Positions 1-64,000 of a stretch of DNA of 64,000 nt are shown here, piece by piece; within the stretch, counting starts at the first letter, position 1; each line of letters begins with the position of its first letter. The notes under the pieces are model-generated. The model searched no databases. It saw only the letters and a program-made list of their open reading frames with translations, and was not told the DNA's origin. The stretch is taken from NCBI RefSeq assembly GCF_039778605.1, contig NZ_CP156060.1:3500001-3564000 (forward strand), read 5' to 3'. The position numbers and the translations under genes were made by a program. This DNA comes from Flavobacterium sp. WV_118_3. Its GTDB lineage: Bacteria > Bacteroidota > Bacteroidia > Flavobacteriales > Flavobacteriaceae.

Positions 1-3000
1 GGCTTCACAAGGTTCTCCTGAAGAAAAAAAGCAAAAAATAGCTGAGGTTGCAACACAGATATTTGGTAAAGAATTTCCGTCGGAGTATATTGTTAATGAA
101 TATCTTGAGCCTTGTACTATCGCTAAAGAGGTAAACCCTTTCCAATTAACTAATGCAATACGGAATGGTATTGATCCTGAGGGAACAGAAGAAGATTTTA
201 TTAAGAATGATTTGGCTAATTGGTTGGAGACGAATATCGCGTTAAAGACTAATCACAATGTATTAGAAAGGGGAAAGCCGCTAAGTATCGACCAAATTGC
301 AGAAAAAATACATAATGAAACGTCTTTGTCGAAAGATGAGATACGAGGCATTCTTTATGATCTTTTAAAATGGGCAGAACGCATTAATGAGAGTAATAGA
401 TTAAAAGGAACTCGTAAATCCTTCCTTCCTTTTCGCTTTCATCAATTCATTTCTCAGACAGGATCGATTTCAGTAACACTCGAACCAAGAAATACACGAT
501 ATATAACCTCATCTGATGAGCCTTTCATTAAAATTGAAGGAAAGGAAAGAAAACTTTACCCGTTACTTTTTTCCAGATATTCCGGTTACGAATTTCTTTG
601 CGTTGAATTAGATATTCATAACAATGAACTTGTACCGGTTATACCAAATAAAGAATTTGTAAATAAAAAGAAAGCTGAAGTTAATCAGAAAAGTCCAGAT
701 ATAGAGGATTTTAAGTTTGGATATATCGTATTAGATGAGGGAGAAGATTTTTGGAATACAGATTTTCGTGATTTAGTGCCTGCAGAATGGTTTAACAAGC
801 GAGGAAGTGAACTTCTTCCTTATTATCAAATGCTGATGCCACATGAAATATATTTTAATAGTGACGGACAGTTTTCTTTCGAACCTAAGTTCCCTATAAA
901 AGGTTATTTCATTCCTGCGAAATTGAGAATTGACCCAACGGCACAAATTATTTATGAAGATAGTAAAACCAGTGATTTTACAAAGCTTTCCAGATTAGGT
1001 TCAGAAGGTAGAAGTACTGCAACTTCCGTAATTTCTTATGCTGTGATTAACAGCCTTGCAGAGCAAGGAGAAAAATTGCAGGATCAAAAACTATTAAGTT
1101 TTACAGATAATAGACAAGATGCTTCTTTGCAATCGGGGCACTTTAATGACTTCTATACAACAGTTCGTTTGAGATCAGCACTCTATAAAGCTTTAAAAGA
1201 AAATAAAAAACCTCTTGAAATACACGAAATAGCAGAGTCCCTATTCCGTAGTCTGGGATTAAAAGAAAAAGATTATGCGTTATATCCATCACGAGATGAG
1301 GATTTTCCTGATGAAAGAAATATTGAAGCACTTAAGGATTATCTGAAGTATAGAATATTTCAAGATTTGAAAAGAGGTTGGCGATATACATTGCCTAACT
1401 TGGAACAAGTAGCGCTTTTAGATATTGATTATAAAAATCTGAACAGACTTTCGGAATTAGACGATCGGTTTAAAAATCTTGGCTTTTTAAAAAATGCTGC
1501 TAAAGAGATCAGGAAAGAATTTTTAAGCAATGTTTTGGATTATTTTAGAACCAACTTTGCCCTTGATCATAAATTTTTTAAAGATATAGCCAATATTGAA
1601 GAGTTGATGAGAGACCGACTACATCCTGAATCTTTATGGTCTCTTGATTATAATGAAAAGTTGGATAAACCTGCTGAAATGGTTATAACCATTCCTTCTC
1701 CAAGGCCAAAAGGAAAATATGTAGTGTCAATGGGACTTAGATCTAATTTAGGTAAGTACATCAATCGTTGTGTGGTTGAAGCTGGTGATCAAAAAATGAA
1801 TAGAGATGCTTACAACGAGTTTATTCAAGAACTACTTACTCAACTTGAAAAGGCAAATCTTATCACAATCGAACAAGATAAGAAAAATACTGATTTACAG
1901 TATTATAAATTAAGATCGGATCAGTTATTATGGATAAAAGGAGATGGGAAAAGATTAAAGTTAGATCATACACGTTTCAATTTTCAAGCAGAACTACCTG
2001 AATTAATTCCTAATCTTTATTTCCAAAATTTGTATAAGACAGATTTTAATAAATTTAAAAAAGAACTAATAGCAAAAGAGCATACAGGACAAATTAGTGC
2101 AACACAAAGAATCGAAAGAGAGGATCAATTCCGAAAAGGAGATATTTCCACTCTGTATTGTTCGCCTACAATGGAATTAGGTATCGACATAGCTAATCTT
2201 AACATTGTACATATGCGGAATGTTCCTCCCAATGCGGCGAATTATGCTCAGAGAAGTGGACGTGCAGGAAGAGGAGGACAGACAGCTTTAGTTTTTACCT
2301 ACTGTTCTACTATGTCTCCTCATGATGTCAATTATTTTAAAAATTCCACGGAAATGGTTGCAGGTGTTGTACAGCCACCTAGAATTGATCTGATAAATGA
2401 AGAGCTTATAACAACTCATCTGAATGCCTTTCTATTGATGAGATTGGAGATTAGTGAACTAAAAACCTCGGTAGCAGATGTATTAGATTTATCTGATGAA
2501 AAAAACGTCTTCATAAAAAATGATATATTGGGGAGAATACAGCATCTGGTCTCTATCTCAAAAAATGATTTGTTTATTGAATTTGAAAAGATAGCTTATT
2601 CCTTATTACCTGAGCTTAATAAAACCAATTGGTTTACTCAATCATGGATCTTAGACAAGATTCAGAAATTTCCAATCCATTTTGCTTTATCATTTAAGCG
2701 TTGGATCCGGATGTTTCAAAATGCTTGTATGCTTAGAAATAAAGCTCAAGCAATTTTGGATAATCATACTTACAAAGCGGATAGTGTGGAAAGAAAAGAA
2801 GCTGCTAAACAAGAACGATTTGCTAGAAAGCAAATAGCTTTGTTGAAAAATGAAGAGCAACAGAGTTCTAGTAATTCTGAGTTTTATGTATTCCGTTATC
2901 TGGCAGCAGAAGGATTTTTACCAGGCTATAATTTTACACGTCTTCCGGTTCGGGCTGTATTAGGTAAAAGTTATCGCGATGATGTAGAAGTTCTTTCACG

Positions 3001-4372
3001 ACCTCGTGCTTTGGCTTTATCTGAATTTGGACCGGCAAATACTGTTTATCATTCAGGAAGTAAATTCAGAATCAACCGAATGATGGTTTCAGATCTTGAA
3101 AATGTTACAGAAGAGATACTTATATCCAATAAAACAGGCTATGCCTTTCTAAATGATGAAATTAAAATAGCTAATATTGATCCTATTACTAAAAGTCCAC
3201 TTTTAAATAGTGGCACGACTAATTATTCTAAAGTTTTAGAATTTTCGGAGTGTGAAGGTATTCCTTTACAAAAAATCTCCTGTATTGAAGAGGAAAGAAG
3301 TCGATCTGGTTATGACATTTTTTCGTATTTTAATTTTCCTCATGGAATTGAGAATACAGAGTCTGTTGTTTTAAAAAAAGGTGGTGAAAAATTACTTCAA
3401 TTATATTTTAGCAAAGCTGCTAATCTGATAAAAGTTAATAAAAAAGCAAAAAGATCACCAAATGACGGTTTCAAGATTGACCAAAGGAATGGTGTTTGGG
3501 TGCAGCAACGAAACTTAGCGAATAATGTAGAATTACAGCAAAATACAAGAGATGTTACGCTTTACACCAAAGATACCGCAGATGTTTTGTATATTCAGCC
3601 ATTAGGCAATATCGGAACCACACCTGATCAGGTTATTTCATTAAGCTATGCTTTAAAAAGGGGGATAGAAAAATTATTACTTGTAGAAGAAAGTGAAATG
3701 GCGGTAAGTGTAATTGGAGATAAAGAAAAGCCTAATATTCTTATTTATGAAGCATCAGAAGGTTCTCTTGGTATACTCTCACAATTAATTTCTGATCCTG
3801 TCAAAATGAGAGAATGGTTTAAAACTTCCTATGAGGTCATACATTATGATCCGGAAACTAGAACAGAAACGGAATTGGGAAAATCATTGCCAAAAGCCAC
3901 CTATCAGGACTTATTAAGCTATTATAATCAAATACATCATAAACAATTAGATAGGGGTAAGATTTATGGTGTTCTTGAAAGTCTGATGGACTGTGAGATC
4001 GATCCTGTACAAGGTAAAAATGATAGGGAAGAACAATATCGTTATTTACTAGATGCGTATGATAAAAAAAGTAGTACAGAGCTGATGCTGATAAAACACC
4101 TATATGAAAACGGATATGCACTTCCTGATAAAGCTCAATTTAATATGGAGGGCTATTATATTAATGTAGACTTTGTTTATAAAAACAATTCTGGCTTTAC
4201 ATTAATCTTCTGCGATGGTTCGGTACATGACTTAGAGGAAGTTAAAAAACGCGATCAAATGATTGATCAAATATTAAAAGAAGGAGCTTATGATGTTATA
4301 CGCTGGCATTATATGGAGCCTTTGGAGGAATTAATGGCAAGACGAAAAGACATTTTTAGAAAAATACGATAA
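1..4372 (+). CDS. DEAD/DEAH-type helicase with DUF1998 (DrmA/DrmB-like), 5' end outside window
   Basis: The reading frame is open from base 2, so the gene enters from the left and at least 1,456 residues are visible. The N-terminal ATPase half (Walker A, DEAD box) would lie upstream. Visible motifs are SFTDNRQDA (nt 1097-1123), TMELGIDIA (2168-2194) and QRSGRAGRGG (2249-2278), the motif V/VI region of a superfamily 2 helicase of the MrfA/YprA/DruE/DrmA kind. A DUF1998-like region follows (about 2,930-3,800). The last 70 residues contain VDF then CDGSVHD and RD, which resembles a Vsr/DUF559-like nuclease fold. It is first in an operon with the SNF2 helicase and methylase (44 bp gap). The layout looks like DrmA and DrmB fused. 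A TTG at 212 could be mistaken for a start, but the frame extends upstream. Helicase assignment is firm; DISARM membership is inferred. Confidence 0.85.
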   Translation, partial: ASQGSPEEKKQKIAEVATQIFGKEFPSEYIVNEYLEPCTIAKEVNPFQLTNAIRNGIDPEGTEEDFIKNDLANWLETNIALKTNHNVLERGKPLSIDQIAEKIHNETSLSKDEIRGILYDLLKWAERINESNRLKGTRKSFLPFRFHQFISQTGSISVTLEPRNTRYITSSDEPFIKIEGKERKLYPLLFSRYSGYEFLCVELDIHNNELVPVIPNKEFVNKKKAEVNQKSPDIEDFKFGYIVLDEGEDFWNTDFRDLVPAEWFNKRGSELLPYYQMLMPHEIYFNSDGQFSFEPKFPIKGYFIPAKLRIDPTAQIIYEDSKTSDFTKLSRLGSEGRSTATSVISYAVINSLAEQGEKLQDQKLLSFTDNRQDASLQSGHFNDFYTTVRLRSALYKALKENKKPLEIHEIAESLFRSLGLKEKDYALYPSRDEDFPDERNIEALKDYLKYRIFQDLKRGWRYTLPNLEQVALLDIDYKNLNRLSELDDRFKNLGFLKNAAKEIRKEFLSNVLDYFRTNFALDHKFFKDIANIEELMRDRLHPESLWSLDYNEKLDKPAEMVITIPSPRPKGKYVVSMGLRSNLGKYINRCVVEAGDQKMNRDAYNEFIQELLTQLEKANLITIEQDKKNTDLQYYKLRSDQLLWIKGDGKRLKLDHTRFNFQAELPELIPNLYFQNLYKTDFNKFKKELIAKEHTGQISATQRIEREDQFRKGDISTLYCSPTMELGIDIANLNIVHMRNVPPNAANYAQRSGRAGRGGQTALVFTYCSTMSPHDVNYFKNSTEMVAGVVQPPRIDLINEELITTHLNAFLLMRLEISELKTSVADVLDLSDEKNVFIKNDILGRIQHLVSISKNDLFIEFEKIAYSLLPELNKTNWFTQSWILDKIQKFPIHFALSFKRWIRMFQNACMLRNKAQAILDNHTYKADSVERKEAAKQERFARKQIALLKNEEQQSSSNSEFYVFRYLAAEGFLPGYNFTRLPVRAVLGKSYRDDVEVLSRPRALALSEFGPANTVYHSGSKFRINRMMVSDLENVTEEILISNKTGYAFLNDEIKIANIDPITKSPLLNSGTTNYSKVLEFSECEGIPLQKISCIEEERSRSGYDIFSYFNFPHGIENTESVVLKKGGEKLLQLYFSKAANLIKVNKKAKRSPNDGFKIDQRNGVWVQQRNLANNVELQQNTRDVTLYTKDTADVLYIQPLGNIGTTPDQVISLSYALKRGIEKLLLVEESEMAVSVIGDKEKPNILIYEASEGSLGILSQLISDPVKMREWFKTSYEVIHYDPETRTETELGKSLPKATYQDLLSYYNQIHHKQLDRGKIYGVLESLMDCEIDPVQGKNDREEQYRYLLDAYDKKSSTELMLIKHLYENGYALPDKAQFNMEGYYINVDFVYKNNSGFTLIFCDGSVHDLEEVKKRDQMIDQILKEGAYDVIRWHYMEPLEELMARRKDIFRKIR

Positions 4373-4416
4373 CCTGTCAGTAAATTCATGGGTTAATAAA
4401 AAAGTAAGTATAAATA

Positions 4417-7254
4417 ATGAACAATAAATATACTCCGGGAAACTTAATACGATATAGAAATCGAGATTGGATGGTACTCCCATCTAATGAAGATCAAGTT
4501 ATTTTGGTAAAACCACTGGGTGGTTCCGATGAGGAAACTACCGGTGTTTTTATGCCTTTAGCCAAAGATATCGAAGCCATAGAGAAAGCGACCTTTAAAG
4601 AACCAACACCAACTCAAATCGGAAACTTTGAAACAGCGAAACTTTTGTATAATGCCTCCCGTCTTTCTTTAAGAAATGCCGCGGGTCCATTTAGAAGTAT
4701 GGGAAAACTTTCCTTCAGACCCAGATCATATCAGGTTGTTCCATTAGTAATGGCACTGAAGCAGGATGTTGCCAGACTCTTGGTTGCTGACGATGTTGGT
4801 ATTGGAAAAACGATAGAGGCTTTACTCATTATCAAGGAGCTGATTGAAAGAGGCGAGATCAAAAGATTTGCAGTGATTTGTCCACCTCATTTGTGCGAAC
4901 AATGGCAGCAGGAATTAAAAGACAAATTAGATATTGATGCGGAAATTATTCGCTCCAGTACAGCATCCCGTTTAGATCGTATAGTGTCTGATGATCACTC
5001 TGTATTTTATCATATTCCTTATCAGGTAATTTCAGTTGATTATATAAAAACAGATAAACGTAGAGGTATTTTCCTAAATGATTGTCCTGAATTAGTTGTT
5101 GTAGACGAAGCGCATACTTGTACCTTGCCAAAAGGAGCATCTTCAAAAAATCAACAACAGCGATATAACCTAGTTCACGATATTGCTTTAAATAAAAATA
5201 GACACTTGATATTACTTACCGCAACACCGCACAGTGGTAAGGATGAAGAGTTTCTTTCCCTTTTAGGCTTATTAAACCCAGTTTTCGAGCGATTAAATTT
5301 TGAGAGACTTGAACAGGCTGACAGACGAAAAATTGCACAGTATTTTATCCAGCGTAAGCGTGAAAATATCCGTAGATGGTTAAATGAAGATACGTTGTTT
5401 CCTGAAAGGGATTCTAAGGAAGTAGGTTTCACATTGTCAGAAGAAACTAAAGTCTTTTATAATGAACTAGTGACATTTGCACGAGGAATTTCAGATGTTG
5501 AGACAGACAATGAAAATACAAGACTTTTGCGTTCCTGGGCCGCAATTGCTTTGATTAAAGGAACCATGTCAAGTCCTGCTATGGCAAAAGAAATGTTGGA
5601 AAAACGCCAGGCAAAATTGACTGTAGAAGAAAAACTGACCGAAATTGGTACAGACGCTGTAGGAGATACATTGTTTGAAGAAAATGATTTTGGTGTGGAT
5701 TTTTCGAGATCTGATCTGTTAAATGCTGTTGATTATAAAACAGCAGAATTGGAGGGACTTACCAAATTATTAAAACGAGCGGAGTTTCTAAATGAAAATG
5801 AAGAAACAGATCTTAAGATAAAACATACCATTGATTTGATTCGAAAATGGATAAAAGAAGGCTTTCAGCCGATCATTTTCTGTCACTACATTGCTACAGC
5901 AAAATATGTGGAAGAGAAGCTAAAAGAAGCTCTTCCTAAAAACGTATTAGTACAGGCTATTACTTCTGAACTGGCGGATGAGCAGCGTAAAGAAGAAATT
6001 GAAAGAATGGGAGAACAGGAAAAAAGAGTTCTTGTGGCTACAGACTGTTTAAGTGAAGGAATCAATTTACAGGATCACTTTAATGCAGTTTTGCATTATG
6101 ACCTTCCTTGGAATCCGAACAGAATAGAACAACGAGAAGGTAGGGTTGATCGTTTCGGGCAAGCTTCAAAGGATATTAAAACATATATGCTTTATGGAGA
6201 AAATAATCCGATGGATAAGTTTATTCTGGAGGTACTGATTCGTAAAGTACGTGAAATTCAAAAAAGTATCGGAGTTACGATTCCTATAGGTGAAAATAAT
6301 AAATCGCTGATGGCAGAACTTACACAAAAGATTTTGAAAACTGTATCAGAAACAGAACAATTGACTCTTTTTGCCGAAGACAAAATAAAAATTGATAATG
6401 AATTGGAAATGGCTCGTAAAAAAGGAGAAAACTTGCGCTCTATTTTTGCTCAGGAATCTGTAGATGCCGAAACAATTAAAAAAGATCTACAAGAAGTAGA
6501 TGAAGCAATTGGTGATCCGAAAGTTGTGGAAAGTTTTACTGTATTTGCTTTACAATCTTTAGGAGCCTCAGTTACACCTGATTTTGAAGGGTATAAAATC
6601 CAGACAACGAATCTTCCTAAACATTTACAAGTTGCGTTGCTTTCAAAAACAGAACAACTAAAAGGAAAAACAGAAACTAAAATTGCTTTCATTTCACCTA
6701 CACCTAAAGGGTACCAATATATTGGAAGAAATCATCGCTTTGTGGAGCAGCTTTGTCATTACATAGTGAGTAATGCGTTTGAAGAAAAAGGTAATTCCTA
6801 TGGTTTAGCAAGAACTAGTGTGATGCAAACAAAAAGTGTTCAAAATAAGACAACTTTGGTAATGTTTAGAGTTAGAAATGTAGTTAAAGAAGTACGTTCT
6901 CGAAATGAATCTGTAGCAGAAGAAATGTATTTATGGGGGTACACAGAAAATACAAATGGTTTACAACCTATTGATTTTGAACAGGCACAGAAACTCATGA
7001 ATGAAGCTATTCCTTTGAGCAATATGCCACTTGAACAGCAGCAGCAACTTTTGAGAATAGAACTAAATTCGTTTGGAAATAAAAAAGATGCTTTTATAGA
7101 AATTGCGACAGAGCGTGCCGATAGATTAGTTGAGGCTCACGGACGATTTAAAACGTTAATTGGGGGGCGTAGTTATGAGAAATCAACGCCAGTGCTTCCG
7201 CCAGATGTAATGGGGGTTTATATCTTATTGCCAAAACCTAAAGACCTTTTTTAG
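4417..7254 (+). CDS. drmD: SNF2-family helicase, DrmD-like
   Basis: This 945-residue protein is an ATP-dependent DNA translocase of the SNF2 family. Visible motifs are Walker A GIGKT (residues 128-132), the DEAH box (230-233), TATPHSG (motif III) and the C-terminal QREGRVDRFGQ (about 571-581). The N-terminus (an opening PGNLIRYRNRDWMVLPS stretch, then LVKPLGGSDEE) matches what I recall of DISARM DrmD proteins, which are about this size. It lies 44 bp after the DUF1998 helicase and 3 bp before the methylase, so the three are almost certainly co-transcribed. In class 1 DISARM the DrmD helicase is encoded next to an N6-adenine methylase, as here. The SNF2 assignment is firm; the drmD symbol rests on remembered family features. 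Confidence 0.8.
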   Translation: MNNKYTPGNLIRYRNRDWMVLPSNEDQVILVKPLGGSDEETTGVFMPLAKDIEAIEKATFKEPTPTQIGNFETAKLLYNASRLSLRNAAGPFRSMGKLSFRPRSYQVVPLVMALKQDVARLLVADDVGIGKTIEALLIIKELIERGEIKRFAVICPPHLCEQWQQELKDKLDIDAEIIRSSTASRLDRIVSDDHSVFYHIPYQVISVDYIKTDKRRGIFLNDCPELVVVDEAHTCTLPKGASSKNQQQRYNLVHDIALNKNRHLILLTATPHSGKDEEFLSLLGLLNPVFERLNFERLEQADRRKIAQYFIQRKRENIRRWLNEDTLFPERDSKEVGFTLSEETKVFYNELVTFARGISDVETDNENTRLLRSWAAIALIKGTMSSPAMAKEMLEKRQAKLTVEEKLTEIGTDAVGDTLFEENDFGVDFSRSDLLNAVDYKTAELEGLTKLLKRAEFLNENEETDLKIKHTIDLIRKWIKEGFQPIIFCHYIATAKYVEEKLKEALPKNVLVQAITSELADEQRKEEIERMGEQEKRVLVATDCLSEGINLQDHFNAVLHYDLPWNPNRIEQREGRVDRFGQASKDIKTYMLYGENNPMDKFILEVLIRKVREIQKSIGVTIPIGENNKSLMAELTQKILKTVSETEQLTLFAEDKIKIDNELEMARKKGENLRSIFAQESVDAETIKKDLQEVDEAIGDPKVVESFTVFALQSLGASVTPDFEGYKIQTTNLPKHLQVALLSKTEQLKGKTETKIAFISPTPKGYQYIGRNHRFVEQLCHYIVSNAFEEKGNSYGLARTSVMQTKSVQNKTTLVMFRVRNVVKEVRSRNESVAEEMYLWGYTENTNGLQPIDFEQAQKLMNEAIPLSNMPLEQQQQLLRIELNSFGNKKDAFIEIATERADRLVEAHGRFKTLIGGRSYEKSTPVLPPDVMGVYILLPKPKDLF

Positions 7255-7257
7255 ACC

Positions 7258-10200
7258 ATGAAATTAACAACTATAAATATACAGGGGAATATTTTTACCA
7301 GCGAAATTCTTGAAAAAATTCGTCAGGATGATATTAGTTTTCAAAAACCGCAAGACTTTGGATTAAAACCTAGTGAACAAGTTCGAGATGAGATAAGTAA
7401 CGCCTGGAGCCTGCTCAATACACATTGGCAAATCTTTAAACAGAAACGAAGCTCTTTTTCAGAAATTGATAAAGGAATTTCGGAAACTCGCAAATATTGG
7501 ATTGTTCCGCTTCTCAATATTTTAGGCTATCAGGTTGCTCTTTCCAATGCTGAAATTGTTAATGGAAAATCTTATGCTATTTCCCACAGAGTTTCCAATA
7601 AAGATAATTTTCCTATACACATTGTGGGTAGCGAGCAGTCAATGGATAAAAAGGCAGAGAGCGGACCAAGACTGTCTCCTCATTCATTGGTGCAGGAATA
7701 TATTAATTCTACAGAATATATTTATGGCTTTGTAACCAATGGAAATCATTTCCGTGTATTGCGTGATGCGACACGACTTTCAAGACTAAGCTATCTGGAG
7801 TTCAATCTTGAGCAAATGATGGAAGAGGGACACTATGCCGAATTTGCCATTTTCTACCGTTTATTACACGCTTCCCGCATCAACGATAAAAAGGAAGAAG
7901 GGAAAGATGCTGTTCTTGAATATTATCATAACGAAGCTTTAGCTTCAGGATCACGTATTCGTGAGCGATTAAGTTTGGCTGTTGAGCATTCAATCCTAGC
8001 GTTAGCTAATGGACTACTTTCACAACAGGAAAATACTGAATTAAGAAGTGCTTTTGAAGAAGGAACGCTTTCCGTAAAAGATTACTACTTACATATCCTA
8101 AGATCTGTATATCGGATATTGTTTCTGTTGGTAATCGAAGAGCGTAATCTGATATACAAAGAAAATTTAACAGAAGAAGAAAAGAAGCTTAAAGATATTT
8201 ACTACCAGTATTACAGCATTCAACGTCTTACTTTTCTAGTGAACAAATCGGTTTATATTGATCCTAATAAAACTGATCTTTGGCAATCATTAATGACAAC
8301 ATTCAGGCTCTTTGAAGATAGACATTATGGCAAAGAATTGGGAATTGAAGCACTAAGCTCTGGGATTTTTAATCGGAACGCTATTGTAAGTATAGAATCT
8401 ACTAGATTGAGTAATGTAGATATATTGAATGTGTTTAAATCTTTAGTTACATTTGAAAATGAAAACAAACAGACCATTCGGGTGAACTATGCAGATTTAG
8501 ATGTAGAAGAATTTGGTTCGGTGTATGAAGGATTATTAGAGTTTGAGCCAGTAGTAGAAAACGTCGAATTTAGATTTAAACGGGGTGATGACCGATCTTC
8601 ATCTGGTTCGCACTATACTCCTGAAGAGTTGGTAAAGCCATTGATTATCCATTCTTTAGATTATGTGATTGCTGACAAATTAAAAGAAGCCGATCCCGAA
8701 AAGGCATTGTTGAGTATTACAGTATGTGATGTGGCTTGTGGAAGTGGTCATATCTTACTTTCCGCTGCCCGAAGAATTGGATTTGAACTCGCAAGAATAA
8801 GAAGTAATGAAGATCAGCCTACACCATCTGTTTTGCGTATGGCAATTCGTGATGTAATTAAAAACTGCATATACGGAGTCGACTTAAATCCCTTAGCTGT
8901 AGAGCTATGTAAAGTAGCTTTATGGCTAGAAGCTCATGATCCAGGTGAACCTTTAAATTTTCTAGACCATCATATTAAAAATGGTAATGCCATTGTAGGA
9001 TTGGCACATTATGAAGAACTGAAAAATGGTATTGCTAGTGAAGCTTTTAAGTTCTTGTCTGGCGATGAAAAAACAATAGCTTCTGCTTTTAAGAAACGTA
9101 ACGATGAAGAGCATAAATTGCAAATGAGTGAGCTTTTTGATCTGGAGGCAGTTGATAGTGATTTTGTAGATGTACAAAAGTCAGTAGATCAGTTTAGCCA
9201 AATGCCAGAGAAAACTTCTGAGCAAATTGAAAAGAAAGCTAAAGTTTATCACGATTTAACCAATGGCAAAAAATGGTTCAGACTCAAACAACTGGCAGAC
9301 TTACAAGTAGCACAGTTCTTCATTCCTAAAACAACAGAAAACATAGACAAGCTAACTACAAATAGCAAATATAAGACTTATTTGAATTCTGGCACTCAGA
9401 TCTTAGATCGTGGTGCAAGTATGACAATTGCAGAAAATAAAAAATTCTTCCATTGGTTTCTGGAATTTCCGGAGGTTTTTCAACAAGGAGGTTTTGATTG
9501 CATATTAGGTAATCCCCCATTTTTAGGAGGACAAAAGTTAAGTGGAAATTACGGGACTAATTTTCTTGAATATATAAAGTATACATATAGACCGATTGGA
9601 GCAGTAGATTTAGTAACCTATTTTTTCAGAAGAATTTTTGATGTAATTAAAATAAATGGATTTCAGGCTTTAATTTCTACAAATACTATTGCTCAAGGTT
9701 CTGCGCGTGAAGGAGGCTTAGATGTTATATGTTCAAATGAGGGAGTTATTAATCATGCTATTCGTTCGATGAAATGGCCGGGACAAGCTGCTGTTGAGGT
9801 TTCTTTAATTACTATCCATAAAGGCGAATGGAAAAATAAGTTTATTTTAGACAATAAATCGGTAGATAGAATTACATCTTATTTGGATGATTCCGAAGTG
9901 ATAGGAAAACCTATGCCTTTGTTGTCGAATAAAGGAAAGAGTTTTCAAGGGAGTATTGTGTTGGGGAAAGGTTTTATATTAACTCCAGAAGAAGCTTTAT
10001 CTTTGATTGATAAGGATCCTCGAAATAAAGAAGTTTTGTTTCCTTACTTGAATGGAGATGACCTTAATAACAGCCCCACTCAAGAACCTTCACGTTGGGT
10101 AATTAACTTTTTCGATTGGTCAGAAGAAAAAGCTCGAAGCTATCCAGACTGTTATGAGATTATTGAAAATCTCGTTAAACACGAAAGGATGAAATTAGAT

Positions 10201-11013
10201 GAGACGAAAAGTGCAACTAATAAAAACAGAAAAAAAAATTGGTGGAAATACGGCTCTGATGCTAAAAGTCTGTATAATGCCATATCTGAGTTAGACCAGG
10301 TAATGGTTATTGCCCAAGTAAGCAAAACTTTGGCATTTACTTTTGTGCCTACAAATCAAGTTATCTCTATGATGTGTATTGCACTTAGATTTGATGATTA
10401 TTTACATTTTGGTTTATTGCAGAACTCGATACATCAATCTTGGGTACAGAAATATGCATCAGCTTTAAAATCAGATACTCGTTATACCCCATCGGATGTA
10501 TTCGAAACTTTTCCACTACCAAAAATCATGGATAATGAAAAAGGCAATTTAGAAATATTAGCTAAATCATATTTTTCAAAACGAAAAGAGGTGATGGAGC
10601 GTATTAAAATTGGATTAACAAAAACATACAACCTTTTTCATGATAGAAATTTGCATGATGGTACAAATGCATGGCTAAAAAAACACCTCCAAAAATATAA
10701 TGAGATAGATTATTCCGAAATAAATGATATTATTAATCAAATGAGAAGTTTACAGGCTCGTTTGGATAATTTTGTATTATTAGCTTATGGATGGAGCGAT
10801 CTTAATTTACAGCACGATTTTTATAATCTTGAACATTTACCAGGAAATGATAACACACGTTTCACTATTCATCCCGAGGCTCGTAGAGAAGTATTAAAAC
10901 GCTTACTTCTACTGAATCATCAGCTGTACAATGAGGAAGAATCTAAAAGTTCTAACATTATGTTCAAGTCTAAAAAGAGAATTAATAAAAATAATTTCCC
11001 GAAGTTATTTTAA
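7258..11013 (+). CDS. Eco57I-type N6-adenine DNA methyltransferase (DrmMI-like) with exchangeable C-terminal specificity region
   Basis: This 1,251-residue protein has an N-terminal domain of about 450 residues. The methylase core follows: the AdoMet-binding motif VCDVACGSG (489-497) and the catalytic NPPF (752-755) of amino-methyltransferases. Residues from about 880 onwards form the target-recognition region, with YLNGDDLN, SRWVINFFDW and a VFETFPLP motif. Codons 881-965 lie in a 254-bp sequence (9900-10153) repeated in inverted orientation at 11876-12129. Residues 966-1251 are the variable part, and a homologous but diverged alternative lies on the opposite strand. Inversion would give a 1,253-residue hybrid. 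The gene starts 3 bp after drmD. Its role is probably modification of self DNA and choice of the recognition site for the helicase system. It could also be read as a type IIG-like enzyme, but no endonuclease motif was identified in it. Confidence 0.88.
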   Translation: MKLTTINIQGNIFTSEILEKIRQDDISFQKPQDFGLKPSEQVRDEISNAWSLLNTHWQIFKQKRSSFSEIDKGISETRKYWIVPLLNILGYQVALSNAEIVNGKSYAISHRVSNKDNFPIHIVGSEQSMDKKAESGPRLSPHSLVQEYINSTEYIYGFVTNGNHFRVLRDATRLSRLSYLEFNLEQMMEEGHYAEFAIFYRLLHASRINDKKEEGKDAVLEYYHNEALASGSRIRERLSLAVEHSILALANGLLSQQENTELRSAFEEGTLSVKDYYLHILRSVYRILFLLVIEERNLIYKENLTEEEKKLKDIYYQYYSIQRLTFLVNKSVYIDPNKTDLWQSLMTTFRLFEDRHYGKELGIEALSSGIFNRNAIVSIESTRLSNVDILNVFKSLVTFENENKQTIRVNYADLDVEEFGSVYEGLLEFEPVVENVEFRFKRGDDRSSSGSHYTPEELVKPLIIHSLDYVIADKLKEADPEKALLSITVCDVACGSGHILLSAARRIGFELARIRSNEDQPTPSVLRMAIRDVIKNCIYGVDLNPLAVELCKVALWLEAHDPGEPLNFLDHHIKNGNAIVGLAHYEELKNGIASEAFKFLSGDEKTIASAFKKRNDEEHKLQMSELFDLEAVDSDFVDVQKSVDQFSQMPEKTSEQIEKKAKVYHDLTNGKKWFRLKQLADLQVAQFFIPKTTENIDKLTTNSKYKTYLNSGTQILDRGASMTIAENKKFFHWFLEFPEVFQQGGFDCILGNPPFLGGQKLSGNYGTNFLEYIKYTYRPIGAVDLVTYFFRRIFDVIKINGFQALISTNTIAQGSAREGGLDVICSNEGVINHAIRSMKWPGQAAVEVSLITIHKGEWKNKFILDNKSVDRITSYLDDSEVIGKPMPLLSNKGKSFQGSIVLGKGFILTPEEALSLIDKDPRNKEVLFPYLNGDDLNNSPTQEPSRWVINFFDWSEEKARSYPDCYEIIENLVKHERMKLDETKSATNKNRKKNWWKYGSDAKSLYNAISELDQVMVIAQVSKTLAFTFVPTNQVISMMCIALRFDDYLHFGLLQNSIHQSWVQKYASALKSDTRYTPSDVFETFPLPKIMDNEKGNLEILAKSYFSKRKEVMERIKIGLTKTYNLFHDRNLHDGTNAWLKKHLQKYNEIDYSEINDIINQMRSLQARLDNFVLLAYGWSDLNLQHDFYNLEHLPGNDNTRFTIHPEARREVLKRLLLLNHQLYNEEESKSSNIMFKSKKRINKNNFPKLF
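9900..10153 (+). repeat. 254-bp inverted repeat, copy 1 (inside methylase gene)
   Basis: Bases 9900-10153 match the reverse complement of 11876-12129 at 253 of 254 positions when read by eye. The only difference is G at 10050 against the equivalent base at 11979, a silent Leu codon change (TTG/TTA). Identity stops abruptly at both ends: GAAGT then GATAGG on the left, and CTGTT then ATG on the right. Such near-identity beside diverged flanks indicates continuing exchange between the copies. Confidence 0.93.
10282..10311 (+). repeat. 30-bp secondary inverted repeat, copy 1
   Basis: An exact 30-base match to the reverse complement of 11736-11765 encodes the shared SELDQVMVI peptide in the middle of the otherwise diverged specificity regions. 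It is not in register with the main repeat (offset 18 bases), so it is a separate island of identity. Confidence 0.8.
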
Positions 11014-11025
11014 TCTTCGGGAAAT
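10994..11025. terminator. Bidirectional hairpin between the two convergent specificity cassettes
   Basis: An 11-bp perfect stem (10994-11004 with 11015-11025) has a 10-base loop. The stop codon of the methylase (11011-11013) and that of the opposing cassette (11012-11010) overlap by two bases inside the loop. The element is almost at the midpoint of the invertible segment, so it would serve as 3' end for whichever cassette is in the expressed position. Confidence 0.75.
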
Positions 11026-12116
11026 AACATAATATTTGAAGCTTTGTGAGTCGATTTCGATCTCTTTTTACTAATATTTTTATCAAAGGTATCGGATTTT
11101 GATTCCTCATTATATCGGTGAAGATTTAATATAAGTAATCGCTTAAGGATTTCTTTTCTCGCAGTTGGATGCATTGTAAATCTCACCCGATCATTCTTGG
11201 GCAGATAATCTATTTCATAGAAATCATGGGTAAGTACTATGTCTTTCCAGCCATATGAATTAATTATTGTTTGATCAAGCTGAATATGTAGATTTCTTAG
11301 ATTCTGTATATTGGAGACTATTTCTTCAATCTTCAAGCAACAATTAGCTTTTTCTAAATGTTTTTGTAAAAAAGTTAACTTAGAAATATTTGCGTTTTGA
11401 CTGATATTCTCAGAATGGAAAAGATTATATATCTTGGTGAGCCCTAATTGAGATTTCTTCATCAATTCTTTTCGGGAGTTATAGTATAATGCACCAATTT
11501 TTTCTAAACTTTCAGTTGATAATGGAAATGGGAAATTTTCGAAACAATCATTAGGTGAAAAATTAATAGTATTTGCTCCTAGTGTAGAACTATACTTCCA
11601 AGCCCAACTATCAAATATTGTTGATTGTAAAACAGAAAAAACATCTTTCTGTTCATAAGATAATACTACGATCTTATCCATAAATATATATGAAGAGTCA
11701 ACAAAAGTAGTTACAACATATTTTGAAACTCTAGTAATAACCATTACCTGGTCTAACTCAGATATAGTAGCGTAGAGTTCTTTTCTTGGTCTTAAAAATT
11801 GCCACCATTTTTCCTTACCTCCTTTATCTTTCTGAATTAGACGTTCTGGTTTTACTAAACGTTCAACTATATCAAAACAGTCTGGATAGCTTCGAGCTTT
11901 TTCTTCTGACCAATCGAAAAAGTTAATTACCCAACGTGAAGGTTCTTGAGTGGGGCTGTTATTAAGGTCATCTCCATTTAAGTAAGGAAACAAAACTTCT
12001 TTATTTCGAGGATCCTTATCAATCAAAGATAAAGCTTCTTCTGGAGTTAATATAAAACCTTTCCCCAACACAATACTCCCTTGAAAACTCTTTCCTTTAT
12101 TCGACAACAAAGGCAT
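11010..12116 (-). CDS. Silent alternative specificity (TRD) cassette of the Eco57I-type methylase
   Basis: This 368-residue frame lacks any methylase core. Its first 80 residues are identical to residues 886-965 of the neighbouring methylase, because they fall in the 254-bp inverted repeat. The rest is homologous but strongly diverged, with shared landmarks such as SELDQVMVI, NFPFP/TFPLP, LGLTK.YNLFH and HDFYEIDYLP. The ATG at 12116 corresponds to internal Met886 of the methylase, so it is probably not a real start. In-frame homology (GEIGKP) continues a few codons upstream of the repeat. No promoter is evident. The cassette would be expressed only after inversion joins it to the methylase N-terminal part. 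A pipeline would list it as a truncated methylase; I read it as a stored alternative C-terminus. Confidence 0.85.
   Translation of the reverse strand: MPLLSNKGKSFQGSIVLGKGFILTPEEALSLIDKDPRNKEVLFPYLNGDDLNNSPTQEPSRWVINFFDWSEEKARSYPDCFDIVERLVKPERLIQKDKGGKEKWWQFLRPRKELYATISELDQVMVITRVSKYVVTTFVDSSYIFMDKIVVLSYEQKDVFSVLQSTIFDSWAWKYSSTLGANTINFSPNDCFENFPFPLSTESLEKIGALYYNSRKELMKKSQLGLTKIYNLFHSENISQNANISKLTFLQKHLEKANCCLKIEEIVSNIQNLRNLHIQLDQTIINSYGWKDIVLTHDFYEIDYLPKNDRVRFTMHPTARKEILKRLLILNLHRYNEESKSDTFDKNISKKRSKSTHKASNIMLFPED
11736..11765 (-). repeat. 30-bp secondary inverted repeat, copy 2
   Basis: This is the reverse complement of 10282-10311, a short identical island within the diverged part of the silent cassette. 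Confidence 0.8.
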
Positions 12117-12129
12117 AGGTTTTCCTATC
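11876..12129 (-). repeat. 254-bp inverted repeat, copy 2 (start of silent cassette)
   Basis: This is the partner of 9900-10153 in opposite orientation with one silent mismatch. Together the two copies bracket 2,230 bp of DNA whose inversion would exchange the methylase C-termini in frame. Confidence 0.93.
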
Positions 12130-12170
12130 TCTCCAAATTTTGAATATAGATACTGGTTTTTACTGCTTTA

Positions 12171-12190
12171 AATCTGTCACTTTACAGATT
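12171..12190. other. Small dyad upstream of the recombinase gene
   Basis: A 7-bp inverted repeat (AATCTGT ... ACAGATT) with a 6-base centre lies between the end of the large repeat and the recombinase start. It could be an operator or a recombinase-binding site, but no second copy was noticed near the other repeat. Confidence 0.3.
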
Positions 12191-12225
12191 ATGAATAAAT
12201 TCACTTCACAAATACTTCAGTAACT

Positions 12226-13383
12226 ATGAGCATACAAATAAGCTATCGCTTTGTAATAAAAAAAGAAAAGAACAAACAGGGATTATATCCAATTTATTTG
12301 AGAGCATTTTTAAAAGGAAAGAAAATAGAAACCGCCACACCGGTAACGATTCCTTTGCGTGATTGGTCATTGAGAAATCAACGGGTGAAATCTCAAAATA
12401 ATTACCATGAAAGATACAACATGATACTGGATGCAATAGATAAAAAATCCATCAAGTTATTGGTGAATAATTTTTTAAATGAAGAATACCCTCTGTCATT
12501 AGTGCAGTTCAAAGACCGTTTACTAGCCTTAAATCATTATTCAGTAGAACAAAGTTTTACAGATTATATTCTTGGTTATTTAGAAGAAAATAAAACAAAA
12601 TTCAAGACAGAAACCTGGTTCGGGTACAAATCTCAGATTTCCAAGATGCTTAAATTCAAGAAAGAAATACTTTTTTCAGATATTAATGAAAGATTTATAA
12701 ATGATTACAGACAATATATGTTAAATACTTTAAGCAATAATGAAAATACAGCAAGTAAAAGTCTGCGAGTCCTCCGAACTTTTGTCAATATTTCTATGCG
12801 ATTTGGTTATATAAAGACGAACCCATTTCAATATATTTCGATAAAAAAAGTCGATGGAAAAAGGGATTTTCTCTCAATTGAAGAGTTAAATAAACTTACT
12901 GATTATTATTCAAAAGATAATTTTGCAAAATTGATAGAGAAAGATATTCTTGGATATTTTTTATTTGCTTGTTATACCGGACTTCGGTATTCTGATTTAA
13001 AAACCTTCTCAACTGATTTAATAGTTGATAATTCTATACGCCTTCGTATGCATAAAACAGGATGTTTGGTAAATATTCCTCTAAGTAAAAAAGCAAAAAT
13101 GTTTCTTCCTAATATAACTTTTGAAGGAAGTAGTGTATTTAGGGTGTATTGTAATAAGGTGACTAATAAAGAACTAAAAAAAATAGGTGCAGATCTGGGA
13201 CTCAAAAAAAAGCTTACTTGTCATGTAGCTAGACATACATTTGCTACTGCATCAATATCACTGGGTATTCCGATAGAAGTAGTGAGTAAACTTTTAGGAC
13301 ATACAAGTATCCGAACGACACAAGTTTACGCAAAAATTGTGGACACAGTTAAAATAAAAGAAATGCAGAAATGGGATAATTAA
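12226..13383 (+). CDS. Tyrosine site-specific recombinase
   Basis: This 385-residue recombinase has the typical Bacteroidota layout: an N-terminal arm-binding-like part, a SAM-like core-binding domain (about 105-205) and a C-terminal catalytic domain. The full catalytic set is visible: R254 (TGLR), a likely Lys in HKTG, H333 and R336 (HVARH), H359 (LGH) and the nucleophile Y368. It starts 97 bp beyond the outer end of the 254-bp repeat. Two roles are possible and not exclusive: the invertase that flips the methylase specificity segment, as do the recombinases next to invertible hsdS loci in Bacteroides, or the integrase that placed the island at the nearby tRNA-Leu. Catalytic competence is well supported; the substrate is inferred. 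Confidence 0.9.
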   Translation: MSIQISYRFVIKKEKNKQGLYPIYLRAFLKGKKIETATPVTIPLRDWSLRNQRVKSQNNYHERYNMILDAIDKKSIKLLVNNFLNEEYPLSLVQFKDRLLALNHYSVEQSFTDYILGYLEENKTKFKTETWFGYKSQISKMLKFKKEILFSDINERFINDYRQYMLNTLSNNENTASKSLRVLRTFVNISMRFGYIKTNPFQYISIKKVDGKRDFLSIEELNKLTDYYSKDNFAKLIEKDILGYFLFACYTGLRYSDLKTFSTDLIVDNSIRLRMHKTGCLVNIPLSKKAKMFLPNITFEGSSVFRVYCNKVTNKELKKIGADLGLKKKLTCHVARHTFATASISLGIPIEVVSKLLGHTSIRTTQVYAKIVDTVKIKEMQKWDN

Positions 13384-13818
13384 AGTATTACACAAAATTG
13401 AAACAGGAACACTGTGTAAAATACATAGAGTTCTTGTTTTTGTGATGTTTGATATTAAATAAAATGGACTATTTTAAGGAAAAGAAAATGCTTCAACCTG
13501 AAAATCTTAAAAATATCGTCGTTTTCCTAAAGAAAATAACCTTGTTGATCATTAGAGGGTAAAAATGATTTTTTTGAATTTATTTTTGCTTGTAAATCAG
13601 TTTGTTGTAGTGGTTCATGTCCTGTCAACCAACATGCTGGGAAACCAATGTATAATTGATTGAAAAACCTGATTTTCAGGTTGTAATGTGCTGATGTTTA
13701 GATGTTTGTGTTTTATTGGGTTGGTTCAATAGGGTAAAAATGTAATTTTGAAGAAAACGAGAATTTGAAATCTAGTTTATTTTGTAAATAATTGATATCC
13801 AAAATTTTATAAAATAAA
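13384..13818. other. Island edge, no gene found
   Basis: About 435 bp of A+T-rich sequence with no convincing reading frame. It holds a short hairpin at 13666-13682 (AACCTGA/TCAGGTT) and two copies of GGGTAAAAATG (near 13557 and 13731). It separates the recombinase from the tRNA terminator. Confidence 0.5.
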
Positions 13819-13856
13819 AAATCGGAAAAATATTCAATTAAATATCTTTCCGATTT
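13819..13856 (-). terminator. Terminator of the tRNA-Leu(UAA) gene
   Basis: On the minus strand a 16-bp stem with one imperfect pair (13819-13834 with 13841-13856) starts just after the tRNA 3' end and is followed by a T-rich run. Confidence 0.75.
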
Positions 13857-13857
13857 G

Positions 13858-13943
13858 TACTCAAGGCGGGACTTGAACCCGCACGAACATTACTGTTCAC
13901 TGGATTTTAAGTCCAGCGTGTCTACCAATTCCACCACTCGAGC
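13858..13943 (-). tRNA. tRNA-Leu (anticodon UAA)
   Basis: The minus strand folds as an 86-nt tRNA: 7-bp acceptor (GCTCGAG with CTTGAGT), the D-arm typical of Leu, an anticodon loop with TAA, a long variable arm and a standard T-loop GTTCAAGTC. CCA is not encoded. Its 3' end faces the defence island, the usual orientation for integration at a tRNA 3' end. Confidence 0.95.
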
Positions 13944-14088
13944 ATTTCTTGGTATCGGCTGCAAAGGTAGTATTATATTTTAATTCTGCAAGCTTTATTT
14001 GTGATAGAATGCCTTTAAATTACAGGGTTTTTTGAATGATGCTGAAAATAAGTACTATTAGCGATTCAAAAAATGTGAAAAAGTATTT

Positions 14089-14427
14089 TTAAAAGAAAAT
14101 TTCGACGCTAAAATCCAGTACTTCGGCTATTTCGACATTGCGTTGGATCTCTTCAATCCCTTTGGCAATCCGCAATTCGGTGGTAAACTTCCGACTGGTG
14201 GCATAAATATGATCCTGAATCACTACGCGGAAAAAATACTTTCCGCCCGGCGTTTTAAACTTTAAAAACAACGTGTCGGCGTGGTAGAGCTTTAGCATCT
14301 GAATATCGCGTACGCAACCTACTTTCTGATTATGACTGGCGCCGGTCAGGATGATCTTTCCTTTGCGGGAAGTATAATTAAAGCGGTATTGTCCGTTTTC
14401 TCTTTTGGTGATTACAAATGCGCCCAT
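14089..14427 (-). CDS. YegP/DUF1508-like protein
   Basis: This 112-residue protein resembles tandem DUF1508 (YegP) units. The first half has the pattern FVITKRENGQYRFN followed by a glycine-lysine turn and ILTGASHNQKVGC, typical of the repeat. The second half (from about residue 55) looks like a more diverged copy. The family has a compact alpha/beta fold and no established biochemical function. It stands alone, downstream on the same strand of a small lipoprotein gene whose terminator lies between them. Confidence 0.6.
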   Translation of the reverse strand: MGAFVITKRENGQYRFNYTSRKGKIILTGASHNQKVGCVRDIQMLKLYHADTLFLKFKTPGGKYFFRVVIQDHIYATSRKFTTELRIAKGIEEIQRNVEIAEVLDFSVEIFF

Positions 14428-14467
14428 CTCGATTTATGCTGTTTTTTTAAGGACGGCAAAACTAACA

Positions 14468-14493
14468 AAAAAGTCCCTAATAAGGGACTTTTT
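14468..14493 (-). terminator. Terminator of the small lipoprotein gene
   Basis: An 11-bp perfect stem with AATA loop (14468-14478 with 14483-14493) and T-run on the minus strand, directly after the stop of the 44-residue frame. Confidence 0.8.
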
Positions 14494-14494
14494 G

Positions 14495-14629
14495 CTATGC
14501 TTCTTTCTGCATTTCTTTCTTTTTTGTTACGTCATTTTTTACATAACTTGATTTGCAATTCCAACCGCTTGAGCATGATGCGGATAAAACAGATACCGTA
14601 ATAATACCTGCAATGAATAATTTTTTCAT
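14495..14629 (-). CDS. Small putative lipoprotein (44 aa)
   Basis: A short frame on the minus strand encodes 44 residues. It opens MKKLFIAGIITVSVLSASC and continues with a Lys-rich tail. The N-terminus has a positive start, a hydrophobic stretch and a Cys at position 19 in a relaxed lipobox (LSASC), so export and lipidation are likely. The stop is followed at once by a strong terminator hairpin, which argues that it is a real transcription unit. Bacteroidota genomes carry many such orphan small lipoproteins; no function can be assigned. Confidence 0.6.
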   Translation of the reverse strand: MKKLFIAGIITVSVLSASCSSGWNCKSSYVKNDVTKKKEMQKEA

Positions 14630-14656
14630 GGGGTTTGTTTAAGTAATTATAGTGGT

Positions 14657-16213
14657 TTATTTTTTTATGATAAATTCAACGCGGCGGTTTTGGCTTTCCT
14701 GTTCTTCCGTACAATTGCCGTTGCATTTAAACTTAAGTTGTGATTTTCCGTAACCTTTGTAAGCCAGACGGTCTTTGGAAATGCCGTTGTTGATTAAATA
14801 ATTGTAAGTCGATTGGGCACGCTTTTCGGATAAAACCATATTGTAATCCGATTTACCTTTAGAATCGGAGTGTGCATTAATGCTGATTTTCATCTCCGGG
14901 TTGTCGCGTAATACGCCAAGGATCTTATTTAAGGATAATTCCGATTCTTTTTTAAGTGTCACTTTGTTGAAATCGAAATAAATGTTTTCAATTTCGATCG
15001 CGCTATCGGTTACTTTTGCTTTTAACTGGCTTAAGTCGATTTTGCCTGTATAGTCCAGGCTATTGCCGTTTGGTTTGAAATAATGGGTGTTCGGTTCGTA
15101 CCCTTCTTTGGTGGTTTCGATAGTGTAATCCACTAATGGATCCATCTTAAGTCCGAATTTTCCATTGTTGTCGGATTTAAGGGTTTTGATGATGTCACCA
15201 AATTCGTTTTTAACCACAACCGTGGCATTTGGTAATACTGTTTTGGTTTTGTTTTCTTCCACCACGGCGTTGAAATTCTGTTCCAATACAACTAATTCGA
15301 ATTTGTAAATGTCAAAATCGGATTTGTCAGCTTTTCGGTTGGATGAAATATAACCTTTGTTTTGGTAGCTAAATGTAAAAGCGATCTCATCGTTGTTGGT
15401 GTTGATCGTTTCGCCCAGGTTGGAACGGTTGATGAATTCATTGTTTACCGATGAAACACGGAAAATGTCATAACCACCAAACGTTTCGTGTCCGTTTGAC
15501 GAATAATATAGATAACGGTTATCGCCGGTTACATACGGGTATTTTTCATCTTTGGCCGAGTTAACCGTTGGTCCAAGATTGGTAACATTGGTTAGAGTAC
15601 CGTCAGTCATGACCTCGGCACTATATAAATCGTAACCACCAAAACCACCTTTCATGTCGGACGAAAAGTATATTTTCTGGCCTTTTGGTCCCATAAATGG
15701 TGTTTCGATAGAATAGTTTCCGTTAATTGCCAATGGTTGTATGTCTTTCCAGAATCCTTTTGCCTCCAAATCAAGGGTAGCTTTATAAAGTGAAAACTGT
15801 TTGCTGTTGTCTTCTTTGGAACGGGTTAGGTAGATGGTTTTCTCATCTGTCGAAAAGGTAACACTACCTTCATTACCGTCGCTGTCCAAAAGTTTGGAGA
15901 AAATTACCGGGCGTGACAGGTTGCCGTTCTTGTCGAATTCAACGCAAAACAGGTTGTGGTTTGGCGTATTTGTTTTCGGATCGATAGAAACAGTGGAAAA
16001 GCCCCTTTTCTTATTGGATAAGATGAGGTACTTATTCATAAAGAAGGCGGTGCCAATTTCCGAAAGTTCGCTATTTACACCTGCATCATAGGTGGTGAAA
16101 CTAAAACCGTTACTCTGCGGTATTTTAATGTTTTTAGTAATACTGCTTTGTCCTTGTGCAAATAATTGAAAGGAAAAAAGCAGTGAAAAAACAAAAAGAT
16201 TGGGAGATTTCAT
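14657..16213 (-). CDS. OmpA-family outer membrane protein with PD40 repeats
   Basis: This 518-residue protein starts with a signal peptide ending near AQG. Residues of about 60-300 contain repeated WD40-like PD40 blades (motifs such as IYFSSDMKGGFGGYDLY and YLYYSSNGHETFGGYDIF). A carboxypeptidase-regulatory-like beta domain follows (about 310-395). The C-terminal OmpA/MotB peptidoglycan-binding domain (about 405-518) has IYFDFNK, NAHSDSKG and a final RRVEFII. The layout resembles PorE-type T9SS accessory proteins but lacks an N-terminal TPR region, so a general envelope-anchoring role is safer. It is monocistronic as far as can be seen. Confidence 0.85.
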   Translation of the reverse strand: MKSPNLFVFSLLFSFQLFAQGQSSITKNIKIPQSNGFSFTTYDAGVNSELSEIGTAFFMNKYLILSNKKRGFSTVSIDPKTNTPNHNLFCVEFDKNGNLSRPVIFSKLLDSDGNEGSVTFSTDEKTIYLTRSKEDNSKQFSLYKATLDLEAKGFWKDIQPLAINGNYSIETPFMGPKGQKIYFSSDMKGGFGGYDLYSAEVMTDGTLTNVTNLGPTVNSAKDEKYPYVTGDNRYLYYSSNGHETFGGYDIFRVSSVNNEFINRSNLGETINTNNDEIAFTFSYQNKGYISSNRKADKSDFDIYKFELVVLEQNFNAVVEENKTKTVLPNATVVVKNEFGDIIKTLKSDNNGKFGLKMDPLVDYTIETTKEGYEPNTHYFKPNGNSLDYTGKIDLSQLKAKVTDSAIEIENIYFDFNKVTLKKESELSLNKILGVLRDNPEMKISINAHSDSKGKSDYNMVLSEKRAQSTYNYLINNGISKDRLAYKGYGKSQLKFKCNGNCTEEQESQNRRVEFIIKK

Positions 16214-16752
16214 TTTTGTTATATTGTCAAAGTTTATACTGTATTATTCTGATAGTGTCACGAATATATACCTGTTTATTATGATTGCGTTAATAAATCT
16301 TTAAACAGACGTAAAAAATCGATAAAATGCACGTGTGTAAAATTAGGATTACATTATGCGGATTTTACGCCTTTTTAAGAAATAACATTTGAAGGGGGAA
16401 ATGTGATATTTAGATTGCGGTCTTTTCAGTAGTTTGTTTGTTGATTATGTGGTAATTACATTTAATTTTTGTAGGTGCGAATTGGTTGTTTTGTAGTTAT
16501 AGTAGTTCGCCTGTTTGTGAAGATAAAATTAACTTTTGGCGCAATAATTGCGGATTTAAAAAATGCGTATTCGTAATGTCTTTTTTGCTCGTCTATAGGA
16601 GCGAATTTTCTTAAGATATTTATTTTCACATGTTTGTGAAAAATATTTAAATATAGAATGCGTTAATCTTAAATCGGAATTGTGGTTTGTTTTTCTTTTT
16701 ATCGGTGTGATGATTGGAATTTTGTAGATGAATGTGGTTGTGATATAAATGA
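16214..16752. other. 540-bp intergenic region, no gene
   Basis: No coding frame is convincing. The sequence is A+T-rich and holds two copies of GTTTGTGAA (near 16512 and 16631), the second inside an imperfect dyad around TTCACA-TGTT-TGTGAA. This could be a regulator site, but nothing confirms it. Confidence 0.4.
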
Positions 16753-17973
16753 TTATTCATAATGTAAGGCTTCAATTGGGTCGAGTTTTGACGCTTTTAG
16801 TGCCGGATAATAGCCAAAAAAGATACCGGTTATCGCGCAAACCAAAAACGAAAGAATAACGGAGGATTCCGAAATCAGGGTGGGCCATTGTAAAAAGTAC
16901 TGAATCAGTTTTGAGGCGATAATGCCCAATATGATTCCGATAAGTCCGCCGGTTAAACTGATCAATATCGCTTCTACCAGGAATTGGAGTAGAATATTGT
17001 TGCCATTGGCCCCGATCGACATGCGCAGGCCGATTTCTTTGGTGCGTTCGGTTACCGAAACGTACATGATATTCATAATACCAATACCGCCTATTAATAA
17101 GGAGATGCCGGAGATCGCCGTGAGTAGAACGGTTAGCAACTGACTGGTGGAGCTAAAGGTGCTGATCAGCTCGGCTTGGGTGCGTACCGAAAAATCATCG
17201 TCATCTTTGACTTTTAATCGGTGGGACGTCCGCATGATTTGTTCGATTTCGGCTGTCGCCATTGTGGTCTGACTTTCATCGGCCGTGGAAGCATATATGT
17301 TTTGCAGGTAAATCGAGTTGGTAATTCTTTTCTGTACGGTGCTGTACGGTGCGATGATCACATCATCCTGATCCTGACCAAAGGCATTTTCACCTTTGGT
17401 TTCCAAAATCCCGATAATACGGAAGGGAATTTTATTAAAACGAATGGTCTGACCAATCGGATCGACTCCCGGAGGAAATATATTGTCGACAACTGTTTGT
17501 CCTAAAAGACATACTTTGTTCGCGATATGAATATCCGATTCCCGAAAAGCGATGCCTTCTTTTAGTGGCCAGTTGCGAATCTTTAAATAATCGACCGCAA
17601 CACCCTGCATGGTGGTGGGCCAGTTTAAAGAGCCGTTAATGGCCTGGCCTTTTGAAGAAACGGCGGGGGAAACGGCATTGAGATAGGTGGCTTCTTTTTT
17701 GAGGGCGTCCACATCGGCGAGGGTTAAGGTCTGGACGCTGGAGATGTCCAAACGGGCGCCGGCGCTAACATTGCTGTTAGGGCGTATTGTGATCATGTTC
17801 GATCCCATACTGGATAACTGATCCTGTATGCTTTGTTTGGAGCCTTGTCCGATGGCGACCATGGCAATAACCGATGCCACACCAATAATAATCCCGAGCA
17901 TGGTTAATAATGCGCGGAGTTTGTTGCGGCGCAAAGCTTTTAGGGCGATTAGAAAAAGGTTAGCTATTTTCAT
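16753..17973 (-). CDS. macB: ABC transporter permease, MacB/FtsX type
   Basis: This protein of about 406 residues starts MKIANLF; the longer frame beginning at 18006 is less likely. It has an N-terminal membrane helix (TMLGIIIGVASVIAMVAIG), a large periplasmic MacB core domain and three C-terminal helices including a SISLLIGGIGIMNIM-like segment and the FtsX signature TERTKEIGLR. It is the last gene of the tolC-macA-ATPase-permease operon and overlaps the ATPase stop by 14 bp. Unlike E. coli MacB, permease and ATPase are separate proteins. It would act as the mechanotransmission subunit of a tripartite exporter; substrate unknown. Confidence 0.88.
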   Translation of the reverse strand: MKIANLFLIALKALRRNKLRALLTMLGIIIGVASVIAMVAIGQGSKQSIQDQLSSMGSNMITIRPNSNVSAGARLDISSVQTLTLADVDALKKEATYLNAVSPAVSSKGQAINGSLNWPTTMQGVAVDYLKIRNWPLKEGIAFRESDIHIANKVCLLGQTVVDNIFPPGVDPIGQTIRFNKIPFRIIGILETKGENAFGQDQDDVIIAPYSTVQKRITNSIYLQNIYASTADESQTTMATAEIEQIMRTSHRLKVKDDDDFSVRTQAELISTFSSTSQLLTVLLTAISGISLLIGGIGIMNIMYVSVTERTKEIGLRMSIGANGNNILLQFLVEAILISLTGGLIGIILGIIASKLIQYFLQWPTLISESSVILSFLVCAITGIFFGYYPALKASKLDPIEALHYE

Positions 17974-18721
17974 ATTTATAATCTTCATCCACATGAAAAT
18001 CGGCAAGCATCTGCTTGGCTGATTTTATGTTTTGGTTGTAAAAATCTTTTATGATTTTGCCGTCGCGAAGGGTAATCGTCCGACTGCTAAAAGCGGCGAT
18101 ATCCGGTTCGTGGGTTACAAAAACAATGGTTTTTCCCTGTGCATTTAATTCCTGAATCAAAGCCATGATTTCATACGATGTCCGGGTGTCGAGATTTCCG
18201 GTGGCTTCGTCGGCAAGAATCATCACCGGGTCGTTCACTAAGGCGCGGGCTATGGCGACTCTTTGTTGTTGTCCGCCCGATAATTGATTTGGGAAGTGGT
18301 CCAACCGATCGGCCAATTTTACCGCTTCAAGAGCTTTGATGGCTCTTTCTTTTCGCTCTTTTGTGGATATTTTTGGATTATATAATAAAGGTAGTTCTAC
18401 ATTTTCGATAGCTGAGGTGCGCGCCAATAGGTTGTACGATTGGAATATAAAACCAATCTTAGAGTTCCGTAAGGCGGCGAGTTCGTTTTTGGATAAGGAT
18501 TTTACATTGACATTATCCAGCAGATAATTTCCGTCGGAAGGTTTGTCCAGGCATCCCAAAATATTGAGCAAGGTGGTTTTTCCCGAACCGCTGCTTCCCA
18601 TGATGGTCAGAAATTCGCCTTCCATAATGTCGAAAGAAACGCCTTTTAAAGCCCGTACGGTTTCGGAACCCATTACGAATTCTCTTTTCAGGTCTTGTAT
18701 CTCCAGAATTTTTTTACCCAT
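17960..18721 (-). CDS. ABC transporter ATP-binding protein (MacB-type)
   Basis: The 253-residue ATPase shows Walker [11 protein letters not shown]-loop FIFQSYNL, signature [15 protein letters not shown], Walker B MILADEAT and the H-loop VTHEP. It belongs to the MacB/LolD group that pairs with FtsX-type permeases. The gene starts 23 bp after the adaptor gene and its end overlaps the permease start, so coupled translation is likely. It powers the efflux or secretion complex formed with the neighbouring adaptor and TolC-like protein. Confidence 0.92.
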
Positions 18722-18744
18722 GACGATTGTTTTAGACTAAAGCG

Positions 18745-19986
18745 TTAATTTCTTCCACCGCCACCGCCGCCCGGACGTTTGGGAATAAACGGACTTGAAT
18801 TGTTTGCTTTGCCGCTTTTAGCTTGTTTGGGCGCGTTTATACCAGTTACAATTTCGTCTTTATCGGTTATACCTTTAACTATCTGTACGTCGATATCGTT
18901 GTCCAATCCGGTTTGGATCTGTTTTGGAATTAATGACTGGCCTTGTTTTATCCATACCGTGGCCTTTTTGGGGATGATGCTGTCGTTGTGAGAAGTGCCG
19001 GTTTGTGAGGGTTTCCTGTCTTTTCGATGATGTGCCGGTATTTTTCCGATTTTAAATTGTTTTACCAAAGTGGAATCCGGCTGAAAGGCAATCGCTTTGG
19101 TCGAAATCAACAAGGCGTTCTTTATTTCTTTGGTGTAAATAACGATGTTGGCGGTCATACCCGGTTTGAGTTTGAGGTCGTCGTTTGGTGCGTTTATAAT
19201 GGTGGTGTAAGTAACCACATTGGACGAAATGGCCGGTTGCAGGCGTACTTCTATCACGGTACCGGTAAATACGTCGTCGGGAAAGGCATCTACGGTAAAC
19301 GTAGCGCGTTCGCCAACTTTTACATTTCCAACATCCGCTTCGTCTACCGATGCCTGAACCTGCATTTTGGTAAGGTCTTTGGCGATACTAAAAAGGGTAG
19401 GCGTGTTTAAGCTGGCAGCAACGGTTTGTCCTTCGCTGACTTTTCGGGATAAAACGGTGCCGTCTATCGGTGAAAAGATATTGGTATAAGAAAGGCTTTT
19501 CTGTATGGATCGCAATTGTGCTGCGACGCTGTTGACGTTGTCGCGTGCGACTTCATATTGGTTTTTTGCCGTTTCGAAATCGGCCCGGCTGATACCGCCG
19601 GCATTGTATAATTGGGTTTGTCGGTTAAAGTTGGATTGCTGGTAGCTATAGGTGCTTTTTGCCTGTTGTAAATTGGCGGTGATTTGTTGTACCTGAGCGG
19701 TTAATAACGAAGGATCTATCTGCGCCAGTAATTGTCCTTTTTTAACCACCGAGTTAAAGTCGACAAATACTTTTTGTATCGTACCCGATACCTGGGTTCC
19801 TACCGCTACAGTATCTACGGGTTGTATTTTTCCGGTGGCCGATACGCTGGTGGCGATAGTGCCATAATGCGGTTTTTCGGTTATTAGTTGTACTGCATTT
19901 TCTTCTTTATGAAATATAAAATATGCGATACCTCCTATAAGTAGTAATCCAATTATGACGCCAATTATCAATCTGCTTTTTTTCAT
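18745..19986 (-). CDS. macA: Periplasmic adaptor (membrane fusion protein), MacA-like
   Basis: The 413-residue protein begins with a single N-terminal anchor (IIGVIIGLLLIGGIAYFIF). Biotinyl-lipoyl halves flank a coiled-coil hairpin rich in Gln (about 95-160), and beta-barrel domains follow (motifs VGTQVSGTIQKV and FSPIDGTVLSRKV). The C-terminal tail is Gly-rich (GGGGGG). It links the inner-membrane ABC proteins to the TolC-like channel and follows the channel gene by 10 bp. An insert of about 30 charged residues near 310-340 is unusual for MacA. Confidence 0.88.
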   Translation of the reverse strand: MKKSRLIIGVIIGLLLIGGIAYFIFHKEENAVQLITEKPHYGTIATSVSATGKIQPVDTVAVGTQVSGTIQKVFVDFNSVVKKGQLLAQIDPSLLTAQVQQITANLQQAKSTYSYQQSNFNRQTQLYNAGGISRADFETAKNQYEVARDNVNSVAAQLRSIQKSLSYTNIFSPIDGTVLSRKVSEGQTVAASLNTPTLFSIAKDLTKMQVQASVDEADVGNVKVGERATFTVDAFPDDVFTGTVIEVRLQPAISSNVVTYTTIINAPNDDLKLKPGMTANIVIYTKEIKNALLISTKAIAFQPDSTLVKQFKIGKIPAHHRKDRKPSQTGTSHNDSIIPKKATVWIKQGQSLIPKQIQTGLDNDIDVQIVKGITDKDEIVTGINAPKQAKSGKANNSSPFIPKRPGGGGGGRN

Positions 19987-19996
19987 GGTACTTTTT

Positions 19997-21337
19997 TTAG
20001 AGTTTGATCGGCTCCCCTTTATAGAAGTCGTATATTTTTAAACTTATCACGGCATTGAATTTTGCCTGAATAAAATTCTGAAATGCCTGAACATAGAGAT
20101 TCTTTTGTAATAAATAATCGACCGTGCTAATGCCGCCCAATCGCAATTGTTCGTTGGCAATGCGATAGTTTTCTTTGTTGGCGTCCATTTGTTCTTTGGC
20201 TGCAGTATATTGGGATTGAGCGTTGAGTACATTAATATAGGCTTGCTCTACCTGTTGGGCGAGTATGGTTTTGGTGTTGGTAAGATTCAGATCGGACTGA
20301 TCGACGGCAATTTTTGACTTTTCGACATTGGTTCGGGCGATCCGGTTGTTAAAAATGGGAATCGATAGCGAAAGGCCGAGTCGTTGGTAAAAATTATTGT
20401 CCAACTGCGTGGCGTAAGCGATATTTTGATTGTCCGAATATCCGGATGCCAGGGTTCCGCTGGCGCTCAATGTGGGTTGATAGCCGGCTTTCGATTTTAA
20501 CAGGTCTAATTTGGCGGTTTCCGTGGCGAGTTCACTGCTTTTAACTTCCGGGCGTTGTTCGACCGCTGCTTTTTGAGCTTCTTCGAGATTGATAACGGGT
20601 AAAACAGGGGCCAGTGTGTCGGGTTTCTGAATGGTTAAATTATATCCGGAAGGAAGCTGTAATAATTGTTTTAAGGTGAGTGTGTTTTGCCTCTCGGTGT
20701 TTTGTGAATTGATGAGGTTATAGTTGTCGGTGGCCAATTGGGCTTTTAATTGAACCATATCTTTTTTGGCAATGCTGCCGGCGTTGTATTGTAATTCGCC
20801 GAGTTTTAACTGTGCTTTTGCGGTTTCTGCAATTTCATTCAGATAAACGCTGTTTTCCTTGGTGAGTAAAATGGTGAGATAAGCCTGAGTGATTTGCAGG
20901 GTAATGTCGTTTTCGGCGGCGGCGGCATTGTATTTGGCGGTTTCGATCAGTAATTTTTTTTGTTTGACATCATTGTTAAGGTAGCCGCCATTATATAGGG
21001 TTACCGATGAGCCAAGGGAATAATTTCCGGCAAAAGTGGCCTGCGTTTGAAAACCGCCCACAACTAAGTCGGCATTTTTGGCGTTGGTATAGCTTTGTGA
21101 GGCGCTACCGGAAAGACTCGGGAATTTCGCGGCTTTGGACAATAATAAATCCTGTTCCGTGGATTTTTCGGTGAGTCGCAGCGTGTTGATCTGAATGTTG
21201 TTTTTTTGGGAATAGGAAATGCATTGTTCCAGATTCCATACCGTAGGAAGTGGCTCTTTTTCTATATTCTGTGCCTGAATATAAAACGTATGACAAATCG
21301 AAATTACAGTAAAACTGTTAATGATAAAGGATTTCAT
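19997..21337 (-). CDS. TolC-family outer membrane efflux protein
   Basis: The 446-residue protein has a signal peptide (ending near AQN) and two repeats of the outer-membrane efflux protein domain. Each has long amphipathic helices rich in Ala, Gln and Asn, typical of TolC channels (e.g. LSLSIPIFNNRIARTNVEKS). It is the first gene of the operon with the MacA-like adaptor and the MacB-type ABC proteins, so the four genes encode a complete tripartite pump. Confidence 0.9.
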   Translation of the reverse strand: MKSFIINSFTVISICHTFYIQAQNIEKEPLPTVWNLEQCISYSQKNNIQINTLRLTEKSTEQDLLLSKAAKFPSLSGSASQSYTNAKNADLVVGGFQTQATFAGNYSLGSSVTLYNGGYLNNDVKQKKLLIETAKYNAAAAENDITLQITQAYLTILLTKENSVYLNEIAETAKAQLKLGELQYNAGSIAKKDMVQLKAQLATDNYNLINSQNTERQNTLTLKQLLQLPSGYNLTIQKPDTLAPVLPVINLEEAQKAAVEQRPEVKSSELATETAKLDLLKSKAGYQPTLSASGTLASGYSDNQNIAYATQLDNNFYQRLGLSLSIPIFNNRIARTNVEKSKIAVDQSDLNLTNTKTILAQQVEQAYINVLNAQSQYTAAKEQMDANKENYRIANEQLRLGGISTVDYLLQKNLYVQAFQNFIQAKFNAVISLKIYDFYKGEPIKL

Positions 21338-21583
21338 ACATGTACTCTAATTTAGATTCGGAAAAAAAATAAATTAAGCCTGGAATGTCTTATTATTGAT
21401 CAATAGAAGTCCTTTTTAAATCAGAAAATCAGGAAGGTATAATAAGTCTATCAAATATAATTAATATTTTAACAATTCTTTAGTTTAAGTAATACTTTAA
21501 TTGTTAAATGAAATTTTCGGGTAAGGTGCTGAAAGCGTGGCGGCTGATGTGATATTGTATTTGATAGATGTGGTGCATAAAAA

Positions 21584-21610
21584 AAAGCTCCAAACATTGT
21601 TTGGAGCTTT
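21584..21610 (-). terminator. Terminator of tRNA-Leu(CAA)
   Basis: A perfect 12-bp stem (21584-21595 with 21599-21610) with a 3-base loop and a T-run on the minus strand, directly after the tRNA. Confidence 0.85.
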
Positions 21611-21611
21611 G

Positions 21612-21691
21612 TACCTAGGGTGGGAATCGAACCCACACACCGAAGTACACGAGTTTGAGTCGTGCGCGTCTACCAATTCCGCCACCTAGGC
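21612..21691 (-). tRNA. tRNA-Leu (anticodon CAA)
   Basis: The minus strand folds as a class II tRNA: acceptor GCCTAGG with CCTAGGT, anticodon loop with CAA, a variable arm and T-loop GTTCGATTC. CCA is not encoded. Confidence 0.95.
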
Positions 21692-21795
21692 TTGTGGACA
21701 ACTGGTTGTCAATTGTGGGTGCAAATGTAAATAAAAAAATTAGAAATAATCAAAAAAATAAAGGAAAATATTCTTTAAGTGTGGAATTTAATTTC

Positions 21796-21803
21796 TAAAT
21801 TTG
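21796..21803 (+). promoter_or_regulatory. Putative -7 element of the prs promoter
   Basis: TAAATTTG matches the Bacteroidota TAnnTTTG box, 51 bp before the prs start codon. Confidence 0.55.
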
Positions 21804-21854
21804 CACCTCGTTTAAACACGACAACACTAACTAACTACTAAACAACGAATTAAA

Positions 21855-22796
21855 ATGTCACATATAGAACCGGAAGCAAAGATATTTGCATGTTCTCAAA
21901 GTGAATATCTGGCTGAACAGATAGCCAAGCACTACGGTGTAGCACTTGGTAAAGTTACAATTTCAAAATACAGCGATGGTGAATTCCAGCCGTCTTTTGA
22001 AGAGTCAATACGCGGATTACGCGTGTTTTTAGTGTGTTCGACATTTCCGAGTTCCGACAATCTGATGGAGCTTTTGTTGATGATCGATGCGGCTAAAAGA
22101 GCTTCGGCACGACACATTACAGCTGTAATTCCATATTTCGGATGGGCGCGTCAGGATCGAAAAGATAAACCAAGGGTGCCAATAGGAGCTAAATTGGTGG
22201 CGAAACTGATCGAAGCCGCGGGTGCTACCCGAATTATGACGATGGATTTACATGCTGACCAGATTCAGGGCTTTTTTGAAAAGCCGGTTGATCATTTGTT
22301 TGCGTCGACTATTTTCTTGCCGTACGTAAGAAGTTTGAACCTGGATAAATTGACAATTGCTTCGCCGGATATGGGTGGATCGAAACGGGCTTATGCCTAT
22401 TCGAAATTCCTGGAGTCGGATGTGGTAATTTGTTACAAACAAAGAAAACAGGCTAACGTGATCGATACCATGGAGTTGATCGGTGATGTTACCGGACGAA
22501 ATGTGATTCTGGTAGACGATATGATCGATACCGGAGGAACGCTTGCAAAAGCAGCTGATATGATGATGGAAAGAGGTGCCTTGAGTGTACGTGCTATTTG
22601 TACGCATGCTATTTTATCAGGGGATGCTTACCAGAAAATTGAGGACTCGAAAATTCTGGAGTTGATTGTTACGGATTCTATTCCGTTGAAAAAATCAAGC
22701 CCGAAAATCAGAGTGGTGAGCTGTGCCGAATTATTTGCCGATGTGATGCACATGGTACACAATAATAATTCGATCAGCAGCAAGTTTATTGTTTAA
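21855..22796 (+). CDS. prs: Ribose-phosphate pyrophosphokinase
   Basis: The 313-residue enzyme makes phosphoribosyl pyrophosphate from ribose 5-phosphate and ATP for nucleotide, His and Trp synthesis. Clear family motifs are YSDGEF, the catalytic-flexible-loop region YFGWARQDRK, MTMDLHADQIQGFF and the PRPP-binding loop VDDMIDTGGTL. The length is normal. It is followed by rplY after 31 bp and then by pth, a common order in Flavobacteria, so prs and rplY are probably one transcript. Confidence 0.97.
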   Translation: MSHIEPEAKIFACSQSEYLAEQIAKHYGVALGKVTISKYSDGEFQPSFEESIRGLRVFLVCSTFPSSDNLMELLLMIDAAKRASARHITAVIPYFGWARQDRKDKPRVPIGAKLVAKLIEAAGATRIMTMDLHADQIQGFFEKPVDHLFASTIFLPYVRSLNLDKLTIASPDMGGSKRAYAYSKFLESDVVICYKQRKQANVIDTMELIGDVTGRNVILVDDMIDTGGTLAKAADMMMERGALSVRAICTHAILSGDAYQKIEDSKILELIVTDSIPLKKSSPKIRVVSCAELFADVMHMVHNNNSISSKFIV

Positions 22797-22827
22797 GAAT
22801 TTTTTATTAATTTAATTATATTTCAAA

Positions 22828-23439
22828 ATGAAATCAATTACGATCAAAGGATCTGAAAGAGAAAGCGTGGGCAAGTCGGCAACGAAAGCGGCACGTAATG
22901 CTGGAATGGTTCCTTGCGTGTTATACGGAGGAGAACAACCAGTACATTTTAACGCTGAAGAAAAAGCGTTTAAAAGTTTAGTTTACACTCCAAACGTACA
23001 CACTGTTGTAGTTGAATTGGAAAATGGTAAAACTTTCAACGCTATTTTACAAGATATTCAGGTGCACCCGGTATCTGACAAAATTTTACACATCGATTTC
23101 TACCAGTTACACGAAGATAGAGAAATCACTATGGAAGTTCCTGTGAAAATCGTTGGTAACTCTAAAGGTGTTATGGCCGGAGGTGTTTTACGTTTAAACC
23201 AACGTAAACTTAAAGTAAGAGCTTTACCAGCTAACTTACCTGATTTCGTTGAAGCAGATATCACGGATTTAGAAATGGGTAACAAATTGTATGTAACGAA
23301 ATTGCCTACAAATAACTTCCGTTTATTACACCCGGACAATACAGTAGTATGTCAGGTGAGAATTTCACGTGCTGCTATGAAAGCTGCTCAGGAAGCTGCA
23401 AAAGCTGCAAAAGCACCAGCAAAAGGAAAGAAAAAATAA
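22828..23439 (+). CDS. rplY: 50S ribosomal protein L25/general stress protein Ctc
   Basis: This 203-residue protein has the L25 N-terminal 5S rRNA-binding domain ([34 protein letters not shown] is its start, split here as a recognisable L25/Ctc opening) and the C-terminal TL5/Ctc beta domain ([19 protein letters not shown]). An Ala/Lys-rich tail ends the protein, as usual in Bacteroidota. It lies between prs and pth. Confidence 0.96.
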
Positions 23440-23460
23440 TTTTATTTTTTATATACCTGA

Positions 23461-23489
23461 AAAGCACCGGAATCCCGGTGCTTTTTTTA
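23461..23489 (+). terminator. Terminator after rplY
   Basis: An 11-bp stem (AAAAGCACCGG with CCGGTGCTTTT) followed by T residues, 22 bp after the rplY stop. Confidence 0.9.
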
Positions 23490-23512
23490 TGACTATAGCC
23501 CAATGCTAACGA

Positions 23513-23543
23513 TTTGATCGCGTTTGGAAATAGCTTACTTTTG
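23513..23543 (+). promoter_or_regulatory. Promoter of pth
   Basis: TTTG (23513-23516), 19-bp spacer, TACTTTTG (23536-23543): a good match to the Bacteroidota consensus. The predicted transcription start falls at about 23549, essentially on the first ATG. Confidence 0.7.
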
Positions 23544-23547
23544 CAAC

Positions 23548-24171
23548 ATGAAAATATTTGACTGGTTATTCCGGAAAAAAGAAATAGAAGAAAATACAGA
23601 TCCGATGAAAAAGTTTTTAATTGTAGGCCTGGGAAATATAGGAGCAGAATATGTCAATACGCGTCATAATATTGGGTTTAAGGTTTTGGATCACCTGGCG
23701 AAAAAAGAAGGTCTTTCGTTCGAAACCGTTAAACTGGGAACTATGGCCGAGTATAAAGTTAAAGGACGTACGTTGTTTTTGCTAAAGCCCAATACGTATA
23801 TGAACCTGAGTGGAAAAGCGGTTCAGTACTGGATGGATAAAGAGAAAATTGCGAAAGAAAATATATTTGTGATCACCGATGATCTTAACCTGCCGTTCGG
23901 AACAATCCGTATCAAAGCGAAGGGAAGTGATGGCGGTCATAACGGACTTAAAAATATTCAATTGTTGCTGAATTCAGTCGAATACCCGCGTTTCCGTTTT
24001 GGAATTAGTGATCAGTTTAAAAAAGGGCAGCAGGTCGATTATGTCTTGGGCGAATGGAGTGAAGAAGAAAAGAGTAAACTTCCGGAGCGACTGGATGTTG
24101 CCGTGGAGTCAATCCGCTCTTTTGCCTTATCAGGTTTGGACATCACCATGAATACTTTTAATGGGAAGTAA
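23548..24171 (+). CDS. pth: Peptidyl-tRNA hydrolase
   Basis: The enzyme releases stalled peptides from tRNA. Motifs are FLIVGLGNIG, the catalytic His in NTRHNIGF, KPNTYMNLSGKAV and GGHNGLKN. From the ATG at 23548 it has 207 residues, with an N-terminal extension of 19 residues before the core start MKKFLIV at 23605. Because the promoter would start transcription at about 23549, either the message is leaderless or the internal ATG at 23605 is used. A frame extending to 23524 runs into the promoter and is not credible. Confidence 0.95.
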   Translation: MKIFDWLFRKKEIEENTDPMKKFLIVGLGNIGAEYVNTRHNIGFKVLDHLAKKEGLSFETVKLGTMAEYKVKGRTLFLLKPNTYMNLSGKAVQYWMDKEKIAKENIFVITDDLNLPFGTIRIKAKGSDGGHNGLKNIQLLLNSVEYPRFRFGISDQFKKGQQVDYVLGEWSEEEKSKLPERLDVAVESIRSFALSGLDITMNTFNGK

Positions 24172-24211
24172 TACTTTTAGTATATTTGTTTGATCACTAA
24201 ATATTTAACGT

Positions 24212-24730
24212 ATGAGAAAATTATTGCTTATCCCGGTATTGTTAACCATGTCGTTTTGCGATACCGCTAATCCAAATAAAAGTAATATGACAACAGTAAT
24301 CGCCTCCGAATGTCCAAGTGATGGTAAGTGTACCATCCAATTGCTTAAAAATAAGAGTATGGATAAAAAAATTGATGGTATTGGGAAGTTGTATTATCAG
24401 TTGGCCGATAACGATAAAAAATCTGTTGTTATTTATGAGTACAATCGCAATACGGAAGAAGGATTACAGGACGGACAACATAAGGAAGAAATTGTGTTTG
24501 AGATCGATAATGGCGTTTTTGATCTTAAATTGAAAGATGCGCAATTGGAGAATGTAAAGATGTTGTTCGGAAGACATTGTTTTTGTCGCGGACAGGCGGG
24601 GTTCTTTGCGGTTAGTAAAGGAACATTGAATTTGTCGCAAAAGGAAAGTCATGTAACCTTTGATCTCGATTTTAAAGTAGACGAAGTGCCGCAGTTGTAT
24701 ACGAAAGTAAATGCTACGGTCGTAAAATAA
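24212..24730 (+). CDS. Putative lipoprotein of unknown function
   Basis: The 172-residue product has a short signal peptide with a Cys at position 16 (LTMSFC), so it is probably a lipoprotein. The mature part is mostly beta-strand-like, with a central Cys pair (HCFCRG) and a second pair near residues 34-40 (ECPSDGKC) that could form disulphides. I recognise no family. It lies 40 bp after pth and ends at a strong terminator shared with the converging protease gene. Confidence 0.7.
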   Translation: MRKLLLIPVLLTMSFCDTANPNKSNMTTVIASECPSDGKCTIQLLKNKSMDKKIDGIGKLYYQLADNDKKSVVIYEYNRNTEEGLQDGQHKEEIVFEIDNGVFDLKLKDAQLENVKMLFGRHCFCRGQAGFFAVSKGTLNLSQKESHVTFDLDFKVDEVPQLYTKVNATVVK

Positions 24731-24745
24731 AATAAGGTTAAAATA

Positions 24746-24773
24746 AAAAGAGTCCCATTTGGGACTCTTTTTT
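24746..24773. terminator. Bidirectional terminator between lipoprotein and protease genes
   Basis: A 12-bp perfect stem (24746-24757 with 24760-24771) with A- and T-rich flanks serves both converging genes. Confidence 0.9.
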
Positions 24774-24793
24774 GTTTGTATTGGGTTGTTGTC

Positions 24794-27496
24794 TTATTCG
24801 ATAACAATCTTTCTTACTTCTTTACGATCTCCATCAAGAACAGATACGATATAGATACCAGACTGAACATTGTTTAACTGAATGTCTTGGTTGAATAAAC
24901 CTGCATTTTGATACGATTGGTTGAAGATTTCACGACCTCTGATGTCATGTAATACAACTTTAATCTCATTGCTTGAATTCGAGTTAAATGAAACTTTGAA
25001 GTTTCCGTTGTTCGGGTTAGGGTAGATGTTGAAATCTTGTAATCCGAAGCTTTCGCTACCTAATGTTACTGTTCTGGAACAGATGTTAACACCAAAGCTG
25101 TTTAAAGTTCCGCTGTTTGCTACAGTTAAATCAGCAATAACAAGTCTCCATCCTCCTAAAGAACTTTGTCCGTTATAGATGTCTAATGTGTTAAGTGGTT
25201 TGTAGGCATTTCCAGCTGTGTTAAGACCAGAACAGTTTAAGTTTACTCCTGAATCATCAAAAGTAGTGTTCATGTTGCTAAACAATGTAGAACATCCTTG
25301 TTGGTATACGATACGGATTTCACCTACTGTTGTAGCGCCTGGTTTTAATAAACCGATATATAAGTCGTTAATTCTTGGGTGTGTAATGTTCACGTTTAAG
25401 TTAAGATCAGAAATCGTTACGTTGTCCGGAACGTTAACGGTACCCTGAATTGCCCATGCCGGTTGCGCGGAACCTGCAATAGTAGTGTTAGGGTTAGCAG
25501 TATAGGTGTTACAAGTTGTAGTTACAGTATAACCAACTGCGATATTTGGAGATAAAGCATAGAAAATGTTTCCTACGGCTTCGATCATAATTCTACAGTT
25601 TGGAGAAGCTACGTTTGGAACGGTAATCGCTTCTGAACCGTCGTTTGGAGTGTTGGCTACTAAAGTAGTAAATGTAGCTCCGTTGTCGCTGGAGAATAAA
25701 ATGTTTACGTTAGCAGTATTGATTCCGTTTGCTGTGGTTCCGGCTACGTTCCATGTAATGGTCTGAGAAGAACCTTGCGTCCAGGTAACGTCTGCTGTAG
25801 CAGGAGAAGTTACTTTAAATGGTCCGGTGTTGGCAAATGTTACTACCATGTTGCCACGGTTGGTTTGTCCGCCGTTTGGTGCTGCATTATCACGTACCGT
25901 TAAAGCGAAATTCATCGTTCTGGCTGCATTTGGCACTACTTCCCATGTTGGGGTAAGGTTGCCGGCTAATACATCTTGGAATCGAGGCATATAACGGTTT
26001 GGTGACGTTGTTGGAGGGAAGGAACGGAAGTTCGGTCCTGTTGTAGATGTTGCTACCGGTGGTTGTGTTGAAATCTGAGTATCGGTTTGTTCCCAGCAGT
26101 ACGTTAGAGTTTGTCCTGCTGTATCGGTTGCACTTCCTTTAAGAATAAAGGCAGTTCCGTAAGGAATTGTATAGTTTGCTCCAGCATTTACTACCGGTGC
26201 AGTGTTTCCATTGTTTGTGGTAACAGAACAGGTTCCTGTTGTGGTTACAAATGTTTGCATCTGAGCGATACTTACCGCGTGGAAATGTGCGTCAGAGTTG
26301 TTCTGAACGTCAACTCCAGGACAGATACCAGCGTATCCCATGATGGTGTTACCACTACCTGGTTCTACAGCTGTTCCGGCACTACGTGTTGAAGTAGTAC
26401 AGTTACCACCAATTCCGTTAAAAGTGTGCGTTGCTCCAAACTGGTGACCCATTTCGTGTGCTACGAAATCGATATCATATGGATCTCCAACTGGCGAAGG
26501 AGAACCGGTGATTCCTCTTGCTTTGTTGCTTGTACATGGTGAGTTTAACTGTGCTAAACCTCCACCACCTGTACTTACAGTGTGTCCGATATCGTAATTT
26601 GATGCACCAATGTTCGCGTCAATTACAGTCTGGCTTTCGTTGATTAATGTATTAGCAACGTCGTTGGTAAAGTTATCCGAATCGATAAAGATAATTACGT
26701 CGTTATTCGCTACAAGGTTCATGTGAATGGCCATGTCTCTTTCGTAAAGACCGTTAACACGTGCCATCGTAACGTTCATCGCGGCCAATACAGCTGCTTT
26801 TTTCTGAGCGGTTGTACCACTGCCTAATCCGGCTGCATTTACGTGGAAAGCAGCGTATTCGATTGTACATGCCATAGCCAAACGGTATACTCTGTATTTT
26901 CCATCGGTTGCCATTGCAGTTGCGTTATCGTTCATTACACGTCCGGCTACTTCTTCAGCATCGTCTTCAGTCATACAGCTAAAAGAACGGTTTGTAGTTA
27001 GTTCGCTTCTGGAGTAAACGATGTAGTTGTTAAGGTCTTTGGTGTAAGTGTCGATATATGAAGTACCGTTAGTGCCTGATAAAGTCATTGTGTGAAGACC
27101 AAAAAGGGTAACACTAAAGTTAATCGTCGCACTTGGATCGTCAATACCCTGACCAATATAGGTCTTAATACCAGGGTATTTCGCAGCTAGTTCGGCTTCC
27201 ATTACCGGAGATTCGAAAATACGGTAGTTTTCCAATTTTCCTTGTGGGTTAGGGAAGGCAACCACAACATCGGAATTGCCATTGGAAACATCGCGTAACG
27301 GAGCATTTTGTAACTTGGCTTTCATCGCTGGAAGGTCAAGTGAAAATACTTCAAATTTCAGCGGCTGAGAAGCGCGTTCCATCTTTTCGTACATCTGGAT
27401 TCGCTCTTCCTTGACTTTCGTCCAGAGAGAACCCTGTGCATAGCCCGATGCTGCAAGGCATAAGGCCGATACTACGAATAGTAATCTTCTTTTCAT
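24794..27496 (-). CDS. Secreted reprolysin-like zinc metalloprotease with P-domain and T9SS sorting signal
   Basis: The 900-residue protein has a signal peptide (ending GYAQG), a propeptide of about 180 residues, and a metzincin catalytic domain with HEMGHQFGATH (residues 347-357: HExxHxxGxxH) and a Met-turn IMGYAG. An Ig-like region follows (GPFKVTSP onward, about 570-680), then a proprotein-convertase P-domain (about 690-810) and a type A T9SS C-terminal domain (FNIYPNPNNGNF ... KIVIE). It would be exported by Sec, then secreted and cell-attached through type IX secretion. It is paralogous to the next gene upstream, separated by a terminator, so it has its own promoter. Confidence 0.93.
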   Translation of the reverse strand: MKRRLLFVVSALCLAASGYAQGSLWTKVKEERIQMYEKMERASQPLKFEVFSLDLPAMKAKLQNAPLRDVSNGNSDVVVAFPNPQGKLENYRIFESPVMEAELAAKYPGIKTYIGQGIDDPSATINFSVTLFGLHTMTLSGTNGTSYIDTYTKDLNNYIVYSRSELTTNRSFSCMTEDDAEEVAGRVMNDNATAMATDGKYRVYRLAMACTIEYAAFHVNAAGLGSGTTAQKKAAVLAAMNVTMARVNGLYERDMAIHMNLVANNDVIIFIDSDNFTNDVANTLINESQTVIDANIGASNYDIGHTVSTGGGGLAQLNSPCTSNKARGITGSPSPVGDPYDIDFVAHEMGHQFGATHTFNGIGGNCTTSTRSAGTAVEPGSGNTIMGYAGICPGVDVQNNSDAHFHAVSIAQMQTFVTTTGTCSVTTNNGNTAPVVNAGANYTIPYGTAFILKGSATDTAGQTLTYCWEQTDTQISTQPPVATSTTGPNFRSFPPTTSPNRYMPRFQDVLAGNLTPTWEVVPNAARTMNFALTVRDNAAPNGGQTNRGNMVVTFANTGPFKVTSPATADVTWTQGSSQTITWNVAGTTANGINTANVNILFSSDNGATFTTLVANTPNDGSEAITVPNVASPNCRIMIEAVGNIFYALSPNIAVGYTVTTTCNTYTANPNTTIAGSAQPAWAIQGTVNVPDNVTISDLNLNVNITHPRINDLYIGLLKPGATTVGEIRIVYQQGCSTLFSNMNTTFDDSGVNLNCSGLNTAGNAYKPLNTLDIYNGQSSLGGWRLVIADLTVANSGTLNSFGVNICSRTVTLGSESFGLQDFNIYPNPNNGNFKVSFNSNSSNEIKVVLHDIRGREIFNQSYQNAGLFNQDIQLNNVQSGIYIVSVLDGDRKEVRKIVIE

Positions 27497-27574
27497 TAGT
27501 TATTTGATTTATAGTTAATAATTATAAGGTTAGGGTTGAAATGCGCTATTTTTCAGTAGGCATACTATAAATGG

Positions 27575-27604
27575 AAAAGCCCCAGAGTGTTTTCTGAGGC
27601 TTTT
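27575..27604 (-). terminator. Terminator between the two protease paralogues
   Basis: A 12-bp stem with one mismatch (AAAAGCCCCAGA with TCTGAGGCTTTT) followed on the minus strand by a short T-run, after the 893-residue protease gene. Confidence 0.75.
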
Positions 27605-27614
27605 TTAAGTCCGA

Positions 27615-30296
27615 TTATTCTATGACAATCTTTCTAACTTCTTTTCTGTCGCCATCCTGAACAGTTACCAGATAAATTCCGGATTGTACATTATTTAACT
27701 GAAGGTTCTGGTTAAATAAGCCTGCGTTCTGGTACGATTTGTTGAAGATTTCTCGACCTCTGATGTCGTGAACAACCACTTTGATTTCGTTGTTGGAATT
27801 CGATTTGAATTCCACATTGAAGTTTCCGGTGTTCGGGTTCGGGTAGATGTTGAAATCTTGTAAATTGAAGCTATCAGATCCAAGGGTTACCGATGTTTCT
27901 GTTTTACAGAATTGGAACGTGATGCTGTTTAAGGTTGCCGATCTTGATGCATTGGCTTTTTTAGCAGCAAACATCCATTGTCCGCCAGAGTTCATTCCTT
28001 CGTATACGCTTAATGGTGAACTTGGTTTGTACGTCTGGTTGGTTGCTGTTGCAGCACAACTGAAGTTGGCTCCGTCATCGTCGAAAGTAGCTTTTAAGTT
28101 ACCGATCGATGCTAAACAGTTTCCTCCTGTAAAGAATAAAGAGTTAATGGTTGAAGTGTTTGGAAGGGCGACACCTAAGCTCAAATCACTTGTTCTTTGA
28201 CTGTTGATGTCTACTTTGATGTTGAAATCAGAAATTGTATAGTTGTCCGGAACTGGAATGCCGTATCCGGTATAGCTTGTTGGTAATTCAACTGCTGCAA
28301 ATGTTCTGGTGTAATCTGTACATGTTTTTTGTACCGTTACAGTATATCCTACAGAGATGTTTTTCGATAAAGCGTAGAAAATGTTTCCTACAGCTTCTAC
28401 TTTAATTCTACAGTATGGAGCGGCTACGTTAGGAACGGTGATTGCCTGAGATCCGTCGTTTGGTGTATTGGCTACTAAAGTAGTAAATGTTGCTCCATTG
28501 TCGCTTGAGAATAAAATGTTAACATTAGCCGTGTTGATGTTGTTTGCGGTTGTACCGGCAACATCCCAGGTAATGGTTTGTGTAGATCCTTGTGTCCAGG
28601 ATACGTTGTCGTTTGCCGGAGATGTTACTTTAAACGGACCTGCAGAAGCATTAACGGTTACTGCCATTGAAGACGTGTTGGTTTGTCCTACGTTGGCTAC
28701 GTTATCTCTTCCTGTAAGCGTAAAGTTAAGGGTTCGCGCTACATCAGATACCGATTCCCATGTTGTCGTTAATTTGTTTTGTAATACCGTAGCGAAATCA
28801 GGCATATAACGTACCGGTGTTGCAGACGGTGCTACAGAACGGAAAGTTGGACCAGTCGCTTTTGTTGGCGATGCTACACTGTTTGCTCCTGTGTTACCCG
28901 AAACAGCAGTGTCGTTTTGTTCCCAGTTATACGTCAATGGGTTTCCGTCCGGATCCGTTCCGGTACCTCTCAGTACGAAAGCTGTTCCTTTTGGAATGGT
29001 ATAGTTTGCTCCTGCACTGATAACCGGTGCCTGGTTTCCTGTTGGAGTGGTTACCGGACAAGATTTACCAGCCATGTTGTTTTGGATCTGTAGGATACTT
29101 CTGTAAGTGAAGTAGTCGTCAGAGTGTGCCTGAACGTTATAGTCGGTAATTCCGGCATATCCCATAATGGATGATCCTGAACCCGGCTCAACATTTACAC
29201 CTGTTCCTTCAATATTGTGTGAAAACGTGTGGTTAGCTCCTAATTGGTGGCCTAGTTCGTGTGCCACATAGTCAATATCAAAAGTGTCTCCCATTGGTAC
29301 ATCGTCAGATGGGGATGTATATCCGCTACCTTTGCTGTTGTCTACGCAAACACAACCGATACATCCGGCGTTACCTCCACCTCCGGAAGCACCAAATAAG
29401 TGTCCGATATCGTAGGCAGCATTACCAAGAACGGCAGTTAAGTTGTTTTGTAATTCGGCATTCCATGCACCACCGGCACCGGCAGCTGCATCAGAATAAG
29501 GATCTGTTGCTGCATTGGTGTAAATTACTAACGAGTTGTTGGCAATAATGTTTAAATGTATAGCAAGGTCTTTTTCAAATACACCGTTTACACGTGTCAT
29601 AGTTGCATTCATAGCTGCTAAAGCTCCGGCAACCGTACCACCGTGGAAAGTGGTGTATTCTCCTGTACAGGATAGTGCCAAACGCATCGTTTTTAACTGT
29701 CCTGTGTTAGAAAGTTGTTGTGATGGGTTGATTTTGTTTAGTAATTCATTGTTTACTGCTTCTTCGTGCGGTGTAGAACAGTTAAAAGGAAGTTTTCCTT
29801 TCTCTCTTGCCGAAGTGTAAAGCGCATATGTTTTAGAATCTGCTGAATATGGCTCCATGAATTCCGCTTTTTTACCAGCTCGGAATACCATAGTCTGAAT
29901 ACCTTCCGGTGAAATACTTATACGTAATTGCGCATATTGATCGTCAATTCCGATCCCGATATAAGAACGAATATCCGGGAATTGTAATTGCAATTCCGGA
30001 GCAAAGTTTGACGCTTCGTAAATTCTGAATTTCTCAATTTTTCCGTCTGCATTCGGGATGGAAATAATTACATCCGAATTGTTGGAAAAACGACTTGGTG
30101 CTTTCGAAAGCTCTGCTTTTAAGCTGCTGAAGTCTAAATTATAAAGAGAATAGTTAGTAGGGAAAGATTCTCTCTGTGCTTTTTGTGAAATAACTACTCT
30201 TTCTTGCTTTGCGGGTGTCCATAGTCGGCCATTTTGGGCATAGCCAACGGACATAGCAAATACTGATGCGAAAGACAAAAGTATTTTTCTTTTCAT
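27615..30296 (-). CDS. Secreted reprolysin-like zinc metalloprotease with T9SS sorting signal (paralogue)
   Basis: The 893-residue paralogue has the same order: signal peptide (ending GYAQN), propeptide, metzincin domain with HELGHQLGANH (346-356) and Met-turn IMGYAG, Ig-like region, P-domain-like region and type A T9SS C-terminal domain ending KIVIE. Extra Cys residues (GCIGCVC) sit in an insert just before the active site and are absent from the sister. The Ig-like and C-terminal regions are far closer to the sister protein than the propeptide and catalytic parts are. This is a tandem duplication with functional divergence, probably of substrate range. Confidence 0.93.
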   Translation of the reverse strand: MKRKILLSFASVFAMSVGYAQNGRLWTPAKQERVVISQKAQRESFPTNYSLYNLDFSSLKAELSKAPSRFSNNSDVIISIPNADGKIEKFRIYEASNFAPELQLQFPDIRSYIGIGIDDQYAQLRISISPEGIQTMVFRAGKKAEFMEPYSADSKTYALYTSAREKGKLPFNCSTPHEEAVNNELLNKINPSQQLSNTGQLKTMRLALSCTGEYTTFHGGTVAGALAAMNATMTRVNGVFEKDLAIHLNIIANNSLVIYTNAATDPYSDAAAGAGGAWNAELQNNLTAVLGNAAYDIGHLFGASGGGGNAGCIGCVCVDNSKGSGYTSPSDDVPMGDTFDIDYVAHELGHQLGANHTFSHNIEGTGVNVEPGSGSSIMGYAGITDYNVQAHSDDYFTYRSILQIQNNMAGKSCPVTTPTGNQAPVISAGANYTIPKGTAFVLRGTGTDPDGNPLTYNWEQNDTAVSGNTGANSVASPTKATGPTFRSVAPSATPVRYMPDFATVLQNKLTTTWESVSDVARTLNFTLTGRDNVANVGQTNTSSMAVTVNASAGPFKVTSPANDNVSWTQGSTQTITWDVAGTTANNINTANVNILFSSDNGATFTTLVANTPNDGSQAITVPNVAAPYCRIKVEAVGNIFYALSKNISVGYTVTVQKTCTDYTRTFAAVELPTSYTGYGIPVPDNYTISDFNIKVDINSQRTSDLSLGVALPNTSTINSLFFTGGNCLASIGNLKATFDDDGANFSCAATATNQTYKPSSPLSVYEGMNSGGQWMFAAKKANASRSATLNSITFQFCKTETSVTLGSDSFNLQDFNIYPNPNTGNFNVEFKSNSNNEIKVVVHDIRGREIFNKSYQNAGLFNQNLQLNNVQSGIYLVTVQDGDRKEVRKIVIE

Positions 30297-30740
30297 CTGA
30301 GGGATTTTAGGTTGTTAAACAGTTAAGTTTTGTAAAAGTACACCATTTATATAAAAAAAAAAGATTTTTCCTTTTTTTAACAAAAAACGGCAAACTAAAA
30401 GCATTGATATTGTATATTATAGTCAAATTTGGCAATTGTTGGAGCTACTTTTTTGATGTTTTGAAATGTGAAAATTAAACTTTATAATGTTAAAAAATAG
30501 CCACTAAATGGTATTTTGTGTGATTTAATTGTTTTTAATGTTGCTTTTTACAGGTTTATCCTGTTTTATATGAAAAAAGCAATACCAGAATTTAGGGGTT
30601 AAATAATTCTTACCAGAATATTATATAAAAACTACTTTATTAGGAACTTTACGAGTATTTCGTTTTAACCGGAATGTATTTTGTTATTATGTTGGCTTTG
30701 GATGGTTAACGGATAATAAGCCTGATTTTTTTGGAAACCG

Positions 30741-31236
30741 GTGTGTCCGCCAGAGAAGTTCGAACAATTTGGCAGTAGGTGCGATTGGGTTATCTATGTC
30801 GGAGGATTAATCCGTTTGTGTTTAAATTGTAATTTGAAATTGGATAAATGGGGGCGAAACAAGTTGAAAACCCGAAAAATAGCGCGGAATAATGGTTATA
30901 GCGGTGTTTTTGTTGTGAGAGGGTAATGGATATTGCCCTATTCAAGCATAAATAGGAACAATTACGGCTTTAAGTGGACAATTTGGTGTGTCAGAAATAA
31001 ATGATTTGCATCTAAATACTATAGAAGCAAACGATTTTACCATGCTCGAAGTGCTGTCGGATTATCCAAATCCGGAAAAAGAAATTTTAAATAGCCGTTA
31101 TGCCGGAAGGTGTCGGTTTGCTGGATAGCGATCCTGTTTGTAAAGATATTGGATAAATCCCCTTGCGGTAAAAACCCGTACTATCGCGGATCTGGCGATT
31201 AATGCTAATGGAGGTAATGGTGTATATTTTGTTTAG
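30741..31236 (+). pseudogene. Decayed coding sequence of unknown origin
   Basis: Short protein-like stretches in different plus-strand frames are broken by stops and frameshifts: one reading SSNNLAVGAIGLSMSED, one of about 50 codons from 30957 containing ALSGQFGVSEINDLHL, one with PEGVGLLDSDPVCKDI and one with AVKTRTIADLAINANGG ending at 31236. A terminator hairpin follows at 31305. The succession of sense-like segments suggests a gene eroding through indels. I cannot name the parent family. Confidence 0.4.
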
Positions 31237-31304
31237 TAAAGTAGGTCGTGTCAAAACAATCAGGTTGATTTAAAACTAAAAGGGAATCGACTATTTTATA
31301 GCAG

Positions 31305-31334
31305 AGCTGTGAGGTGTACCCGCAGCTTTTTTTT
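31305..31334 (+). terminator. Orphan terminator hairpin
   Basis: A 7-bp stem (AGCTGTG with CGCAGCT, one wobble pair) and an eight-T run. No intact gene precedes it, consistent with the decayed gene upstream. Confidence 0.6.
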
Positions 31335-31438
31335 GTGAAAGCAGGATTTCTCAAACCTGATCAAAAGTTCTACATATCAAAATAAAGTGATTATTTGTTA
31401 TATTTACAACAATTGGTTTGTGAATTAAAACGATTAAA

Positions 31439-33475
31439 ATGAAGAGAATAGGAGGAAAGCTATTCTTTTTGATTTTGTTGTTACTGCCTTTCGAAGAGAG
31501 GGCGCAGGATATAATACAGCAAAACAAAGAAGGATATGCGAGATGTTACACAATAGAAAATGAACTTTTTTTACAGCTTAAAAATAAGGGGCGAGCCTCA
31601 ACCAACGAATTTGAAGCATGGTTGTCTCCATTGGTAGAACAGGTAAAACAGCATGCGGATAAGGGGGTAAACAGTAGGAGAAGTAGTGTGATCAGAATAC
31701 CGGTGGTGATTCATGTAATTCATAACGGACAAGAGGTTGGAGTAGGTTTCAATGTTGCCGACGAACAGGTTTTGTCACAAATTAAAGTACTCAATCAGGA
31801 TTTTAGACGAAAAGTTAATACATCTGGGTATAATGAGAATCCGGTTGGAGCCGATACCGAAATTGAATTCTGCCTGGCGCAACGAACACCAGATGGTGGT
31901 CCGACTAATGGAATCGACAGGGTAAATACAGGTGTGTCCGGCTATACATCGCGACAACAAGTGGAGGATGTGTTAAAACCAGCTACAATATGGGATCCGG
32001 AACGCTATCTTAATATTTGGGTGATCAATATTGAGGGAACAGGAGAATGGTCGAAACGGTTGGGGTATGCACAGCCTCCTTCAGCTTCGAAATTAACCGG
32101 ACTCAAAGAGCATAATGGAATAGCGAATACAGATGGTGTCGTAATAAATTATAGCGCTTTTGGTTCCAGAAGTATTTATCCGGATGGCACATATCAATTG
32201 CTATATGATCGTGGTCGAACAGCCACCCATGAAATTGGGCATTGGTTGGGATTGCGCCATATATGGGGTGATGGCGGTTGTGATGTAGACGATTTTTGTG
32301 CCGATACTCCCTTAGCGGCGGGACCTAACGAGTCGTATTGTAAAGATCAGAGCGTGGATTCCTGTCCGGATTCTCCGGGTAAAGACATGATCGAAAATTA
32401 TATGGATTATACAAAAGATGTTTGTATGAATGTGTTTACTCAGGATCAGAAATACAGAATGCAGGCTGTTTTGTACCATGCGCCCCGGCGTTCGGCATTG
32501 CGCTTTTCAAATGCCGGGGTACCCTTACATCTGAAAACAGAAGCGGCCATTAGCATGAAAGAGTTGGCGATGCTAGAATGTGAAAATACCGTTGTGCCTT
32601 CTGTTGTTTTGAAAAATAATGGGAGTGAAACAATCATAAGTGCAACCATAGCCTTTGGAATAGACGAATCGGATAGACAGGTTTTTAACTGGACCGGAAC
32701 ATTGGATAGTAATGCTTCGGTTACCATAAATCTTCCGGAACAAAATAGCACCCCGGGTATACATACGTTTTATGCGAGCCTGAAAACTGTAAATGACAAA
32801 GCTGATGAATATAGCGGAAATAATGATATAGGGAAAACGTTTGCAACCAGTTATACTGCCGATGAACTGATATTTACACTCCAAAGAGATTATTTTGGAG
32901 CGGATACAACCTGGGCATTGACCGATAGTGCTGGAACCGTATTGTATTCGGGTGGGCCTTACAGGAATACGCCTAGATGGATTGGCTTTAAACCAAATCC
33001 ACTTGATCCTCCAATTGTAGAAAACTGGAAACTGCAGGAAAGCGATTGTTATACCTTTACAATGTATGATCTCGGTGATGACGGAATTAACAACAGAACA
33101 GGCGGGGCGGGCTATTATACTATAGAAACGGCAAATCATATCCCTATAGTTAAAGGGGGCGTTTTTGAAACGAAAGACGAGCATAATTTTAAAATCAACA
33201 AGTTGAATGCCAGGTTTGATGATTCCGATCAGGCAGGAGCAATTAGTCTTTACCCGAATCCATCGAACGAAAAAATAACCATTTTACTTCCTGTCGCAAT
33301 CGGATTACCGGAGTACATCCGTTTGTTTAATGGATTGGGGCAGGAATTGTCGCGGGTTGATGTTCGAACGAATAACGACTTAAAAATGGATGTGTCCGGG
33401 TTGAGTGCCGGTATTTATTTTGTTGAACTGAACAAATCAGGGCGTTTGAAAATAATAAAATTTGTAAAAAATTAA
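31439..33475 (+). CDS. Secreted M43-family (cytophagalysin/pappalysin) metalloprotease with T9SS sorting domain
   Basis: The 678-residue protein has a signal peptide, a short pro-region and a catalytic domain with HEIGHWLGLRH (264-274) followed by the family-typical IWGDGGC and DDFCADTP. A Met-turn (ENYMDYT) follows, so all zinc ligands are present. A CARDB-like beta domain (about 370-460) and a further beta domain lie before the T9SS type A sorting domain (LYPNPSNEKI ... IKFVKN). It is a predicted secreted protease and is not a close paralogue of the two reprolysin-like genes next to it. Confidence 0.93.
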   Translation: MKRIGGKLFFLILLLLPFEERAQDIIQQNKEGYARCYTIENELFLQLKNKGRASTNEFEAWLSPLVEQVKQHADKGVNSRRSSVIRIPVVIHVIHNGQEVGVGFNVADEQVLSQIKVLNQDFRRKVNTSGYNENPVGADTEIEFCLAQRTPDGGPTNGIDRVNTGVSGYTSRQQVEDVLKPATIWDPERYLNIWVINIEGTGEWSKRLGYAQPPSASKLTGLKEHNGIANTDGVVINYSAFGSRSIYPDGTYQLLYDRGRTATHEIGHWLGLRHIWGDGGCDVDDFCADTPLAAGPNESYCKDQSVDSCPDSPGKDMIENYMDYTKDVCMNVFTQDQKYRMQAVLYHAPRRSALRFSNAGVPLHLKTEAAISMKELAMLECENTVVPSVVLKNNGSETIISATIAFGIDESDRQVFNWTGTLDSNASVTINLPEQNSTPGIHTFYASLKTVNDKADEYSGNNDIGKTFATSYTADELIFTLQRDYFGADTTWALTDSAGTVLYSGGPYRNTPRWIGFKPNPLDPPIVENWKLQESDCYTFTMYDLGDDGINNRTGGAGYYTIETANHIPIVKGGVFETKDEHNFKINKLNARFDDSDQAGAISLYPNPSNEKITILLPVAIGLPEYIRLFNGLGQELSRVDVRTNNDLKMDVSGLSAGIYFVELNKSGRLKIIKFVKN

Positions 33476-33502
33476 AAGTAATACTCTAATTATTGTTTCA
33501 AT

Positions 33503-33533
33503 GAGGATCGTTTTATTGCCATCCTCTTTTTTT
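33503..33533 (+). terminator. Terminator of the M43 protease gene
   Basis: Stem GAGGAT/ATCCTC with a 12-base loop, then a run of T residues. Confidence 0.7.
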
Positions 33534-33550
33534 ATATAAACGGGAACACG

Positions 33551-33558
33551 TAAATTTG
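33551..33558 (+). promoter_or_regulatory. -7 promoter element of ribF
   Basis: TAAATTTG matches TAnnTTTG. Its last bases form the TTG at 33556, so that TTG cannot be the translation start. Confidence 0.6.
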
Positions 33559-33576
33559 CGAATCAAAATCAATCCA

Positions 33577-34521
33577 TTGAAAGTATTTTCATCAATTCAG
33601 GAATTTAAAACGAATACCAGAACGGTAGTTACGCTGGGAACGTTCGATGGTGTCCACTTGGGACACAGAAGTATATTGGAAAAAGTAATGGCCAGTAGTA
33701 AAAAAATGCAGGCCGAAAGTTTATTGCTGACCTTTTTTCCGCATCCAAGGATGGTGTTGCAACAGGATTCGGATATTAAATTACTGAATACAATTGATGA
33801 GAAAATTATTTTACTTCGCGAATTCGGAATCGAAAATCTGATTATTCATCCGTTTGATCAGTCGTTCTCAAGGCTAACAGCGGAAGAGTTCGTGAAAAAC
33901 ATACTGGTCGATCAGTTTAATATCTGTAAAATAATTATCGGTCATGATCATCGATTTGGACGAAACAGAACGGCAACCATTGATGACCTGATTCGGTTTG
34001 GGGAGGAATATGGTTTTGAAGTGGAACAAATCTCGGCTCAGGAAATTGACGATGTGTCGATCAGTTCGACCAAAATACGAAATGCATTGGCCGAAGGAAA
34101 TGTGGCGCTGGCCAATTCGTACCTCGGATATCATTACTTTTTTACCGGAACAGTGGTAAAAGGAAACCAATTAGGAAGAACCATCAATTTTCCGACTGCC
34201 AATTTTAAAATCGAAGAAGACTACAAGCTGATTCCGCAAAATGGGGTCTACATCGTGTCGTCTGTAATTAATGATCAGGTTGTGCCCGGCATGATGAATA
34301 TCGGAGTACGGCCAACGGTAGAGGGTGTAGCGTTAACCGTAGAAGTGAATTACCTGGACTTTGACGGTGATTTATACGGACAAAAACTAAGTGTTTCCAT
34401 TTATGAAAAAATCAGGGACGAACAAAAATTCCCTTCTCTTGACGAACTGAAAAAACAATTGGCACTGGATAAGCAAACAGCCAAAAACTATTTTTTAGAA
34501 AGAGAAAATAAATCACTTTAA
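33577..34521 (+). CDS. ribF: Bifunctional riboflavin kinase/FAD synthetase
   Basis: The enzyme converts riboflavin to FMN and then FAD. The N-terminal nucleotidyltransferase domain has TLGTFDGVHLGHRSIL and IIIGHDHRFGRNR; the C-terminal flavokinase domain has KGNQLGRTINFPTAN and NIGVRPTV. No ATG is available at the N-terminus. The frame's first TTG (33556) lies inside the promoter -7 box, so the TTG at 33577 (MKVFSSIQEF, 314 residues) is chosen as start. The M43 gene upstream is separated by a terminator. Confidence 0.95.
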   Translation: MKVFSSIQEFKTNTRTVVTLGTFDGVHLGHRSILEKVMASSKKMQAESLLLTFFPHPRMVLQQDSDIKLLNTIDEKIILLREFGIENLIIHPFDQSFSRLTAEEFVKNILVDQFNICKIIIGHDHRFGRNRTATIDDLIRFGEEYGFEVEQISAQEIDDVSISSTKIRNALAEGNVALANSYLGYHYFFTGTVVKGNQLGRTINFPTANFKIEEDYKLIPQNGVYIVSSVINDQVVPGMMNIGVRPTVEGVALTVEVNYLDFDGDLYGQKLSVSIYEKIRDEQKFPSLDELKKQLALDKQTAKNYFLERENKSL

Positions 34522-34648
34522 CGATTAATCTGCTAAATTAAAAGAATCAGGCTTAAAATTTTGTAAATTTGATAAGTGTTTGAGGCTGAAACCATTCGTT
34601 TTTTAGCTCCGAAGACAAAATCCATGTCTCACTTTAAAATTTACGATT

Positions 34649-35104
34649 ATGTTGAAGTCAAGAGAATTTAAAAACGGGATGGTTATTTTTATCGGAATTG
34701 CATTGTATTTCCTAATCATGGAAGTATTGGGCTTAACCGATAAATTGTATTTGCGATTGTTTAATGCGGTAATTGTGCTCTATGGTGCCAACAGAACCAT
34801 CAAAGAAAACTTCAGAGATGGCAATACCGAATACCTGAACAATATGCTTTCAAGTTTTAAGACCTGTGTAATCGGTATCGTGGTTAGTGTGGCCGCGCTT
34901 ATTGTTTATGTGCATATACGAGGCGGCGAACCGTATCTGGCGCGTCTTTCGGATGGCTTCCTGTTTGTGGGTGGAAAACCAAAAGTAAATGAATATTGTA
35001 TCGGACTACTATTTGAAGGTATAGCGTCTTCCGTAGTGGGATGTATCTTATTAATGCAATATTGGCATGGTAAAGTGGTAAAACCACGACCGCATCATCA
35101 CTGA
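34649..35104 (+). CDS. Conserved membrane protein of unknown function
   Basis: The 151-residue protein has about four hydrophobic segments (near residues 10-27, 35-45, 72-90 and 120-138) and ends in KPRPHHH, a natural His-rich tail. The size and spacing resemble the DUF4199-like small membrane proteins of Flavobacteria, but I cannot confirm the family. Its 3' end overlaps the lpxH stop on the opposite strand by a few bases. Confidence 0.65.
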   Translation: MLKSREFKNGMVIFIGIALYFLIMEVLGLTDKLYLRLFNAVIVLYGANRTIKENFRDGNTEYLNNMLSSFKTCVIGIVVSVAALIVYVHIRGGEPYLARLSDGFLFVGGKPKVNEYCIGLLFEGIASSVVGCILLMQYWHGKVVKPRPHHH

Positions 35105-35859
35105 TCGGTGAATTTTTTTAGTTCGAAAGTGGCGCCGTCAAAAATACCGTAGGTAAAATAATGAATCCAGTCACCAAGATTGAAATATTTGGCCGTTTCG
35201 GAAAGCGTAATTTCGAGCGGTAAATGCCTATGCCCAAAAACGAAATAATCGTAACGCTTCGTTTGCAGTTTCATTTTGGAATACTGTACCAGCCATTCGT
35301 TTTCTTCGCCCAGGTATTTTACATCTTCGGCGCCCGAAATCAGTTTGTTTTTTACCGAAAGGTATTGTGCCAGACGTACGCCCAAATCCGGATGTAACCA
35401 ACGGAATAGCCATTTCGAAAACGGATTGGTAAAGACTTTTTTCATCCTTTTGTAACCCTTATCGCCGGGACCTAAACCATCACCGTGACCAATCAGGAAC
35501 AGCTTATTGTTAAAGGTGAATTCCTGTGGCGTATGATAGACCGGAATGTTTAATTCCCGTTCAAAATAATCGTACATCCACAAGTCGTGGTTACCCACAA
35601 AAAAATAAATCTGAATACCGCTATCGCGCAATTCGGCCAGTTTACCCAAAACCCGGATAAAACCTTTCGGAACTACCGTTTTGTATTCAAACCAAAAATC
35701 GAAAAGATCTCCCAGTAGGAAAAGGACTTCTGCATCTTTTTTGATCAGGTCCAGCCAGGCCACGAATTTCTGTTCCCGGGGAAAACTTTTTTCCGGAGTT
35801 GGCGCACCAAAATGCTGGTCGGAGGCAAAATATATTTTTTTGTTTAACGGAATGTTCAT
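35098..35859 (-). CDS. lpxH: UDP-2,3-diacylglucosamine diphosphatase
   Basis: A calcineurin-like metallophosphoesterase with ASDQHFG, LGDLFDFW, VGNHDLW, GHGDGLG and FGHRHLP, the five metal-site motifs of LpxH. It removes UMP from UDP-diacylglucosamine to give lipid X in lipid A synthesis at the inner face of the membrane. The ATG at 35859 (MNIPLNKKIYF) gives 254 residues; the frame could extend to 35973 but that part overlaps queD out of frame. It starts 4 bp after the queD stop, so the two are co-transcribed. Confidence 0.92.
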   Translation of the reverse strand: MNIPLNKKIYFASDQHFGAPTPEKSFPREQKFVAWLDLIKKDAEVLFLLGDLFDFWFEYKTVVPKGFIRVLGKLAELRDSGIQIYFFVGNHDLWMYDYFERELNIPVYHTPQEFTFNNKLFLIGHGDGLGPGDKGYKRMKKVFTNPFSKWLFRWLHPDLGVRLAQYLSVKNKLISGAEDVKYLGEENEWLVQYSKMKLQTKRYDYFVFGHRHLPLEITLSETAKYFNLGDWIHYFTYGIFDGATFELKKFTDQ

Positions 35860-35863
35860 AAGC

Positions 35864-36316
35864 CTACAGATTATCCGATTGATACCATTCTGCAAATGAA
35901 GTTTCCGTTTCCTGTAAGCGTAGGGAATGCAATTGAATGCCTTTCGGAAGTCGGTTTTTGATTTTTGAAGCAAAATCGATGACCATATTTTCGCTCGTTG
36001 GTTGATAATCGACCAAAATTACATGGTGACCACGATTTTTTAATTCGTTCGCCAGTTCAAGATGCGGCGTATTTTGGTTGAAAACCGTAGCATGATCAAA
36101 AACATCTACAATCTCTTCTTTTACAATATGCTTTAAATCGCCAAAATCGATGACCATGCCAAACTTTACATTCGAACTGTCCGTTATCGGAGTGCCAATT
36201 ACCGTTACCGATAACTTATAACTGTGTCCGTGTACGTTTTTGCATTTGCCGTCGTAGCCATATAGGGCATGACCGGTTTCAAAAGTAAATTGTTTGGTGA
36301 TTCTGATGTTACTCAT
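35864..36316 (-). CDS. queD: 6-carboxytetrahydropterin synthase (QueD/PTPS family)
   Basis: From the ATG at 36316 (MSNIRITKQF) the product has 150 residues. Zinc-binding His residues are in ETGHAL and NVHGHSY, and the C-terminal part has LRLQETETSFAEW, the pterin-binding Glu motif. It makes the carboxytetrahydropterin precursor of queuosine. The gene precedes lpxH with a 4-bp gap, a pairing that appears in other Flavobacteria. Confidence 0.9.
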   Translation of the reverse strand: MSNIRITKQFTFETGHALYGYDGKCKNVHGHSYKLSVTVIGTPITDSSNVKFGMVIDFGDLKHIVKEEIVDVFDHATVFNQNTPHLELANELKNRGHHVILVDYQPTSENMVIDFASKIKNRLPKGIQLHSLRLQETETSFAEWYQSDNL

Positions 36317-36379
36317 CCTGTAGAAATTAGATTGCAAATTTAGTAAATAAATTTAAGCGATCGAATTTCACTTTTGTCA

Positions 36380-36387
36380 TATATTTG
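36380..36387 (+). promoter_or_regulatory. Putative -7 element before the oxygenase gene
   Basis: TATATTTG fits TAnnTTTG, 20 bp upstream of the ATG at 36408. Confidence 0.5.
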
Positions 36388-36407
36388 TTGCCACTTTATA
36401 ACAAGGT

Positions 36408-37031
36408 ATGAGCGATTTCCAATTGAATCCACTATACGAACAAATCATCGACGATTTGTTAAACCAACAATTCAGCATTGCTGATCACTTTTTCTCGGAC
36501 GACGAGGTAATGGCCTTACGAGAAAGTTTACTCCACAAATACGAAGAAGACCAGTTTAAAAAATCCGCTATCGGAAATCAAACCAACGAACAAATCGTAA
36601 CAGCCGTTCGTGGGGATTTTATTTTCTGGCTGAATGAAGCCGAAAGTAGTCCGGCCGAAAAAGCCTATTTCGATAGGATCAACGATTTTATTGAATACCT
36701 GAACCGGACGTGTTTTATGGGAATCCGTGATAAGGAGTTTCATTATGCCTATTACCCGGAAGGTACTTTTTATAAAAGACATCTGGATACGTTTCAGAAT
36801 GACGACCGACGAAAGTTGTCAATTGTATGCTATCTGAACGATCAGGACTGGCAACCGGAGTATGGTGGCGAATTGGCGATTTACATCAATAAGGATGGTA
36901 CAGAAGTAACTGAAAATGTTTACCCGGTAAAAGGGCGGATGGTTATTTTCGAAAGTCAGGTGTTGGAACACGAAGTAAAACCCGTAAAACAACCGCGGTT
37001 AAGTATCACCGGCTGGTTGCGAACCCGATAA
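36408..37031 (+). CDS. 2-oxoglutarate/Fe(II)-dependent oxygenase
   Basis: The 207-residue protein has the iron-binding facial triad: H and D in KRHLDTF (about 125-130) and a distal His in VLEHEVKPV, with R of PRLSITGW as the likely 2-oxoglutarate-binding Arg. This is the prolyl 4-hydroxylase-like group. The substrate is unknown; related bacterial enzymes modify proteins, but nothing here identifies the target. It appears monocistronic and is followed by a long palindrome. Confidence 0.85.
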   Translation: MSDFQLNPLYEQIIDDLLNQQFSIADHFFSDDEVMALRESLLHKYEEDQFKKSAIGNQTNEQIVTAVRGDFIFWLNEAESSPAEKAYFDRINDFIEYLNRTCFMGIRDKEFHYAYYPEGTFYKRHLDTFQNDDRRKLSIVCYLNDQDWQPEYGGELAIYINKDGTEVTENVYPVKGRMVIFESQVLEHEVKPVKQPRLSITGWLRTR

Positions 37032-37050
37032 TAAATCACACCTATATAGT

Positions 37051-37083
37051 ACACCTGACAGGTTTTTAAAACCTGTCAGGTGT
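37051..37083. repeat. 33-bp perfect palindrome (possible terminator, dispersed repeat)
   Basis: Arms of 16 bases (37051-37066 and 37068-37083) are perfect complements around a single T. The core ACCTGTCAGGT recurs at 47942-47952, also just after a stop codon. It may end the oxygenase transcript, but no long T-run follows on the plus strand. Confidence 0.75.
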
Positions 37084-37089
37084 TGGATG

Positions 37090-37266
37090 TTAGGAGTTGC
37101 TCTTATTCCTTTTTTTCGCGCGGTAGTACATTAGATACGCAATACAGGCGAGCACTACAAACGGAATCAGAGAGCCAATAAATACGCCGATTTCATAATT
37201 TTTATCAGGTGCATTCTGGATTTTCTCTTCAATATTAACTTGTAGCAGTAGGAATAAAGCCCTCAT
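37090..37266 (-). CDS. Small single-span membrane protein (58 aa)
   Basis: A 58-residue frame begins one base after the enoyl-CoA hydratase stop, the tight spacing of a translated operon partner. It has one clear membrane segment (IGVFIGSLIPFVVLACIAYL, residues 27-46) followed by a basic tail (RAKKRNK), suggesting N-out/C-in topology. I do not recognise a family. Confidence 0.6.
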   Translation of the reverse strand: MRALFLLLQVNIEEKIQNAPDKNYEIGVFIGSLIPFVVLACIAYLMYYRAKKRNKSNS

Positions 37267-37267
37267 T

Positions 37268-38038
37268 TTATTTCTTTTTAAATTGATTCAGTGCGTTTAC
37301 GGTAAAATCGGATAAAACCAGTTTTCCGGAAATTCCGGCGCGTTCGTATAATAAAGTGTCCCAGTTTTCGGTTCCTTCCCATAACACTTTTTTCATTTCG
37401 GATAAGGCTTCCGGATTATAGCTGGCCAATTTCGAGACAAATAAATCCAATTCCTTGTCCAGATCGGAAACGTTTTCGAGTACTTTGGCATACAATCCTT
37501 TTTCTTGTGCCCAATAGGCATTTTTCCATTCGTGTGCGGCTAAAGTCATTTCGGCCAATGCGGCTTTTCCGATTTTACGGGAAACGGCCGGTTCGATCAC
37601 AAAAGGTCCGATTCCGATTGCTAATTCCGAAAGTTTGATGGCGCTTTGTTCCGTAGCCAGGGCATAATCGCAGGCTGCGGCTAATCCAACACCGCCACCA
37701 ACGGCTTTTCCATGGATTCGTCCAATGATTAATTTGGAACAGTTGCGCATCGCATTGATCACATTGGCAAAGCCCGAAAAGAATTTCGCGCCTTCTTCCA
37801 GATTGGATACGGCGAGTAGTTCGTCAAATGAAGCACCGGCACAAAAAGCACCGTCGCCTTCGCTTTGTAATACAATTACCGAAACTTCGGAATTCGTACT
37901 TAAGATGTTCAATTCGTCGGTAAGGCGTTGTAAAAGTTCGCCGGGAAAAGAGTTACTGGCCGGGTGACCGAATTCCACAAAGGCGATTTTGTTTTCAATT
38001 CGGGTATATAAAGAACCGTTTTGTCTGTCTGTTGTCAT
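37268..38038 (-). CDS. Enoyl-CoA hydratase/isomerase family protein
   Basis: The 256-residue crotonase-fold protein has GAFCAGASFDEL (oxyanion-hole strand and helix) and HGKAVGGGVGLAAACDYALA. The hydratase Glu positions are partly altered (the second, in the ELAIGIGPFV region, does not show the classical pair clearly), so it may be an isomerase or other crotonase. It heads a two-gene unit with the small membrane protein downstream. Confidence 0.85.
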   Translation of the reverse strand: MTTDRQNGSLYTRIENKIAFVEFGHPASNSFPGELLQRLTDELNILSTNSEVSVIVLQSEGDGAFCAGASFDELLAVSNLEEGAKFFSGFANVINAMRNCSKLIIGRIHGKAVGGGVGLAAACDYALATEQSAIKLSELAIGIGPFVIEPAVSRKIGKAALAEMTLAAHEWKNAYWAQEKGLYAKVLENVSDLDKELDLFVSKLASYNPEALSEMKKVLWEGTENWDTLLYERAGISGKLVLSDFTVNALNQFKKK

Positions 38039-38084
38039 GCGTAAAAATAATTTGCCTTAAAATTACACTTTTTGCCACAAAGTA

Positions 38085-38114
38085 TTGGTAGGTTCTCCGA
38101 AAAAGCTATATTTG
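38085..38114 (+). promoter_or_regulatory. Promoter of tRNA-Ala
   Basis: TTG (38085-38087), 19-bp spacer, TATATTTG (38107-38114), 15 bp before the tRNA. Confidence 0.65.
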
Positions 38115-38129
38115 TACACGAATTCAAAC

Positions 38130-38203
38130 GGGGATGTAGCTCAGATGGCTAGAGCGTTTGGCTGGCAGCCAAAAGGTCGTGGGTTCGAGCCCCATCTTCT
38201 CCA
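38130..38203 (+). tRNA. tRNA-Ala (anticodon GGC)
   Basis: The 74-nt cloverleaf has acceptor GGGGATG, D-arm GCTC/GAGC, anticodon loop CTGGCAG and T-loop TTCGAGC. The G3-U70 identity pair of alanine tRNAs is present. CCA is not encoded. Confidence 0.95.
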
Positions 38204-38212
38204 CTTGAAACT

Positions 38213-38244
38213 AAAAACCTGTACTGAAAAGTGCAGGTTTTTTT
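38213..38244. terminator. Terminator between tRNA-Ala and fic gene
   Basis: Stem AAAACCTGTACT/AGTGCAGGTTTT (one wobble) and a T-run on the plus strand. It may serve both converging genes. Confidence 0.8.
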
Positions 38245-39799
38245 ATTTAGGTAGTTCCGCTACGGCTTTACCTTTTAGCCCTTCTTCAACCAAATAGCCA
38301 AGAAATCTGGAAAAAGGAACGATATCTTGATAGACACTTGCGCTTTCAAGAGCCTGCATATATTCTTCTCGTCTTTCCACCGGAATAACGGTCCAAGGAT
38401 AACCGCCCGAAGCTAACATAGCATTCATTAAGAATCTACCGATTCTTCCGTTGCCATCCATATAAGGGTGAATAAAGACAAAAATAAAATGTCCTAACAC
38501 GGCTCTTACTGAGGCCTCAGATTCTTCTTCGAGTAACTCGAATAGTATGGGCATAGTATCACGCATAGCATCTACGTTAAGTGGAACGTGTTTGGAATTA
38601 CTAATATAAACCTGATGATTGCGATATCCGGCCAGGTCGGATGTTTGAAGTATTCCTGCACTCACGCTTGGGTCGAATAATTGACGATGCCATTTGGCGA
38701 GGTCAAGTTCTACCTGTATTCCTGAGTTAGCTCCTTTTAATATATTTTCGATTGTGTTTTTAACTTCATTGAATGCTTGGAAATATCCCCTTGCAGCCAT
38801 GGCATCTCTGTGTCTTCGGTCTTCTTCATTTTCTTTAATATTCCACTCACCACTGCTTATTTCTGCAATTAGTTCGGGCGTTACCTTATATCGTTCGATC
38901 GAAAGAGAATGATAGGCGTCTGTAACGAAAATATGGTCAATGTTGTTTAGGTATGATTTGTAATCTGTGATTAGACCTGGAGAAACAGGGAAATTAGCAA
39001 TAACCGCTTCACGCATTTCCATCCACATTAGGCGGATACGGTTAGCATATGGAGAACGTTCGCGAGTGGGTAATTGAATAGTAAGTTTGCTTGTAAACGG
39101 GTCTTCTTCACGGATATCATAGTCGGCATCTTTGAACGTCTCTACAATCTGGTCGGCTATTTTTTTTCTTCCGATATTCCTAAATGCGCCAGCAAGACGC
39201 CCGGCTAAAGTAGTGTGTCCGTTCTCTAATAATATAGGTAGCAATTCTGATGCGTCGCTTATCAAAGAAAGTACTGTACGAGTCTCAATAGGGTTGTGAC
39301 TGTATATGGGAGCAGAGCAGTAAATTAATGCAGATTGTAAATTGTATAAGCGAACACCTTTTTGAACTTCGATTTGTTCAGAAGGCTGTGTTTCTGTTTT
39401 TAGGTTTAATATTGATGTGTTATGAGGTAACGGAGTAGGGTTGTTATTACCTTGTGAAGTGCGGATGATTAATTGTTGCGGAACAGTCCAGTTGCCAGCG
39501 TGAATAAGTAATGACTGATCGGCTGATAGATTCCAATTATCGCCATATTTACGATTAAGGAACTGTACAATGAAATCCCAGTAAGAACTATACCAGGAAG
39601 TTGTCTCGCCGTCTCTTTCGTTTGGATCAGTAGCGATATACCACCCTTTAGAGACTTCTTTCATAAAACCTTTTTTTAAGAGTAGTTTACGGTATTTTAT
39701 GTTGGGAATATCATCGGTGTGAATGCCAGTAATGCCTTTGTCTTGTATGTCCTTTAAAAAAGTGAGTGCTTCTATTAAACGTTCTTGAGGTGTTGCCAT
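38243..39799 (-). CDS. Fic-domain protein (AMPylase family)
   Basis: The 518-residue protein has the Fic active site HPYMDGNGRIGR (from H444), matching HPFxxGNGRxxR. An N-terminal region of about 200 residues looks like a winged-helix/AbiEi-like module (YSSYWDFIVQFLN, NLSADQSLLIHAG). The segment SLSIER (298-303) lies where class II Fic proteins carry the (S/T)xxxE(G/N) autoinhibitory helix; the Glu is present but the next residue is Arg. Fic enzymes usually transfer AMP to protein hydroxyls; the target is unknown. An unusual 24-bp tandem repeat array lies directly upstream. It could be a toxin-like or regulatory factor. Confidence 0.9.
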   Translation of the reverse strand: MATPQERLIEALTFLKDIQDKGITGIHTDDIPNIKYRKLLLKKGFMKEVSKGWYIATDPNERDGETTSWYSSYWDFIVQFLNRKYGDNWNLSADQSLLIHAGNWTVPQQLIIRTSQGNNNPTPLPHNTSILNLKTETQPSEQIEVQKGVRLYNLQSALIYCSAPIYSHNPIETRTVLSLISDASELLPILLENGHTTLAGRLAGAFRNIGRKKIADQIVETFKDADYDIREEDPFTSKLTIQLPTRERSPYANRIRLMWMEMREAVIANFPVSPGLITDYKSYLNNIDHIFVTDAYHSLSIERYKVTPELIAEISSGEWNIKENEEDRRHRDAMAARGYFQAFNEVKNTIENILKGANSGIQVELDLAKWHRQLFDPSVSAGILQTSDLAGYRNHQVYISNSKHVPLNVDAMRDTMPILFELLEEESEASVRAVLGHFIFVFIHPYMDGNGRIGRFLMNAMLASGGYPWTVIPVERREEYMQALESASVYQDIVPFSRFLGYLVEEGLKGKAVAELPK

Positions 39800-39832
39800 A
39801 ATTAAATAAGTTTTTAATTATTAATAATAACG

Positions 39833-40000
39833 GTGCTTAAACTAGTGAATACGTATGTGCTTCTACTAGTGAATATGCATGTGCTTCTACTAGTGAATAT
39901 GCATGTGCTTCTACTAGTGAATATGCATGTGCTTCTACTAGTAAATACAAATGTATTAAAATTAGTAAATATAGATGTATTAAAATTGGTATATGTTATT
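39833..40000. repeat. Tandem array of seven 24-bp repeats upstream of fic
   Basis: Seven head-to-tail units of 24 bp run from 39833 to 40000, each starting GTGCTT or GTATTA. Units 2-4 are identical, each with ACTAGT and ATGCAT palindromes; the outer units diverge progressively. There are no spacers, so it is not CRISPR. It starts 34 bp upstream of the fic ATG, where operator sites would lie. Confidence 0.9.
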
Positions 40001-40146
40001 CATTGTGTATCAGTACTCTAAAGTAGTATGGCGTGTTTTGATATGGAATGAAAAAGTTTTGTGGCTAGGAGAGTTAGAGAGTATGAGCCAAGTCGAAAGC
40101 AGTTTTTTCAACAGGTAAAGTTATTGTTTCGACTAACAGTAGATTT

Positions 40147-43100
40147 CTAAAAATAAGCCCGCAATTGGATATTCCCGGTATGAATCGTCTGACTCGTTTC
40201 GCTTTTACGTCCCTGGTAGTTCAGATTAACGTCTAGATATTGCGTCAGGTTTTTTTGTAAAAGCAGTCGCCAGGTTAGATTTTCGCCGGCTTGTAATCCT
40301 TCCAACATCTGATAGGCCACTGGCGATAACTCGTTTCCGGTGAATTTGTTTTGATAGTACGATAGTTCGCCGTTTATCGTAAAACGCTTGTCGGATGCAT
40401 AGCTAAACGAAGTTCCGATCCGTTGTTGATTAAGCGTTTCAAAATCGGATATTTTATTCTCTTTTAACTGGTATTCGTAGAAGATATCCCAACTGGCATT
40501 TTTAGAAAATAAATAGGATACTTTAGGCGCCAATTGATACCCTTTTAATTCAAAATTCCGACTCGCATAGTTTTCGGAATAAGTATTGGATTGGATGGTT
40601 TTTCCGTTAAATCCAAACAACCAGATCTTCTGAACCAAATGCGCATACTGAATCTGATGAGACGAATTGGTGTTTTCTTGTGATCCAACCGATAACAAAT
40701 TTTTCGATCGGTTGGTTAAAAAGGTATAGGTCACGGAATGATCTTGTTTCCCGCGGTTGTAAAACAAACTGTTTCGGAAACTGGAATTCAGTCCGAGTAA
40801 ATCATCGTCGTTTCCAAAAAACGGATTCAGGTCGAAGTTATCGCTTTTGCGGATGATTTTCCGATCGATAATAAAAGACGTCTGGTTGTAAAAATACGAC
40901 AATAGTTTTCGAAATCCGGTTTCGTTTTGCCATTGGTTCGGATTTAAAGTTACCGATTGCGAAAATTTGTTTTGATGGGTTTTGATAAAAATCTGGTTCG
41001 GTAAAAATACGCGGACATATTTCGCCTGATCCGGAAACTGAGCGATCTCAAATTCTTCCAACTCCTGAATACCGTTGCCGTTATAATCGTTCCACATATA
41101 AATCCCTTGTCCAGGTTCGACCTGTAAGTAAGTAAATTCCTGCTGGGCAATGCGTCCGGAAGTGGTTTCGTAGGCGGTTGTTACCTGAATCAGTTGATTG
41201 AAATAACGATCATTATACAATAAACGGGAGTTTAAAGAAGGTTCGCTACCACGCGCCGGATCTTCGTATTTTAAATTCCGATAGTTCACAAATACCGATA
41301 AATCACTTTTTTCGGTTTGTAGCAAACGCGATTTCAGGTAATACGAACGGGAGGTGTTGACTTTCGTCAGTAGGCCATTTTGCAAACTGTCGTTCGTCCG
41401 TTGTAAATAGCCGAATTCCATATAAACCTTGGTGCTGTCACCACGACCTACAAAAGCCCCAAATTCTTTAAACCGCTGACTTAAGGCGGTGAATTGATTG
41501 GTTTCTTTTATTTTTTCTTCGTTATTTTCCATGCGTACACTACCGCCAACCCAGTTTTTGCCAATATGATATTTGGCCTGAGTATTGCTTCGGATAAATT
41601 TGGAAGTGGAATACGTACTGCTACTATTTAGAAAACTGCTGTTGTTTCGAAACGCCCATTTGTCCAGTTGAAATTGACCTTCGACTACATGACGGGTTCC
41701 GGAAAAGCTTTCGGAAAAATCGAGTTTCTCCAATTGATAGCGGGCAAAACCGTTGTTGCGGGATTGGGGTGTTTGTGGCAAGCGAAAATTTAATCCCGAA
41801 ACCAATAGGCTTTGATCACCAAGTGGATTCGTCAGGTTCCAGTCGCGGTCAAATTCGATACTGAAAAGACGTTCGATGGTTTTGAATTTCTGCTGTACAA
41901 ACTGATAGTTCGCAAAACCGTCTATTTCCCAACGTTTGGACCATAGCCGTTGTTTGACGTTAAAGCGTCCGGCTAATCCTTGATTGTCCTGATCATCGAT
42001 ATTTGAGAATAAGTTTTTGTCGTTGTTGCTTAAACCGATTTCAAAGTCAACGAGTGTTTTTTCACTGGGATTAAATTTTCCGAGGAAGGTTGCAATCTGA
42101 ATACTTGTCGGTGCAACCAGTCGGACGATGGGTTCGTAGTTTCCTTGCGGAATACCGTTTGCCGGCGCGATGTATTCATAGATGCGCCCAACGGCTTGGT
42201 TGTTGGCCAGAATATAGTTCCCCTGATTGTTGCCAACTAACGTAAAGCGAACGTTGAACAATTCGTCTTGTGGGTTGTTGGAATAGACATAGGTCGTTAC
42301 GCCGTTAGCGATGACTTTTTTATACAGAATTTTGTTTTCGGAATAGCTGTCCGGGTAAGCCGAAGGCGCGTTCATCAGGTTGGGATCGTTCCCGGCTTCG
42401 CTCAAAATCTGAATTTGTTCGGCCGATAGGTTTTGTTGTAACGGCTGACTTTTAATGTCGCTTTCGGAATACAAAAATCCACCTACGCTCCAGGTGTCGC
42501 GTTCGTGGGTTACGCCTCCGTATGCTACATACCGGGTGTAATTTCGATCGGTATATTGGTATTCGATGTTGATCCGCATTTCAGAAGTGATCGGAAATAA
42601 CGACGTAAAACGGATCTCACCGGCATTATAGTCGATAATATAATCGTTGCTTTCGCCGCGTTTCAACAGGATTCCATTCACATAAACCCGTTCGGATCCG
42701 GAGATAACCAATACGTATAATTCGCCATTCGGGCCTTTTAATTTATAAGGTCCCTGATTGCCTTCCTGTCCGACGAAGGTACTTCGGGTATATTGTCCGC
42801 GAACCAAAGCTCCCGCAGCGAAAACATCGGTTTTGCCTCCTGTGTCACCAAAGGTGAAATGGGTGGATAATCCCTGTACTTTTTTGTTGAAATTCAGAAA
42901 ACGGGATTGTCGGTTTTCTAAAAATAAGTCTCCGGCACGGACATTCCATTTGTCGGAAAACAATTCGATAAAAATCTGATCGAATTCGTCCAGTTTCTGC
43001 GAATAACCGCCTTCCTGTAACGGAATATTACTGTCCTGAATGGAAGCGCGAAGGCTTACTTTGTCGGAAATTTTTCCGGTGATTTGTAAGTCAAGATTGG

Positions 43101-43569
43101 AGTTTAAAACGGTGTTTTGGTTGTTTCCGATCGTGATACCACGGGTGATGCTTCCGGACGTATTCAATCCGTCGAACGGTTTAAAGTTGTTCACCGGTTC
43201 CCGTTTGATGGTGTATAATTGCTGACCGTTTCCGTTGCTCACTACGCGCGACGGATCGTAAATTGTATATTTTTTGGTCAGGTATTCCGGGAATTTTAAA
43301 TAACGAACGGTTAGTGTGTCGCTACTTTGAAAATTGTTTCTAAAATGCAATTTGCCTTTCTGATAATCGACGGTATAATAGGTGCTGTCAATCTCATTTC
43401 CGGCTTTGTCTAATATTTTAAAAAAGGCTTTGTTGATGCTAACATTGTCAATCGTAAGGGTATCTTGGGTAACCCGGATTTTTTTGGATTTATAGGGCGT
43501 TTCAATTTCCTGGGCATAAAGGCCGGAAATACAAAACAATACCAGAATCAAAATCCATTTTTTCAGCAT
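40147..43569 (-). CDS. Large outer-membrane protein of unknown function
   Basis: From the ATG at 43569 the product has 1,140 residues with a signal peptide (MLKKWILILVLFCISGLYAQ). The rest is dominated by alternating beta strands with aromatic girdles, as in large barrels, and ends in an aromatic residue (QLRAYF), a typical outer-membrane insertion signal. A segment near residues 295-345 (GSERVYVNGILLKRG, DYNAGEIRFT) is like a motif I associate with Bacteroidota surface proteins. No TonB plug, enzyme or T9SS sorting domain was found. I cannot name the family with confidence. Confidence 0.7.
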   Translation of the reverse strand: MLKKWILILVLFCISGLYAQEIETPYKSKKIRVTQDTLTIDNVSINKAFFKILDKAGNEIDSTYYTVDYQKGKLHFRNNFQSSDTLTVRYLKFPEYLTKKYTIYDPSRVVSNGNGQQLYTIKREPVNNFKPFDGLNTSGSITRGITIGNNQNTVLNSNLDLQITGKISDKVSLRASIQDSNIPLQEGGYSQKLDEFDQIFIELFSDKWNVRAGDLFLENRQSRFLNFNKKVQGLSTHFTFGDTGGKTDVFAAGALVRGQYTRSTFVGQEGNQGPYKLKGPNGELYVLVISGSERVYVNGILLKRGESNDYIIDYNAGEIRFTSLFPITSEMRINIEYQYTDRNYTRYVAYGGVTHERDTWSVGGFLYSESDIKSQPLQQNLSAEQIQILSEAGNDPNLMNAPSAYPDSYSENKILYKKVIANGVTTYVYSNNPQDELFNVRFTLVGNNQGNYILANNQAVGRIYEYIAPANGIPQGNYEPIVRLVAPTSIQIATFLGKFNPSEKTLVDFEIGLSNNDKNLFSNIDDQDNQGLAGRFNVKQRLWSKRWEIDGFANYQFVQQKFKTIERLFSIEFDRDWNLTNPLGDQSLLVSGLNFRLPQTPQSRNNGFARYQLEKLDFSESFSGTRHVVEGQFQLDKWAFRNNSSFLNSSSTYSTSKFIRSNTQAKYHIGKNWVGGSVRMENNEEKIKETNQFTALSQRFKEFGAFVGRGDSTKVYMEFGYLQRTNDSLQNGLLTKVNTSRSYYLKSRLLQTEKSDLSVFVNYRNLKYEDPARGSEPSLNSRLLYNDRYFNQLIQVTTAYETTSGRIAQQEFTYLQVEPGQGIYMWNDYNGNGIQELEEFEIAQFPDQAKYVRVFLPNQIFIKTHQNKFSQSVTLNPNQWQNETGFRKLLSYFYNQTSFIIDRKIIRKSDNFDLNPFFGNDDDLLGLNSSFRNSLFYNRGKQDHSVTYTFLTNRSKNLLSVGSQENTNSSHQIQYAHLVQKIWLFGFNGKTIQSNTYSENYASRNFELKGYQLAPKVSYLFSKNASWDIFYEYQLKENKISDFETLNQQRIGTSFSYASDKRFTINGELSYYQNKFTGNELSPVAYQMLEGLQAGENLTWRLLLQKNLTQYLDVNLNYQGRKSETSQTIHTGNIQLRAYF

Positions 43570-43855
43570 ACAGATATAACTCCAAAATGTCAAAAGTAGT
43601 GTAATTTCAATAGAAATTTTAAAAAGAAGGAAGTGTTAGAAGGGAAAATCATTAAAAAGGGCTAAATTTTTTAATGATTTATGTTTTTAGAATTATGAAG
43701 ATTTGGAGGAAACTAAAGGCGCTGAGAGTTGGTTATGACTTGTTTGAAAATGTTGTTTGTGTTTTTTTGTTTTGGATAAAAGTTGTATATTTAGAAAAGA
43801 TGTGTAATTGTAGTTACATTTGTATGTGTTATTTGTAATTTTAAAACGTATTGTC

Positions 43856-44089
43856 ATGGAAAATAAGAAGCAAATACCTCAAATTAAAGAGGATATTTTT
43901 TTTGAGGAGTATAATAATATAATTTCTCAAGGAGATATACCTAACTCAGTAGTGGTTGTTACTGAATGGAATGGAGAAGGGAATAATTTCAAAATGTTTT
44001 CATTGTATGATGATAATTATTCTCCTGTAATTGTTTCAAATTCAACATCTTTAACATGTGAGTTGCTATGCCAAACTGGAATGAAGTAA
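43856..44089 (+). CDS. Small hypothetical protein, partner of the SDH-type proteinase
   Basis: The 77-residue acidic protein starts at the ATG at 43856 (MENKKQ); an upstream ATG at 43820 is possible but less likely. Its stop lies 22 bp inside the next gene in another frame, so the two are probably translationally coupled. No family is recognised. The pattern VVVVTEWNGEGNNFKMFSL suggests a small alpha/beta fold. The pair is more A+T-rich than its neighbours, which hints at acquisition. Confidence 0.6.
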   Translation: MENKKQIPQIKEDIFFEEYNNIISQGDIPNSVVVVTEWNGEGNNFKMFSLYDDNYSPVIVSNSTSLTCELLCQTGMK

Positions 44090-44973
44090 TAGAAGAGATT
44101 AAACAAGAGCAGCTTAAAAATTCCAGTTCTAATCCTTTAGATGTAATTAGAAGGAAATATTTGAAAAAAATATCAGAGATTACAGGTAGAAATGTTATTG
44201 CATATTATTCTGGTTGGTTGCAAAAACCAACATCTTCGGATACTGCTGTGAATGATAAAGATAAATCTGGTTTTATGTTAGCAATTCATAAGCTAGATAA
44301 AGATAAAGGACTTGATTTGATCCTGCATACTCCTGGAGGGGATATAGCAGCGACGGAATCATTGGTGGATTATTTATATGCAATATTTGATAAAAATATA
44401 AGAGTTATTGTCCCTCAAATATGTATGTCTGCTGGTACTATGATTGCTTTTTCCTCTTCTGAAATTATTTTAGGGAAGCATTCAAATTTGGGACCAATAG
44501 ATCCGCAAATTGGGGGTGTTGCATGCCAAGCAATATTGAAAGAATTTGAAAGGGCTAAAGATGATATAATGAAAAACCCTTCTTCTGCAGCGTTATGGCA
44601 AGTGATTATATCAAAATATCATCCAACACTGCTTGGGGCATGTCAGCAAGCTATTGATTGGTCTGAAAAAATGGTTGCAAAATGGCTTTCTGAAAACATG
44701 TTTGCTTCTGACCCTGATAAAGTTAATAATGTAATTAAAACATTCGCGGATCACACAGAACAAAAATCACATTCAAGGCATATTTCAAAGGAGGAATGTG
44801 TTGCTATAGGTTTAAATATTACATCTCTTGAAGAAGATCAAGAATTACAGGATGCTGTTCTTACTACACATCATGCATTTATGCATACTTTTTCAAATAC
44901 ACAGTGTGTTAAAATAATCGAAAATCATAATGGTATTGCATATATAGAACACTCAATTTTAAATAGGAGTTAG
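44068..44973 (+). CDS. SDH-family Clp-fold serine proteinase
   Basis: The 301-residue protein has a ClpP/crotonase-like fold: HTPGGDIAATE (oxyanion region), then ICMSAGTMIAFSS with the likely nucleophile S121, and GPIDPQIGG. This pattern belongs to the serine dehydrogenase proteinase (SDH) group, often annotated as a Clp-fold or SppA-like peptidase. There is no signal peptide or membrane helix, so it is probably cytosolic. It overlaps the small gene before it and ends at a strong terminator, making a compact two-gene cassette. Confidence 0.82.
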   Translation: MPNWNEVIEEIKQEQLKNSSSNPLDVIRRKYLKKISEITGRNVIAYYSGWLQKPTSSDTAVNDKDKSGFMLAIHKLDKDKGLDLILHTPGGDIAATESLVDYLYAIFDKNIRVIVPQICMSAGTMIAFSSSEIILGKHSNLGPIDPQIGGVACQAILKEFERAKDDIMKNPSSAALWQVIISKYHPTLLGACQQAIDWSEKMVAKWLSENMFASDPDKVNNVIKTFADHTEQKSHSRHISKEECVAIGLNITSLEEDQELQDAVLTTHHAFMHTFSNTQCVKIIENHNGIAYIEHSILNRS

Positions 44974-44987
44974 TTTGGCTTAGCTTT

Positions 44988-45023
44988 AAACGGTATAATA
45001 TTTAATTAAATATTATACCGTTT
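44988..45023. terminator. Strong bidirectional terminator
   Basis: A perfect 17-bp stem (44988-45004 with 45007-45023) with a 2-base loop between the proteinase gene and the converging lysC. Confidence 0.9.
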
Positions 45024-45039
45024 TTATTTAATTGCAGTT

Positions 45040-46293
45040 CTATTCAATAGTGATGATCTGCATCGTCTCACGGCTCATTTGTTTTACTAGTACCGTTTTG
45101 TCTTTTTCAACCATTTGTACGGCTTTGTCTGTAAAATGACGAATCGTGTACAAGGAGACATTTTCGTTATAGGTCACTTTGAATTTCTTTGACAAAGTGG
45201 CTTTCAGTTCGTTAAAATGATTGAATTTGTCTTCCAGACAAACCGAAAAACTAATCGCTGTATTTTGGATCAAGCTCACTTTTATTTTGTACTGGTGGAA
45301 TAATCCGAATATCGCACTGATGTTTTCTTCCATGATAAAGGAAAAATCAATCGAGGAAAGGGAAAGTAGCAACTGGTTTTTCTTAACGATAAAACACGAA
45401 GTTTGCGGTTCCAGATCGGCACCTTTGGAAACGCTGGTTCCCGGTAACAACGGATTGATAAACGATTTTACATATAACGGAATTTCCTTTTTCTGTAGCG
45501 GTTGTAAGGTTTTTGGGTGAATTACCGAAGCACCGTAAAAAGCCAATTCAATCGCCTCGCGGTAGGAAATCTGATTGAGCAGGACTGCATTCTCAAAATA
45601 CCGCGGATCGGCATTTAAAACACCCGGTACGTCTTTCCAGATCGTCACACTTTCGGCATTCAAACAATACGCAAAAATAGCAGCTGTATAATCGGAGCCT
45701 TCACGACCTAATGTGGTGGTGAAATTGTTTTCATCCGATCCTAAAAATCCCTGAGTAATGTTTAAAACATTCTTTTTGATGTTTTTAGAAATGGTTTTTT
45801 GCGTTAATTCCCAATCGACAATCGCATCACGATAAGTGTTGTCTGTTTTGATCAAATTACGTACGTCCACCCATTGGTTTTTAATGCCACTATGGTTAAA
45901 ATAATAACTCAGAATGGTAGTCGATACAATTTCGCCATACCCTACAATCTGATCGTATACAAAGTTGTAGTTGGGCGATTTGTTGGTACCGAGAAAATAC
46001 TCCATATCCGTAAAATGGCGGTTTACCGCTGTAAATACATCGTGTTTCTCGTCTTCAAACAAATCCAGTAAAATCTGGTTGTGGTATTTCTTGACTTCCT
46101 GAATGGAAGCCTTGAGCTCCGCCGATTTATCAAAATAGTTCTTTATAACCACTTCCAAAGCGTTTGTGGTTTTTCCCATTGCCGAAACAACCAGAAGAAC
46201 ATCGTCAAAACCTACTTTTTGCAAAACGTCGTATACGTTTTTAATACTACTGGCATCTTTTACAGAGGCGCCACCAAATTTGAATACTCTCAT
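45040..46293 (-). CDS. lysC: Aspartate kinase
   Basis: The 417-residue enzyme phosphorylates aspartate, the first step to Lys, Thr and Met. The N-terminal kinase domain has the typical start KFGGASVKD, then TTLGREGSDYTAAIFA and KDVPGVLNADP. The C-terminal regulatory part (about 310-417) is ACT-like, so feedback control is possible. It stands alone, with the GNAT gene upstream on the same strand (43 bp gap). Confidence 0.94.
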   Translation of the reverse strand: MRVFKFGGASVKDASSIKNVYDVLQKVGFDDVLLVVSAMGKTTNALEVVIKNYFDKSAELKASIQEVKKYHNQILLDLFEDEKHDVFTAVNRHFTDMEYFLGTNKSPNYNFVYDQIVGYGEIVSTTILSYYFNHSGIKNQWVDVRNLIKTDNTYRDAIVDWELTQKTISKNIKKNVLNITQGFLGSDENNFTTTLGREGSDYTAAIFAYCLNAESVTIWKDVPGVLNADPRYFENAVLLNQISYREAIELAFYGASVIHPKTLQPLQKKEIPLYVKSFINPLLPGTSVSKGADLEPQTSCFIVKKNQLLLSLSSIDFSFIMEENISAIFGLFHQYKIKVSLIQNTAISFSVCLEDKFNHFNELKATLSKKFKVTYNENVSLYTIRHFTDKAVQMVEKDKTVLVKQMSRETMQIITIE

Positions 46294-46336
46294 TGTTTAA
46301 AAATTAGACCTGTATAATAGTGTGATTACAGTCGCT

Positions 46337-46819
46337 TTAACGCGGCTGTAAGCTATTTGTGAAATTACTGATTCCGGCTTCGTCCATTTGTACGACATAC
46401 CAGTCTTTTAAAACTTTGGCACCCGATTTTTCGTAAAAGTCAATCGCATTTTGGTTCCAATCCAGTACAGCCCATTCGATACGACGCACCTTGTCTTTTT
46501 CGCCTTGTTTGATCACTTCGGCATACAAAGCATGTCCCAATCCGGTACCGCGCATTTTTTCATTTACAATCAGATCTTCCAGATGAATCGTTTTGCCTTT
46601 CCAGGTTGAATAGCGATAGTAGAATAAAGCCATACCAACTATCTCATGGTCGACTTCGGCGATAAAGGTTTTAAAAAGTGGGTTTTCACCAAAACCGTCG
46701 CGCACCAGTTCGTCGGCGGTAACCACTACGGCATCCGGTTCTTTTTCAAATAACGCCAGTTCGCGGATCAGCCCGAGTACGGCTGGCATATCTTCTTTTT
46801 GTCCTTTTCGAATGTTCAT
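46337..46819 (-). CDS. GNAT-family N-acetyltransferase (diamine acetyltransferase-like)
   Basis: From the ATG at 46819 (MNIRKGQKED) the protein has 160 residues. The acetyl-CoA loop NEKMRGTGLGHALYAEV and the strand EDLIV are clear, and WAVLDWNQNAIDFYEKSGAKVL is the typical C-terminal half of spermidine/thialysine acetyltransferases (SSAT-like). The substrate is probably a small amine but is not proven. A longer start at 46912 would overlap the promoter region of fbp and is rejected. Confidence 0.88.
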   Translation of the reverse strand: MNIRKGQKEDMPAVLGLIRELALFEKEPDAVVVTADELVRDGFGENPLFKTFIAEVDHEIVGMALFYYRYSTWKGKTIHLEDLIVNEKMRGTGLGHALYAEVIKQGEKDKVRRIEWAVLDWNQNAIDFYEKSGAKVLKDWYVVQMDEAGISNFTNSLQPR

Positions 46820-46924
46820 TTTACGGAAATTAAGTGTTTTGTGATTGCCGGAATAAAATATATTGGCATTGCACAAAAATAGCGATATTTGTACTCGAAA
46901 ACACAACAACAACTCTAATAAATA

Positions 46925-47935
46925 ATGAAAGATCGCAATAAAACGTTAGGTGAGTTTATCATTGAAAAACAGGAAGAATTCAAGTACTCATCCGGGGAAT
47001 TGTCCCGAATTATCAATTCCATTCGTCTGGCGGCAAAAGTGGTGAGCCACAAAGTAAATAAAGCCGGATTGGTCGATATCGTTGGAGCGGCCGGGGAACA
47101 GAATATTCAGGGCGAAGATCAGCAAAAACTGGATGTCTATGCCAATGAGGTTTTTATTCAAACGTTGATCAATCGTGAGATTGTCTGCGGAATCGCGTCC
47201 GAAGAAAATGACGATTTTATTACCGTTCAAGGGAAAGATGCCAGTCATAATAACAAATATGTAGTGTTAATGGATCCGTTAGATGGATCGTCCAATATTG
47301 ATGTGAACGTATCGGTAGGAACGATTTTCTCGGTGTATCGTAGAATTACGCCAATGGGAACACCGGTAACACTGGAAGATTTTTTACAACCGGGCGTAAA
47401 TCAGGTAGCAGCAGGTTATGTAATCTATGGTACGTCGACCATGTTGGTGTATACGACCGGTCACGGGGTAAATGGTTTTACGTTAAACCCGGCTATCGGT
47501 ACATTTTACCTGTCGCACCCGAATATGAAATATGCACCGGACGGAAAAATCTATTCGATTAACGAAGGAAATTATATTCATTTCCCACAAGGGGTTAAAG
47601 ATTATATCAAATATTGTCAGCTGGAAGAAGGCGATCGTCCGTATACGTCTCGTTATATCGGAAGTTTGGTGTCCGATTTTCATAGAAACATGATCAAAGG
47701 TGGGGTTTATATTTATCCGACGAGTTCCAAGGCACCCAATGGAAAATTGCGTTTGTTATACGAATGCAATCCGATGGCTTTTATCGCCGAACAGGCCGGA
47801 GGAAAAGCATCCGATGGTTTTGATCGTATCCTGGAAATTAAGCCGACGGAATTGCATCAACGCGTACCGTTTTTCTGCGGAAGTCGAAACATGGTGGAAA
47901 AAGCGGAAGAATTTATGGCCAACGCGATGCAATAA
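46925..47935 (+). CDS. fbp: Class 1 fructose-1,6-bisphosphatase
   Basis: The 336-residue enzyme of gluconeogenesis shows the metal-binding motif [13 protein letters not shown], upstream SEENDDF and the substrate-binding region [19 protein letters not shown] with [17 protein letters not shown]. The length is normal and no residue appears missing. It is divergent from the GNAT gene and followed by a palindrome and a terminator. Confidence 0.97.
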
Positions 47936-47940
47936 GATAA

Positions 47941-47953
47941 GACCTGTCAGGTC
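47941..47953. repeat. Short palindrome related to the 37-kb element
   Basis: GACCTGTCAGGTC is a perfect palindrome around a T, sharing its core ACCTGTCAGGT with 37051-37083 and lying just after the fbp stop. Confidence 0.5.
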
Positions 47954-47961
47954 TATAAAGT

Positions 47962-47990
47962 AAAAAGTCCTGAATTTTCAGGACTTTTTT
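47962..47990. terminator. Terminator between fbp and TerB-like gene
   Basis: A 12-bp perfect stem (AAAAAGTCCTGA with TCAGGACTTTTT) and T-run. The gene on the other strand ends 17 bp away. Confidence 0.9.
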
Positions 47991-48006
47991 ATTCGGTAAA
48001 ACCGGA

Positions 48007-48438
48007 TTATTTGTTCATGTTTTGCATTTCGTATATAAACGTATCCAGATCTACATTTAAAACTAATAACGAAAACGCTTTGTCTACAATATAAGAAGCG
48101 TTACTTGGTGTAAAGCCTAATGCCAAAACGAAACGCATCAGGATTTCTTTTTGTTTCGGGCCCAGAATATGATCTGCATAAACCATACGGGATAAATCAT
48201 ACAAACGCTCTAAACGTTGTGTGTATAAATAAGGAGGGTTAATCGGATATTTTAAAGGATTCTCCAGAATTTCTTCATACTCCTCTTTCGAAATCTCCAA
48301 CTGAATAGCCAACTTGTCTAAGAAGTTTCTTTCTTCCTGAGTCAGGTCGCCGTCTGCAAGAGCAACTCGTACGATAGCTGAAAAGTGCCCTTTGTTACGG
48401 GACTTAAATTCGCTATCAAATAAATCTGAAAATGACAT
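48007..48438 (-). CDS. TerB-like domain protein
   Basis: The 143-residue mostly helical protein has the TerB/DjlA-like pattern ADGDLTQEERNFLDKLA (about 28-44), with acidic residues that may bind metal, and a second helical repeat. The family was named from tellurite resistance but occurs widely; no other ter genes are nearby, so a general housekeeping or stress role is more likely. Confidence 0.82.
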   Translation of the reverse strand: MSFSDLFDSEFKSRNKGHFSAIVRVALADGDLTQEERNFLDKLAIQLEISKEEYEEILENPLKYPINPPYLYTQRLERLYDLSRMVYADHILGPKQKEILMRFVLALGFTPSNASYIVDKAFSLLVLNVDLDTFIYEMQNMNK

Positions 48439-48586
48439 ATTTTTACAATTAAATGGTGTTGTACAGGTACAAATATACTTTATTTCCTATCCTGTTAAAA
48501 CAAAATGGCAGCTTTTGTTGGCGGAGTATAGAAATATCAAAAATAATTGTAAGTTTGGATTCCCAAGTCAAATTAAAAGAAATACT

Positions 48587-49180
48587 ATGTCAGAATTTTG
48601 GATATACTTTAACATCGGATTACGTCATGTGCTCGATATCAATGCTTATGATCATGTTTTGTTTCTGATCGCTTTGGTGGTTCCCTATGCGTTTAAAGAC
48701 TGGAAGCGGGTGTTGTTACTCGTGACGCTTTTTACCTTGGGACATACCTTGTCGCTTATGTTATCGGTGTATGGAATCGTATATATTAAGGCCAATCTGG
48801 TCGAGTTTCTGATCCCGATTACCATTTTGGTGACGGCATTATTTCATTTGTTTACCGCCGGAAAGTCATCCAAAAACGAAAGTGTCAGTTTTGTGGCTTT
48901 CGTAACGCTTTTCTTTGGAATTATTCATGGATTGGGTTTTTCCAATTACTTTAAAACCATATTACCGGGCGCTGCATCCGATAAATTACTACCGTTGCTC
49001 GAATTCGCATTGGGTATCGAAACAGCCCAAATTATTGTGGTACTGGTGGTGTTAATCCTTTCTTATATTATTCAGACTTTTTTCCGCTTTTCCAAACGCG
49101 ACTGGACACTGGTTATGTCGGCTTTTGTGATCGGTGTGGTATTACCGATGATCATCAGTAGTGAAATTTGGAACCGCTAA
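48587..49180 (+). CDS. HupE/UreJ-family membrane protein
   Basis: From the ATG at 48587 (MSEFWIYFNIGLRHVLD) the product has 197 residues and about six membrane helices. Conserved His residues occur in GLRHVLDINAYDHVLF, GHTLSLML and GIIHGLGFSNYF, the pattern of HupE/UreJ-2 proteins, which are linked to nickel or other metal uptake. No hydrogenase or urease genes are nearby, so the metal is uncertain. The much longer frame opening at 48392 lacks support. Confidence 0.85.
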   Translation: MSEFWIYFNIGLRHVLDINAYDHVLFLIALVVPYAFKDWKRVLLLVTLFTLGHTLSLMLSVYGIVYIKANLVEFLIPITILVTALFHLFTAGKSSKNESVSFVAFVTLFFGIIHGLGFSNYFKTILPGAASDKLLPLLEFALGIETAQIIVVLVVLILSYIIQTFFRFSKRDWTLVMSAFVIGVVLPMIISSEIWNR

Positions 49181-49189
49181 AAAAAATGC

Positions 49190-49312
49190 TTATCTTTTCA
49201 GTATCAGTAGCGAAACGTTTGCGTATTTTTGTATTCCGTATTCCTGCTGTCCGCTATATCGTGTTGGTGCAACAAGGATGTCGCTTCCATCAGGGCTATA
49301 ACGATAGGTCAT
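49190..49312 (-). pseudogene. Possible coding remnant (40 codons)
   Basis: On the minus strand a protein-like tail (MTYRYSPDGSDILVAPTRY and more, ending LLILKR) has natural amino-acid composition and is open further upstream to 49399 without an ATG, overlapping the dCMP deaminase start. It may be the C-terminal remnant of a lost gene or a very small gene. No family is recognised. Confidence 0.3.
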
Positions 49313-49350
49313 TACCTTTTGTGATGGTTTACAAGTAACTAATACATTGA

Positions 49351-49791
49351 ATGAAAGAACAAAAACGGAATAAATACGATAAGGCCTACTTGAGAATTGC
49401 TAAAGAATGGAGCCTGTTGTCGTATTGTAAAAGAAAACAGGTTGGTGCCATCATTGTAAAAGACCGTATGATTATTTCCGACGGTTATAACGGAACACCA
49501 TCCGGATTTGAGAATTGCTGCGAAGACGATGAAGGGTATACCAAATGGTATGTATTGCATGCCGAAGCGAATGCAATCTCGAAAGTGGCCCGATCCACAC
49601 AATCCTGCGAAGGAGCAACCTTATATATTACCTTATCGCCTTGTAAGGATTGTAGTAAACTGATTCATCAGTCCGGAATTAAACGGGTTGTTTATTATCA
49701 GGGATATAAAGATGAAGAAGGACTTGATTTTTTGACAAAAGCAGGTGTAGAGGTAGAGCATATTGCTGATTTGGATTGGTATGAAAATTAA
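49351..49791 (+). CDS. dCMP deaminase (deoxycytidylate deaminase family)
   Basis: The 146-residue zinc enzyme has HAEANAI (zinc His and catalytic Glu) and SPCKDCSKLI (zinc Cys pair), with the DGYNGTPSG region of the dCMP deaminase group. It turns dCMP into dUMP for dTMP synthesis. The gene overlaps the start of the next protease gene by 11 bp, indicating one transcript. Ribonucleotide reductase and dGTPase lie 4-8 kb downstream. Confidence 0.94.
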   Translation: MKEQKRNKYDKAYLRIAKEWSLLSYCKRKQVGAIIVKDRMIISDGYNGTPSGFENCCEDDEGYTKWYVLHAEANAISKVARSTQSCEGATLYITLSPCKDCSKLIHQSGIKRVVYYQGYKDEEGLDFLTKAGVEVEHIADLDWYEN

Positions 49792-51361
49792 AAAAATATA
49801 TTTGCCGGTAATCATCACTACGGCACTCGCTGTGGGTGTGCTTATTGGGGGCTATCTTAACTTTTCGGCTCCAACGGCGAATTTTTCTTCAAACGCGAGT
49901 AAAAATAAACTCAATAAGCTACTGGATTTTATCAATAACGAATATGTCGATGAGGTCAATACCGATTCGATTGTGGATATTACCGTAAACGGTATTCTCG
50001 AAAAACTCGATCCACATTCGGTTTATATTGCTAAAAACGAGTTCGAATCCGTAGCGCAAAGTATGAAAGGTGACTTTGTGGGAATTGGCGTGAATTTCTA
50101 TACCTATAAAGATTCGGTGGCGGTTATCAAACCCATCGCAGATGGGCCTTCCGAAAGAGCCGGAATTCGTGCGGGTGACCGTATTTTGTTTGCAGGCAAT
50201 AGTAAATTATTCGGAAAGAAAATATCCAACGATACGCTTTTTTCAAAATTAAAAGGGGAGAGAGGATCCAAAGTAGAGCTAACCATTTTTAGAAAAACGG
50301 AAAACAAAAAGTTTAAAGTCAATGTAACCCGCGATTTGGTGCCAATCAAAAGTGTGGATGTGGCTTTAATGCTCAATAATAAAATCGGATATATTAAAAT
50401 TAACCGTTTTGCTGAGACTACTTTTAAAGAGTTTCATCAGGGACTGTCAAAGCTAAAAGCAGCCGGTGTGCAAGAACTTATTGTCGATGTACGTAATAAT
50501 GGTGGTGGCTATATGGAACGCGCGGTGGAAATTGCCGATGAGTTCCTGAAAGATAAAGAGCAGATCGTTAAAATCAAAAACCGAAAAGGAGTGGAGGACG
50601 TGAGTAATGCTACTTCGAAAGGTAGTTTTGAAAACGGAAAACTATATATTCTGATCGATGAAAACAGTGCGTCGGCAAGTGAAATTTTAGCCGGAGCGAT
50701 TCAGGATAACGACCGCGGACTGATTGTGGGAAGACGATCGTTTGGAAAAGGTTTGGTGCAACGGGAAATGCCATTAGGAGATGGTTCTGCTGTTCGTTTA
50801 ACGGTGGCGCGTTATTATACGCCTTCGGGACGATCGATCCAAAAACCGTATAATAAAGGTCTGGAAGCGTATTACGGCGATTTTGAAAAGCGTTTCGAGA
50901 ACGGCGAATTATACGCATTCGATAGTATCAAAGTTGCGGATAGCCTGAAGTTTAAAACCAAAAAAGGAAAAACGGTTTATGGTGGTGGCGGTATCATTCC
51001 GGATATTTTTGTCCCGATGGAAGGAAAACACGGGGATGAAGCCTTAAACATGATCATGCAATCTGGAATTGTGAGCTATTTTGTTTTTGAAGAATTGGAT
51101 CGCGAAAGAATGCAATTTCAGAAGTTAATGATTCCACAAGTGGAAAGTAAGGTGAAAAGTACCGATTTTTATTACGATGGTTTCCGTAAACATTTGTCGA
51201 AAAGCGGGCTTATTTTTAATCTGGATAAAAACAAAGATAAGGTCAAACAATATCTGGCTGCCGAATTTGTACGTCAGTTATTTGATGAGCAACATTATTA
51301 TCAGTTGGTTTTAAAAGAAGATCCGATGATTAAAGCGGTGTTTGAAGCCGCTAAAAAATAA
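49781..51361 (+). CDS. S41-family C-terminal processing peptidase
   Basis: From the ATG at 49781 (MKIKKIYLPVI) the product has 526 residues: one N-terminal membrane anchor (VIITTALAVGVLIGGYLNF), a PDZ domain (about 85-165: GIRAGDRILFAG) and an S41 catalytic core with the Ser motif NSASASEILAGAIQDN and Lys motif GRRSFGKGLVQ. It cuts C-terminal tails of periplasmic proteins. A helical C-terminal region follows. It overlaps the dCMP deaminase gene, an arrangement seen in other Flavobacteria. Confidence 0.95.
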   Translation: MKIKKIYLPVIITTALAVGVLIGGYLNFSAPTANFSSNASKNKLNKLLDFINNEYVDEVNTDSIVDITVNGILEKLDPHSVYIAKNEFESVAQSMKGDFVGIGVNFYTYKDSVAVIKPIADGPSERAGIRAGDRILFAGNSKLFGKKISNDTLFSKLKGERGSKVELTIFRKTENKKFKVNVTRDLVPIKSVDVALMLNNKIGYIKINRFAETTFKEFHQGLSKLKAAGVQELIVDVRNNGGGYMERAVEIADEFLKDKEQIVKIKNRKGVEDVSNATSKGSFENGKLYILIDENSASASEILAGAIQDNDRGLIVGRRSFGKGLVQREMPLGDGSAVRLTVARYYTPSGRSIQKPYNKGLEAYYGDFEKRFENGELYAFDSIKVADSLKFKTKKGKTVYGGGGIIPDIFVPMEGKHGDEALNMIMQSGIVSYFVFEELDRERMQFQKLMIPQVESKVKSTDFYYDGFRKHLSKSGLIFNLDKNKDKVKQYLAAEFVRQLFDEQHYYQLVLKEDPMIKAVFEAAKK

Positions 51362-51364
51362 CAC

Positions 51365-51390
51365 AAAAAAGGAGCCTAGGCTCCTTTTTT
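51365..51390. terminator. Bidirectional terminator
   Basis: A 26-bp palindrome (AAAAAAGGAGCC / GGCTCCTTTTTT with CTAG overlap at the centre) ends both the peptidase and the converging oxidoreductase gene. Confidence 0.88.
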
Positions 51391-51998
51391 TATTTTCGTA
51401 TACTGTCGTGAGAGTGGGTTTCAATTCCGTTGTTCCATAACGTTAGGAGGTCGGTTGCTACCGATGCGCCACTTCCGGCGGCTATCGCAAGCTGACTTCT
51501 CCATCCGGCCAGCGTCCCGGCTACATAAATACCGTCGGCAACAAGATGATCATTGTTTTTAAGCTGGATACGGTTTTTCTCCGGTAATGCTTTGCGGTGT
51601 GGTTCAATATAGTGTTCCAGGCCTTCTATTCCGAAAAGGTTGGATGAACCGATGGCGACTACAATCGCACGGGTTTTATAAGAGGCTTTGTTTGTCGTTA
51701 CGGTAAAGTTGCCGGATGCTCCTTCGACTTTGATAACTTTTTCGTCCGGAATTTGTATGATATGCGGGTAGGTTTGTGCCAGATGATCGGTGCTTTCGGT
51801 TAGAATTTCCGAACCCGGTTTTCCTGCCGGAATACCATAGGCGTTATTGAATAGCGCGTCTTGTAACGACGACGCTTTCTGGTGGGTGATAATGCCTATT
51901 TTTTTATCGGTTACAAAACTCTTTTTTTGAGCCGACCCTAATATAAGGGCACACGAAACCCCGGCTACACCGCCACCAATTAGCAAAACATCAAACAT
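51390..51998 (-). CDS. Short FAD-dependent oxidoreductase (thioredoxin-reductase-like)
   Basis: The 202-residue protein has an FAD-binding Rossmann motif GGGVAGVSCAL at the start and the second FAD motif DGIYVAGTLAG near residues 153-163. It lacks the CxxC redox pair and separate NAD(P)H domain of thioredoxin reductase, making it a minimal member of the family found in Bacteroidota. The reaction is unknown. A small membrane protein gene ends 3 bp before its start. Confidence 0.82.
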   Translation of the reverse strand: MFDVLLIGGGVAGVSCALILGSAQKKSFVTDKKIGIITHQKASSLQDALFNNAYGIPAGKPGSEILTESTDHLAQTYPHIIQIPDEKVIKVEGASGNFTVTTNKASYKTRAIVVAIGSSNLFGIEGLEHYIEPHRKALPEKNRIQLKNNDHLVADGIYVAGTLAGWRSQLAIAAGSGASVATDLLTLWNNGIETHSHDSIRK

Positions 51999-52001
51999 GT
52001 C

Positions 52002-52202
52002 TTAGTTTCCTTTTGTTTTTTCTTCGATGGCTTTCGACATCTTGAAGATTAATAAAATACAAACAGCGCATAACGAAGCCACAATGCCGATTAACGCCAC
52101 TAAACTGTTGCCTTCAAAAAGATTCGAAAAATCCAGTAAGGTTAGGTTAAAAAGTATTAACCCCAACGCGGCAGCGATTAGTATGTATGAGAAAATTTTC
52201 AT
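52002..52202 (-). CDS. Small membrane protein (66 aa)
   Basis: The 66-residue protein has two hydrophobic segments (about 4-24 and 34-55) and a Lys/Glu-rich tail (KMSKAIEEKTKGN). It is 3 bp upstream of the oxidoreductase gene, so the two are co-transcribed. No family is recognised. Confidence 0.7.
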   Translation of the reverse strand: MKIFSYILIAAALGLILFNLTLLDFSNLFEGNSLVALIGIVASLCAVCILLIFKMSKAIEEKTKGN

Positions 52203-52263
52203 TGTAAATAAAAAAAGAACTACGAGTAGTTAAATTATGGCGGTGAAATTAGTAAAAATCTGC

Positions 52264-52839
52264 TTAAACAAACAGACCTTTAACATTAGCTGCGAATAAT
52301 TTAACAGCGATCGCTAAAAGAACCACGCCAAATACCTTGCGGATAACACCTAGTCCGTTTTTACCCAATGTTTTTTCGATTCGGGATGATGATTTTAAAA
52401 CCAGGTATACAATCAGAATGTTGGCCAGAATACCAAAGATAATGTTGATCGTCTGATATTCCGAGCGCAAGGATAGTAAAGTGGTCATGGTACCGGCTCC
52501 GGCTATCAGCGGGAAGGCAATCGGTACTATGGATGCTGTATTGGGCGCATCATCTTTATAGAGTGTGATGCCTAAGATCATTTCCAGTGCCAGAAAAAAT
52601 AATACAAACGAACCGGCAACGGCAAACGAGTTGACATCGATTCCGATAAGTTTTAAAATTTCATCTCCTACAAAAAGAAAGGAAATCATGATCACAGCCG
52701 CGACTATAGAGGCTTTTTCAGATTGTATATGGCCTACTTTGTTGCGTAAATCAACAATAATCGGGATACTTCCGAAAATATCGATCACCGCAAATAAAAC
52801 CATTCCTACCGTAAAAAATTCTTTCCAATCGAATCCCAT
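52264..52839 (-). CDS. MarC-family integral membrane protein
   Basis: The 191-residue protein has about six membrane helices. The opening (FFTVGMVLFAVIDIFGSIPI) and the IPIAFPLIAGAGTMTTLLSL motif are typical of the MarC/UPF0056 family. Its transport role is unproven; early links to multidrug resistance in E. coli were not confirmed. Confidence 0.93.
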   Translation of the reverse strand: MGFDWKEFFTVGMVLFAVIDIFGSIPIIVDLRNKVGHIQSEKASIVAAVIMISFLFVGDEILKLIGIDVNSFAVAGSFVLFFLALEMILGITLYKDDAPNTASIVPIAFPLIAGAGTMTTLLSLRSEYQTINIIFGILANILIVYLVLKSSSRIEKTLGKNGLGVIRKVFGVVLLAIAVKLFAANVKGLFV

Positions 52840-53009
52840 ACCTATTATTTTTTTAAGACTGCAAAATTATATAAATTTATAACAAAAAATCTAAAAACAA
52901 GGTTAATTTTTAACATAAAAATAAAATTGACTTCGAAATGTCTTGGTTTGTTGTTTATTTCGCAACGAAAGAGGGTGTTTTACCCCGTTTTAAAGTCGGT
53001 ATTAATTTG

Positions 53010-53017
53010 TACCTTTG
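53010..53017 (+). promoter_or_regulatory. -7 promoter element before the DUF3109 gene
   Basis: TACCTTTG fits TAnnTTTG, 28 bp upstream of the ATG at 53045. Confidence 0.55.
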
Positions 53018-53044
53018 TCGGCTAATTAATGAATTTCGAGTATA

Positions 53045-53611
53045 ATGTTTCAGTTAGGGAAAACCATCGTGTCTGAGGAAATTCTTGAAAAAGAATTTGT
53101 GTGTAATCTGTCGGCTTGTAAAGGAGCTTGTTGTGTGGATGGTGATGCCGGTGCGCCACTTGATCAAAATGAAGTGGCGGTTCTGGAAAAAATTTATCCC
53201 ATCGTAAAACCGTTTTTACGTCCCGAAGGTGTTGCTGCAATCGAAGCGCAGGGAACCTCGATCGTAGGTTCGGATGGCGAACTGGAAACACCACTGATTG
53301 ACGGAGCGGATTGCGCGTATGTTATTTTTGACGGGCCAACGGCGCTTTGTGGTATTGAGCAGGCGTACAATCAAGGTCTGGTCGATTGGAAAAAACCGGT
53401 TTCCTGTCATTTGTACCCGATACGGGTTAAAGACTTTTCCGATTTTGCCGCGGTGAATTACCATAAATGGCATATCTGCGACGATGCTTGTTCGCTTGGA
53501 AAAGAGCTGGAAGTTCCGGTGTATAAATTCGTAAAAGAAGCACTGGTTCGTAAGTTCGGGCCGGAATGGTATAGCGAACTTGAAAAGGTGGCCGAAGAAC
53601 TTAAAAAGTAG
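53045..53611 (+). CDS. DUF3109 family protein
   Basis: The 188-residue protein carries a Cys pattern seen in DUF3109: CNLSACKGACC near the N-terminus, then CAYV, CGIEQAY, SCHLYPIRV and HICDDACSLG. This suggests metal or iron-sulphur binding like related YkgJ-type proteins. Function unknown. It is conserved in Flavobacteria and here stands before the ribonucleotide reductase genes with its own promoter. Confidence 0.88.
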   Translation: MFQLGKTIVSEEILEKEFVCNLSACKGACCVDGDAGAPLDQNEVAVLEKIYPIVKPFLRPEGVAAIEAQGTSIVGSDGELETPLIDGADCAYVIFDGPTALCGIEQAYNQGLVDWKKPVSCHLYPIRVKDFSDFAAVNYHKWHICDDACSLGKELEVPVYKFVKEALVRKFGPEWYSELEKVAEELKK

Positions 53612-53887
53612 GTTGACTGTTTTCTTCTGGAAAGGCTTTAATCTGGTGTGTAGACACTGATGCGGCTTCTTTTTTTTAACATTACGTTATTTTGTAATGT
53701 GTTGTTTTTCAAAAATATAGGTTTTTAAACACAGCTTGAAAGAATTTTCTTCGCTTGTTAAAAACTCGTCCTAATTGTGAATAAGTTTGACTCGATTTGT
53801 CTTTCTTTTTCCGTTTCAAATACCAATCTTTGTAATGTGTTTTTCTTTAGAAAAACATAAAATTAATCTTTTAAAAGTCAATGTACT

Positions 53888-54865
53888 ATGTCGGTGATAG
53901 AACCAATTTTGCAAGAGAATAAAGACCGTTTTGTTATTTTTCCAATCAAACACCACGATATCTGGGATTGGTATAAAAAAATGGAGGCTAGCTTTTGGAC
54001 GGCAGAAGAAATTGACTTGCATCAGGATTTGACCGACTGGAATACAAAATTGAACGACGACGAAAAATATTTTATCAAACATATTTTGGCGTTCTTCGCG
54101 GCTTCCGACGGTATCGTAAATGAAAACCTTGCGGAAAACTTTGTAAACGAAGTGCAATATCCGGAAGCGAAGTTTTTCTACGGATTCCAGATTATGATGG
54201 AAAACATTCATAGTGAAACGTATTCTCTTTTGATTGATACCTATGTGAAAGACGAGGCTGAAAAAAATGAATTGTTCCATGCTTTAGATGTCTTTCCTGC
54301 CATCCGTAAAAAAGCAGATTGGGCGTTACGTTGGATTGAATCCGATTCGTTTGCCGAAAGATTAATTGCGTTTGCTGCTGTAGAGGGAATTTTCTTCTCC
54401 GGAGCATTCTGTTCGATTTTCTGGTTGAAAAAACGCGGTCTGATGCCGGGGCTTACGTTCTCGAATGAGTTGATCTCAAGAGACGAAGGAGTGCATTGTG
54501 ATTTTGCGGTTCATTTACACAACCACCATTTGGTGAACAAAGTGTCGAAAGACAGAATTAAGGAGATCATTACTGATGCCTTAAATATCGAAAGAGAATT
54601 TATTACCGAATCATTACCGGTAAGTTTGATCGGAATGAATGCAATACTAATGACACAATACCTGGAGTTTGTAGCCGACAGATTGTTGGTGGAACTGGGT
54701 TGTGAAAAAGTATATAACGCGAGCAATCCTTTTGACTTTATGGATATGATCTCGTTACAGGGGAAAACCAATTTCTTCGAAAAAAGGGTATCCGAATACC
54801 AGAAAGCGGGTGTATTAAACAAAGATACCGACTCGCAAAAAATTAGCTTCGACGCTGATTTTTAA
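53888..54865 (+). CDS. nrdB: Class I ribonucleotide reductase beta subunit
   Basis: The 325-residue subunit carries the di-iron site and radical. Helix motif E105-N-I-H108-S-E-T-Y112 matches E115/H118/Y122 of E. coli R2, so the radical tyrosine is present. Further ligands are in [25 protein letters not shown] and [11 protein letters not shown]. With NrdA it reduces ribonucleotides to deoxyribonucleotides. nrdA follows after 94 bp. A possible -7 box TAAGTTTG lies at 53782-53789. Confidence 0.96.
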
Positions 54866-54959
54866 AGAACTGTAATCGACCATGCTAAATGGCGATTGGA
54901 ACGAAAACCAATGTGTTTTCTATAAAATTATTTGTATCAATTCATAAATTTTCAATACG

Positions 54960-57341
54960 ATGTATGTAGTAAAAAGAGACGGACGACGTGAGCCTGTAAT
55001 GTTTGATAAGATTACAGACAGAGTTAGAATTCTATGCTATGGATTAAACGATTTGGTTGATCCTGTAAAAGTAGCTATGCGAGTTATTGAAGGTTTATAC
55101 GATGGTGTAACCACATCAGAACTGGATAACCTGGCTGCCGAAACAGCAGCGTCAATGACGGTTTCACACCCGGATTTTGCACAGTTGGCCGCGCGAATTG
55201 CCGTGTCGAACCTGCACAAAAATACCAAAAAATCATTCTCGGAAACGATGACGGATATGTATCAGTACGTAAATCCGAGAACCAATCAGGAATCACCGTT
55301 GATTTCGGATGAGGTTTATGAAGTGATAATGGCCAATGCCGAACGATTGGATTCTACAATTATCTATAACCGGGATTTTAACTACGATTATTTCGGATTT
55401 AAAACTTTGGAGCGTTCCTATTTGTTGCGTATCAACGGGCAAATCGTAGAACGTCCGCAACATATGTTAATGCGTGTTTCCGTAGGGATTCACCTTAACG
55501 ATATCGAATCGGCTATCGAGACCTACGAATTGATGTCGAAAAAGTTCTTTACGCATGCAACCCCAACATTGTTTAATGCCGGAACACCAAAACCACAAAT
55601 GTCGTCTTGTTTCCTGTTGACGATGCAGGATGATAGTATCGACGGAATTTACGATACCCTAAAACATACGGCTAAGATCTCGCAATCGGCCGGAGGAATC
55701 GGTTTGTCAATCCACAATGTTCGGGCTACCGGTTCGTATATCAGAGGAACAAACGGAACATCCAACGGTATTGTACCGATGTTGCGTGTGTTTAACGATA
55801 CGGCACGTTATGTGGATCAGGGTGGTGGAAAACGTAAAGGTAGTTTTGCGATTTATGTAGAGCCATGGCATGCCGATATCTTCGATTTCCTGGATTTACG
55901 TAAAAACCACGGAAAAGAAGAAATGCGTGCACGTGATCTTTTCTATGCGATGTGGATGAACGATTTGTTTATGAAACGCGTTCAGGAAGACGGGCAATGG
56001 ACCTTAATGTGTCCGAACGAATGTCCCGGATTATACGATGTATATGGTGATGAATTCGACGCGATGTATATCGCTTATGAAAATGCCGGAAAAGGTAGAA
56101 AAACCATAAAAGCCCGTGAGCTTTGGGAGAAAATCCTGGAATCACAAATCGAAACCGGTACGCCATACATGCTTTATAAGGATGCGGCCAACCGTAAATC
56201 AAACCAGAAAAATCTGGGAACGATCCGTTCTTCGAATCTGTGTACGGAGATTCTGGAATATACTTCAGCCGACGAAATTGCGGTTTGTAATCTGGCTTCC
56301 ATATCACTTCCGATGTTTGTGGAAAACGGAGAATTCAATCATACACTACTTTACGATGTTACCAAACGCGTAACTCGTAACCTGAATAAAGTAATCGACA
56401 GGAATTACTATCCTGTTAAAGAAGCCGAAAATTCTAATATGCGTCACCGTCCGGTTGGATTGGGCGTACAAGGTCTGGCCGATGCTTTTATCTTATTGCG
56501 TATGCCGTTTACGAGTGATGCCGCTAAAAAGCTGAATCAGGAAATTTTCGAAACCATGTATTTTGCTGCTCTTACCGCATCGATGGAAATGGCAAAAGAA
56601 GAAGGTCCATATTCAACTTTCGAGGGCTCTCCAATTTCAAAAGGAGAATTCCAGTACAATCTTTGGGGATTGAATGATGACGATTTAAGCGGTCGTTGGG
56701 ATTGGACAAGCCTGCGAAAAGAAGTGATGCAAAACGGAGTACGTAACTCTTTGTTGATGGCACCGATGCCAACAGCTTCGACATCACAAATCTTAGGAAA
56801 CAACGAAGCTTTCGAACCGTATACCTCCAATATTTATACCCGTCGTGTATTATCGGGTGAGTTTATCGTGGTAAACAAACACTTGTTGCAGGATTTGGTA
56901 AATCTGGGCTTGTGGAACGAAAACCTGAAACAGGAAATCATGCGTGCCAACGGATCGATTCAGAATATCGATAACATTCCTCAGGATATTAAAGAACTGT
57001 ACAAAACGGTTTGGGAAATGAGTATGAAGGATATTATTGATATGTCCCGTCAGCGTGGTTACTTTATCGATCAGTCGCAATCGTTAAACCTGTTTATGGA
57101 AGGTGCTACTTTTGCAAAATTAACATCAATGCATTTCTACGCATGGCAGTCCGGTTTAAAAACCGGAATGTACTACCTGAGAACGAAGAGTGCTGTCGAT
57201 GCCATTAAGTTTACATTAAACAACGAGGTGAAGCAGGAAACACCGGCAAAACAGGAAGAAATCGCTGTAGATGAATTCCGCGCGATGTTGGAACGTTCCC
57301 GAAATGCAGAGCCGGACGATTGTGAAATGTGTGGTTCATAA
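54960..57341 (+). CDS. nrdA: Class I ribonucleotide reductase alpha subunit
   Basis: The 793-residue catalytic subunit opens with an ATP-cone ([19 protein letters not shown]), so overall activity is probably controlled by ATP/dATP. Active-site elements are SSCFLLTM (redox Cys), NLCTEI with CNLASISLP, the [15 protein letters not shown] loop, and the C-terminal Cys pair CEMCGS that accepts electrons from thioredoxin or glutaredoxin. It directly follows nrdB. Confidence 0.97.
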
Positions 57342-57363
57342 TCTGAAAAAAACAATATACAAA

Positions 57364-57391
57364 ACAGCTGTCTTTTAAGATGGCTGTTTCC
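57364..57391 (+). terminator. Hairpin after nrdA
   Basis: Stem AAACAGCTGTCTT / AAGATGGCTGTTT with two G-U pairs, followed by CCTTTTT. It separates nrdA from the ATPase gene, which has its own promoter-like box. Confidence 0.6.
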
Positions 57392-57413
57392 TTTTTAAGA
57401 TAAATTGTATTTG

Positions 57414-57421
57414 TACATTTG
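57414..57421 (+). promoter_or_regulatory. -7 element of the AAA ATPase/dGTPase unit
   Basis: TACATTTG fits TAnnTTTG; the expected transcription start is about 20 bp upstream of the TTG start at 57449. Confidence 0.55.
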
Positions 57422-57448
57422 TTCATAACTTAACTAAAACCGTATCAC

Positions 57449-58177
57449 TTGAGTACTTTATATTTTACCGACAGAAGTAATGTTAATCTGGAAGAGGTTG
57501 TTTTTAATGAAGCTGTTTCAGGACAGATCAACCAGTTTTTAAAAGAATATCATTTCCGCGAAGTATTGGAACGCTATGAATTGCCGGTGGTGAATAAAAT
57601 GCTGTTATACGGAAAAACGGGTTGCGGAAAAACGATGACGGCCAAAGCAATTGCCAAAAAGCTCGATAAAAAGATTATTATCGTCAATCTGGCGAGTATC
57701 GTTTCATCCAAACTGGGCGAAACCGCCAAAAATATCGAAGGTCTGTTTAAAGAAGTGCTGTATGAAAGTGCCGTATTGTTTTTCGACGAATTCGATTCGT
57801 TGGGACAAATACGGGATTATGATAATAAAGATAGTAGCGAAATGAAACGTGTGGTAAATGCAATCTTACAGCTGATCGATAATTTTCCGAAAAAATCGAT
57901 ATTGATCGCGGCAACCAACCAGATTCAGATGATTGATGAGGCTTTGATACGACGGTTTGAGCTAAAACTGGAGTTTACACTTCCGTCGCGCGAAGTACTC
58001 GATATGTATTATGACAAACTGTTGTCGAAATATCCGGCCGAATTCTGTACGTTGGAACGGATTTACGAGGTGTCGTTTGCCGAAGCGAAAAATCAGGTGT
58101 TTACAGCGGTGAAAAATAATATTATTCAGGCTGAAATCGAAAAACAACATAATAACCAGATCCCGTTTGGGAATTAA
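57449..58177 (+). CDS. AAA-family ATPase
   Basis: The 242-residue protein is a single AAA module: Walker A GKTGCGKT (55-62), Walker B FFDEFDS (111-117), sensor 1 ATNQ and an Arg-finger region EALIRRFEL. It resembles the FtsH/spastin AAA core but has no protease or membrane part. The start codon is TTG, which may lower expression. It is followed by dGTPase after 12 bp, so the two are co-transcribed; a link to nucleotide or DNA metabolism is suggested only by context. Confidence 0.85.
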   Translation: MSTLYFTDRSNVNLEEVVFNEAVSGQINQFLKEYHFREVLERYELPVVNKMLLYGKTGCGKTMTAKAIAKKLDKKIIIVNLASIVSSKLGETAKNIEGLFKEVLYESAVLFFDEFDSLGQIRDYDNKDSSEMKRVVNAILQLIDNFPKKSILIAATNQIQMIDEALIRRFELKLEFTLPSREVLDMYYDKLLSKYPAEFCTLERIYEVSFAEAKNQVFTAVKNNIIQAEIEKQHNNQIPFGN

Positions 58178-58189
58178 AAATATACTCCT

Positions 58190-59527
58190 ATGATGCATTG
58201 GGAACAATTACTGTCGCTAAAAAGACAGGGCGATACAAGCAAACGTTTGCGTAAGGAACAGGATGATACCCGTTTGGGTTTTGAAGTAGATTACGATCGA
58301 ATCATCTTTTCATCGGCTTTCCGGAGTTTACAGGATAAAACGCAGGTTATACCCTTGTCAAAAACCGATTTCGTACATACCCGACTTACGCATAGTTTGG
58401 AGGTTTCGGTCGTAGGGCGTTCGCTGGGACGTTTGGTGGGAAAAAAAATCCTCGAAAAATATCCCTATCTGAAAGAAGTGCACGGTTTTCATATGAACGA
58501 TTTCGGAACCATAGTCGCAGCCGCGGCATTGGCGCACGATATCGGTAATCCACCTTTTGGACATTCGGGTGAAAAAGCAATTGGTGAATACTTTAAAACC
58601 GGAAAAGGAATAAAGTATAAAGAACAATTAGCAGATAAAGAATGGCAGGATCTGATCGATTTTGAAGGAAATGCCAATGGTTTTTCGGTGCTCACAGGTT
58701 CGCGTCCGGGTAACGAAGGTGGTTTGCGGATTTCATATGCGACCCTGGGTGCTTTTATGAAATACCCGAAAGAAAGTCTGCCGAAAAAACCAACGTCCAA
58801 TATAGCGGATAAAAAATTTGGCTTTTTTCAGACGGATAAAGTGTTTTTTAATGATGTGGCGGCTGAGTTAGGGCTTCTTTCCAACAAAAAAGGTGATGCT
58901 ATCGGTTTCGAAAGACATCCGCTGGCGTTTTTGGTCGAAGCGGCCGACGATATCTGCTATACCATTATCGATTTTGAAGATGGAATTAACCTCGGATTAG
59001 TCGAGGAGGATTTTGCATTGGAATACCTGGTGAAGCTGGTCGGTCATATTATGGATCGAAAGAAATACAATAGCCTGATTACGAAAGAAGATCGGATCAG
59101 TTATTTGAGGGCATTGGCTATTAGTAGTTTGATCAGCGATGCGGTTCGTGTGTTTCTCGAAAATGAAGAAGCGATTCTGCAAGGGAAATTTCACATGGCA
59201 TTGATGGATAAAAGTCAGTATAAAGCGCAGATGGATGATATCATTAAAATCAGCGTAAAAAATATTTACCAGAGTAACGATGTGATCGAAAAAGAAATTA
59301 TGGGGTATCAGGTGATCAATACGTTGCTGGATAAGTTTTGTACGGCTTATAACAATAAGTTTGAAGGAACGGCTACGAATTATGATCAATTGTTGTTGAA
59401 ATTACTTCCGGAGAAATTTGTAACCGAAAAAATGAGCCTGTACGAACGACTTATGCATATCTGTCATTTTATATCTATGTTAACTGACGGTAAAGCCTTA
59501 CAAATTTTTAACATAATTAAAGGATAA
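58190..59527 (+). CDS. dgt: dGTP triphosphohydrolase (dGTPase)
   Basis: The 445-residue HD-domain enzyme has RLTHSLEV (H68), AHDIGNPPFGH (H116-D117) and EAADDICYTIIDFEDG, the metal site of dNTP triphosphohydrolases. It cleaves dGTP to deoxyguanosine and triphosphate, opposing the reductase encoded upstream. Two ATGs (58190 and 58193) are adjacent and either may be used. Members of this family can also restrict phage by draining dNTPs, which is only a possibility here. Confidence 0.93.
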   Translation: MMHWEQLLSLKRQGDTSKRLRKEQDDTRLGFEVDYDRIIFSSAFRSLQDKTQVIPLSKTDFVHTRLTHSLEVSVVGRSLGRLVGKKILEKYPYLKEVHGFHMNDFGTIVAAAALAHDIGNPPFGHSGEKAIGEYFKTGKGIKYKEQLADKEWQDLIDFEGNANGFSVLTGSRPGNEGGLRISYATLGAFMKYPKESLPKKPTSNIADKKFGFFQTDKVFFNDVAAELGLLSNKKGDAIGFERHPLAFLVEAADDICYTIIDFEDGINLGLVEEDFALEYLVKLVGHIMDRKKYNSLITKEDRISYLRALAISSLISDAVRVFLENEEAILQGKFHMALMDKSQYKAQMDDIIKISVKNIYQSNDVIEKEIMGYQVINTLLDKFCTAYNNKFEGTATNYDQLLLKLLPEKFVTEKMSLYERLMHICHFISMLTDGKALQIFNIIKG

Positions 59528-59559
59528 GTGTGATATTATTGATAAGTTAGCAATATTTT

Positions 59560-59589
59560 TTTGTTAAGTTGAATAAAATTATAATTTTG
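59560..59589 (+). promoter_or_regulatory. Promoter of the M36 protease gene
   Basis: TTTG (59560-59563), 18-bp spacer, TAATTTTG (59582-59589): a near-ideal Bacteroidota promoter, about 35 bp before the ATG. Confidence 0.7.
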
Positions 59590-59623
59590 TGAAACTTGAA
59601 TTAAAAAGCTAACTAAAAAAATT

Positions 59624-62272
59624 ATGAAAAAAACTACCCTAATGATGCTGCTATTGGCTGGTAGCGCAGGGTTTGCACAATCTCAAAATGAGCAAATCCA
59701 ACGCTATCTAACCAATAACCATCAAAAGTTAGGCTTATCCCGACAAGATATCGCGGATTGGTTTGTGGAAAGTGAAGCGAGTTCTTCAACAACGAATATC
59801 AATAACTACTACGTAAAACAGCGTTATAAGGGAATTGAAATTTTTAATGCGGTAACCAACTTTTCGGTTAAAAACGGAGAAGTGGTTAATGTTGGAAACC
59901 GTTTTATAGCAGATGTAGCAGCAAAAATCAATACCCAGACACCGGTTTTATCGGTAACGGATGGATTGTTAAAGGCACAAACCCATTTAAAAGTGCCGGC
60001 TTTCAGTTCGCAGATTGCTACTAAAATCAGTGATAAAGAATATAAATTAACCAACGGAACGTTAACGGATGATCCGGTTAGTGCAGAGCTTGTTTTTCAA
60101 CAAATGGAAGATGCTTCCCTGCGACTGGCCTGGGATTATACGTTCTATACGTCCGATTATAAACATTTGTGGAGTGTTCGGATTGATGCGGTAAACGGTG
60201 CGATGCTGGAAAATTTTGATCTGGTATTAAGCTGTAACTTCGGTGATGCCAATCATAGAGAACATAACCATACGATAAACTTCAGTAGTCAGGCATTTAA
60301 AGAGGCAACTGCATTGGCTCAGGTACAGGGAGGATCGTATCGCGTTTATCCGTATAATGTAGAAAGTCCGAATCACGGAAACCGCGAATTATTAGTGTCA
60401 CCGCATAATGCGTTGGCTTCTCCTTACGAATGGCATGATACCAATGGTGTTGCCGGTCCGGAGTTTACCACGACCAGAGGTAATAATGTTTGGGCAAAAG
60501 AAGATATTGCCGGAAATAATGCGACTACAGGAGCCAGCCCGAACGGCGGTTTAAGTTTGACTTTTGACTTCCCTTACGGTGGAACCGGAGTAGCGGCCTC
60601 GACCTATACCAACGCAGCGACAACAAACCTGTTCTATATGAATAATATCATGCACGATATTATGTATCAGTACGGGTTTAATGAGGCTAATGGTAATTTC
60701 CAGCAAAATAACTATGGTCGCGGTGGAACCGTGACTTTTAACGGAGATCCGGTTTTAGCAGATGCTCAGGATGGAAGTGGTACAAATAATGCGAATTTTT
60801 CAACTCCGGTTGACGGTCAGTCGCCACGTATGCAAATGTATTTGTGGAATGTAGGGCCAAGACCTAACTTTTTCCGTATCAATTCACCAGCGTCTTTGGC
60901 TGGAGCCTATTTTGCAGTAGATAATAACTTTACAAGCGGTCACGTAGCAGTGCCAGCGGCACCAGCAGGAATTACAGCCGATTTAGCTCTTTTTGACGAT
61001 GGTGTTCCGGATAATGCCGATGCTTGTACTGCAGCCATCAACGGAGCGCAGTTAGCGGGTAAAATCGTTTTGGTTCGCAGAGGATCTTGTGATTTCGTAA
61101 ATAAGGTAATGTTCGCTCAAAATGCCGGTGCCGTGGCGGTTATCGTCGTGAATAATCTGGATGAATATATGGTTATGGGTGGTGCAAATGCAGGCATCAC
61201 GATCCCGGCTATTTTGGTAAGTCAGTCGGTAGGAAATGCAATAATTGCCGGTATGCAATCCGGAGCGGTTAATACGACCTTATCTTATGAAACGGTTAAC
61301 TTCGTGAATTCGGATGGGGATTTTGATAATGGGGTGATTTCACACGAATATGGTCATGGTATTTCTTCCCGTTTAACTGGTGGACCTGCTGCTGCAAACT
61401 GTTTGACCAGTACGGAGCAAATGGGTGAAGGTTGGTCGGATTTCTTCGCGTATTTATTACAGATCAAGGCGGGTGATTCGCCGGTTACCGGGAAAGGAAT
61501 TGCAACTTTCCTTGCCAATCAGCCTACAAATGGTATAGGAATCCGTCAATATAAATATTCAACCGATATGGGAATCAATCCACTTACATATGGCGATACC
61601 AACGGTTTGTCTTATACCGATCAGAATGGTACATTGCGTGTTGATGTACACGCGGTAGGAACCGTTTGGGCTTCTATGTTATGGGATTTAACATGGGCCT
61701 ATATCAATAAATATGGTTATGATCCGAATATCTATACCGGAACCGGCGGTAATAATAAAGTTTTACGTTTGATCATCGACGCGTTAAAATTACAACCGTG
61801 TAATCCTTCATTTGTTTCCGGAAGAGATGCGATTATCGCAGCCGATCAGGCTACAACCGGCGGACAGAATTACTGTATGATCTGGGATGTTTTTGCCAGA
61901 AGAGGTTTAGGGGTTAATGCATCTGCAGGTATGAATAGCGGTGTGGCCGCAATCAACGATCAGGTGGAAGATTTTACAACGCCTCCGCAAGGACCTAACT
62001 GTACGATGGCTGTGGATTATTTTGAGAATAAAGATATGATCAAAGTATATCCAAACCCATCTAACGGAACCTTTAATGTGTTTATCGGAAACTATACCGG
62101 TAAAGTATCATTACAGGTGTTTGATATAAACGGAAGAAATGTATACAGTCAGAAAGTTGAAGACTTCAATGTTGAAAAAACAATCAACCTGAAAGGATTG
62201 CAATCAGGAATGTATATTCTTAAAGTAGAAGGAGATAATTTAAATCATACCCAAAAGGTTATATTGAATTAA
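59624..62272 (+). CDS. M36 (fungalysin-type) metalloprotease with PA domain and T9SS sorting signal
   Basis: The 882-residue protein has a signal peptide (ending GFAQS), an FTP-type propeptide (about 25-190), and a fungalysin catalytic domain with HEYGH (574-578) and the downstream third ligand in STEQMGEGWSDFFAY. A protease-associated (PA) domain (about 430-550: GKIVLVRRGSCDFVNK) is inserted before the active site. A type A T9SS C-terminal domain (VYPNPSNGTFNV ... QKVILN) ends the protein. It is a secreted, self-processed protease. Confidence 0.95.
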   Translation: MKKTTLMMLLLAGSAGFAQSQNEQIQRYLTNNHQKLGLSRQDIADWFVESEASSSTTNINNYYVKQRYKGIEIFNAVTNFSVKNGEVVNVGNRFIADVAAKINTQTPVLSVTDGLLKAQTHLKVPAFSSQIATKISDKEYKLTNGTLTDDPVSAELVFQQMEDASLRLAWDYTFYTSDYKHLWSVRIDAVNGAMLENFDLVLSCNFGDANHREHNHTINFSSQAFKEATALAQVQGGSYRVYPYNVESPNHGNRELLVSPHNALASPYEWHDTNGVAGPEFTTTRGNNVWAKEDIAGNNATTGASPNGGLSLTFDFPYGGTGVAASTYTNAATTNLFYMNNIMHDIMYQYGFNEANGNFQQNNYGRGGTVTFNGDPVLADAQDGSGTNNANFSTPVDGQSPRMQMYLWNVGPRPNFFRINSPASLAGAYFAVDNNFTSGHVAVPAAPAGITADLALFDDGVPDNADACTAAINGAQLAGKIVLVRRGSCDFVNKVMFAQNAGAVAVIVVNNLDEYMVMGGANAGITIPAILVSQSVGNAIIAGMQSGAVNTTLSYETVNFVNSDGDFDNGVISHEYGHGISSRLTGGPAAANCLTSTEQMGEGWSDFFAYLLQIKAGDSPVTGKGIATFLANQPTNGIGIRQYKYSTDMGINPLTYGDTNGLSYTDQNGTLRVDVHAVGTVWASMLWDLTWAYINKYGYDPNIYTGTGGNNKVLRLIIDALKLQPCNPSFVSGRDAIIAADQATTGGQNYCMIWDVFARRGLGVNASAGMNSGVAAINDQVEDFTTPPQGPNCTMAVDYFENKDMIKVYPNPSNGTFNVFIGNYTGKVSLQVFDINGRNVYSQKVEDFNVEKTINLKGLQSGMYILKVEGDNLNHTQKVILN

Positions 62273-62297
62273 TTCTAAAATAAAAAAGGTTCCGAAA

Positions 62298-62340
62298 TGA
62301 ACTGCCCCCAAAAAGTTAGACACTATTTGGGGGCATTTTT
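62298..62340. repeat. IS3-like terminal repeat remnant acting as terminator
   Basis: TGAACTGCCCCCAAAAAGTT at 62298 resembles the ends of IS3-family elements. Its TGCCCCCAAA (62303-62312) pairs with TTTGGGGGCA (62326-62335), followed by six T residues, forming a terminator for the M36 gene. No transposase is present. Confidence 0.5.
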
Positions 62341-62346
62341 TATATC

Positions 62347-63297
62347 TTAAAAGGTGTAACTCAAACCGATTCCTAACAGTTGTTTAAACTGAATTTTAGG
62401 CCCTTGGGTAACCTGTACGCCGTCGATCTCTTTTTTCGATTTGATATCATCGTCATAAACGAGATTGGTCCCGATATTGGCTTTGACATATTCGTTAACG
62501 ACAAGGTCCAGTTGTAATTGCCAGTCGACATCAATATTGCCGAATCTGTTTATATAATCGGTATAAAGACTTAAACGATGGTCGAGGAAGATATTCTTGT
62601 AAATCTCACTTTTCCATTGGTTGGTAACTAAAATACCGACTTCGGTTCGCGATCGTTTACCGTGAGTAATCAGGTTTCCGGCTTCGTCATATACCGCTTT
62701 GTCGACCCCAAAAGCACCCTGATCGGCTAAACGCTGATCCAATACTAAAGTAGTTTTCTGGGTTAAAGGGGAGAAATAAGCATTTAGCTTTTGTTCTTTA
62801 TTAGAATACTCGGCTCCGACACCCAGAAATAAATAGGCGGGAGCAAAGGCTTTGGAAATCGCCAGATCAGTATTCGGATAGGCATATCCGCTGGTAAATT
62901 GCGTGTTGAAATTTAGTTTGGCACTGTGGTACCAGTTTGAAATACTGTCGTGACGGTAACCAAAAGTCGAATTCAGCTGAATCGCGTCATCGGTCTTGCG
63001 GAGTTCGCGTTCTTCCTGCTTATTAACGCCATAGCGTACGATTAGTTCGTTTTTCCACTTCACATTGCCTTTGACATAGTTTCGTAAAAAAGCACCCTTT
63101 AAAAGGCCTGAAATAGAGTTGTTTCCTCCAACACTCCAGTTGATAAATGCGATTTGGCTAAAATCAAGTCCGATGCTGTTTTTTTTGTGCCAATAGGAGG
63201 TGGTGTCGGGAATTGTAGTTCTTACTACGTCTTGTGCATTACTTTTTGGAATGGCTAAAATAAAAAGTAATCCGATTAGATACGGAGTAATCTTCAT
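62347..63297 (-). CDS. DUF3078 family protein
   Basis: The 316-residue protein has a signal peptide (ending SNAQD) and an outer-membrane-barrel-like sequence (alternating strands; ends LLGIGLSYTF with terminal aromatic). The WHKKNSIGLDFSQIAFINWSVGG-like opening (quoted in part as FINWSVGGNNS) is typical of DUF3078. Function unknown. It starts 47 bp after the dxs stop on the same strand, a conserved neighbour pair in Flavobacteria. Confidence 0.88.
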   Translation of the reverse strand: MKITPYLIGLLFILAIPKSNAQDVVRTTIPDTTSYWHKKNSIGLDFSQIAFINWSVGGNNSISGLLKGAFLRNYVKGNVKWKNELIVRYGVNKQEERELRKTDDAIQLNSTFGYRHDSISNWYHSAKLNFNTQFTSGYAYPNTDLAISKAFAPAYLFLGVGAEYSNKEQKLNAYFSPLTQKTTLVLDQRLADQGAFGVDKAVYDEAGNLITHGKRSRTEVGILVTNQWKSEIYKNIFLDHRLSLYTDYINRFGNIDVDWQLQLDLVVNEYVKANIGTNLVYDDDIKSKKEIDGVQVTQGPKIQFKQLLGIGLSYTF

Positions 63298-63344
63298 GGT
63301 AAATTTAGTTTTTAATTTTCTTTAGTTTGGCAAAAGTATTACAA

Positions 63345-64000
63345 TCAGTAACTTGAAAAAATAGTTATCAGACTGTTAATATCAATTTTGCATTTTCTTT
63401 GCTGCTCAATAACTGTGCCGTGCTCGATAAATTCGTCCGGAATGCCCAGTATTTTAACACTTAACCCGGTGTAATGAATACTCATAAAAGTAGCTATAGT
63501 ACTTCCAAAACCACCGAGTACCGATCCGTCTTCTATCGTGATCAGTTGTTCATGACTGTTACAGATTTCTTTTAGTGTATCAATGTCCAGTGGTTTTATA
63601 AACGGAAAATGATAGTGGGAAAACAAATCCCGGTTTTCGGTTTGTTCCAAAGCCTGTAGTACATTGTTTCCAATAGTTCCGGTCGATAGAATGGCAATTT
63701 TACGGCCTTTCGAAAGTCTTCGGGCTTTTCCGATTTCGATTTTTTCGAACGGAAGTTGCCAGTTCTGAATATAACCTCTTCCTCTCGGATAACGTATCGC
63801 TATCGGATGATCCAGTCCTAATTGTGCGGTATACATACCGTTTCGGAGTTCGATTTCATTTATAGGGGCAAATAAAATCAGATTGGGTATACAGTTTAGG
63901 TAAGTAATATCAAATACACCCTGATGTGTGGCGCCATCTTCTCCAACCAGGCCGGCTCGGTCCAGACAGAATATAACGGGTAAATTCTGTAAAGCTACAT
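63345..64000 (-). CDS. dxs: 1-deoxy-D-xylulose-5-phosphate synthase, C-terminal part (continues past window)
   Basis: The frame is open to the right edge, so about 218 C-terminal residues are visible. The transketolase pyrimidine-binding motif DRAGLVGEDGATHQG, then RYPRGRG and the C-terminal domain (STGTIGNNVLQAL, EDGSVLGGFGS) identify DXS, the first enzyme of the MEP isoprenoid pathway. An ATG at 63836 is internal and not the start. DUF3078 follows downstream. Confidence 0.95.
   Translation of the reverse strand, partial: VALQNLPVIFCLDRAGLVGEDGATHQGVFDITYLNCIPNLILFAPINEIELRNGMYTAQLGLDHPIAIRYPRGRGYIQNWQLPFEKIEIGKARRLSKGRKIAILSTGTIGNNVLQALEQTENRDLFSHYHFPFIKPLDIDTLKEICNSHEQLITIEDGSVLGGFGSTIATFMSIHYTGLSVKILGIPDEFIEHGTVIEQQRKCKIDINSLITIFSSY

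Follow-up and report, generated by a model that had tools for sequence, protein, structure and literature searches.

The methylase gene of a helicase-containing operon in Flavobacterium sp. WV_118_3 ends opposite a diverged version of its own 3´ part, which raises the question of whether the recognition domain (TRD) of this enzyme is exchanged by DNA inversion and how many enzymes could result. The stretch analyzed, 64,000 nt of contig NZ_CP156060.1 (the window), begins within a gene for a YprA-family helicase of 1715 aa in all (1-4372, + strand; a further 776 nt of the gene lie to the left of the window; L003:9225-14372). This gene is followed by those for a 945 aa RapA/BrxHII/DrmD/DpdE-like SNF2 helicase (4417-7254, +) and a 1251 aa MmeI/PglX/DrmMI-like, ArmB-like adenine methylase (7258-11013, +), whose constant part spans 7258-9903 (+). 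The second helicase matched RapA (2.9e-39) and, among the PADLOC models, BrxHI|BrxHII (1.2e-62), DpdE (4.9e-161), and DrmD (5.1e-87). The C-terminus of the YprA-family protein gave no match at E 0.001 with Foldseek alone, and a second look found DUF1998 and endonuclease matches.

The initial annotation described the system as DISARM-like; the relationship to DISARM holds, but the operon is not DISARM itself. DISARM class 1 requires separate drmA and drmB genes and the drmC phospholipase-D nuclease, whereas here the DUF1998 region is fused to the helicase. No DrmB or DrmC was present among the PADLOC matches listed for 11 proteins (best 25 per list), and Pfam found no PLD domain in the 14 proteins scanned. 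With two helicases and an MmeI/PglX-like methylase, the operon also does not correspond to a Type I restriction-modification locus (hsdR, hsdM, hsdS). A better fit is ARMADA Type I, a DISARM relative. As described in the available text of the report on that system (PMC12458937), a YprA-like helicase with a fused DUF1998 part and a C-terminal nuclease is followed by a BrxHII/RapA-like helicase and then a PglX-like methylase. The two helicases, the DUF1998 fusion, and the methylase are present here in the same order, and the YprA-family protein may also carry a C-terminal nuclease of Vsr type. Beyond what that text describes, the window operon has a second TRD cassette in facing orientation and a recombinase of its own.

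The earlier claims about the arms and the facing gene part were borne out. An inverted repeat of 254 bp has its left arm at 9900-10153 (+) and its right arm at 11876-12129 (-), with a single mismatch (10050 versus 11979); identity of 253/254 rules out a chance origin. The second methylase C-terminal part is a 368 aa ORF on the other strand (12116-11010, -). Within the arms lies a short core, S1, with a left copy at 9904-9917 (+), codons 883-887, where the TRD starts, and a right copy at 12112-12125 (-). Across the 3.85-Mb genome the exact core has two copies, one on each strand, and a role for S1 at other loci was rejected on this genome-wide search for exact copies. We also found a second inverted pair, absent from the initial annotation, of 30 identical bases (10282-10311 and 11736-11765). 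It contains the site S2, at 10282-10306 (+), codons 1009-1017, and at 11741-11765 (-). Alignment to MmeI places S2 at the boundary between the TRD-N and TRD-C sub-domains, and both S1 and S2 coincide with MmeI domain borders. The two sites divide the expressed cassette A into a TRD-N module (9918-10281, +) and a TRD-C plus C-terminal helical module (10307-11013, +), and the silent cassette B into the corresponding TRD-N (11766-12111, -) and TRD-C plus C-terminal (11010-11740, -) modules. No promoter-like or terminator-like pattern was seen at the cassette junction.

These features suggest that the TRD of the methylase consists of exchangeable modules, with one TRD-N (S1 to S2) and one TRD-C plus C-terminal module (after S2) in each of the expressed gene and the silent facing cassette. 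A recombinase would swap the whole TRD by inverting the 2,222 bp between the S1 copies, or the TRD-C part only by inverting the 1,484 bp between the S2 copies. The codon frame of S1 is shared by the two cassettes, as is that of S2, so neither inversion would disrupt the reading frame. In silico inversion at the arms reproduced the previously noted change from 1,251 to 1,253 residues, and combining S1 and S2 inversions predicts four in-frame methylases of 1251, 1253, 1259, and 1245 aa. Two TRD-N by two TRD-C modules would thus give four methylases and probably four recognition sequences. In place of a flip between two states, the locus would be a shuffler of TRD sub-domains with two sites and four states. 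In a rough, distant alignment that serves as a hint only, forms A and B differ at all six TRD-C positions equivalent to MmeI 751, 773, 774, 806, 808, and 810 and are the same at the equivalents of 642 and 645. Because the two TRD-N modules in the window are nearly identical across the 254-bp arm, they may differ little in specificity. Each form would methylate a different motif, such that sibling cells would differ in methylation and protection and the population would gain varied protection.

The sites are strongly conserved in relatives. Facing cassettes were found at six further loci (L004, L005, L007, L010, L011, and L056), and because the layout is common to seven loci, an assembly artefact is ruled out. 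S1 and S2 are invariant in all 14 cassettes of these loci. Among 93 columns with an invariant amino acid in 12 cassettes (L010 was left out of the count owing to frameshifts), the codon is also invariant in 10/10 at the S1/S2 sites versus 5/83 elsewhere. In single-TRD homologues, the amino acids at the sites differ in 18/18 aligned.

Related genomes also carry the other arrangements, the check proposed with the initial annotation, and these recombinant forms support recognition-domain switching by inversion. All four module combinations are present in one lineage (P0254, P0255, P0257, and P0016), in which the three full-length members have near-identical first 880 residues, and three combinations were found in Chryseobacterium koreense (P0244, P0245, and P0003). 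A single cassette, identical at 374/374 residues, occupies opposite positions in Elizabethkingia miricola (P0070) and E. occulta (P0252). Between L010 and L011 the TRD-N halves are exchanged, one of the four half comparisons being 334/357 rather than identical. The comparison list held 26 mosaic pairs; Myroides P0249 and P0250, considered as a switched pair, turned out to have the same form. The locus thus has the features of a site-specific inversion switch, namely inverted sites, a locus recombinase, and both arrangements in nature, the arrangements being drawn from relatives.

The recombinase, which the initial annotation correctly placed just outside the arms, is a 385 aa tyrosine recombinase with arm-binding, SAM-like, and catalytic domains (12226-13383, +), its ORF beginning after 96 nt beyond the arm. 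Just before its start is a conserved non-coding block, ACTTCACAAATACTTCA (12203-12219, +), of 17 consecutive invariant columns in the 6/6 loci aligned; a similar block precedes the Mucilaginibacter roseus gene. A recombinase gene adjoins the facing cassettes at all seven loci whose sequence covers that side and none of the 16 single-TRD homologue loci. Among the 120 best-listed cassette clusters, 23 were paired with a listed recombinase cluster on contigs of exactly equal size. Judging from this linkage, the recombinase probably catalyzes the inversion. We infer that the same enzyme acts at both S1 and S2, which is unproven because the two sites have no visible common motif (a by-eye comparison found none that was convincing).

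An unlikely alternative is that homologous recombination through RecA, gene conversion, or some other enzyme recombines the cassettes and that the neighboring recombinase is the integrase of a mobile defense island. The window arms are long and alike enough for homologous recombination, but arm identity drops to 68% in L005 and 78% in L007, where 18 and 22 bases, respectively, are identical at S1, and exchanges at S2 occurred with about 25-40 identical bases. An island integrase would be in keeping with the arm-binding domain, which resembles that of mobile-element integrases, with a tRNA-Leu at 13857-13943, and with direct repeats of 356 bp, 84% alike, that bracket the whole unit. Against this, the recombinase tracks the facing cassette, being missing from the single-TRD loci. 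In L005 another integrase, far from the cassettes, lies close to a tRNA-Ser, and the examined stretches of L007, L010, and L011 yielded no tRNA. The silent cassette could instead encode a protein expressed in its own right, for example a decoy or regulator, and donate no modules, given that its ORF opens with an in-frame ATG and that such ORFs are entered as proteins in databases. This is very improbable, as the ATG belongs to the S1 core and the sets of four and three combinations show exchange between both positions. Least probable is a frozen relic in strain WV_118_3, with a second cassette that has stopped moving. A single assembly gives one orientation for this strain, but neither S1 nor S2 is damaged in either copy, the full recombinase gene encodes the usual catalytic motifs, and all four joins are in frame. 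The best explanation, and a very likely one, is a modular-TRD inversion shuffler run by the adjacent recombinase in an ARMADA Type I-like anti-phage operon.

The principle is already known from inverting Type I hsdS loci. As presented in the parts of two reports drawn on here (PMC7394358, PMC4948785), inverted repeats there likewise lie ahead of the first TRD and between the two TRDs, a recombinase is encoded at the locus, and four proteins arise by combining modules two by two. Those loci shuffle two complete TRDs of a separate specificity subunit, whereas the units shuffled at the window locus would be the two sub-domains that make up a single MmeI-type TRD within the methylase of a helicase-based defense system. 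Of the three inversions in the pneumococcal precedent, PsrA accounts for just one (PMC4948785), which speaks against taking one enzyme for both sites as given. The system of Lactobacillus rhamnosus is a BREX operon in which PglX is accompanied by an incomplete second copy of itself as well as an integrase; the available text mentions no two-site sub-domain shuffling (PMC7513527). MmeI, of Type IIL, is a stand-alone restriction-modification enzyme (structure 5hr4), for which the text available mentions neither facing cassettes nor a recombinase (PMC4833311). The accessible main text on ARMADA (Bell et al., 2025; PMC12458937) never uses inversion, invert, or phase, and mentions recombinases in connection with mobile elements, cloning, and fragments. 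In agreement with the initial annotation, which knew of none for a DISARM-type operon, we found no description of module inversion in ARMADA or DISARM in the literature searched. It is likely that a dedicated recombinase, acting on two unlike coding-sequence sites, independently shuffles TRD-N and TRD-C of a single MmeI-type domain and thereby provides an ARMADA (DISARM-related) helicase-nuclease system with four specificities.

If so, multi-gene DISARM-family defense, and not classical restriction-modification alone, could be diversified within a clone, and such systems would have to withstand a host methylome that is rewritten again and again. If, as is presumed, the chromosome is spared only through the system's own methylation, the question is how cells survive a change of specificity. 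Comparison of locked forms would put the part that the ARMADA methylase plays in recognition to a direct test, and the natural cut-and-rejoin points of an MmeI-type recognition domain offer a rule for designing enzymes with new specificities.

Proteins of cassette size that are related to these are widespread, with 627 at E 1e-5 or better. The genus, family, order, and phylum searches overlap and count the window's own genome where it belongs. A few of the best 120 of the 627 carry methylase domains and therefore not all are free cassettes; organism names among the 120 include Bacteroides fragilis, Elizabethkingia, Pedobacter, Mucilaginibacter, and Dysgonomonas. Cassette matches were present in 103 plasmid records, all below 60% identity, whereas the recombinase had no match among plasmid records at E 1e-60. 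In IMG/VR, one contig carries part of the switch (L102/L104) and there is one distant match (L103).

The initial annotation described a 254-bp inverted repeat (253/254) shared by the 3´ part of the methylase gene and a facing, diverged copy on the other strand, an inversion that would preserve the reading frame and a tyrosine recombinase gene outside the arm. All three features were recovered: the arms (9900-10153 and 11876-12129) differ at 1 of 254 positions, inversion in silico converts the 1251 aa methylase into one of 1253 aa, and the recombinase gene starts at 12226. The encoded recombinase has arm-binding, SAM-like and catalytic domains and the usual catalytic motifs. The genome is a single 3.85 Mb contig, of which positions 3,500,001-3,564,000 were analyzed. 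A 17-bp non-coding block immediately 5´ of the recombinase start (12203-12219) is invariant in six loci, with a near match in Mucilaginibacter roseus, and may serve in regulation or as an arm site.

We also detected a second, weaker inverted pair (10282-10346/11701-11765) containing 30 identical bases. The proposed inversion sites are S1 (GGAAAACCTATGCC; 9904-9917/12112-12125), at the start of the target-recognition domain (TRD), and S2 (ATATCTGAGTTAGACCAGGTAATGG; 10282-10306/11741-11765), at the boundary between TRD-N and TRD-C. Both copies of each site are present (14/14 for S1 and for S2) in the seven facing-cassette loci where both exact sites were found (the window, L004, L005, L007, L010, L011 and L056). 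Two further facing-cassette loci are L009, which has an S2 variant, the same in both copies, and no exact S1, and L102, whose available part includes a single copy each of S1 and S2. Across 12 cassettes (L010 excluded for frameshifts; Met and Trp set aside), 93 columns show a single amino acid; the codon is also invariant in 10/10 such columns at S1/S2 versus 5/83 elsewhere (Fisher p = 3.7e-10, in a test that was not blind, the sites being known beforehand). At the S2 peptide, the amino acids differ in all 18 single-TRD homologues aligned there. The arms are only 68% identical in L005 and 78% in L007, yet 18 and 22 bases, respectively, are identical at S1, which points to site-specific exchange. 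The base preceding the S1 core is A, G or T depending on the genome and is equal in both copies within each genome. The facing TRD cassettes of L009 (12764-14824) lie on a Prevotellaceae contig whose end falls within the second cassette. Bacteroides fragilis has a cassette-size protein of this kind (54 member sequences), in which the S2 peptide is the variant ISKVDQVM. Its second half and the second half of a full-length methylase are 0.98 alike, and their first halves differ (P0114 and P0355).

The search of related genomes for the other arrangement, proposed in the initial annotation, revealed natural recombinants. The database proteins P0254, P0255 and P0257 have their first 880 residues in common (ratio 0.999-1.0) and combine TRD-N a with TRD-C x, b with x, and b with y, respectively; together with P0016, a protein of cassette size (339 aa) that pairs a with y, they comprise all four TRD-N x TRD-C combinations. 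In Chryseobacterium koreense, P0244 and P0245 are identical over residues 1-882, and P0003 combines the exact TRD-N of P0245 and the exact TRD-C part of P0244. Given the near-equal sizes of their contigs (2,992,377, 2,992,381 and 2,992,385 bases for P0244, P0245 and P0003, respectively), we infer that the three come from one resequenced strain or from sister isolates. Between Chryseobacterium sp. E1 (L010) and C. oranimense (L011), which are identical at 2613/2636 positions upstream, the TRD-N halves have swapped places (400/400 and 334/357), whereas the TRD-C halves remain in place (745/745 and 707/707). All 374 residues of the Elizabethkingia miricola cassette P0070 recur unchanged at the C-terminus of P0252, the E. 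occulta methylase, an S1-type event. In the same way P0015, on a 2,148-bp contig, is identical to the C-terminus of the methylase of F. endophyticum (347/347). When the 120 proteins having both landmarks, out of 360, were compared half by half (7,140 pairs), 26 pairs had one half at least 0.97 alike and the other clearly different, and three had both halves alike. Sibling cells may differ in protection.

The recombinase lies beyond the second S1 in all seven facing-cassette loci with sequence available there (the window, L005, L007, L010, L011, L056 and L102), though in L010 frameshifts disrupt its gene. Of the single-TRD loci, 16 could be followed for 3 kb or more downstream, and neither a facing TRD nor the same recombinase was found in any of them. 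Uncounted were L004 and L009 (ending too early), L071 and L095 (downstream too short), L058, L061, L073 and L074 (TRD queries unmatched) and L006 (ending at S1). In the protein database, 23 of the 120 listed cassette clusters are on a contig exactly equal in size to that of one of the 120 listed recombinase clusters; for contigs of at least 10 kb the count is 20/64, with 0.04 expected from shifted lengths. In M. roseus, the methylase contig stops 6 nt short of the S1 core position, another contig begins 105 nt 5´ of the recombinase start, and a partial cassette protein (P0028) is on a 2,114-bp contig, the pattern expected when a segment causes assemblies to break on both of its sides. The recombinase is tied to S1/S2 by linkage and may act on both of these unlike sites. 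A second, convergent tyrosine recombinase, ~30% identical to the first, is encoded directly downstream in L005 (16274-17413) and L102 (3224-4363), followed in L005 by tRNA-Ser.

Inverting Type I hsdS (PMC7394358, PMC4948785) follows the four-allele logic proposed for the window locus, and a partial pglX occurs together with an integrase in Lactobacillus rhamnosus (PMC7513527). Searches of open-access PMC texts yielded, among the papers listed, no title or abstract opening that describes an invertible ARMADA or DISARM methylase. Methylase matches (E 1e-100 or better, counted per genome in overlapping samples that include the query genomes) were present in 4/299 genomes of the genus, 5/395 of the order and 24/395 of the phylum of the window lineage, in 3/173 of the genus and 2/178 of the family for C. 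oranimense, and in 5/251 of the family for M. roseus. Most methylase-matching loci examined have a single TRD, and a methylase match alone does not denote a switch.

The operon encodes, in order, a YprA/DruE-like helicase (1715 aa, not 1386), a RapA/BrxHII-like helicase and a PglX/DrmMI-like methylase. Its gene content and order match ARMADA Type I (PMC12458937), a relative of DISARM. The operon does not fit DISARM itself: the DUF1998 part is fused to the helicase, neither DrmB nor DrmC is among the PADLOC rows listed (at most 25 per list) for 11 proteins, and Pfam gave no PLD domain in 14 scanned proteins. The C-terminus of the YprA protein is likely to be a Vsr-like nuclease. The operon and switch together are bracketed by 356-bp direct repeats with 84% identity (13466-13821 and, ~1.4-1.8 kb left of the window in the same genome, L003:8207-8562), which may be a trace of the way in which the unit inserted. 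A 133 aa ORF adjoining the operon on the left (L003:7777-8178, + strand) matches part of a resolvase N-terminal domain. Seven longer related methylases (1489-1513 aa; P0270, P0271, P0280, P0299, P0305, P0327 and P0332) have an added PF04255 domain.
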